The notes below the pieces were generated by a model. The model saw nothing but the letters and a program-made list of their open reading frames with translations, did no database searches and was not told where the DNA came from. Shown piece by piece: positions 1-33,979 of a stretch of DNA of 33,979 bases. The DNA is from Myxococcota bacterium. Lineage in GTDB: Bacteria; Myxococcota_A; UBA9042; DTJE01. The translations under genes were made by a program, and so were the position numbers. The DNA is taken from the NCBI GenBank assembly GCA_017997155.1, contig JAGOFO010000009.1, positions 1-33,979 of the forward strand, in the 5' to 3' direction. Each line of letters starts with the position of its first letter. Position 1 is the first letter of the stretch.

Positions 1-825
1 TTCAACCTCGACCCGGTCACGTTCTCTCTTTCGTACTTCTACGGCCGATTCCAGTTCCCGGTCGCTTACTGGGGCCTTGTCGACATCGTCAGCCCCGGAA
101 AGGCGGCGGACTTCCCCCCGACTCCAGGCGTCACCGACGACGAAAAATACGTTCAGGACAAGTACAACGTGAACGTGCTGGCCGAGACGTACTACCCCCG
201 CATGCACGTCCTGGGCGCCGACTTCAACTACTCGTCCGACAACGCATGGGCGCCCGGCGTCTTCGCCGAAATGGGCGTGTTCTTCCCGGAGCAGGTTGAC
301 TTCGGGTTCCGGGCATACCTGGACGGAAACCTGCTGCTCGAATCGTCGAACGTCAACGTGCCCACGACTCCATTCGTGAAGGCAACGGTCGGCGTCGACT
401 GGGGTCACAACTGGGATGTCGGCAGGACAAACCTGGATCTGTACCTGAACATCCAGTACGTGCGCGGCTTCTACGACGAATTCAACGACATGTACGGACT
501 TCACAACTACTTCGTGCCCACGGTCAATCTGATGCTGAAGGATAATGAGATCCAGTTCGCCTTCACCACGGCGCTGAACTGCGACGATCTGTCGATGATG
601 ATCTTCCCCAGCTTCACCTGGATCGCATACCCAGGAGTGGAACTCAGCCTTGGATACATGGGCTTCGTGGGCGAAACACAGCCGGCGGCCCCAGCTGAAC
701 TCGACCTGAGCAACCTCGACGAAGCGATTTCGGCCATCATGCCGAAATACGCGGACAAGTCCCGATTCGGGCAGCTCGCGAGCGGCCGCAACGTCGTCTT
801 CTTCAAGGTAAAGGCGAACTGGTAA
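1..825 (+). CDS. Outer-membrane beta-barrel protein, 3' part only
   Basis: The reading frame is open from base 1 to a TAA at 823-825, so the start lies outside the window; the GTG at 169 is internal, not a start. The visible 274 residues alternate short stretches rich in Tyr, Phe and Trp with Asp/Asn-rich turns, and the protein ends in a strand closing on Trp (FFKVKANW). A C-terminal aromatic residue is the usual recognition signal for outer-membrane barrel assembly. I do not recognise a named family. Only 3 nt separate it from the following lipoprotein gene, so the two are probably co-transcribed and translationally coupled, with the RND permease third in the same unit. This could be the outer-membrane part of a transport system, but that role is inferred from position alone. 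Confidence 0.75.
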   Translation, partial: FNLDPVTFSLSYFYGRFQFPVAYWGLVDIVSPGKAADFPPTPGVTDDEKYVQDKYNVNVLAETYYPRMHVLGADFNYSSDNAWAPGVFAEMGVFFPEQVDFGFRAYLDGNLLLESSNVNVPTTPFVKATVGVDWGHNWDVGRTNLDLYLNIQYVRGFYDEFNDMYGLHNYFVPTVNLMLKDNEIQFAFTTALNCDDLSMMIFPSFTWIAYPGVELSLGYMGFVGETQPAAPAELDLSNLDEAISAIMPKYADKSRFGQLASGRNVVFFKVKANW

Positions 826-828
826 ATC

Positions 829-1815
829 ATGAAAACGACATCGAAAATCAGCATGACCTTTCTTGTGGTGACGGCCGCGTTCGGGCTTCAGGCGTGCAAC
901 TGGGGCGTCAACGGCATCGACCGGATGGAGGAACGCTTCCGCACCGACGCCGGGGAGGACGCAGTGACCGACGCCTTGGAAGACGTCGTTGAATCCGACG
1001 TCTCTGATGATACGGCTACCACGGATCTTCCTGTGAACGACACCGCCATCGACGACCTCGTCGGCGATACGAGCGGCGGCACCGACGCGAACGTCTGGCC
1101 GGACGTGTCCTATGAAGGCATCGAGGGCCGGTGGGTCGGAAGATTTGTTTCCAACGGCCGTATCAACGTCGTTCTGGAAGAACTGCCGATGACCACGACA
1201 GACCTGTTCCTGGTCGAAGGCTCGGCCTCGGGGCTGACCATGACTTTCTGTGACGAACTGATCAAGGTCGTCCCCGGCGAGATAATCAGCAACAAGACTG
1301 AAACAAAACCGGCGCTCAGGGATGCGATTGCCTCGACCCCGATCGAGGTCGATGTCAATTCGGACAAGGTTCTGACACAGCAGATCGTCTGGAGATGGGC
1401 ATTGGCGGAGTCGATCAGCGACAACGACCCCCTCCCGGCCGTCGACAAGAAAAACGAGGCGGCCAATCTGGCGAACTACCCGGACATCGACAACGACACC
1501 CATCCGGGCGTAACAATCGCCGTCAGCGTGGACATGGGCGGCAACCTCACGTCAGGCGAACGCTACATGGCCAAACGGGCGAAGTTCTCGCTCGCCGAGG
1601 GCAACCTGTCGGGTGACGGTCGCTGGATCACCGGAACGATGACGTTCGCGGTAGATGAAGTCGTGCTCGGAGCCGACCAGCCTCTCCTTAACAACGGCGC
1701 CACGGTCGTTCCCTCTGAAGAGGGCACCTTCTACCAATTCCGGCGTGTCGACGAGACGATGGGCTGCCAGACACTTATCGAAGAACATGAATCGCTCTTC
1801 GTCGGGGCTCCTTGA
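829..1815 (+). CDS. Lipoprotein with Asp/Thr-rich linker, unknown function
   Basis: This 328-residue protein starts with a signal peptide and a lipobox (LQAC, lipidated Cys23). An acidic, low-complexity linker follows to about residue 90, rich in Asp, Val and Thr. From about residue 95 a compact domain begins with GRWVGRF; it contains two Cys (in TFCDEL and MGCQTL) that could form a disulfide. The fold is not recognised; beta-rich segments suggest a lipocalin-like or jelly-roll module, which is a guess. The gene begins 3 nt after the barrel gene, with no strong ribosome site of its own, so translational coupling is likely. Its TGA overlaps the extreme 5' end of the longest permease frame. It is probably an envelope-anchored partner of the barrel protein and permease. 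Confidence 0.8.
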   Translation: MKTTSKISMTFLVVTAAFGLQACNWGVNGIDRMEERFRTDAGEDAVTDALEDVVESDVSDDTATTDLPVNDTAIDDLVGDTSGGTDANVWPDVSYEGIEGRWVGRFVSNGRINVVLEELPMTTTDLFLVEGSASGLTMTFCDELIKVVPGEIISNKTETKPALRDAIASTPIEVDVNSDKVLTQQIVWRWALAESISDNDPLPAVDKKNEAANLANYPDIDNDTHPGVTIAVSVDMGGNLTSGERYMAKRAKFSLAEGNLSGDGRWITGTMTFAVDEVVLGADQPLLNNGATVVPSEEGTFYQFRRVDETMGCQTLIEEHESLFVGAP

Positions 1816-1835
1816 TTGATGGTGCAAAGACATTG

Positions 1836-4463
1836 ATGAGTAACAACGTATCCAATCTGTGGGACAGACTTCACGCATTCCTGACCAGGCAGCGCCTTCC
1901 AATGCTGGTCGTGGCGGTCGTGATCACGGCGCTTTCCTTCACCCAGTTCCCGACCATTCAACCCGAAGAGGGCGGGACAACGGGATTCCTGCCGCAGGAC
2001 ATCGATGAGGTCGCCTTCTGGCAGGACCTCAACGGCCGGTTCGGGGCGCTGAACAACCTGATGATTGGCCTCGAGGAGCCGGGAGGCCCGCTGACCTCGG
2101 ACGGTCTGTCCCGTGTGGCGAACATCACCAGGGCGCTCGAGGAACAGAAAAAGGACGACGGGATCATCGCCGTTAGAAGCGTGATCAACGTCGAATCCAC
2201 CAAGGTGGACGATGAAGGCACGGTCCACATCGACAACACCGTGCCGTCGATCCCGATGACCAAGGAGGGCCTTGACGAGCTGGCCGGCAAGATCCTGTCG
2301 AACGTCCAGCTTCCCGGGGCCTTCGTCTCGAAAGACCTGAAGGCCTACGTGATCATGGTGAAGCTGTCGGACAAAGCCGACAGCGCCGCGATGGCCGAAA
2401 AGATCATCAGCGTCGTCGAACGCGAACGCGGCCCGCTTTCTTCCTACTACTTCGGATCGGCCTTCGCGACCTATCAGGTGTCCCGCAAGATCATGGACGG
2501 TCTCCGCTGGGTCATCCCGGCGTTCGCCGTCGGCCTGTTCTTCGTGCTCTTCATCGGATTGCGCCGTCCGGCGGCCATCCTGATGACCCTTCTTTGTGCC
2601 TTGATGCCGCTGGCATGGTGGCTGGGGACGCTTCACCTTCTCGGCCTCCCCGTCACCATGCCGGTACTCAATGGAGCTCTCCTCCTCCTGACCTTCGGTG
2701 CCCTGGTCTTCTCCAGGGCCGCCGAAGGCAGGACGAGGGGATCCGATACATTCCTCGAATTCCTGCCCTGGCTGACGCTGGTGGTCGCGGCCGCCGGATT
2801 CGGTCTTGTCAGCGCATGGCAGAACCACGCAAACCTGTCGATGCCCTATCTTCAGGGCTTCGCTCCGGCGATGGCGGTCGGCTTCGCCGTGCTTGCGCTG
2901 GCGGCAATCATGATGGCCATCCCGTTGATGACGCTGGTTCCGCCGGCACCGGCCATGGCGCATCCGGTTCAGGAACACCGCCCCGCCAGTCTTGCGAAAA
3001 GGCTTATCGCCCTGCTGATACCGGTGGTGCTCTTCGCGGGCTCGATGGTCGCGACCAGGGACTTCCGGTTCGCCGTCGCGCTCAAAGACATGTTCTCAAG
3101 CGGCGAGGATGTCGGGCGCGGCGTGGACTTTTTCGACCGCAAGATCGGCGGCAACGACATCATGCAGGTCAGCGTGAAGGGCGATTTCGGATCCGCCGCT
3201 TCCCTGAACCGCCTTATGCGCTTCGCGGATCTGATTGAGGGATCGGGCCAGTTCGCGGACGTCAGATGCATCACCCAGGTCGTCGCCTACCTGTCCGACG
3301 GCATGAGTGGAACGTACTGGATACCGCCACAGGATGACCAGCTCAACGACATCTCGTTCTACATCGAAGGTATCGAGGACATTAAGGCCCTGATATCGCG
3401 GGACAGGCAGGAGGCTATGCTGGCCGTCAGGATGCCGGCTGGTTCCAGGGATCGTTACGACGAACTGATCCAGGTCGTAAGGCAGGCCGCCGCGGATTCC
3501 GAAAAGATCGGCGCGGAGGCCGCGTCCATGCGGATCGATGCCATTGCCCGAATCTACGGCGTCACGCTTCCCGAGGGACGAGTCCGACAGGTGATCGCCA
3601 GGACCGAGCTTCCGCCGTCCAGCGAGGAATTGAACGTTCTGACCTCCGAGATTCGGATGTGGATAGACTCGGAAGACTCTCCGTGGAATCCGCTTCCGGC
3701 CGAGTGGGACGCCGTGGCTGCGGTTCTGCATGGAGACGTTCAGGCACTGGCCGATACGATCAACGCGCAGCCTTCCTGGGCCGAGGAAGAAAACAGTCCG
3801 GACATGGCGCTCAGGGTTGCCGAATCGATCGAGGTTCGTCTTGAAGGCCTTCGTATCGAGAAGCGTTCGAACGCGCTGCTGGACGAGCTGGTTTCAGGGG
3901 TCGAGACTCCCCAGAATTTCAGGATGCGGGCGCATGGCGTCCTGGCGTCCACTATCGCCCCTGTACCTGAGGGGCCCCAGGAACTGGAGTTCGCGATCAG
4001 CGGATACCCGGCGTTCACAAAAGCTGCGGAACAGCGCCTGCTTGGCGGTCTGAACATGGCGACACTGCTTCTGTTCATGACCGCGGCGATCTTCGTGCTT
4101 CTCCTGGGATTCCGCCGTCCCGCGCTCCTGCTGGTCCTGCCCGTTGGCGCCGCATCAACGGCCATGACCTTCGCGATATCTTCCCTGCTTGGCGTGAACG
4201 CCGACCCGAATTCGGCCTCCATCTACCTGATCGCTCCGCTGGCGTGGCTTTTCCTCTCGGAAACGATCAACGACCCGTCCGGTGGTTCGACCAGATACCC
4301 GACGTTCTTCGCCCTGGCCCTGGCCGCGGGCGGCGCGTCGCTGCTGATGTTCGGCGTGATGCCAGTTATCAGGATGGGAAGCGCCCTGGGCCTTTCCCTG
4401 GTGGTTCCGGTCGTACTGTTCGCTGTTATTCGCCGAATCTACTTCGAACGCCCCGCGAACTGA
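1836..4463 (+). CDS. RND/MMPL-type membrane permease
   Basis: The protein has 875 residues from ATG 1836; a TTG at 1812 overlapping the previous stop would add 8 residues. The layout is the two-fold RND repeat: one N-terminal membrane helix (about 22-38), a periplasmic porter domain (about 40-220), a helix bundle (about 225-368), a second lone helix (about 386-407), a second periplasmic domain (about 410-735) and a C-terminal bundle (about 738-872). Both bundles contain a loop GLRRPA or GFRRPA after their first helix, showing the internal duplication. MMPL/RND permeases of this size without tripartite hallmarks often move lipids, hopanoids or lipoproteins. The substrate is unknown. Its partners are likely the upstream lipoprotein and barrel protein. 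Its last 25 bases overlap the tail of the convergent gene. Confidence 0.85.
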   Translation: MSNNVSNLWDRLHAFLTRQRLPMLVVAVVITALSFTQFPTIQPEEGGTTGFLPQDIDEVAFWQDLNGRFGALNNLMIGLEEPGGPLTSDGLSRVANITRALEEQKKDDGIIAVRSVINVESTKVDDEGTVHIDNTVPSIPMTKEGLDELAGKILSNVQLPGAFVSKDLKAYVIMVKLSDKADSAAMAEKIISVVERERGPLSSYYFGSAFATYQVSRKIMDGLRWVIPAFAVGLFFVLFIGLRRPAAILMTLLCALMPLAWWLGTLHLLGLPVTMPVLNGALLLLTFGALVFSRAAEGRTRGSDTFLEFLPWLTLVVAAAGFGLVSAWQNHANLSMPYLQGFAPAMAVGFAVLALAAIMMAIPLMTLVPPAPAMAHPVQEHRPASLAKRLIALLIPVVLFAGSMVATRDFRFAVALKDMFSSGEDVGRGVDFFDRKIGGNDIMQVSVKGDFGSAASLNRLMRFADLIEGSGQFADVRCITQVVAYLSDGMSGTYWIPPQDDQLNDISFYIEGIEDIKALISRDRQEAMLAVRMPAGSRDRYDELIQVVRQAAADSEKIGAEAASMRIDAIARIYGVTLPEGRVRQVIARTELPPSSEELNVLTSEIRMWIDSEDSPWNPLPAEWDAVAAVLHGDVQALADTINAQPSWAEEENSPDMALRVAESIEVRLEGLRIEKRSNALLDELVSGVETPQNFRMRAHGVLASTIAPVPEGPQELEFAISGYPAFTKAAEQRLLGGLNMATLLLFMTAAIFVLLLGFRRPALLLVLPVGAASTAMTFAISSLLGVNADPNSASIYLIAPLAWLFLSETINDPSGGSTRYPTFFALALAAGGASLLMFGVMPVIRMGSALGLSLVVPVVLFAVIRRIYFERPAN

Positions 4464-5506
4464 AAACCGGCAACGATGGGCAGGTGATCCGAGAACCGCT
4501 TGTCCCGCTGCACGGTCGCAACGCCACCACCCAGGCCCCTGTAGAACACATAGTCGAGACGCCTGGTCGGCTGCGACGCCGGGAAGGTGTGAAACCTGGC
4601 CTCGGACCAGCCGCGGCGGTCGTCGATGAACACCTCGCGAAGCCCGCGAACCGAACTTATTATTTCGATGGTGTCATCTCCAGTGAAGTCGGTGTCTTCG
4701 TCGGCGAAACCTTTGGTCTGAACAGTGAAAGGCGGCAGCGAGTTGAAGTCGCCCGCCATGACAAGCGGTCGGTCGGAGGGGAGAGTACTGACGTATTCCG
4801 CCAGGATCTGAGCCTGCTCGCGCCGGTTGGACATTGAGAACGCCTCAAGGTGAACGTTCACCGCGTCGAGAGAGACGCCGCCACCGACATCGACGATGGC
4901 GTGCTGAATCGCCCTGCGAAGGAAGAATCTGTTGTACCACCAGGCGTTCTCGGAAGGTTGTGGCAGGGGAATCCGGCGACACTCGGACACTGGATACCGG
5001 CTCAAGATGGCCTGTCCCGAATGAACGCCGCCGATCTGGGCGGCAAAGGGGAACAGCGGGAAAGGAACCCAGCGGTTATGCCATGTCGAGACGAAGCATC
5101 CGTGCTTCATGCCCGTCTTCTTCAGCAGGTATTCAAACTGATCGACACGACCGGTCCGGGATGAGGGACGATCGACCTCCTGCAGGAAGACGATGTCGGG
5201 ATTCTTTTCCGTTATGAACGCCGCTATGGAGTCGAGATTCTCCCGCACCTCGCCGGTCGGGTGCCTGTCGGTGGGATTTCCCGTCAGCCCCCCGCCGAAG
5301 GCGATATTGAAGGAGATCGCCTTCAACGCGCCACTATCGGAACCGACGACCTGCGCATCCCCGAACGACAGGACCTCGGCGGTCCGCAGCTCATCGCTGT
5401 TCATGCCGCCGGAAGCCCAGGTGAACACTACCGCCGTAACCACGACCAATACCGCGATCACGACTCCGACAACCCTGCCCAACGATTTGAAAAAACCGGA
5501 CTTCAT
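4439..5506 (-). CDS. Membrane-anchored endonuclease/exonuclease/phosphatase family protein
   Basis: This 355-residue protein has an N-terminal membrane helix (about residues 10-30), so the catalytic domain probably sits in the periplasm. The EEP (DNase I-like) signature is complete: SFNIAFG (Asn67), LQEVD (Glu110), NVHLEAF (His219), AGDFNSLP (Asp253, Asn255), RRLDYVF (Asp318) and SDHLP (Asp340, His341). These bind the metal and attack a phosphodiester bond. Family members include nucleases, sphingomyelinase-like lipases and inositol phosphatases; the sequence alone does not settle the substrate. An extracellular nuclease or phospholipid phosphodiesterase would both fit the anchor. It starts 19 nt after the sigma-54 activator gene on the same strand, so it may be third in the kinase-regulator operon. 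Its 3' end overlaps the permease gene tail to tail by 25 bp. Confidence 0.87.
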   Translation of the reverse strand: MKSGFFKSLGRVVGVVIAVLVVVTAVVFTWASGGMNSDELRTAEVLSFGDAQVVGSDSGALKAISFNIAFGGGLTGNPTDRHPTGEVRENLDSIAAFITEKNPDIVFLQEVDRPSSRTGRVDQFEYLLKKTGMKHGCFVSTWHNRWVPFPLFPFAAQIGGVHSGQAILSRYPVSECRRIPLPQPSENAWWYNRFFLRRAIQHAIVDVGGGVSLDAVNVHLEAFSMSNRREQAQILAEYVSTLPSDRPLVMAGDFNSLPPFTVQTKGFADEDTDFTGDDTIEIISSVRGLREVFIDDRRGWSEARFHTFPASQPTRRLDYVFYRGLGGGVATVQRDKRFSDHLPIVAGFQFAGRSK

Positions 5507-5525
5507 CGTTTACGCCCCCGACAGG

Positions 5526-6941
5526 TCACGTCTCATGATCGGTCTTATCGAGTCGTCGCATCAAGGCAAAACGACTTATGCCCAGGAGCCTGGCAGCCTC
5601 GGACTTGTTGCCGCCCGCTCGCGCGAGCACCTCGCGGATGAGTCGCTCCTCGAACACCTCGAGGGTGTCCACGCCCGGCACGAAACCCAGTCCGACCGGG
5701 CTTTCGCCGGCACCGGACAGCGCCTCGCCGCTCGACTCGGTGGCATTCTGGCGGTGCTGTCTGAGGACGCGCTCAGGTAGATGACCCGGCCCGATCACCA
5801 GAGAATCACCCAGGATGACCGCACGCTCGATGATGTTGCGCAACTCCCTGACATTACCAGGGAAATCATAACTCATCAGGTACTCGCCGGCCTCGGAGGA
5901 AAGGCGCCGGACCGGGATCTTCATCCCGCGACAGATCTGGTCAAGAAAAACCCCAGCCAGCAGAAGGATGTCGGTACCGCGATCCTTCAATGGCGGCAGC
6001 TTGATCGGAAAAACGGATATGCGCTGGAATAGATCGAACCGGAAGCGTCCAGCCTCAACCTCGACGGCCAGGTCGCGGTTGGTCGCGACAATCACGCGGG
6101 CCTGCATCGGCAATTCGCGGTTTGAACCGACACGCTTGAACGCGCGGGACTCTATCACGCGAAGAAGCCTGGTCTGGAGTTCAGGAGGCATCTCACCGAT
6201 CTCGTCAAGGAGAATCGTGCCGTCCGCAGCCTCCTCGAAAGCGCCGGCCCTTGCTTGATCCGCACCGGTGAAAGCCCCCTTCTCGTGCCCGAACAACAGA
6301 CTTTCGACAAGCTGGGAAGGGAGCGAGGCGCAGTCCACCGCCACGAACGGCCGGTCCGCCCGACCGGACAGGCGGTGGATCTCACGGGCGGCGACTTCTT
6401 TTCCAGAACCGGTCTCGCCACTGAGAAGGACAGTGGCGGGAGAAGGAGCCACCCGCTCGATCTCGACCGCAACCTGACGCATCAACGGTGAATCTCCGAC
6501 CAGTGCGCCCGGGACCCTCGCTTCGTGGCCACAGGTACTTCTGCGACGGTGGATCTCCGTCACGACCTCCACAAGAGGCTGAATACTCGTCTCCTTGACC
6601 TTGTAGTCCTCGGCCCCGTTCCTGATTGCCTGAATCGCGTTGGGTATCGCCTCGAACGCGGTCATGACAACTACCGAGGCGTTTTTCTGGAGCGCGAGAA
6701 TGGAAGGGATCATCATGATTCCGTCGCCATCGGGAAGCTTGTGATCCAGCAGAATCACATCGAACCGCGAGCCCTTGACCCTGGACATCGCATCCGCCGC
6801 GGTGTTCGCCACGGCGCAATCAAAACCGAGCCTGGCGAGGGCCCTGGCTATGGCGCGGGCGTAAAGCACCTCGTCGTCCACCACCAGAACCGAGAATCCA
6901 TCATGGGAGACCTGTCCGTCCAAGACTTCGCCCTGGCTCAT
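5526..6941 (-). CDS. NtrC-family sigma-54-dependent response regulator
   Basis: This 471-residue cytoplasmic regulator has three domains in order. The receiver domain (about 17-130) has the acidic pair Asp22/Asp23 and phospho-acceptor Asp66 in ILLDHKLP. The AAA+ domain (about 143-375) has Walker A GETGSGKE (175-182), the sigma-54-contacting GAFTGA loop (222-227), Walker B ILLDEIGE (243-250) and NVREL. A Fis-type helix-turn-helix follows at about 433-466 (GGNKSEAARLLGIS). Intact GAFTGA and Walker motifs mean it should activate sigma-54 promoters. The conserved receiver Lys is followed by Glu (KVKE), not the usual Pro. The start ATG directly abuts the kinase stop, with GGAGG at 6947-6951 inside the kinase gene, so the two are translationally coupled. 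Its targets are unknown. Confidence 0.95.
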   Translation of the reverse strand: MSQGEVLDGQVSHDGFSVLVVDDEVLYARAIARALARLGFDCAVANTAADAMSRVKGSRFDVILLDHKLPDGDGIMMIPSILALQKNASVVVMTAFEAIPNAIQAIRNGAEDYKVKETSIQPLVEVVTEIHRRRSTCGHEARVPGALVGDSPLMRQVAVEIERVAPSPATVLLSGETGSGKEVAAREIHRLSGRADRPFVAVDCASLPSQLVESLLFGHEKGAFTGADQARAGAFEEAADGTILLDEIGEMPPELQTRLLRVIESRAFKRVGSNRELPMQARVIVATNRDLAVEVEAGRFRFDLFQRISVFPIKLPPLKDRGTDILLLAGVFLDQICRGMKIPVRRLSSEAGEYLMSYDFPGNVRELRNIIERAVILGDSLVIGPGHLPERVLRQHRQNATESSGEALSGAGESPVGLGFVPGVDTLEVFEERLIREVLARAGGNKSEAARLLGISRFALMRRLDKTDHET

Positions 6942-8906
6942 CTATTCCTCCCTCTTTCCGGCCGGAACCGGCAGGACCACCGAGGCTCTGCAGCCGCCTT
7001 CCTCGCGGTTGCGCAGCGAAACGGCGCCACCGATTGTCTGCAGGATCCGTCGGCAGACGGTCAGACCCAATCCAGTGCCGTGTGTCTTAGTCGTGAAGAA
7101 TGGCTCGAACACCTCTCGCGGACTGGCCGACAGGCCAGGGCCGTCGTCATCCACATAAATCGCCACGTCGCGTTCGCCGGCGTCGACCGACACCGCTATG
7201 GAACCGTCGGTCGATGTCGCCTCGACCGCGTTCAGGATCAGGTTGAACATCACATGCCTGATCGAATCCGGATCGGCCATGACCGAAAGGCCGCGCGGCA
7301 CTGACGACTGGAAAAGCCTGTTTCCCCACTTCGGGCCGCCGCGGAGCAACCTGGCAACATCACCGACCACGGCAGCCAGGTCGATCGGGACTACCGCCGC
7401 ATTATGCCTCGACGCCATCGAAAGATAGTCGCGCAACAGCATGTCGAGACGGTTGATTTCGCTTCGCAGGCCTTCAAACACCTCTTTGTCCGATTCATCA
7501 CCTGCATCAGCGGACATCGCCTCGAGGGTGGCCCCGATTGCAAGAATCGGGTTCCTTATCTCGTGCGCCACCTGGGCACCGAGCTCACCCATCGTCGCCA
7601 GCCGTTCCCGTCTGACCAGGTGTTGCTCGCCCGCTCCTTTCTCTACCGGCGCCCACTGTTCACGAATCCTGACCAGGTATCCAATCCTGTTCTCGTCGGC
7701 GTCGACCAGCAGAAGCGCCTCCACATACCCGGGAAAACACTCGCCATCCTTGCGCCTGAGCAGAGCGCACTCCTCGAAATACCCGCTGGTCAGATACATG
7801 ATCTGGCTGTCGAGCAGGTCGCCGATGTCCTGTGCGTCCCGGAAGATGCAGCCTATGGCCATCCCGGCCATTCCACCGTCCTCGTATCCGAAAAGCCGGT
7901 CCGCCGCCTCGTTCTCGGACGTGATGCACAGATCGTTTCCAACGAGCACGACCGGAGACGCCTCTCCCAGGGCCATCCTGACAAGCTGATGCGTGGCGAG
8001 CTGCTGCCTGGCCCGAAGCTCGTGAAGAGTAACGACCGCAAGTTCATCCGCGCCGTCCAGGGATATCCTGCCGAACGAAGCCTCCAGCCTGAAACTGAGG
8101 CCGCTTCCCGGCAGTTCGACAGCACACTCCGGGATGAAGCGGGCGGGAGTCAACCCGGGCTGATCGGATGCCAGAAACGCGGCTGCCTCGGAACCGAGTT
8201 CCCTCATGAAAACACCGGAGATCAACATGGTCGTGGCGGCGTGGCCGAAGTCAACCAGATATCCCCCGTCCTCCTGCCGGTCCAGTCCACCAGTCGCCCC
8301 GCGCACCTCGCCTCTGGAATCGATCAGAAAACGAATGACAGCGTTTTCCTGATCGACCGTTCCGAAGGAGTCATAGTCCGGAAAGGCCGCCGAGCGATGG
8401 TGCATGTCTATTATCTCGCCGACCCGCTGCGCGTAACGGATCAGGAGTTCGCGCTGTTGCGGACTGAATGGATTAGTGCCGGGCTTCTCGAATATAAGGA
8501 CCCCGAACGAAAGGCTTCCCGACATGACCGGAACCAGAAAAAAGCGGTGATCTCCCAGGTAGTCCATCGCCGCCTCGACGCCGTCGGTCGGCATCACCTC
8601 TGGACCGACTATCTCTGCAAGCGACGAGGTTTCCATGCTGCTGCGTTCCTTCCACGAACGGTACGCAAGCGCCGTCGGGGAAAGGGCGTTCAGCGGGAAA
8701 GCCACGTTCTGTACCGCTCCCACCAGGTTCTCGACCTCGCCGATCTGACTGCGAATCGAGGCCATGGTCGCGACAACGACCCTGACCGTGCCGGATTTCT
8801 CGTCCATCAGGACCATGTTGGCGGACGTGCAGCCGAGCAGTTTGGCAGCACCGCGCAGAATCGAGGTCAACACCTCGAACATTCCGGAGCTCGAATCGTA
8901 TTCCAT
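6942..8906 (-). CDS. Soluble sensor histidine kinase (GAF-PAS-HisKA-HATPase)
   Basis: This 654-residue kinase has no signal peptide or membrane helix, so it should sense a cytoplasmic cue. A GAF-like domain occupies about 1-170 and a divergent PAS-like stretch about 185-300. A clearer PAS domain at about 308-415 contains the RRKDGECFPGYV hallmark. HisKA carries His448 in VAHEIRNPI. The ATP-binding domain has the N box NLILNAVEA (from 555), G1 DDDGPG (586-591) and G2 THGTGLGL (608-615). The kinase should autophosphorylate and pass phosphate to Asp66 of the regulator encoded immediately downstream. The TAG stop and the regulator's ATG are contiguous. The architecture recalls NtrB/AtoS-type partners of sigma-54 activators. 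The start is supported by GGGAG a few bases upstream. Confidence 0.94.
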   Translation of the reverse strand: MEYDSSSGMFEVLTSILRGAAKLLGCTSANMVLMDEKSGTVRVVVATMASIRSQIGEVENLVGAVQNVAFPLNALSPTALAYRSWKERSSMETSSLAEIVGPEVMPTDGVEAAMDYLGDHRFFLVPVMSGSLSFGVLIFEKPGTNPFSPQQRELLIRYAQRVGEIIDMHHRSAAFPDYDSFGTVDQENAVIRFLIDSRGEVRGATGGLDRQEDGGYLVDFGHAATTMLISGVFMRELGSEAAAFLASDQPGLTPARFIPECAVELPGSGLSFRLEASFGRISLDGADELAVVTLHELRARQQLATHQLVRMALGEASPVVLVGNDLCITSENEAADRLFGYEDGGMAGMAIGCIFRDAQDIGDLLDSQIMYLTSGYFEECALLRRKDGECFPGYVEALLLVDADENRIGYLVRIREQWAPVEKGAGEQHLVRRERLATMGELGAQVAHEIRNPILAIGATLEAMSADAGDESDKEVFEGLRSEINRLDMLLRDYLSMASRHNAAVVPIDLAAVVGDVARLLRGGPKWGNRLFQSSVPRGLSVMADPDSIRHVMFNLILNAVEATSTDGSIAVSVDAGERDVAIYVDDDGPGLSASPREVFEPFFTTKTHGTGLGLTVCRRILQTIGGAVSLRNREEGGCRASVVLPVPAGKREE

Positions 8907-9008
8907 CTATCGCTCCCGAGAGGCCATCTCGGCCATCCTTGCGGCAAATCGCGCGTAATGATACCGTAATCCGTTACATTCAGGTTGATTGCAAGCGGGG
9001 TTTCTCGA

Positions 9009-10508
9009 ATGAGACGATTCTGTCTGTCGATACTGTTTGCGGCAGCCCTTGCGACGGGCACGGCCTGTTCCCAGGGGACTTCCGGCTCGGACGATGTCCT
9101 GGATGCCTTCTCCGACGCCACGTCCGAAGTGACATTGGACGACACCGTCGAAGCGGATGCCGCGCTGAACGACGCGCAGGACGACACGTTGCATCAGGAT
9201 TCGTTATCCCAGGATCTGGCCGCCGACATCGGCCACGATGACTCGCATGCCTCGGACGCGACCGTGACGCCGCCCATCGAGGTTATCGGTCACTTCAAAT
9301 ACGACTTCGTCTCGACCGCAACCAGCCAGATGGACAGCTTCCTGACGGTTAACGACACCGACCGCAGCGCGGTCGCGGTCAACGCCTGTAACACGATGGG
9401 GTTCGTGTTCGTCGACCGTTTCGTAGACAACACTTTCAGTGCCAGTCTTGTCCTGTCCGAGATCAACCTTGAATCGCCGCCTGCCATCGACGACCTGGTA
9501 CCGCGGCGCGTTCTGCTGACCAGAACCGACGCAACCGCGGCACCCGCCATAAACGCGATGCTGGCATACGATGACTGCTCTCCGATGGTGTTCGTCCAGA
9601 CAGAAACCGGCTGGGACTTCGCCGTTTTAGGCGACAGTGCGCCGGACTGGACACCGGTCGACGCGCAGAACACCTACTCCGATATCGAAGGACTTGGGGC
9701 CCGTCAGGGCCGTGACGGTGTCATCCATCTGGCATTCAGGGCCCGCCCATCGGGCGGCACGATGCGATTCTTTGACGCCGCCTTCAACGGCACCGGTTTT
9801 GACATCACTTCGTACACATCCCCCGACACCGCGATGCGGACGGCGGTCGACGTATGGTTCGACGCCGACGGTCTGCCCGTGATCGGCTACGTCAAGGTCG
9901 GAACCGAGGGTGATGAATTCTGGGTCGCCTCCCGCACCTCGTCGGACGAATGGAAACTCCAGCAGGTCAAGGGCGTTGTCCCTTCGGATCTGGGAGTGTC
10001 TTTCGCGATCGGCAGTTATGGACGGGAGGGGCTGGCGTGGGTGTCAGCGGTCGCTTCAAACGAAGGAATCCTTCTGTCGGCGGCCCTGAAGTACACATAC
10101 CGCGACACGGACAACCTGTTCAAGACCGAGACCGTGCAGGTCGACAACGACGGTTACAGGGGTAGCAATACACGCTTCACCGGCGGTCGTCCAATCCTGA
10201 CGATCGACCTCAGCGGACGTCCCCACATCATCTATTCGGACATAGCGGTCAGGATCGTCGGAGAAACCCAGGTCGTCACGCATGGCCAGATCAGATACGC
10301 CTGGCGACGCGGTGGCACATGGAACCAGCAGACCATCTTCAGACAGGATTCCCCGGATGGCGAGGCAACCCCCGTGGCCGGTGGCCGTTTCATGGCGGTC
10401 AACGCGGACGGAACACTGGCCGGGATAGCGGCGACGGCCATCGTCACGACCAATGATTCGAACGCTTCGATCGACACGATGGGATGGACCGTTTCAAACG
10501 TGAAATAG
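9009..10508 (+). CDS. Lipoprotein with probable beta-propeller domain
   Basis: I take ATG 9009 (499 residues), because it opens directly into a signal peptide; a TTG at 8985 would put 8 extra residues in front. The lipidated residue is probably Cys20 (GTAC, a weak lipobox). An Asp/Ala/Thr/Ser-rich linker runs to about residue 85. The rest looks like a propeller: repeated beta strands with recurring turns of the type DxxGxPxIxY, visible as DADGLPVIGY, DLSGRPHIIY and GRDGVIHLAF. Such domains bind ligands or glycans, or act as scaffolds; no catalytic motif is evident. It is divergent from the kinase gene, with 102 bp between. It ends 18 bp before the convergent amidase gene. No specific function can be assigned. 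Confidence 0.75.
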   Translation: MRRFCLSILFAAALATGTACSQGTSGSDDVLDAFSDATSEVTLDDTVEADAALNDAQDDTLHQDSLSQDLAADIGHDDSHASDATVTPPIEVIGHFKYDFVSTATSQMDSFLTVNDTDRSAVAVNACNTMGFVFVDRFVDNTFSASLVLSEINLESPPAIDDLVPRRVLLTRTDATAAPAINAMLAYDDCSPMVFVQTETGWDFAVLGDSAPDWTPVDAQNTYSDIEGLGARQGRDGVIHLAFRARPSGGTMRFFDAAFNGTGFDITSYTSPDTAMRTAVDVWFDADGLPVIGYVKVGTEGDEFWVASRTSSDEWKLQQVKGVVPSDLGVSFAIGSYGREGLAWVSAVASNEGILLSAALKYTYRDTDNLFKTETVQVDNDGYRGSNTRFTGGRPILTIDLSGRPHIIYSDIAVRIVGETQVVTHGQIRYAWRRGGTWNQQTIFRQDSPDGEATPVAGGRFMAVNADGTLAGIAATAIVTTNDSNASIDTMGWTVSNVK

Positions 10509-10526
10509 TCGCGACCACCATTCACA

Positions 10527-11336
10527 TCAGATTCTGTAGAAACCGGTACGTCTGTCTCCAAAAAGGTCATTGCGACCGGTGACTGCCTTGCTGTCGGCAA
10601 GGCCAGGATCCATCGTTACGACCGAAAAGCCTGGTGCGTCGGGAGAACCGTCCGCGAGTACTGTTCCGTCTGGAGCAACCATTCTTGACCTGCCGGTGAA
10701 TCGGACCGAGACAGGACCGACCTGTTCAAAACCGACGCGATTGGCGGTAATCGTGAATACCCCGTTCTCAAGCGCCCTCGTCACCATCGCGTCCTGACAT
10801 GTTCCAAGAACCAGGTTCGAAGGGTGAGCGATTACCTGCGCCCCAGCCAGGGCCAGGGTCCGGGCGGACTCGGGAAAACGCCAGTCAAAACAGATCATCA
10901 TCCCAACTCTGACCCCTGCCAGCGTGGTCACGACGAATCCGGAATCGCCAGGCTCGAACCAGCGCTTTTCGTTGTCGAACAGGTGCGTCTTCCGGTAGAC
11001 CGCCCGGGGACCGTCGCCATCGACCGCCATTGCGGAGTTGAAAACCACGTCGGCGTCCCTTTCCGCGAATCCGGCAACGAACGAGGTGCCGTGACGAATC
11101 GCCAGCAGGGTCAGGAACTTCGCTGTCGGTCCGTCCAGAGGCTCGGCCACCGATACCAGTTCATCGCGGTCGACGAACAGGTAACCTGTGGCAAAAAGCT
11201 CGGGAAGAACCCACAAGTCAGCGCCGGGGCTCGCGGCAACCATCGCCTCGACCGCCTCGAAATTTGCCGCGCGGTCGAGTCGGACCGGATTGGTCTGGAC
11301 AAAACCAGCCTTGATCAACATGACCTCCGTTGGCAT
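10527..11336 (-). CDS. Carbon-nitrogen hydrolase (nitrilase superfamily amidase)
   Basis: This 269-residue protein has the nitrilase-superfamily triad: Glu46 in LPELFATGY, Lys116 in YRKTHLFD and Cys149 in MMICFDWRFPE. The family hydrolyses non-peptide C-N bonds, usually amides, and releases ammonia. The CFDWRFPE context resembles omega-amidase (Nit2)-like and aliphatic amidase-like members more than true nitrilases, but the substrate is not certain. It lies downstream of glutamine synthetase and an alpha/beta hydrolase on the same strand, 26 nt after the latter, so freed ammonium could be reassimilated by its neighbour. The start is uncertain: ATG 11336 lacks a close ribosome site, while ATG 11321 has GGAGG only 2 nt upstream, which is unusually tight. 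Confidence 0.88.
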   Translation of the reverse strand: MPTEVMLIKAGFVQTNPVRLDRAANFEAVEAMVAASPGADLWVLPELFATGYLFVDRDELVSVAEPLDGPTAKFLTLLAIRHGTSFVAGFAERDADVVFNSAMAVDGDGPRAVYRKTHLFDNEKRWFEPGDSGFVVTTLAGVRVGMMICFDWRFPESARTLALAGAQVIAHPSNLVLGTCQDAMVTRALENGVFTITANRVGFEQVGPVSVRFTGRSRMVAPDGTVLADGSPDAPGFSVVTMDPGLADSKAVTGRNDLFGDRRTGFYRI

Positions 11337-11362
11337 CGGTTGCGCGTGTGGAGATTGCCCTT

Positions 11363-12277
11363 CTACAGATGACTTTCCAGCCAGGCCCTGAGATCGGAAA
11401 TTACCTCGTCACGGTTGATCTCGTTGAGCATCTCGTGACGTCCACCTGGATACAGCTTCATCTGAAGATCGGAGAGCCCCAGCTTCCGATAACGGTCGAA
11501 CAGTGCCTTCACGCCCTTTCCACGCCCACCGACGGGGTCGCTTTCACCGGCGAAGATGTACACCGGAAGGTCCTTGGGGATGCGACGTTCGTGGGCCGGG
11601 GTCCAGATCGTCTTGAGCAGTCTCAACATCTCCAGATAGAAACCGTTCGGGAAGTCGGCGCCGCACTCGGGATCGTCGAAATAGGCCCTGACCACGCCGG
11701 TGTCACGCGACAACCAGTCGAGACCTGTATCGGTGTCGTGCAGACCCTTGTTATATGGCCCCAGCGAAAGCTGATGCAGCAGTTCGGCCTTTGTGTCGGC
11801 ACCCTTGCATGCCACCACCAGCTTCGCGATGAGCAGGCCTGGGCCGACAAGGGGATTGCTGCCGTTCGTGCCCGAGAGAACGACGCCATCGATGCGTTCG
11901 CCAAAGGACTGGATGTAAGCCTGGGACAGGAAAGACCCCCAGGAATGCCCAAGAAGGAATACCTTCAGATCGGGCAGTTCCTGACGAATGATCCCTGTCA
12001 TCTGAGTGGTGGCGCCGAGTACGGACTCCCAGCCGCCCTTGCCCAGCTTTCCCTTCAATCCATCGACCAGGGTCTTTCCATGCCCGCGCGCGTCGGGAGC
12101 GTACACGGCGTAACCGGCAGAGGTCATATCAGCCGCGAATGCCGCGTAGCGCCAGCCCGGTTCCTGCATGCCGTGAACCACCTGGATGACCGCCTTCGGC
12201 GTGTCGTCCGGCATCCACTTGCTGACATGGACTTCAAGCCCGGAATTGTCCTTGAAACTGAAATCGGAAGCCTGCAT
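11363..12277 (-). CDS. Alpha/beta hydrolase, monoacylglycerol lipase-like
   Basis: This 304-residue cytoplasmic hydrolase has the oxyanion-hole motif VVHGMQE near the N terminus, the nucleophile elbow GHSWGS (Ser112), Asp247 in AGESDPVG and His281 in GGRHEMLNE. The set and spacing match the serine aminopeptidase S33/Hydrolase_4 group, which contains bacterial monoacylglycerol lipases and lysophospholipases (LYPGGRHEMLNE is typical). The likely reaction is hydrolysis of a monoglyceride or lysophospholipid. No signal peptide is seen. The start at 12277 is supported by AGGGGGA about 7 nt upstream. The gene begins 16 nt after glutamine synthetase and ends 26 nt before the amidase, so all three are probably one transcript, although the biochemical link to nitrogen metabolism is unclear. 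Confidence 0.88.
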   Translation of the reverse strand: MQASDFSFKDNSGLEVHVSKWMPDDTPKAVIQVVHGMQEPGWRYAAFAADMTSAGYAVYAPDARGHGKTLVDGLKGKLGKGGWESVLGATTQMTGIIRQELPDLKVFLLGHSWGSFLSQAYIQSFGERIDGVVLSGTNGSNPLVGPGLLIAKLVVACKGADTKAELLHQLSLGPYNKGLHDTDTGLDWLSRDTGVVRAYFDDPECGADFPNGFYLEMLRLLKTIWTPAHERRIPKDLPVYIFAGESDPVGGRGKGVKALFDRYRKLGLSDLQMKLYPGGRHEMLNEINRDEVISDLRAWLESHL

Positions 12278-12293
12278 CGCGAATCCCCCTGCC

Positions 12294-13724
12294 TCAGCAA
12301 TCCAGATGAGCCTCGATCTCCCACGGGTGCGGACGTCCCCTCATCTCCTCGATCTCGCTCTTCCGGTGAATCGAAACCCAGTCCTTCACCAGCAATTTCG
12401 AGAAGACGCCGGAATCGACCAGGAAATCGTGATCCGCCTCAAGCGCGCGGATGGCCTCTTCGAGGCTGGAGGGCAGCGGCTTGATACGCTGCTCCCGCTC
12501 GACGGGATCCATCGCGAACACGTTCATGTCGTAGGGACCGAACCCCATCGCCGTGGGATCCATCGCCTTGAGGATGCCGTCGATACCGGCCAGCAGCATC
12601 GCCGCTTCGGCCAGGTACACATTGCATGTGGCGTCCGGTGTCCGGAACTCCATGCGCTTCTTGCCGGGCGACGTGGCGTACTTCGGGATCCTGATCGCGG
12701 CACTGCGGTTGCCGAGCGAGAAAAACGCGTTCACCGGCGCCTCGAAACCAGGGACGAGGCGGCGGTAGGAATTGGTGCTAGGGTTCGTGATCGCCAGAAG
12801 TGCGGGAGCGTGCTGCAGGAGTCCGGCGATGTACGAAAGGGCCGACGCGGAAAGGCCGGCGTAACCCTTCTCATCGAAAAAGACCGGCTTGCCACCCTTG
12901 AAGAGGTGCTGGTGGAAATGCATTCCGCTGCCGGCCTCGCCGTAAAACGGCTTGGGCATGAATGTCGCGACCAGACCGTGCTTCTTCGCGGTCATCTTGA
13001 CGAAGTACTTGACCAGCAGGGCGACGTCGCCGGCGCGGACGGGACTGGTCATGTCGACCTCGATCTCCTGCTGTCCGACCGAACCGACCTCGTGATGATG
13101 ATACTTGACGCCGACACCGGCCTCTTCCAGCGCCACCACCATCTCGTTGCGGATGTTGTAGTAGGCATCGCCTGGCGGACATGCGTGATATCCGCGGTGC
13201 GGCGCCAGGGTCACCGACTGACGGAATCCCTCGACGGCCGACAGCGAGCCCTCGCTGCAGATAATCCTGGAACTGGCCTCGGCGCAGCCGTTCTTAACCT
13301 GAACGTCCTCGGCAAGGTAGAATTCGTATTCAGGGCCAAAATGACAGTCATCGGCGATGCCGGTGGAAGCCATGTACTCGCACGCCTTGCGCAGGATGCC
13401 GCGGGGGTCGCGCGGGAACGGATCGAGTGTTCCTGCCTCTCGGACGTCGCATATCAGAGACAGCGTCTTCTCCTCGAAGAAAGGGTCTATGAAGGCGGTC
13501 TCAATGTCGGGCACGATGACCATGTCCCCGGCCTCGACCGTCTTGAAACCAGGCATGTTCGAACCGTCGAAACCGATTCCGGACTCCCAGATCGACTCAT
13601 CCATCCGCCTGGCGGGGAGAGTCACATGATGGGCACGGCCCGTCAGACTGGTGAACTTGAAATCCACCGTCCTGACATCCTCCTTCCTTATGTACGCGAG
13701 CAGCTCCCTGACCGTCGAAAACAT
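12294..13724 (-). CDS. glnA: Glutamine synthetase, type I, lacking the adenylylation Tyr
   Basis: This 476-residue enzyme makes glutamine from glutamate, ammonia and ATP. All GS-I landmarks are present: FDGSN in the beta-grasp domain, GPEYEFYL, HHEVGSVGQQEIEV, the metal/ATP segment GEAGSGMHFHQHLF, NPSTNSYRRLVPGFEAPVN, NRSAAIRIP and RMEFRTPDATCN. The length and the C-terminal region (SLEEAI, then HDFLVDSGVFS) align by eye with the GSI-beta form of E. coli. In E. coli GlnA, Tyr397 sits in NLYDL; here the aligned segment is NVFAM, with Phe403 (codon 12516-12518), so control by adenylylation appears impossible. I chose ATG 13724, not the TTG one codon upstream, because GGAGG sits 5 nt before it. 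It leads the cluster with the lipase-like hydrolase and the amidase. Confidence 0.96.
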   Translation of the reverse strand: MFSTVRELLAYIRKEDVRTVDFKFTSLTGRAHHVTLPARRMDESIWESGIGFDGSNMPGFKTVEAGDMVIVPDIETAFIDPFFEEKTLSLICDVREAGTLDPFPRDPRGILRKACEYMASTGIADDCHFGPEYEFYLAEDVQVKNGCAEASSRIICSEGSLSAVEGFRQSVTLAPHRGYHACPPGDAYYNIRNEMVVALEEAGVGVKYHHHEVGSVGQQEIEVDMTSPVRAGDVALLVKYFVKMTAKKHGLVATFMPKPFYGEAGSGMHFHQHLFKGGKPVFFDEKGYAGLSASALSYIAGLLQHAPALLAITNPSTNSYRRLVPGFEAPVNAFFSLGNRSAAIRIPKYATSPGKKRMEFRTPDATCNVYLAEAAMLLAGIDGILKAMDPTAMGFGPYDMNVFAMDPVEREQRIKPLPSSLEEAIRALEADHDFLVDSGVFSKLLVKDWVSIHRKSEIEEMRGRPHPWEIEAHLDC

Positions 13725-13752
13725 CAAAGCCTCCAGATTTCAAAGGATCCTA

Positions 13753-13781
13753 ATCGTCATCCACCAAACGCGGCCTGTCAA
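13753..13781 (-). promoter_or_regulatory. Possible promoter of the glutamine synthetase cluster
   Basis: Reading toward glnA, a perfect -35 hexamer TTGACA lies at 13776-13781, followed at 17 nt by a poor -10, GACGAT (13753-13758). The weak -10 suggests either an activator-dependent promoter or a chance match. I found no convincing sigma-54 (-24/-12) element here. Confidence 0.3.
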
Positions 13782-13823
13782 CATCGAGAGGACGTCTTTT
13801 GATGTTCGGCGGCACTAACCGGC

Positions 13824-13851
13824 TGGACTCCAAACTCCTATCGGGCATAAT
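13824..13851 (+). promoter_or_regulatory. Possible promoter of the sodium symporter gene
   Basis: TGGACT (13824-13829) and CATAAT (13846-13851) are separated by 16 nt. The -10 matches consensus at five of six positions and the -35 at four. Transcription would begin near 13858, about 33 nt before the ATG at 13891. This is a consensus match by eye only. Confidence 0.4.
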
Positions 13852-13890
13852 GTTTCTTCAGATCCCTGGACACAGACACCGGAGCAAAAC

Positions 13891-15444
13891 ATGAAGGACA
13901 AGAGTAAGACACTGGAACCAAAGGCTGGCCGCGGGGCGTTCAACAGCAGACTGGGGTTCGTGCTTGCCGCTGCCGGAAGTGCCGTTGGACTGGGCAATCT
14001 GTGGCGCTTCCCGTATCTCACCTATAAGTTCGGCGGCGGGGCGGGCGACCAGCACGGCGCCGGGACCTTCATCCTTCTGTACCTGGTCTGCGTGGTGTTC
14101 ATCTGCCTGCCCGTCATGATCGGCGAGATCATTGTCGGCAGGCGGGGCCGCAGGAACCCGGTGGGATCCTTCAACGCGCTGCGGCCGAAGACGCGTTGGA
14201 ACCTGATCGGATTCCTCGGTATCGTGACCGGTTTCCTTATCCTCGCGTACTACACCGTTGTGGCCGGGTGGACGATCGAATATTCATACAAGTCGGTGGT
14301 GAACGAATTCGGTCGCGCGCAGACCGAGATCAGCGATGCCACCGCGATGGCGGCGATGGCCGCCGACCTGAACGTCACCTCCGGACAGCAGCCCGATCTT
14401 GAGGCAGCCATCGGACAGATCCGGCAGAAAGCCGGCAGCGAAGAGGCGTTTAGAGCGCTGGTCGACAAAAAGAAGACGGAAATACTGCCTCAGCAGCTTT
14501 TCAAGGATTTCGTCGGCAATCCGGTCAAACAGGTGGTCTGGTACCTGGTCTTCATGACAGCAACAGTTCTTCTGGTGTTGGGTGGCGTGTCCGGCGGGAT
14601 AGAACGCGGCAGCAAGGTGATGATGCCGATACTCCTGCTGATGCTGCTGGTTCTCGCGGTCAGGGTGCTGACGCTCAAGGGAGGCGGGCAGGTGCTCGGA
14701 TACCTGTTCAAGCCAGACTTCTCGATCATCAGCGGTCAGATGATCCTTGCCGCCATGGGGCAGGCGTTCTTCTCGCTCTCGGTCGGGATGGGCGCGATGC
14801 TCACATACGGCAGCTACCTGGACAAGGACGCCAGGATAGACACGGCCTCCTACGCAATCCCGCTGATCGACACCGGCGTGGCGCTGCTCGCGAGCATTGT
14901 GGTCTGCGGCTCCATCTTCTCGTTTGGATTGGTGATGCACGACTCCGGAACCGGCAATCTCTTCACCGCAATCCCGGTCATATTCGGATCGATGCCCGGT
15001 GGACGCTGGCTGCTGATCGTTTTCTATGTCCTGGTTCTGCTGGCCGCGTTGACATCAACCATCTCGCTGCTTGAGGTCGTCGCCTCCTACCTTATCGACG
15101 AAAAGAAGATGACCCGACGCCGGGCCGTACTTCTGGCCGCTTCCGCCATCACGGGACTGGGCATCCTGTGCGCGCTTTCGTTCAACGTCCTGAAAGATGT
15201 GACGGTGGCTAAGAAGACGATATTCGACATGCTCGACTTCATAACATCGAATTTGTTCCTTCCCATCGGAGGCATCCTGATCGCGGTCTTCGTCGGATGG
15301 ATGCTGAAGGATGAAGAGAAACGCCCGGAACTGAATGCGATGTCGACCCCGGTCTACCGCACGTGGAATTTCCTGCTCCGCTACGTCACACCGATCGCGA
15401 TTGCGGCGGTCTTCGCCGGTCAGTTCCTGCTCAAACAGGTGTAA
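13891..15444 (+). CDS. Neurotransmitter:sodium symporter (SNF) family transporter
   Basis: This 517-residue inner-membrane protein has the family signature GSAVGLGNLWRFPYL at residues 29-43, which forms part of the sodium and substrate sites in the first, unwound helix. I count about 11 membrane helices; many bacterial members have 11, not the 12 of LeuT. A hydrophilic insert of roughly 60 residues lies between helices 3 and 4 (about 150-210). The family imports amino acids, amines or related compounds with sodium. The substrate is not readable from sequence. CGGAG 7 nt before the ATG supports the start. It is divergent from glutamine synthetase across 166 bp, so a role in amino-nitrogen uptake is plausible but inferred. 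Confidence 0.93.
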   Translation: MKDKSKTLEPKAGRGAFNSRLGFVLAAAGSAVGLGNLWRFPYLTYKFGGGAGDQHGAGTFILLYLVCVVFICLPVMIGEIIVGRRGRRNPVGSFNALRPKTRWNLIGFLGIVTGFLILAYYTVVAGWTIEYSYKSVVNEFGRAQTEISDATAMAAMAADLNVTSGQQPDLEAAIGQIRQKAGSEEAFRALVDKKKTEILPQQLFKDFVGNPVKQVVWYLVFMTATVLLVLGGVSGGIERGSKVMMPILLLMLLVLAVRVLTLKGGGQVLGYLFKPDFSIISGQMILAAMGQAFFSLSVGMGAMLTYGSYLDKDARIDTASYAIPLIDTGVALLASIVVCGSIFSFGLVMHDSGTGNLFTAIPVIFGSMPGGRWLLIVFYVLVLLAALTSTISLLEVVASYLIDEKKMTRRRAVLLAASAITGLGILCALSFNVLKDVTVAKKTIFDMLDFITSNLFLPIGGILIAVFVGWMLKDEEKRPELNAMSTPVYRTWNFLLRYVTPIAIAAVFAGQFLLKQV

Positions 15445-15500
15445 CAATCATTACTGACGTGGGGCGGAAATCCGGGGGTGGAAAGACACCGGCAGCGGGA

Positions 15501-15893
15501 CTATTTCTCTTCCGTTTCCTCACACTCTTCTTCGGAGTCGCCGCAGCAGCAGCAGCCTTCCTCGTCCTCGAGGTCGTCCTCATCGAGGTCGCCGCACTCC
15601 AGCATTTCGTCGAGAAGTTCGTCAATCGCCTCGCGCACGCCCTCGGCCTCGTTTTCGAGCTCCTCGAGATAGGCGTTGAGGCTCTGAAGCATTTCGGCGC
15701 GGCTGATGAACTGACGCCTGAAACCGAACTCGGGGCTTCCCTTACCTTCCATACAGAATTCCTTTACCGGCCTTCCGGGCCAGTCATCACGAAGATCGCG
15801 CATCGGACGTCCAGGCCAGTCGCCGGGCCGGTCGTCGTTACAACCACATTCACAATCGTTCCATTGATCCGTCATGAAGCGCCTGTTTGACAT
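15501..15893 (-). CDS. Small acidic Cys-rich protein with coiled coil and CCCC run
   Basis: This 130-residue protein has no signal peptide. The N terminus carries CxCxC (Cys14, 16, 18), followed by a duplicated DWPGRP motif (25-30 and 37-42). Residues about 62-98 form a charged helical, probably coiled-coil segment (AEMLQSLNAYLEELENEAEG). The acidic tail has Cys100, four consecutive cysteines (114-117) and Cys124. The ten cysteines suggest metal binding. The helical part resembles, from memory, the DUF5320-type small proteins of anaerobes; this is tentative. I chose ATG 15893 over ATG 15917 because GGAGG lies 5 nt upstream and a consensus promoter puts the transcript start near 15923, too close to 15917 for a leader. 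Confidence 0.8.
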   Translation of the reverse strand: MSNRRFMTDQWNDCECGCNDDRPGDWPGRPMRDLRDDWPGRPVKEFCMEGKGSPEFGFRRQFISRAEMLQSLNAYLEELENEAEGVREAIDELLDEMLECGDLDEDDLEDEEGCCCCGDSEEECEETEEK

Positions 15894-15929
15894 CGATGCC
15901 TCCAGAAAAGTCGCCATTGACCGTTAAGC

Positions 15930-15958
15930 ACTATATTGCCGTCACCTTGTGGTGTCAA
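15930..15958 (-). promoter_or_regulatory. Sigma-70-type promoter of the CCCC-protein gene
   Basis: A perfect -35 TTGACA (15953-15958), a 17-nt spacer and the -10 TATAGT (15930-15935, five of six) face the Cys-rich small gene. The predicted start of transcription near 15923 gives a leader of about 30 nt containing the GGAGG site. It is one of the two best promoters in the window. Confidence 0.82.
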
Positions 15959-15982
15959 AGCACAACAACGGGATTGGGCGGG

Positions 15983-15998
15983 AAAACGGAGAAATCCG
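15983..15998 (-). terminator. Weak possible terminator after tRNA-Cys
   Basis: Just beyond the tRNA 3' end, CGGA-TTTC-TCCG can form a 4-bp stem (15987-15998), followed by TTTT (15983-15986). The stem is short, so this is only a weak candidate for ending the tRNA transcript. Confidence 0.3.
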
Positions 15999-15999
15999 G

Positions 16000-16070
<71 letters not shown>

Positions 16071-16086
16071 GTATAAAAGCAGGCTG

Positions 16087-16116
16087 ATTTTACAGGCCCG
16101 CCACGCGTCTTGTCAA
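16087..16116 (-). promoter_or_regulatory. Promoter of tRNA-Cys
   Basis: A perfect TTGACA (16111-16116) is followed, after an 18-nt GC-rich spacer, by TAAAAT (16087-16092, five of six). Transcription would begin about 10 nt before the mature tRNA 5' end, a normal leader length. The GC-rich stretch in the spacer could slow promoter opening and so allow stringent-type control; that part is inference. Confidence 0.85.
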
Positions 16117-16144
16117 TAAGTCAGTTCATGTGGGGAGTGTTGTT

Positions 16145-16175
16145 GCCAGCCCCCGGGAAGACCCCGAGGGCTGGC
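16145..16175 (-). terminator. Strong hairpin after the giant Cys-rich gene
   Basis: Six nt after the stop codon the transcript can form a 13-bp stem (GCCAGCCCTCGGG with CCCGGGGGCTGGC, one G-U pair) closed by the 5-nt loop GTCTT. No U-tract follows (AACAAC comes next). It may act as a GC-type terminator or as a stabiliser of the 3' end. Confidence 0.6.
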
Positions 16176-16181
16176 CATGTC

Positions 16182-19100
16182 TCACTCGCAGACGCCGGCC
16201 ACGCAGGTTCCGGACGCGCAGTCGGTTCCGTAGACGCAGTGCTTGCCGGTCACGCAACGGTTGCAGACGCGGCCACCGCAGTCGATGTCGGTCTCGGACT
16301 GATCCATGATCCTGTTCCAGCAGGAAATCACCACGGTGATTCCCTCGTAGGTGCCGAGGTCGGTGCCGATGGTGTTGGTGCCGATTGCGGGACGTTTTCC
16401 GAGCGGCACGCTCGGCGCGAACTGGATGAATCCGCTTTCGGTCGAAACGGGGCCTTCGTATCCGGCGTTGCCGAACGACGGGGTCGCGTTCGTGATCTTG
16501 CAGCCCGCGCAGCAGCCACCGACGTCACAGCAGTAACCAGACTGGCAGAACTGTGAGATACAGTCGGAATCCTCGTTGCACGGCTGCTCGTTCGGCAGGT
16601 CGGCCACGCACTCGGCGGTCGAGTAGGTCGGCGGCAGCGGGTCGCAGTGGGCGTTCGCGTCGCAGACCTCGTCCATTTCGACCGTGGTGCCGGCGTCGTA
16701 GCAGGACGTCGGGCACGGCGGGTCGATCTGTTCCACATCGCCGTTGCAGTACACAGGCAGGTAGTAACCGCAGTCATCGGAAATCTGGCCAAGGTCGTAG
16801 ACACAGGCCGAGTCTTCCGGTGCGTACTCGGAGCCGCACTGTGAGTCAATGCAGGTCGCCAGGGTCTCGGTACCCTGACAGGTCGAGTAATCGCTGCAGG
16901 AAGGCGGTGCCCAGTAACCACCGCGCGGTTCAACGACCGGGCAGTCGGTGTTGCGGTTGCAGCAATCGCCGAAGTCGCAGCAGAAATCGTTCTGGCAGTG
17001 TCCGATACCGCCCGGCAGCCACTGCTGGTTCAGGCAGTCGATGTCTTCCTCGCACGGACCGCCGTTGGGCACGAGCGGGATGCAGATTGCATTGGTCGGG
17101 TTGTTGTCATCCCAGTCGCATCTTGCATCGTCGTCGCACTTGCTGTCATCCGGTACGCCGGCAGTCAGACACGAAGTGAGACACTCGGTGCCACCGCCAT
17201 CCCACGGCTCAAGCCACGTCGCGCCCGGGCAGGTGGACGTCGGGGAAACCGGGCAGAATGCCGGCAGGAACGCGCCACAGTTGTCCGCGAGAGCGCCGCC
17301 GCAACGGCAGTCGTCACGAACGAGCTGATCGCCGCACTTGTTGTCGACGCAGATCGGATCCTTTCTGTGTCCTTCGCACACCAGGTCGCCGGTGATCGGG
17401 TCGGAGACGGTGTCGCAGGATGCCGGGGTCGTGTAGAAGCCCGGACAGGTCGCGGCGCCCTGTTCGTCGCTGGACGGGCAGCAGTCGCCTTCGCCGCAAC
17501 AGTATCCGTTCTGGCTGTGCCCCGAGATGCAGTCCGAATCCTCGTTGGACGCTGCGCCGTTCGGCAGGTCGGCCGTACAGAACATGGCGCGCAGCGACGG
17601 ATCGGGATCCGGGTCGGTGGCAACCACCGGGTCGCAGTGCGCGTTCGCGTCACAGTCGGTGTTGGAGGTGCAGTAGCTGAGGCAGTCCGGCTTGATCTGG
17701 ACGGCCGGGGGCAGCGGGCCCGCGTCGCCGCAGAACATGGAGTAGTAGAAACCGCACCTGTCCGATTCGACCGTGTCGCCGCAAGCCGTGTCGTCCGGAA
17801 CCTCGGTCTTGACACACTGGTTGTCGACGCACCTGGCGTCCCAGCGCTTGCCCTGACAGAAGTTGATCGGAGCGAGCGGGTCGGTCACGTCCGGGTCATT
17901 ACAGAGCGGCTCCTCGCTGTAGACGCCCGCGCCGACACGGTTGCAAATCTGGTCCGCTTCCATCCAGGCCGGATCGATCCACAGCAGATTCGGGTCCTGG
18001 CCGTCCTCGGGCACTACCCACGGTTCGGTCGGACAGCAGTCGCCGCCATCGCAGCAGAAACCGTTCTGGCAGTGCTGGCTGACGCAGTCGAGGTCCTGCT
18101 CGCCAAGGATCATGTCGTCGCAGTCCGCGCCGTTCTCGAGCAAGGTCTGAACACGAAGCTCGAACCTGAAAGGCGTGTAAGCGAACATGCCGCTGTTGGT
18201 GTCCACGCCGACGTAGTAGTCGCCCGGCTGGAGCTGAAGATCGACGACTGCCGGCTGGGTCTCGGTCGTCTCGGCACATCTGAGGGAACCGGCCGCGCAG
18301 GTCGCGCCCGCCGAATCCTTCAGGAACAGCACGAGACGGTTGCCAGGAACCGGCAACAGCTTGATGGTGACGCGCTTGGGCGTCTGAAGATTGAACTTGT
18401 AGATGCGGTCGGGACCATCGAGGCCGCCGCAGCCGGAGTCGTTGACGGAGTTGATCGCGCACTGGAGCGTGCCGTCGACGAACACAGCCGGGTTGACGTC
18501 CTGGTTGCCCAAGTCGATCGGGGTCTCGCAGCGGCTGCCGAGATTCAGCGTCGGGTCATCCGAGCCCTTCATGTACATAGACCAGTCATGAATCGTACCG
18601 GAGTTGCCGGAAAGGACGTCGCAAACCTGGAGCGTCCAGACGCCGTCGATCTGTTCCCCGTTGAGCGCGCACATCGGCTGACCCGACGTCGAGATCCCCG
18701 GGTAGGTGATCGGGAACGAAAGATCGAAGGTGTTGGCGAAGCCGTCGTTGTCGCCGCCGAGGTTGTGCCACAGGCGGTGACGCGCGCCCTGCGGATCGAT
18801 CAGGTCCATCTGAAGGTCTCCGACCGCCTCGTGACTGAGCCTGACCTTGACTTCGATGTCCTTGACGTAGGCGAAGCCGGTGCTGACGGGCAGCGTGATG
18901 CTGGTGCAGCCGTTTACGCCAACGCGCTCGTTGATCGGCAGATCGACGGTTCCACTCGCCGCCTTGTAGCACATGCCATCCGGGCAGGTCGGGTTGCAGC
19001 CGCCGCGCGGGTAGCCATCGATGCCGCCCACGCAGGAGTCCTCGAAGCCGCAGTCGTCGTCGCCGGCGTCGAAGGGATGCTCACCACCGCACGGACCGTT

Positions 19101-22100
19101 GCAGTTCTGCATGCGTTCGTGCTCGCAGTAACCCTGGATGCAGAGGTCCTCGGTGCAGGGATTCGGCTCGTCGCTGCAGTGCGTGCCGTCCGGGAACGCG
19201 CCCCTGACGCAGAGGTGGCCGCCCCAGCCGACGTTCTGGCAGATGCCTTCGTTGCAGTCGTCGCCGGTGTCGGTGCAGTCGACCATCGTGCCGAAGCCGC
19301 ACATACCGTCGGTGCACACGTCATCTGAACAGCCGAGTCCATCGAACTCGCAGGGGGTGCCGTTATCGACGTTCCATTCGGCGCATGTGTCGGCCTGTTC
19401 GTCGCAGTAACCCTCGACGCAAGACGCACAGTAACCATCCGAACAGTCGAAATCCGTCACGGCGCAGTCTCGCGCCGCACCGCCCAGACAGTAGCTGAGA
19501 TCGCCGTCGCCGACCTGGCAGTAGTCCTGAATCGTGCAGAACTGACCGTCCTCGCACGGGGTGTAGTTCAACGCATTCTGCATCTTGCAGCTGCCGTCGA
19601 ACGGATCGCAGACATTACGTCTGCATTCGATGCCGGGATCGTCGCACAGGACCGGTCCATCGGCCAGTTCGCACATCTTGTCGTCGTTGCAGACCCAGAC
19701 GGAACCGTTGCAGAGATTGCCGTCGTCGAGACACGTGGTATCAAGGCCGTCTCGACAGTCGCAGGCAAGAGTCGGGCCTGGCATGCAGATACCCGCACTG
19801 CAGAAGTCGTCCTTGTTGCAGGTCTCGCCGTCGTCGCAGGTCGTGCCGTCTTCCGCCTGAATCGAGATGCACTGATCCAGATCCTCGGAGCAGGTGCCGA
19901 CCATGCAGGTGCCGTTCATGTAACTGCAGTCCACCGGGTCGCCGCCCTGGCATGCGCCGGCCGAGCAGAAGTCGTCACCGGTGCAGAACAGGCCATCGTC
20001 GCATGGCGAGCCTTCGGCCGAATTGACAACCGCGCATTCGCCGGTATCCGCCTGGCAAACGTTCGCCGTGCAGGGATCGTTGCTGGGCTTGCACTGCTTC
20101 ATCGAATGCACGCAGACTCCGCCGGTCGACACGTTCGTGCATGAATCAAGCGTGCAAAGGTTGTTGTCGTCGCACTCCGAGTTACGGAAGCAGCCGGCGC
20201 TTACGACATAGATTGTGAAGTAAACGAGCTGACCGGTCATGCCGGTAACGTTGTCCCATACCTTCAAGGTCCAGTCGCCGGCGACCGGGAGACGACGGTA
20301 ATCGAGCATCTGGCCGGGGCCAACAACGGGATCCCAGTCGTACACGTCGTGGAAGCCGGGGTTAATGCCGCCCTTGGAGTCGCGCAATCTGACGCAGACG
20401 TCCTCGTGGCACAGTTCCGCGCGCAGGTCGCCCGCGGCTTCATGGATCGTGCGAATCTTGACCTTCACCTTGGATACATAGCCCGTCGCGTTGACGTGCA
20501 GGACCTTGGTGAGACCGGCCGGATCATTATCGGGGATGTCGCTGGGCAGGTCGTTGATCCAGTCGTACTCGTAAGGCTGGCCCTCGATCGTGCGGCAGAC
20601 GCACAGCGAATCGCCAGAGAGCGGGTCGATATCGTTGATCGGATCGCAAACGCGATCTTCGGTCTCAGCAACGAGACAGACCTCGTTGCGGAAACAATCG
20701 TCGTGCGTGGAGCACGGTCCGCCACAGGCCTCGATGACCTCATTGACACACTGGCCGGTGGCCGGATCGCAGGAATCGACCGTGCAGGTCAGTCCGTCGT
20801 CGCAACCCCTGGGAGTGAACACGCAGACGCCACCCTCGCAGGCCGCGATCTGACACAGGGAAGCGGGGCAGTCCGCGACGTCGTTGCAGGACACGTCGGC
20901 CAGATCGGCGAACAGATGCCATTCCTCGAACTTGCCGTTCGAAAGGGAAGGATCCGTGTCTTCGGCCACAACAGTCCACGTACCGACCGAGCCCTCGCCG
21001 TCGAAAGCGGTCAGCGGAGTGGCCGAGGGAACGCCGATGTCGTAGGTTTCATAGATATTGGGCTTCGCGTCGGTGAAGCTGCTGTTACGCACGATCGCCG
21101 AGGTGCCCGACGGGCTGGTGACGGTCAGCTTCACGTCGCCACGGTACTCGTGGGCGACGCCGATCTTGAAGTTGGAGTTGGCAATCGCGCCGTTGGCCGC
21201 CACGTTGACCGCGCATGACGCCATGACCGGAGCCGCGCCGAAGTCGGTCTGACAGTCGGCATCAAACCTGAATCCGGGGATGTCGACGCAGTAACCGACC
21301 GACTTGTCGCAGGCCTGGTTGATGCCGCAGGACAGGGTCCCGTCGGGCCGGTACTTGTCGTTCTCGCACGGGATGCAGTCCTGGACCGGGAGGTTGGCGC
21401 ACTGGCTCGCGTTACAGTAGTCGGTCGTGCATACCTCGAAGTCCTGACAGTTTTCGACGCTGGTACAGGGAGGATAGCCGTTCTCGAGGAAGTTCAGATA
21501 CATCAACATGAGCTGGTTGGTGGTCATGGAACCGCTGTAGACGTAGGCGCCGAAAGGCAGCGACGCGCCGATGGTTCTGTAGACTCCACCCTCGATCGCG
21601 CCTTCGTAGGACACGGCCAGGGCAAACGGGTCGTTCGGATTCGAATTGCGGATGATTTCGCGGCCACCGCCCTCGGAGACATGGCGCAGCTTGTCAATCC
21701 ATGCGTTGACACCGGCGTCCTGGGCCACGGCGAACTCAGCACCGTAGAGGAAGTTCTTGCCGGAGACCGGACCCGCCACGCGAACGGTTCCGCCGTCCGA
21801 GGTGGCCTCGGTCTTGAAGTACGGATGCAGTACCGTTTCCGGCTGCGAACCGACCGGCGTGTAGAAGAATTCGCCGCCTTCGAGGTAGACGCGGCCACCG
21901 ACGTCCAGGTAAAGCCGCAGGCGGGCGGCGTCCATCGGCGTCACCCTGGCGTAGCGGCCCTTCACGCCGAGAACCGCGAAAACGCCGTCATATCTGGTCA
22001 GATCGGGAACCATCGAAAGGTTGGTGATGATCTGCGCCTTACGACCGGCGTCCTTGATCGCCTGCTTGATCATGACGGCGCTGGGGTCCTCCATGCCGTT

Positions 22101-24728
22101 CGGCGACCACACGATGTAGCCGTCCTCGAGCAGAACCGTCAGGTCGAATTTCGTCAACGACTCGAACGGCGAGTGCAGCGGGACTGTAGGTTCCGAACTG
22201 TATTCATCCTGGGACACAAGGCCCATCCGGTAGGAACCGGCGGTTTCCTCGTTGCAGGACGGCTTAATGTCGATACCGCAGTAGTAGTAACCGTTGACCG
22301 TGATCGGCACTCCGCAGACCAGCTGAACCATGCCGGGCAGCGTGTCGCAGAATCCGGACTGGCCGATATCGGGAGCACCGAATGTGAACACCGGCCGATC
22401 GAGCGGCTCATTGTCCAGTCTGGAAAGCGGGCTCCCGTAGAAACCCCAGGTCTGGTGGCTGGCGTCACGGTCGTAGTAACACATGAACAGCCTGGTCCAG
22501 TCACAGGATCCGACGGTGAGCGCGGGCATCTCGCCGGGAGCGGCGGACTCGGCTATCAGCGTGCCGGACTGAGTGTTGCAGGGGGTGCCATCCTGGGGAC
22601 ATCTGTAGGCCTTGGCCTTGAGGAACTGGTTGCTCACGCCGGCCGCGACCTTCACGTCGTCGATCTGCCAGGAATCGATCATGTAGGTCGTTCCCGGGGC
22701 GGTGTCGATCATGAAACCGACCTTCAGGGTGGGCGAGAACTTGATCGCTTCCGGGATCTCGGCCGACATCAGGGAGTATTCGATGTCCGCATTGGTGGTG
22801 GTCTCCCACACGAGATATCCAGGGTTGAACGAGTTGTTCGCGCTGGCCACGACCTTCAGCCTGACGTACTGGCCGGGAGCCGCGTGCTTGTATGACATCC
22901 TCCACTGAACGGTGGTTTTCTTCAGTGTCTCGTTAAAGGTGTCCCGGGCGGCGGTCATGCCGTCGAGCTGCGGGGTGATGGCCACGCTCTTGACCACTAT
23001 CGTGGGCAGCGGATCCCAGGTGAAGGCCAGGTGGGTGTCGGGACCAAGTTCATCCGTTTCGCCGTTGAGCTTCCAGTGGGATACCGCGTTCGTCTGGAAA
23101 TCCTGGAAAGTCCAGCCGATTTCCTGGAAGGATTCGGTTCCGTCGAACGGCTGGATGTAGGGCAGGTCGACCTTGCAGTTCGGGTTGACCGGGTGCGTGC
23201 ACACGCGGCGCCCTGAAATCGGTTCAAACACGCAGCGTTCGAGCGTACACGGATTGCCCTCGTCGGGGCAGTCCGGATGGTCCTCGCAGCAGTCGGAGGT
23301 GTTCCATGAGTGACGGCAGCTGTTAAGGGCGCACCTGTCGATTGTGCAGACGTCGCCGTCGTCACACTGAATGTCCTCGGTGCAGCAGTCAGCCCGCATC
23401 TTTTCGTGGAGACACTGATGACCCCAGCAGGAATCGTATGTGCAGTAGTCGCCGTCGTCACATTCGGCGTTCAGGTTGCAGCAGTTTTCAACCGGCTCGC
23501 CGGCCGAACACAGATTGGATGAAAGGTCACAGAAGTCCGGGGTGCAGTACTTCTTGTCGTCGCACTGGGCATTGGCGAACGCGGCGCGCTCGATTTCACT
23601 GGCCCACGGAAGTCCGGTGACCGGATTGACGGAGGCAGGCGCGTAGCAGCAACCCGGGTTGATGTTGTACGCGGAATACACACAGCGGTTGTTGGTGCAG
23701 TAGTCGGCGTTGCACGGATTCTCGTCGATACAGTCGGAAACGTCGTGGCAGCAGCCGTCAATCTCGGTGTTGGTACACGTGAGCGTGTTCACGTTGCAGA
23801 AGTCCTGGGTGCATACCTCGGAGTCGTTGCAGTCGGCGTTAACCAGACAGCAACCGGGCACGCGGGGATTCTCGCAGACGCCAACCGAGCAGGCATCGTA
23901 GGTGCAGACATTTCCGTCCTGGCACGTCGGATGATTCTGTTCGCGGTAGCCGTCGTTCTGGGCGCCCGGGGTTCCCTTGTCACCGGAACCGAACACCGTG
24001 GAGGCAACCACGAAGTCCAGGTCGCCCCACTCGGCGGGATCGGCCGGGAACTCGGGGAAGAACAGCGCTTCGTTTTCAAGCGAGTAGTGCCTGAGGCCGA
24101 TCGCGGCGCCGGCCGGCGCCGATGTCGTGTATCCCTGCATGGGACCGTACACGACCCTGTCGACCTCGACACCATCCGGGTCAAGCAGCAGCACCGAGTC
24201 TCCGCCGTTGATCAAGGCGAAGTTCGTAAGCTGGTATGCGCAGGTGACGCCACCGTTGGTGGACTGATTGGCGTTGCGGCACAGCACCAGGTAACCACCG
24301 GAGGGAATCACCAGCTGACCAACAATCTGGTGGACGCCGGGGCCGTCTTCGGCGATGAACCAGCCTGCCAGATCGACCGGCGCGGTGGTCGGGTTGTACA
24401 GCTCAATCCATTCGCCAGCGGCATCGCCGACCGCGACCGGGTCGATCAACAGTTCGTTGATAACGACGTGATTGACCGCAGGCTCGCAGGTCCTGGCTTC
24501 ACGCGGCACGAGCTGGCGATCCTCGAGAGACGCCTGCTCTTCCGGACGAACGGTTTCGGGACCCTTCGTCTCGGGCGCGCCCAGTTCGGACACGCCGGCA
24601 TCGGTTGCAGTCGTCGCTGTCATCGCGCCGACGACGGCGGCGTTGTCAACGCCGTTTTCCGAACAACCGGCGATGGCCCCGGCCACAAAAACGGCCAGAA
24701 CCGCAAGACTGATGGGATGGAGCTTCAT
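16182..24728 (-). CDS. Giant modular Cys-rich surface lipoprotein
   Basis: The 2848-residue protein starts at ATG 24728 (AAGGAGG just upstream; an in-frame ATG at 24776 lacks a signal peptide). The lipobox is IAGC, Cys22. Approximate modules: lamin-tail domain 83-257; EGF-like 'CDDGxxCTxDxC' repeats 264-516; MAM/laminin-G-like domain 519-693 ending WQIDDVKV; a segment with a glutamine-amidotransferase-like alpha/beta part near 890-1010; P-domains at 1168-1275, 1389-1511 and 1922-2051 separated by more Cys repeats; a pre-peptidase C-terminal (PPC)-like domain 2062-2203; four modules with CQNGYCCxxGDCC-type cores 2203-2743; and a final SETDIDCGG...CASGTCVAGVCE module. I count about 227 cysteines (8%), which implies oxidative folding outside the cytoplasm. 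No protease motif or MYXO-CTERM anchor is evident. A role in adhesion or as a surface scaffold is inferred. Confidence 0.93.
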   Translation of the reverse strand: MKLHPISLAVLAVFVAGAIAGCSENGVDNAAVVGAMTATTATDAGVSELGAPETKGPETVRPEEQASLEDRQLVPREARTCEPAVNHVVINELLIDPVAVGDAAGEWIELYNPTTAPVDLAGWFIAEDGPGVHQIVGQLVIPSGGYLVLCRNANQSTNGGVTCAYQLTNFALINGGDSVLLLDPDGVEVDRVVYGPMQGYTTSAPAGAAIGLRHYSLENEALFFPEFPADPAEWGDLDFVVASTVFGSGDKGTPGAQNDGYREQNHPTCQDGNVCTYDACSVGVCENPRVPGCCLVNADCNDSEVCTQDFCNVNTLTCTNTEIDGCCHDVSDCIDENPCNADYCTNNRCVYSAYNINPGCCYAPASVNPVTGLPWASEIERAAFANAQCDDKKYCTPDFCDLSSNLCSAGEPVENCCNLNAECDDGDYCTYDSCWGHQCLHEKMRADCCTEDIQCDDGDVCTIDRCALNSCRHSWNTSDCCEDHPDCPDEGNPCTLERCVFEPISGRRVCTHPVNPNCKVDLPYIQPFDGTESFQEIGWTFQDFQTNAVSHWKLNGETDELGPDTHLAFTWDPLPTIVVKSVAITPQLDGMTAARDTFNETLKKTTVQWRMSYKHAAPGQYVRLKVVASANNSFNPGYLVWETTTNADIEYSLMSAEIPEAIKFSPTLKVGFMIDTAPGTTYMIDSWQIDDVKVAAGVSNQFLKAKAYRCPQDGTPCNTQSGTLIAESAAPGEMPALTVGSCDWTRLFMCYYDRDASHQTWGFYGSPLSRLDNEPLDRPVFTFGAPDIGQSGFCDTLPGMVQLVCGVPITVNGYYYCGIDIKPSCNEETAGSYRMGLVSQDEYSSEPTVPLHSPFESLTKFDLTVLLEDGYIVWSPNGMEDPSAVMIKQAIKDAGRKAQIITNLSMVPDLTRYDGVFAVLGVKGRYARVTPMDAARLRLYLDVGGRVYLEGGEFFYTPVGSQPETVLHPYFKTEATSDGGTVRVAGPVSGKNFLYGAEFAVAQDAGVNAWIDKLRHVSEGGGREIIRNSNPNDPFALAVSYEGAIEGGVYRTIGASLPFGAYVYSGSMTTNQLMLMYLNFLENGYPPCTSVENCQDFEVCTTDYCNASQCANLPVQDCIPCENDKYRPDGTLSCGINQACDKSVGYCVDIPGFRFDADCQTDFGAAPVMASCAVNVAANGAIANSNFKIGVAHEYRGDVKLTVTSPSGTSAIVRNSSFTDAKPNIYETYDIGVPSATPLTAFDGEGSVGTWTVVAEDTDPSLSNGKFEEWHLFADLADVSCNDVADCPASLCQIAACEGGVCVFTPRGCDDGLTCTVDSCDPATGQCVNEVIEACGGPCSTHDDCFRNEVCLVAETEDRVCDPINDIDPLSGDSLCVCRTIEGQPYEYDWINDLPSDIPDNDPAGLTKVLHVNATGYVSKVKVKIRTIHEAAGDLRAELCHEDVCVRLRDSKGGINPGFHDVYDWDPVVGPGQMLDYRRLPVAGDWTLKVWDNVTGMTGQLVYFTIYVVSAGCFRNSECDDNNLCTLDSCTNVSTGGVCVHSMKQCKPSNDPCTANVCQADTGECAVVNSAEGSPCDDGLFCTGDDFCSAGACQGGDPVDCSYMNGTCMVGTCSEDLDQCISIQAEDGTTCDDGETCNKDDFCSAGICMPGPTLACDCRDGLDTTCLDDGNLCNGSVWVCNDDKMCELADGPVLCDDPGIECRRNVCDPFDGSCKMQNALNYTPCEDGQFCTIQDYCQVGDGDLSYCLGGAARDCAVTDFDCSDGYCASCVEGYCDEQADTCAEWNVDNGTPCEFDGLGCSDDVCTDGMCGFGTMVDCTDTGDDCNEGICQNVGWGGHLCVRGAFPDGTHCSDEPNPCTEDLCIQGYCEHERMQNCNGPCGGEHPFDAGDDDCGFEDSCVGGIDGYPRGGCNPTCPDGMCYKAASGTVDLPINERVGVNGCTSITLPVSTGFAYVKDIEVKVRLSHEAVGDLQMDLIDPQGARHRLWHNLGGDNDGFANTFDLSFPITYPGISTSGQPMCALNGEQIDGVWTLQVCDVLSGNSGTIHDWSMYMKGSDDPTLNLGSRCETPIDLGNQDVNPAVFVDGTLQCAINSVNDSGCGGLDGPDRIYKFNLQTPKRVTIKLLPVPGNRLVLFLKDSAGATCAAGSLRCAETTETQPAVVDLQLQPGDYYVGVDTNSGMFAYTPFRFELRVQTLLENGADCDDMILGEQDLDCVSQHCQNGFCCDGGDCCPTEPWVVPEDGQDPNLLWIDPAWMEADQICNRVGAGVYSEEPLCNDPDVTDPLAPINFCQGKRWDARCVDNQCVKTEVPDDTACGDTVESDRCGFYYSMFCGDAGPLPPAVQIKPDCLSYCTSNTDCDANAHCDPVVATDPDPDPSLRAMFCTADLPNGAASNEDSDCISGHSQNGYCCGEGDCCPSSDEQGAATCPGFYTTPASCDTVSDPITGDLVCEGHRKDPICVDNKCGDQLVRDDCRCGGALADNCGAFLPAFCPVSPTSTCPGATWLEPWDGGGTECLTSCLTAGVPDDSKCDDDARCDWDDNNPTNAICIPLVPNGGPCEEDIDCLNQQWLPGGIGHCQNDFCCDFGDCCNRNTDCPVVEPRGGYWAPPSCSDYSTCQGTETLATCIDSQCGSEYAPEDSACVYDLGQISDDCGYYLPVYCNGDVEQIDPPCPTSCYDAGTTVEMDEVCDANAHCDPLPPTYSTAECVADLPNEQPCNEDSDCISQFCQSGYCCDVGGCCAGCKITNATPSFGNAGYEGPVSTESGFIQFAPSVPLGKRPAIGTNTIGTDLGTYEGITVVISCWNRIMDQSETDIDCGGRVCNRCVTGKHCVYGTDCASGTCVAGVCE

Positions 24729-24824
24729 AGCGCCTCCTTGACCGGTGATGACACCTGCCACGCAAACATTGCACACCCGCCGCGACCAAGATCAGGACGA
24801 CCTGACAAAAAGCCAATCCTTCCG

Positions 24825-24838
24825 GCTGGTTAACCAGC
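24825..24838. repeat. 14-bp perfect palindrome, possible operator
   Basis: GCTGGTTAACCAGC is fully self-complementary and sits about 97 bp upstream of the giant lipoprotein start codon. Its size and symmetry suit a dimeric regulator. No regulator is assigned and chance occurrence cannot be excluded. Confidence 0.4.
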
Positions 24839-25056
24839 AACGGACACACTCGGATCACGGAGGAAAAAATCCACCGGGATCCTTGTGCAGCACGAACCGT
24901 GCCACAACACTTCCAGGTTTCTCATCTGCCAATACTAACCCCCGGCCAGCCCAGCCTTTTTCCGCCCGACACGCCGAGGCGTCATCGAAAGAGGCTCACC
25001 ACCCGGGCAGAGGGAGCACACATTCGCCGTCCGCCCCTTTCCCTGTGAAGAAAAGT

Positions 25057-25073
25057 GCGGGTATACTACCCGC
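25057..25073 (+). promoter_or_regulatory. Inverted repeat over a -10-like hexamer
   Basis: Arms GCGGGTA and TACCCGC (7 bp, perfect) flank TAC. The hexamer TATACT (25062-25067, five of six to the -10 consensus) lies inside the repeat, 68 nt before the small lipoprotein ATG. A protein bound here would block the promoter. No clear -35 is seen at the right distance. Confidence 0.45.
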
Positions 25074-25135
25074 CTGATGGCTGGTTCCCGCCGGTTTTGG
25101 GCCGCCATTTCGTTTCCGAATCCCTGGAGGTGATC

Positions 25136-25633
25136 ATGAATCGAGTTCTTTCCACGCTGATCGTTGTGACAGCGCTGGCCGTCATGTCAGGCTGCACCCC
25201 GACCCCCGCCGGGGATGGGACTTCCACCGCAGGTGGCGCTGCAACACAGGAACCGGCCAAGAATGAACCCGCGGCCGCCCCCGCGGCAGCCCCCGCCGCC
25301 GAACAGAAGGCAGAGGCGCCAGCCGAGGCCGCGAACCCGGAAGCGGCGAAGACCGAACCCGCCGCCGAGGAAAAGCAGGACGAGGCCGCCGAGGATCCGG
25401 ACGACGAGGCGGTTGGTGGCGATGATTCATCAGTGGATCGTGAAAAGCTGGCCAAGGCTTACGAAGAGGTCTACTGCGCCCAGAAGAACAACGAAATGAG
25501 CAAGATCCTGGACATCTACAAGAAGTACGGCTTCGAGACGCCCGAGGATTTCGTCTCCATGTGGATGGATGCCACCAGGGACACGGCCTGGGTCTCCAAG
25601 CTCGCCCACGACGTTGCGTCGAAATGCAAGTGA
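25136..25633 (+). CDS. Small lipoprotein with Ala/Pro/Glu linker and helical domain
   Basis: I use ATG 25136 (165 residues), with GGAGG 5 nt upstream. A signal peptide leads to the lipobox MSGC (Cys20). Residues about 21-100 are a low-complexity Ala/Pro/Glu/Asp tether. The last 65 or so residues form a compact helical domain starting VDREKLAKAYEEVYCAQKNN; it contains two Cys, one early and one second from the end, which could pair. The KKYGF...PEDF pattern recurs, from memory, in small lipoproteins of myxobacteria-like genomes, but I know no function. It is convergent with the B12 operon, 14 bp apart, with no evident terminator between. Confidence 0.85.
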   Translation: MNRVLSTLIVVTALAVMSGCTPTPAGDGTSTAGGAATQEPAKNEPAAAPAAAPAAEQKAEAPAEAANPEAAKTEPAAEEKQDEAAEDPDDEAVGGDDSSVDREKLAKAYEEVYCAQKNNEMSKILDIYKKYGFETPEDFVSMWMDATRDTAWVSKLAHDVASKCK

Positions 25634-25647
25634 TTCCGGCTCTGCGG

Positions 25648-26457
25648 TCAGCGGGCTTCCGTTGATCCTGCCGGAACCGCCGGCACCACGAACAATCTAC
25701 CGTCGGTCTCCTTGATTCCGATATAAAAATCGCAACCGAAAACCTTCCTGAGGACTGGATAAAGCATGACCTGGTCAGGGCTGCCGAATGCCTCGACGCG
25801 ACCGTCGCTGACCAGCATCAGGCGGTCGCAGACCAGCAAGGCCACGTTCAGGTCGTGAATGGCCGAGACGACGCAGAGTCCTGTTTCGCGCGCCCTGGCC
25901 GACAGACCACCGAGGATCCGAAGTGAGTGGGACACGTCGAGGTTGGCGGTCGGTTCGTCAAGCAGGAGAAGTCTTGAACCCTGGGCCACCGCGCGCGCAA
26001 TCAGAACGCGCCGCTGCTCACCGGCGGAAAGCTCCGTGTATTGCCTGCCCGCGAACGCGGCGACATCGGCGAATTCCATCGCGTCGCGAACAGCCTCGCG
26101 ATCACGGGCGGTTTCGAATACACCCGACAGATGGCAGGTCCTTCCCAGCGCGACCAGTTCGCGAACGGTCAGAGGGAATCCCGCGTGTAGAGAAGCAGAC
26201 AGAAAAGCGGCCAGTCGCGCGGCCTCGCGGCGGGGAATGGCGGCCGGATCACGCGCGAACACCCTGACCTGCCCGGAATCCGGCCTGATAAGACCGGCAG
26301 CCAGACGCAGTATCGTCGACTTGCCCGCGCCGTTCGGGCCGATGACGCCTATCAATTCACCCGGATGAAACTCGGCCTGGATTGTGTCGGCGGCAGGAAG
26401 CGACGAGCCCGGCCAGGAGAACGTGACCGAATCAAACCGCAGCGGGCAATCACTCAT
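25648..26457 (-). CDS. btuD: Cobalamin ABC transporter ATPase
   Basis: This 269-residue cytoplasmic ATPase powers the B12 importer. It has Walker A GPNGAGKS (40-47), the signature LSAGE (143-147), Walker B LLLLDEPT (163-170) and the switch His201 in SAIHDLN. It is of the FecE/BtuD type found with FecCD-type permeases. One oddity: the Q-loop, normally LPQ or LSQ, reads FLSAS, so Ala88 replaces the conserved Gln. Its ATG overlaps the permease stop in ATGA (26454-26457). It is the last gene of the riboswitch-led operon. Assignment to B12, not iron or haem, rests on the riboswitch and the neighbours. Confidence 0.92.
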   Translation of the reverse strand: MSDCPLRFDSVTFSWPGSSLPAADTIQAEFHPGELIGVIGPNGAGKSTILRLAAGLIRPDSGQVRVFARDPAAIPRREAARLAAFLSASLHAGFPLTVRELVALGRTCHLSGVFETARDREAVRDAMEFADVAAFAGRQYTELSAGEQRRVLIARAVAQGSRLLLLDEPTANLDVSHSLRILGGLSARARETGLCVVSAIHDLNVALLVCDRLMLVSDGRVEAFGSPDQVMLYPVLRKVFGCDFYIGIKETDGRLFVVPAVPAGSTEAR

Positions 26458-27455
26458 CTATTGCCCCTCCGCAGCAGCCACACGAAAACCGGGCCTCCAA
26501 CCAGGGCCGTGAGCACGCCGACCGGCGCCTCGGTCTCGAAGACAGGGAACAGCAGCCTGGTCGCCACGTCAGCCAGCACCAGGAATGCCGCGCCGGTAAA
26601 CATGCTGGCCGGAAGTGCCCACCGGTGATCGGATCCGACCAGCACCCTCACCCCGTGCGGGACGATCAAACCAACGAAACCGATCATCCCGGACACCGAG
26701 ACGGCCGAGGCGACCAGCAGCGAACCGGCGGCGAGCGCCACCCTGGTCACCCTGTGGGTATCCACTCCCACGGAAGCGGCGTCCTCATCGCCGACCGTGA
26801 GCGCGTTCAGGGCCGGGGAGATCATGAACAGAGTGACTCCACCAGCTACCGTCATGGCAACGGTCATGCCAATCGCCCATGGTCCCCTCACGTCGGACGA
26901 CAGCGTGCCCATCAGCCACATCAGCATCTCCTGCGCCTTCTGCGCCTTGACGACCGACTTGATGAACATGATGACCGCTGATGCGAAGGTGTTAAAGATG
27001 ACGCCGACCAGCAGAACCTCCCAGACATTGATGCGCCCCCGCGAGTCGCGGGAAAGCCACGAGGTCGCGGCAATTGACAGGAGCCCGAACACAAAGGCGA
27101 ACAGAGGGACACCGGCCTGTCCAAGAATGACCGAAACCGGCAGGATCATGGCCAGCGTGCCGCCGACCGCCGATCCACCCGCCACACCGATTACGTACGG
27201 GTCGGCCAGGGGATTTCTGAGCACCGCCTGAAATGCCATGCCAGCGGCGGCGAGGGACGCTCCCACCGAGGCGCCGATGATCGTTCTTGGAAGCCGTTCA
27301 CGAAGAAGGATGGCCCGATCGAGCGGAGAATCTCCGGTGACGGCCCCGAGCAGATCTATCGTGGTCGCCCCGAACGCGACGGACAGAACCATGGCGCCAA
27401 GGGCGCCGATTGCCATCAAGACCAGGACGAGGGTTCTGTCGGCTCGGATCTTCAA
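26454..27455 (-). CDS. btuC: Cobalamin ABC transporter permease (FecCD family)
   Basis: This 333-residue inner-membrane permease has about 9-10 helices and the family signature GMAFQAVLRNPLADPYVIGVAGGSAVG-like segment near residues 72-98, followed by conserved GFVGLIVPH near the C-terminal third (the part that contacts the ATPase). It would form the BtuC dimer that passes B12 from BtuF to the cytoplasm. The start is TTG 27455: it overlaps the btuF stop as TTGA and is preceded by GGAGGG at 5 nt, so a non-ATG start is well supported. Its stop overlaps btuD as ATGA. Confidence 0.93.
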   Translation of the reverse strand: MKIRADRTLVLVLMAIGALGAMVLSVAFGATTIDLLGAVTGDSPLDRAILLRERLPRTIIGASVGASLAAAGMAFQAVLRNPLADPYVIGVAGGSAVGGTLAMILPVSVILGQAGVPLFAFVFGLLSIAATSWLSRDSRGRINVWEVLLVGVIFNTFASAVIMFIKSVVKAQKAQEMLMWLMGTLSSDVRGPWAIGMTVAMTVAGGVTLFMISPALNALTVGDEDAASVGVDTHRVTRVALAAGSLLVASAVSVSGMIGFVGLIVPHGVRVLVGSDHRWALPASMFTGAAFLVLADVATRLLFPVFETEAPVGVLTALVGGPVFVWLLRRGNR

Positions 27456-28309
27456 CGTTTCCCTCCACGATCCAGGACGATCCGGATCTCTGCGGCCAGA
27501 GCGGCGGCGGCAGCCACGGCGTCAGGGCCGGGCAACAGGATCGCCTCGTCCGGGATGTGAACCACCGGAGCATCGATTCCGGAGTCGGTCAGGATCCCGG
27601 CCGAAGGTTCCCCGCCCGCGATCCCGTCTATGATCAACTCGGGGCGGGCCTTCAGAACCTGCTCAATCGACCACGTCGGAAACGTGACGGTAGCTGAATC
27701 AACCACGTTTTCAAGTCCCATCGCGGACATCAACTGACCCTGGAAGGACGATGGACCGGCGACGACCAGGGGTCTTGTCCCTACCACGAACAACGTGCGA
27801 CGACGTGGCATGCCGGTCGCGAGCGAGTCGAGCCCTCGATCGAAGTCGTCCACGAGCCGGGCGGCCTCGGCATCGGTTCCCGTCGCCTGGCCGATCGCCA
27901 GGATCGATCGCCTGACGTCGTCGAAGTCCTCGAACTCGATGGGCAGAAAAGATACTCCCGCCGGATGAAGAATCTCTACAAGACGGCCCTTGAGAACCGC
28001 GGGAGATCCGATGACGACGTCCGGCCGCGTCTCGGCTACCGCCTCCACCGAGACATCCAGTATCCCGCCAACCCTCGGGATGGCCCTGGCAGCCTCGGGT
28101 CTTTCGCAGTAACGCGTTACCCCGACAAGGCGATCACCGGCGCCAAGACGGAACACGATCAGTGTGGCGGAAGGTATCAACGACACGATCCGGGCGTTGG
28201 CGGGGGTTGATTCGGCACGGGGAGCGGGTCGGACTCGTTCCCCGCAGGAGCATGCCAGAAACGCGCACAGCAGCAGTGTCGAGCGAAACGTCATGCGCCG
28301 GATCGTCAT
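27452..28309 (-). CDS. btuF: Cobalamin-binding periplasmic protein, lipoprotein form
   Basis: I use ATG 28309 (285 residues), which overlaps the previous stop as ATGA and has GGGAGG 4-5 nt upstream; the frame runs further up but without a signal peptide there. A signal peptide ends in FLACSC, so one of the two Cys is probably lipidated. The mature part has class III binding-protein features: ARIVSLIPSAT at the first strand, VGVTRYCERP (compare YCDYP in BtuF), VGGILDVSVEAV and PDVVIG. It would capture B12 released by the outer-membrane receptor and deliver it to BtuCD. Related proteins bind haem or siderophores; the riboswitch and the YC motif favour B12. Confidence 0.9.
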   Translation of the reverse strand: MTIRRMTFRSTLLLCAFLACSCGERVRPAPRAESTPANARIVSLIPSATLIVFRLGAGDRLVGVTRYCERPEAARAIPRVGGILDVSVEAVAETRPDVVIGSPAVLKGRLVEILHPAGVSFLPIEFEDFDDVRRSILAIGQATGTDAEAARLVDDFDRGLDSLATGMPRRRTLFVVGTRPLVVAGPSSFQGQLMSAMGLENVVDSATVTFPTWSIEQVLKARPELIIDGIAGGEPSAGILTDSGIDAPVVHIPDEAILLPGPDAVAAAAALAAEIRIVLDRGGKR

Positions 28310-29481
28310 TCGACCTCCCGAAGCGAGCCGTCGGTGGTGTCGACCGCCACCAGCCTGTTCAACTTCAGACACGAAACCCAGGCGGTCACGCCTCGAGCCG
28401 ACGGTTCCAGCGCAAGGTCCCACGGGCTGCAGTTGACAGGCAGCGCCAGCGTCCGGACATCGCCCGTGACGGTGTCCACCACAGACAGGCTGTTGCTGCC
28501 CGAATTGACCACGTACAGATTCCCGTCCAGCACCTTCATCCGGTTAGGGGTCAGCATGTTGCGGGCGAGCTTCCTGACTCCGGCGGCCGGACCGGCGGCC
28601 GTGTCGAACGAAAGCACCTGGTTTGCAAGCGCCATCAGCAGATAGGTCGTGGTGCCGTCGAACTCGATATCGAGAAGCCCGTCCAGCAGGCCGGTCTGTC
28701 CCACAACGATCGGCCCCCACGGTTCATCGACCACGGACCATCCGACAGGATCCAGGAGCAGCACCTTGTCATCGTTGAAAAGTCCGACCATCAACAGGCC
28801 GTCCGGTCCCGGCGAGACAACCGTCGTATTCTGGACGTCCCCGGGCCCCAGGAACACCGGATTCGAGGCGCCGCGAACAACAGTTCCGGACTCCAGGTCC
28901 ACAACGAACAGAGCCGCGACGGTGCCGCTCCCGACCCAGGCCAGTCCATCCTTCACGACAATCCCCGAAGGATACCCCACGAGAGTCCCCTCGAGGTTCG
29001 GCAGCGGAATCACGACCGAAGGCGAAACGGCCGTATCGATGCCGTCCAGGTCGAAAGCACACAAACCGCCTGAGGTCACTGGACGGACTTCGCCGTCAAA
29101 TGACGTCAGCCCTGAACAGAGAACCCACAGACGATCGCCGGAGACCACGGCCTCCTGCGGATTCTCGAAGGGAAGCCCGATCATGTTCAGGACGACCGCT
29201 TCCGAAGCGTCGACGACTGTCAGGAATCCTTCTCCGTACGCAAGATAGGCGCCCTGGTACGCAAAGTTTGCGTTTGTAACAAAGACTCGATCATTCCAGA
29301 AGGCGACCCCCTCGGGCTGGGAAAAACCGCGATCGGCCGGCAAGCCCGGAACGTCCGTTTCAGCCTGGTCCCGAAGTCCGCCTTCATCGCCTCCGACCTG
29401 TTCCTGGGCGCATCCTAACCAGACGGTGGCCGACAAGACCGCCAGACTCAGAAACCTGTTCATCATGCGCTTTTTCCTCAT
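28306..29481 (-). CDS. Beta-propeller lipoprotein of the B12 operon, BtuG-like candidate
   Basis: This 391-residue protein has a signal peptide ending in the lipobox WLGC (Cys24 from the first ATG). The rest has the YncE/NHL-style propeller pattern: a repeated strand set with turns such as PEGVAFWNDRVFVTN, LTVVDASEAV, PSGIVVKDGLAWVG, LFVVDLESGTVV, MKVLDGNLYVVNSGSNSLSVVD and LNRLVAVDTTDG. It lies between btuB and btuF and overlaps both by 4 nt. In Bacteroides, BtuG is a surface propeller lipoprotein that binds B12 and sits on BtuB; position, anchor and fold match that role here. Homology to BtuG itself is not shown. ATGs at 29466 and 29463 are alternative starts. Confidence 0.85.
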   Translation of the reverse strand: MRKKRMMNRFLSLAVLSATVWLGCAQEQVGGDEGGLRDQAETDVPGLPADRGFSQPEGVAFWNDRVFVTNANFAYQGAYLAYGEGFLTVVDASEAVVLNMIGLPFENPQEAVVSGDRLWVLCSGLTSFDGEVRPVTSGGLCAFDLDGIDTAVSPSVVIPLPNLEGTLVGYPSGIVVKDGLAWVGSGTVAALFVVDLESGTVVRGASNPVFLGPGDVQNTTVVSPGPDGLLMVGLFNDDKVLLLDPVGWSVVDEPWGPIVVGQTGLLDGLLDIEFDGTTTYLLMALANQVLSFDTAAGPAAGVRKLARNMLTPNRMKVLDGNLYVVNSGSNSLSVVDTVTGDVRTLALPVNCSPWDLALEPSARGVTAWVSCLKLNRLVAVDTTDGSLREVE

Positions 29482-31394
29482 ATGTCTATCCTGACCGTGC
29501 CGAAAGCGGAAAAGCCGGGCAGCGGCTGCTGAAGGAAGTCGACGGCGTCGGTCTTGTTCGTGACATTCATGAAATCCAGGCTCAGGGTCAGCGAAGGAAT
29601 GGGTTTGACCAGCAGCCTCACGTCCAGCCGGAACCTGTCTTCTTCCATCACCGACTCGAACGCGTCAAGGTAGAAACCGGACTGCCAGGAAGGCTGCAGC
29701 AGAAGCTTGAACGGACCGCCCGAGAAGGCCAGTTCGCCGATCACCGTGTGTTCCGGCCTGGCCGGAAGCCACATACCCGTGGACGAGACCGTGGCGTCAA
29801 GCCATGTATAGGCGACGGATGCCCTGAACCACCTGTACTCCACGGCAGCGGACGTCTCGACTCCCCTGATGACGGCGCGTCCAGAGTTGGAGGCGCGGAT
29901 GACGAATGCGGAGACAGGCGCGAACGTGATCATGTTGAAACCGTAGTTCTCGAAATACGAGGCCTTCAGATTCCACCACGATCCGCGCCCGGCCTCGATT
30001 CCGAAGTCCCAGGCAAGCGAGTCCTCCGGCTCCAGATCCGGGTTGCCCTGGACGAATCCGCTGTCGAAATAGAGTTCCTCGAAGGTTGGCAGTCTGAACG
30101 AGCGCCCGACGTTCGCTGTCAGCCGCACGAGAGAATGCGGTTCGTACCAGATCCCGAGGGACGGGACCGGCCTGAAACCGAACCCGGAGTCGTATTCGAG
30201 TCTCAGATCGAAAGCGACCTGCCAGTTGTCCTCCGGCTCTCCCGCGACGAAACCGACGATCCCGGCCAGGGTTCCCCTGCTTGGCCAGTAATCGGACTGG
30301 CCAGCCCTGCGGACGCTGCCGCGGTCGTATCCGCCGTCAGCCCCGAAACGGAACGCGAAGCGTTTCCACGGCGCGGCAAGCGTGGAGAAACGGGCGCCGA
30401 AACCGCCGGACATCATCATCGTGTCCTGTGGAGCTCCCATGTTCGGATCAGAGTCACGGTATCCGAAAGCCAGGAACCTGCCATACAGATCGGCCGAAGT
30501 GGCGCCGCGCCTGCCGAACAGCCGTGGTCCCCGCCAGCCGACACCCGCGACGACCCTCGTGTCATCACCAAGTGCGGTCGTAGACGGAAACTGCTCCATG
30601 CCGGCGATCTCGCGGTCCACCCTGAAGACCTCGACCAGCGCCTGAAAACTGTGACCGTCAAGCGGTTCCGACTCAACCTTCAGCATACCCTCGAAGGCTG
30701 TTGACGCATTGTGCAGGCGATCCCTGCGCGCCCCGTTGGAATCGGTGAACCGGAACCCGCCGCCGGAGTGGGAGAACCCGGCCGCGGCCATCAAGCCGGT
30801 CACGGAGGCGTCGTCCGCGAACACGTGAGCGTGCGAGGCCTTCAATCGAACGGTCGAGAATGATCCGCCCGACAACAACGCCGTGGTCCTGTCTCCGTTG
30901 TCCAGGATGGAGGGAGTCCTGGCGTCTACCGTACCGCCGACCGCGTCGCTTCCCCTGACCGCTCCCAGTCCGCCCCTGGACACGTCGAGCGCGTCGAGCG
31001 GAAGCAGGCCGAGCGAGTTCAGGTCGGCCCCGCCCATGAAAACCGAGTTCAAGGGAATACCGTCGAGTGCCAGAAGCGTGGATCTGGGGTCGGCCCCCCG
31101 GATGGATATCGACACCGCCTGGCCGGGGCCACCGTTGTCGCGCACCATCACCGCCGGGGCGGTTTTGACCGCCGCGGACGGGCCGGCGGGCGATTCGAGG
31201 GCGGCCTGATCCGTGACCGTCGTGGTTCCGGGGCTCTCCCTGGCGAGAGGGTCGTCGCTCACGGGATCGCCAAAAACATCAATCCCGGGAACATCAATCG
31301 TGACAGGTTGTTCCTGCGCCGAAGCGGACGTGATCAGCAACATGCAGACGAGCGCCGGAAAAGGCGGGATGAAACGGAAGATACCTGTAGACAT
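29478..31394 (-). CDS. btuB: TonB-dependent outer-membrane cobalamin receptor
   Basis: I use ATG 31394 (638 residues); a longer frame from 31505 would begin inside the riboswitch. A signal peptide is cleaved after ASA (residue 26). A TonB-box-like stretch (VTIDVPGIDV) follows. The plug domain contains VSISIRGADPRSTLLALDGIPLN and GLGAVRGSDAVGGTVDA. The rest is an aromatic-rich barrel with the receptor hallmark GRSFRLPTFEELYFDSGFVQGNPDLEPE. The protein imports vitamin B12 across the outer membrane with TonB energy; the substrate is assigned from the upstream cobalamin riboswitch and the btuFCD neighbours. It ends in strand GTVRIDI, without the terminal Phe. Its stop overlaps the next gene as ATGA. 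Confidence 0.93.
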   Translation of the reverse strand: MSTGIFRFIPPFPALVCMLLITSASAQEQPVTIDVPGIDVFGDPVSDDPLARESPGTTTVTDQAALESPAGPSAAVKTAPAVMVRDNGGPGQAVSISIRGADPRSTLLALDGIPLNSVFMGGADLNSLGLLPLDALDVSRGGLGAVRGSDAVGGTVDARTPSILDNGDRTTALLSGGSFSTVRLKASHAHVFADDASVTGLMAAAGFSHSGGGFRFTDSNGARRDRLHNASTAFEGMLKVESEPLDGHSFQALVEVFRVDREIAGMEQFPSTTALGDDTRVVAGVGWRGPRLFGRRGATSADLYGRFLAFGYRDSDPNMGAPQDTMMMSGGFGARFSTLAAPWKRFAFRFGADGGYDRGSVRRAGQSDYWPSRGTLAGIVGFVAGEPEDNWQVAFDLRLEYDSGFGFRPVPSLGIWYEPHSLVRLTANVGRSFRLPTFEELYFDSGFVQGNPDLEPEDSLAWDFGIEAGRGSWWNLKASYFENYGFNMITFAPVSAFVIRASNSGRAVIRGVETSAAVEYRWFRASVAYTWLDATVSSTGMWLPARPEHTVIGELAFSGGPFKLLLQPSWQSGFYLDAFESVMEEDRFRLDVRLLVKPIPSLTLSLDFMNVTNKTDAVDFLQQPLPGFSAFGTVRIDI

Positions 31395-31425
31395 GCCCCT
31401 TGTCCCCGAGGAGTACAGTCCATCG

Positions 31426-31605
31426 TTTCCGGGCAGGTCTCCTGGCTTGGGGGGAACGGCCGTGGCCGAAGGTTCTTCCGCCTTCCCGGCAGGTGCCAGT
31501 GGCATTCCGGAAGAACCCTGGAAAATCCTCCCCCGTCACAGTGGCGGGACCGCGCGGGAATCACACCCGCTTCCCTCTCCGGGACGCATCGCGTCCACCC
31601 GGAAA
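31426..31605 (-). promoter_or_regulatory. Cobalamin (adenosylcobalamin-type) riboswitch
   Basis: The leader of btuB holds the class hallmarks in order: GGGAAGCGGGTGTGATTCCC (31558-31577), CCCGCCACTGT (31538-31548), ATGCCACTGG (31496-31505) and the B12 box AGCCAGGAGACCTGCCC (31431-31447). The outer stem P1 is TTTCCGGG at 31598-31605 with CCCGGAAA at 31426-31433, 8 bp perfect. A GGACGC/GCGTCC hairpin lies just inside. No U-run terminator follows; the B12 box is only 37 nt from the btuB start codon, so control of ribosome access is more likely than termination. High cobalamin should switch off the whole operon. Confidence 0.97.
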
Positions 31606-31681
31606 GAACGCAGCAAAGGTCTCACAGACGGACGATTATTTCAAGGTGGAGGGAAAACGGGACGGGGACGGATGCCGGAAA

Positions 31682-32515
31682 CTACGGGCAGGGGCAGGCC
31701 TGGTTGCACGCGACCGTGACAGGCGAACCACCGACCGGGCAGTTGTTGATCTCGCACTTGTTGTTGTACGTGTTGCCGTCGGCGCCGCACAGCGGAGCGG
31801 AGGCCATTCCCTCGCACGGCTCGCAAACGATGATGCATTCACCGAAATTGGAGAACATCGTGCGCTCGATCGTGACGCAGCCCTTGGCCGCCTTCAACGC
31901 GCAGAGATCGTCGAATTCGGTGACGCCGTCGATGTCGCAGACCTTGCCGCAATTCTGAATCGGCTGCGACTGGGCATCGCACTCGTCGACGAGGTCGCAG
32001 GGACACTCGTCGCAACTGGTGCGGCGCAGCAGGAAGTTGGTTTCACCGGTGATCAGGCATTCAATATCGCCTTCGCATCCGGGGCAGTCCGGCGCGTCGG
32101 CGCACAGCGCGCACGCGGCGCATGAGGCGCTGTTGTAGGTGACCTCGTCGATGCCGCAGACAGGTTCGTTGACCGTGGTGTCGCAGGGGCACATCGGCGG
32201 CACGTTCGTGTCGATACCGGTGTCCTCGACGACATCCGTCTTAACGTCGTCCTCGACATCAACATCGACATTGACGTCCTGGACCGTGTCCTGAACCGTC
32301 GTATCCTGACCCTCGTCCCGGACGGTGTCGTCCTTTTCACCAAGATCCTTGGGGGTATCGGGAACGAATGTGTCCTGGACGTCTTCGGGGACTATCGTGT
32401 CTTCGACACCCGTATCGTTGCCGGTATCCAGCGGGGGGGGGTTATCGTTACCACAGGCAATGGCGAAGGACGCCACGGCAGCCAGCACGACGAAAACGCT
32501 TGTTTTTCTGGACAT
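31682..32515 (-). CDS. Triple-Kazal-like lipoprotein
   Basis: I use ATG 32515 (277 residues; GGAGGG 5 nt upstream). The signal peptide ends in a lipobox AIAC (Cys21). An Asp/Thr/Val linker spans about 22-107. Three Cys-rich modules follow. Module 1 (about 108-153) has PVCGIDEVTYNSASC; module 2 (about 167-228) has KVCDIDGVTEFDDLC; module 3 (about 229-277) has PLCGADGNTYNNKC, a clear Kazal core. Kazal domains inhibit serine proteases; modules 1 and 2 are divergent. A surface inhibitor guarding against foreign or own proteases is plausible. A run of nine C lies just after the lipobox. It precedes the B12 riboswitch on the same strand but is probably a separate unit. Confidence 0.87.
   Translation of the reverse strand: MSRKTSVFVVLAAVASFAIACGNDNPPPLDTGNDTGVEDTIVPEDVQDTFVPDTPKDLGEKDDTVRDEGQDTTVQDTVQDVNVDVDVEDDVKTDVVEDTGIDTNVPPMCPCDTTVNEPVCGIDEVTYNSASCAACALCADAPDCPGCEGDIECLITGETNFLLRRTSCDECPCDLVDECDAQSQPIQNCGKVCDIDGVTEFDDLCALKAAKGCVTIERTMFSNFGECIIVCEPCEGMASAPLCGADGNTYNNKCEINNCPVGGSPVTVACNQACPCP
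32433..32441 (-). repeat. C9 homopolymer tract inside the Kazal lipoprotein gene
   Basis: Nine consecutive C on the coding strand (codons for Asn-Pro-Pro-Pro at residues 25-28) lie directly behind the lipobox. Slippage by one base here would shift the frame right after the signal peptide and abolish the protein, as in phase-variable surface genes. The assembled sequence is in frame. Confidence 0.7.
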
Positions 32516-32613
32516 CAAATCCCTCCGGATACGTTGTTCACAACAGTCGAGACCGCCCCGAAACCCGGGTTTATCCATGGAATGCCGACAAACATTTTAA
32601 TGTAATTGGCTTT

Positions 32614-33561
32614 TCAGGGCAAGAAGACTCGAATGGTCGTCTGAAGATAGAATCCGTCCGCGTCCCAGACGTCGTGAGCATAGCCGACATCGACAGCCAC
32701 GATCTTCGACACGTAGCCTATTCCAAGCGATACCCGCATCTCGTCGACCTGGACTCCGTCGTTGCCGGTGTGACCGACACGGTCCCAGTTGAACCCGGCA
32801 CGCAGCGCGACCACGTTCCGGATCATCACCTCAAGGCCGCCCATCAGGCTGGGCGTGGCGACACCGAACGTTGAAAAGTCCACATCGCAGTCCAGTCCGA
32901 AATTGACGATCGAATAGGAAATACCGAGTCCGACGCCCACTTTTCTAGGGGCCAGAGTCCAGGTCCGCCTGCCGAACCCGGTCGAGTTCTTGATCTCCAC
33001 GTTCGCGAGGTTTCCGGACTGGGCGGCATTCTGGATCAGGTTCTGGCCGGTGACTCCGACCCAGAAAATGTTCATGATCCCCAGCAGCACACCGAGATCC
33101 ATGTCCGCATACCAGCTTGAATCGGTTACGTCGGACCGGACGTTCATCACCCTCATGGTCAGGCCGGCGCCGATGAAGATGATGTCGTTTGCCCACTTCG
33201 TCGACAGCGCCGAGCGGATATCGTGGGTCATGGTGTCGTCGCCCTCGTCGGCGTACCCGAATACGTAGGACAATCCACCGGAGACCCACTTATTCGTGGT
33301 CGAATCGACAAACGAGGCCGAGGCCTGGTGCCACTGGGTCCAATGCGAATAAGCGTACCCCATGTTCACGGAGTACTGGTTGATCTGCGGAATGGTCGCG
33401 GGGTTGAAGAAAAGGCCGTCCGCGCCCATCCCGACAGCGCGCATCGCGTCACCCATCGACAGCGAACGCGCCGTGGAACCGTCGGTCCTGGCAACGGCGG
33501 TCAGGGGAACAACGGACAGACCGGCCACAAACAGGGCCACGATCACGCAGAGGCGCTTCAT
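32614..33561 (-). CDS. Outer-membrane beta-barrel protein, PorV/UPF0164-like
   Basis: I choose ATG 33561 (315 residues) because it begins a clean signal peptide (MKRLCVIVALFVAGLSVVP). Upstream in-frame ATGs to 33654 add only non-signal residues, and no start here has a strong ribosome site. The mature N terminus carries the pattern STARSLSMGDAMRAVGMGADGLFFNPATIPQ, typical of PorV, UPF0164 and FadL-related barrels (compare SARxxGMGGA...YYNPA). About ten to fourteen amphipathic strands follow, the last being FYLQTTIRVFLP. In other groups such barrels help surface lipoproteins or secreted proteins, or transport hydrophobic molecules; which applies here is unknown. It lies 98 bp upstream of the Kazal lipoprotein on the same strand, so co-transcription is possible. 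Confidence 0.82.
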   Translation of the reverse strand: MKRLCVIVALFVAGLSVVPLTAVARTDGSTARSLSMGDAMRAVGMGADGLFFNPATIPQINQYSVNMGYAYSHWTQWHQASASFVDSTTNKWVSGGLSYVFGYADEGDDTMTHDIRSALSTKWANDIIFIGAGLTMRVMNVRSDVTDSSWYADMDLGVLLGIMNIFWVGVTGQNLIQNAAQSGNLANVEIKNSTGFGRRTWTLAPRKVGVGLGISYSIVNFGLDCDVDFSTFGVATPSLMGGLEVMIRNVVALRAGFNWDRVGHTGNDGVQVDEMRVSLGIGYVSKIVAVDVGYAHDVWDADGFYLQTTIRVFLP

Positions 33562-33680
33562 TTCGACAACCGCCGGTTCCAGATGGTGAAGACCTGCCAT
33601 CCCGCAATCGGATAGATGCGGGAACGATTTGTCTAACGGTATTGATGCAGGCACGAACTGTCAAGAAATCGGCAGGATTG

Positions 33681-33709
33681 TAGACAGAATACAGTCGCCG
33701 GGATATGGT
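33681..33709 (+). promoter_or_regulatory. Possible promoter of the glycosyltransferase gene
   Basis: TAGACA (33681-33686, five of six to -35) is followed at 17 nt by TATGGT (33704-33709, four of six to -10). Transcription would start near 33716, about 55 nt before the ATG at 33771. Confidence 0.42.
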
Positions 33710-33770
33710 TTTGCGACCATGGTGGTGTTAGGCTGAAAGGCCTTGATGAAACGGCATCCGGAGGATTTCG

Positions 33771-33979
33771 ATGAACGATAAACGCATAGTGGTCGTGATC
33801 CCGACCTACAACGAGGCGGAAAACGTCAGGAACATCGTCCCGCAGGTGCTCACGGCGCTCCCGGGCGCCGATGTGCTGATCGTGGACGACTCCTCGCCGG
33901 ACGGCACCGGCGATATCGTCAAGGAGATGGCTCTCGGGGAACCACGCATAGGACTCCTGTCGCGCCGCGGCAAGGAAGG
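33771..33979 (+). CDS. Polyprenol-phosphate mannosyltransferase-like GT2, 5' part
   Basis: The first 69 codons are visible before the window ends. GGAGG 7 nt before ATG 33771 supports the start. The residues show the GT2 fold entry VVVIPTYNEAENV and the nucleotide-sugar/metal region VLIVDDSSPDGTGDIV, then RRGKEG, which closely follows the dolichol/polyprenol-phosphate mannosyltransferase (DPM1-like) pattern. Such enzymes load mannose or another sugar onto a lipid carrier for wall or lipid modification. Full length, membrane helices and substrate cannot be judged from this fragment. Confidence 0.88.
   Translation, partial: MNDKRIVVVIPTYNEAENVRNIVPQVLTALPGADVLIVDDSSPDGTGDIVKEMALGEPRIGLLSRRGKE

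Follow-up and report, generated by a model that had tools for sequence, protein, structure and literature searches.

A predicted BtuG-like propeller lipoprotein is linked to vitamin B12 uptake genes in Myxococcota

The closest known system to the one described here is BtuG, represented in Bacteroides thetaiotaomicron by BtuG1, BtuG2, and BtuG3 (PDB 3DSM, a homolog, 8BMX, 8OKV, and 8BLW). BtuG2 is located on the cell surface, and the lipoprotein export signal that places BtuG there is specific to Bacteroidota (PMC6143338). Corrinoid binding by BtuG2 occurs in a funnel and involves Trp194, Trp272, and Tyr316 (BtuG2 residues). BtuG1 consists of a BtuG propeller joined to a second domain, BtuH (PMC8941943, PMC10404256). 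In the study that defined BtuG, Wexler et al. applied a BlastP cutoff of 1e-10 to 313 gut genomes and found the protein in Bacteroidetes only (PMC6143338), a survey that could not have seen the Myxococcota genomes analyzed here.

Several other systems share some of these properties. XusB, which caps XusA (PMC13142918), is also a propeller lipoprotein paired with a TonB-dependent transporter, but it differs from the protein analyzed here in its iron-siderophore ligand, its membership of the DUF4374 family, and its lack of a cobalamin link. YncE of Escherichia coli and generic YVTN/NHL propellers belong to the same repeat class and are among the PDB matches of our family profile, a general resemblance only. 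The DUF4465 proteins BtuJ1 and BtuJ2 are beta-jellyrolls, unlike the propeller, and no DUF4465-type Pfam match was found in the proteins examined. Because exported B12-binding proteins of this family are known from several phyla, Myxococcota included (PMC13398666), B12 capture has some precedent outside Bacteroidota. A literature search that lacked most subscription papers returned no report of BtuG-type propellers in Myxococcota, and as far as the searched literature shows, a propeller-BtuB pair outside Bacteroidota is new.

The DNA stretch analyzed (33,979 nucleotides, called the window below) is an entire contig of a 2.64-Mb genome that is 87% complete. An earlier note had described a propeller gene lying between btuB and btuF under a cobalamin riboswitch and overlapping each neighbor by 4 nt. 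The open reading frame coordinates and the riboswitch score confirm this arrangement, in which the minus strand reads riboswitch, btuB, propeller lipoprotein, btuF, btuC, and btuD:

31415..31617, minus strand: cobalamin riboswitch aptamer (RF00174), operon leader; full-length model match by cmscan at 115.9 bits, E 1.3e-28 (gathering score 31.5)
29478..31394, minus strand: btuB-type TonB-dependent outer-membrane receptor, 638 aa from the likely ATG; plug (PF07715) and barrel (PF00593)
28306..29481, minus strand: propeller lipoprotein, 391 aa, BtuG-like, ATG start and TGA stop; open reading frame, NHL/YVTN repeat matches, and AF2 model
27452..28309, minus strand: btuF-type periplasmic binding protein, Peripla_BP_2; PF01497 at 8.9e-24, BtuF model PRK03379 at 1.8e-21, below cutoff
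26454..27455, minus strand: btuC-type permease, FecCD, TTG start; PF01032 at 2.7e-76, best NCBIfam match the BtuC model at 3.3e-64, below cutoff
25648..26457, minus strand: btuD-type ABC ATPase, ABC_tran; PF00005 at 7e-26, best NCBIfam match a corrinoid ABC ATPase model at 4e-63, below cutoff

All four gene junctions of the operon overlap by 4 nt: the propeller frame shares 4 nt with the end of btuB (29478) and with the start of btuF (28309), and the btuF/btuC and btuC/btuD overlaps lie at 27452-27455 and 26454-26457. The btuB frame is open upstream to 31505, and the start listed at that position falls within the riboswitch; translation probably begins at the ATG at 31394. The best NCBIfam match of the btuB product is TIGR01779 (TonB-B12) at 2.7e-34, below its cutoff. 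Since the NCBIfam B12 models score below their curated cutoffs, the names given to the neighboring genes rest jointly on best match, gene order, and the riboswitch. The btuF-type protein has a probable lipoprotein signal. Three further features were seen on the minus strand of the window: a 298-aa lipoprotein-like frame at 31682-32578, which ends ∼65 bases upstream of the riboswitch and by eye contains Cys-rich stretches resembling Kazal-type domains; a 2864-aa frame downstream of the operon at 16182-24776 with, by eye, many Cys-rich repeats; and a tRNA gene at 16000-16070 (RF00005, 63.3 bits).

In family searches against Pfam and NCBIfam, the propeller protein gave NHL and YVTN-repeat matches only. 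An AF2 model of the mature protein, built from a 30-sequence alignment, has a pLDDT of 92 and a pTM of 0.90 and contains seven four-stranded blades, with hairpin insertions in the B-C loops of blades 1 and 2. The parts of the protein map to the window as follows:

29410..29412, minus strand: codon of the lipid-attachment Cys24, after W-L-G; this Cys is invariant in the alignments
29344..29409, minus strand: disordered acidic tether between lipid anchor and propeller, mature residues 2-23; pLDDT below 50 for mature residues 1-22
28309..29325, minus strand: seven-bladed beta-propeller domain; 28 blade strands and 2 hairpins by DSSP on the AF2 model, with blade mapping

The lipid-site Cys is present in 21/21 sequences of the first alignment and throughout the 30-sequence alignment. 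In the window copy, the lipobox (W-L-G-C) is non-canonical, and most relatives have canonical boxes. The propeller fold and lipoprotein character proposed from the sequence thus both held. As pointers to a B12-binding face, conservation by face and loop charge were both considered and rejected as weak. Mean conservation is higher in the B-C loops (0.47) than in the C-D loops (0.35), but the loops D-A (0.40) and A-B (0.41) are equal to each other, so any conserved ligand face is weakly indicated at most. Both propeller faces carry negative loop charges.

The earlier note had suggested a search for the same gene order in other genomes. Among 53 genomes, comprising the window's own and those of relatives, a protein search detected the propeller family in 23. 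For a scan of the genome collection, a wide alignment gave no conserved stretch, and a narrower one was used. All 39 family-level Myxococcota loci examined, which were annotated using the genes of the window and profiles derived from these, sit at B12 genes, and the phylum search listed further strong matches beyond these. RF00174 is present at 29 of the 39 loci and btuB is nearby at 33; btuF, btuC, and btuD are found at 20, 18, and 20, respectively. The order btuB-propeller, often continuing into btuF, btuC, and btuD, is conserved under cobalamin riboswitches, and the linkage between propeller and B12 genes is far beyond chance. Where the propeller lies away from btuF it is still usually beside btuB, and the btuF-type proteins of these loci are often lipoprotein-like. 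The Myxococcota setting inferred from the DNA alone is also supported: the named records, which cover part of the family, are Myxococcota, Myxococcales, and "Deltaproteobacteria" metagenome-assembled genomes, with one labeled Oligoflexales, and one weaker family match lies in Ignavibacteriales.

Individual loci show variants of the arrangement. At L046:7314-9203 (plus strand), a cobalamin riboswitch is followed directly by the propeller gene and then by btuF; no btuB was found on the contig. BtuF and BtuC are apparently fused in a 651-aa frame at L041:5989-7944 (minus strand; btuF match 1-261, btuC match 354-647). Tandem propellers occur as two adjacent genes at L042:7427-9957 (plus strand), and one 823-aa frame at L026:231-2702 (minus strand) has two propeller matches. 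Several matches fall in open frames of 1000-1100 aa, and a BtuB-propeller fusion was considered for these but rejected: btuB and propeller lie in different frames, and the matches reflect long G+C-rich open frames. The two genes share a frame at loci L033, L040, and L045.

The window protein has in common with BtuG a seven-bladed propeller, a lipid anchor, and a gene beside btuB under a cobalamin riboswitch, and some of its relatives carry a second domain fused to the propeller, as BtuG1 does with BtuH. Unlike BtuG, it has no identifiable Bacteroidota lipoprotein export signal, and its loops lack the dipole described for BtuG2 (PMC6143338). Its direct sequence similarity also falls short of the BlastP 1e-10 level used to define BtuG: a phmmer search of the window propeller against the PDB found no BtuG. 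A family profile matched BtuG1 at 4.6e-5 (rank 13, behind generic YVTN propellers) and E. coli YncE (3vgz) at 6.2e-10. When the propeller model was compared with known structures by Foldseek, 8okv ranked 29 and 3dsm ranked 39, with a TM score for BtuG of 0.62/0.70 at best, among many unrelated propellers. In the structural comparison with BtuG that had been suggested, the fold is compatible but BtuG is not singled out, and we rejected the fold search as proof of BtuG kinship because generic propellers outrank BtuG. Comparison with the PDB alone would not have revealed shared ancestry with BtuG.

The order of the blades also bears on descent. A second Myxococcota form (family f19 and a few others) has profile positions 300-395 preceding positions 45-300. 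The window-type alignment was cut into seven blade profiles, each of which was placed separately in nine of these permuted proteins; the order 6-7-1-2-3-4-5 was complete in six, and the remaining three each had one weak blade out of place. In most Bacteroidota-group propellers (a label used because Ignavibacteriales fall in the Bacteroidota/Chlorobiota group), blade 1 was placed clearly at about residues 156-200, with blade 7 before it and blade 2 after it. The blade 7, 1, and 2 profiles thus mostly have the same order and similar positions in Bacteroidota btuB-propellers as in the permuted Myxococcota form, a match limited to the blades that could be placed, since blades 3 to 6 were mostly too weak. 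As far as blades could be placed, the linear blade order of the window-type protein is circularly permuted relative to these Bacteroidota-type propellers. An alignment of blades 1-2 shows a common pattern, including N-P and C-S-G motifs, that extends from the window protein through Ignavibacteriota to Bacteroidota and is looser in B. thetaiotaomicron BtuG1, which shares this signature.

Profile searches provided a ranking. An earlier profile, A5, contained an Ignavibacteriales member and was searched in the phylum group of the same genome (G284), so its ranking was partly circular, and the ranking was repeated with a profile of permuted Myxococcota proteins only (A7) in 248 Bacteroidota-group genomes. 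The first six matches of A7 were btuB-adjacent propellers, the first two of them from G284, and mixed matches followed. Among the Bacteroidota-group loci taken from the A5 ranking, 18/20 adjoin a btuB-type gene, and a cobalamin riboswitch was present at 12/12 of those tested by Rfam; at locus L061, none was found at the Rfam gathering threshold. A recent transfer between phyla was considered and set aside: a midpoint-rooted BtuB tree, which held only loci chosen for having propellers, splits Myxococcota from Bacteroidota-group rows at 100/100 and speaks only against recent exchange among these rows. Based on the blade order, the ranking by a Myxococcota-only profile, and the blade 1-2 signature, common descent with BtuG appears likelier than convergence. 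Of the two origins that the earlier note had left open, the blade-order and ranking results favor descent with circular permutation.

A second lipoprotein module recurs at these loci. Elsewhere in the window's genome (L002:1501-3032), a second cobalamin riboswitch precedes a lipoprotein gene at L002:1782-3032, the C-terminal part of which (L002:2388-3029) matches NF033170, the LIC_13355 family, at 134.6 bits (cutoff 120). A weak LIC13354-like stretch precedes this domain, so that likenesses of two Leptospira families are joined in one protein. In one family (L096, L098, L100, L101, L104, and L111), an LIC_13355-type domain is joined to the C terminus of the propeller; in L036-L038, it lies between riboswitch and btuB. 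At 12 of 20 further loci with such a domain or a weaker likeness, RF00174 lies within the fetched stretch; the chance of a cobalamin riboswitch in a random stretch of ∼3.5 kb is well under 1% (two per 2.64 Mb in the window's genome). One Bacteroidota-group genome has, at L177:3051-7474 (plus strand), a cobalamin riboswitch with three proteins encoded in succession behind it: one that is LIC_13355-like, then a btuB-type receptor, and then a propeller.

The second module had no sequence match among PDB chains and no Pfam family. Its AF2 model (pLDDT 96.5, pTM 0.92) had as top Foldseek PDB match 8blw_B, B. thetaiotaomicron BtuG1 with its BtuH domain, at a probability of 0.99. This match, listed for the chain that holds both propeller and BtuH, is weak (E 3.2e-3, TMq 0.46), and most of the lower-ranked matches are CBM32/discoidin-type folds. 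We therefore treat the predicted likeness to BtuH as a lead rather than an identification. For LIC_13355, a Leptospira lipoprotein, binding to laminin and plasminogen has been reported, with B12 unmentioned (PMC11891782). We put forward tentatively, as a possibility short of probable, that a BtuG-type propeller, which can be circularly permuted, and an LIC_13355-type domain form a linked pair of lipoprotein modules for B12 capture, either ancestral in or widespread across Myxococcota, Ignavibacteriota, and Bacteroidota, and that the LIC_13355 domain is an unrecognized cobamide-binding family that also occurs in Leptospira.

The reading we prefer, with a probability of about two in three, is that the propeller is an outer-membrane lipoprotein of B12 scavenging that acts as a cobamide-binding lid on BtuB and shares BtuG ancestry, with its blades permuted. 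At low intracellular B12, the riboswitch would permit expression of the operon. The propeller, held by its lipid and flexible acidic linker, would bind cobamides in the funnel on one of its faces and pass them to the neighboring BtuB, probably as a BtuG-like lid, and BtuF-BtuCD would then import the vitamin. For the propeller itself, the steps that we infer are binding of B12, exposure at the surface, and capping of or docking to BtuB. The genome encodes eight B12-binding-domain matches over cutoff and one weak GATase_3 match, and no CbiD match was found in the 87% of it that is represented, which is in keeping with scavenging; the organism is likely to depend on outside B12.

A lid of this kind could also have arisen if a generic YVTN/NHL propeller had been recruited independently beside btuB. 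Convergence of this sort is compatible with a capture-lid function, and it has a parallel in the propeller lids of other TonB-dependent receptors, such as XusB for siderophores (PMC13142918); similarity to BtuG in pairwise comparison is at the repeat level, and the fold search does not point to BtuG in particular. We nevertheless consider it unlikely, because the blade-specific signature and the partly conserved blade order are shared with Bacteroidota btuB-propellers and because, among the propellers of 248 genomes, a Myxococcota-only profile ranked btuB-propellers first.

Two further explanations concern where the protein acts and on what. A YncE-like lipoprotein facing the periplasm from the outer membrane, receiving B12 from BtuB or helping BtuF, would account for the profile match to YncE, for the lack of an identifiable surface-export signal, and for the position of btuF directly after the propeller, as well as for the lipoprotein-like btuF products. 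This placement seems to us quite improbable, since the nearest family relationship indicated is to Bacteroidota btuB-adjacent propellers, among which BtuG2, the member that has been studied, is located at the surface (PMC6143338), and since a propeller without a neighboring btuF usually remains beside btuB. It is very unlikely, in our judgment, that the propeller serves a different ligand as a surface lipoprotein, or that it is a structural accessory with only the operon in common: the loop charges do lack the BtuG dipole and no residue-level B12 contact was mapped, but B12 genes or a riboswitch accompany the propeller at every one of the 39 loci, across several families, including the locus whose first gene after the riboswitch is that of the propeller.

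The BtuG-like capture strategy is probably wider than the phylum in which it was described. If the Myxococcota propellers do act as BtuG-like lids, high-affinity B12 capture by a propeller on BtuB would be no speciality of the gut or of Bacteroidota, and the architecture would either predate phylum boundaries or have crossed them. Which blades must face BtuB is a question for which the circular permutation offers a natural experiment. The link to LIC_13355 suggests a concrete function for a Leptospira lipoprotein family that is now described by host-protein binding only.
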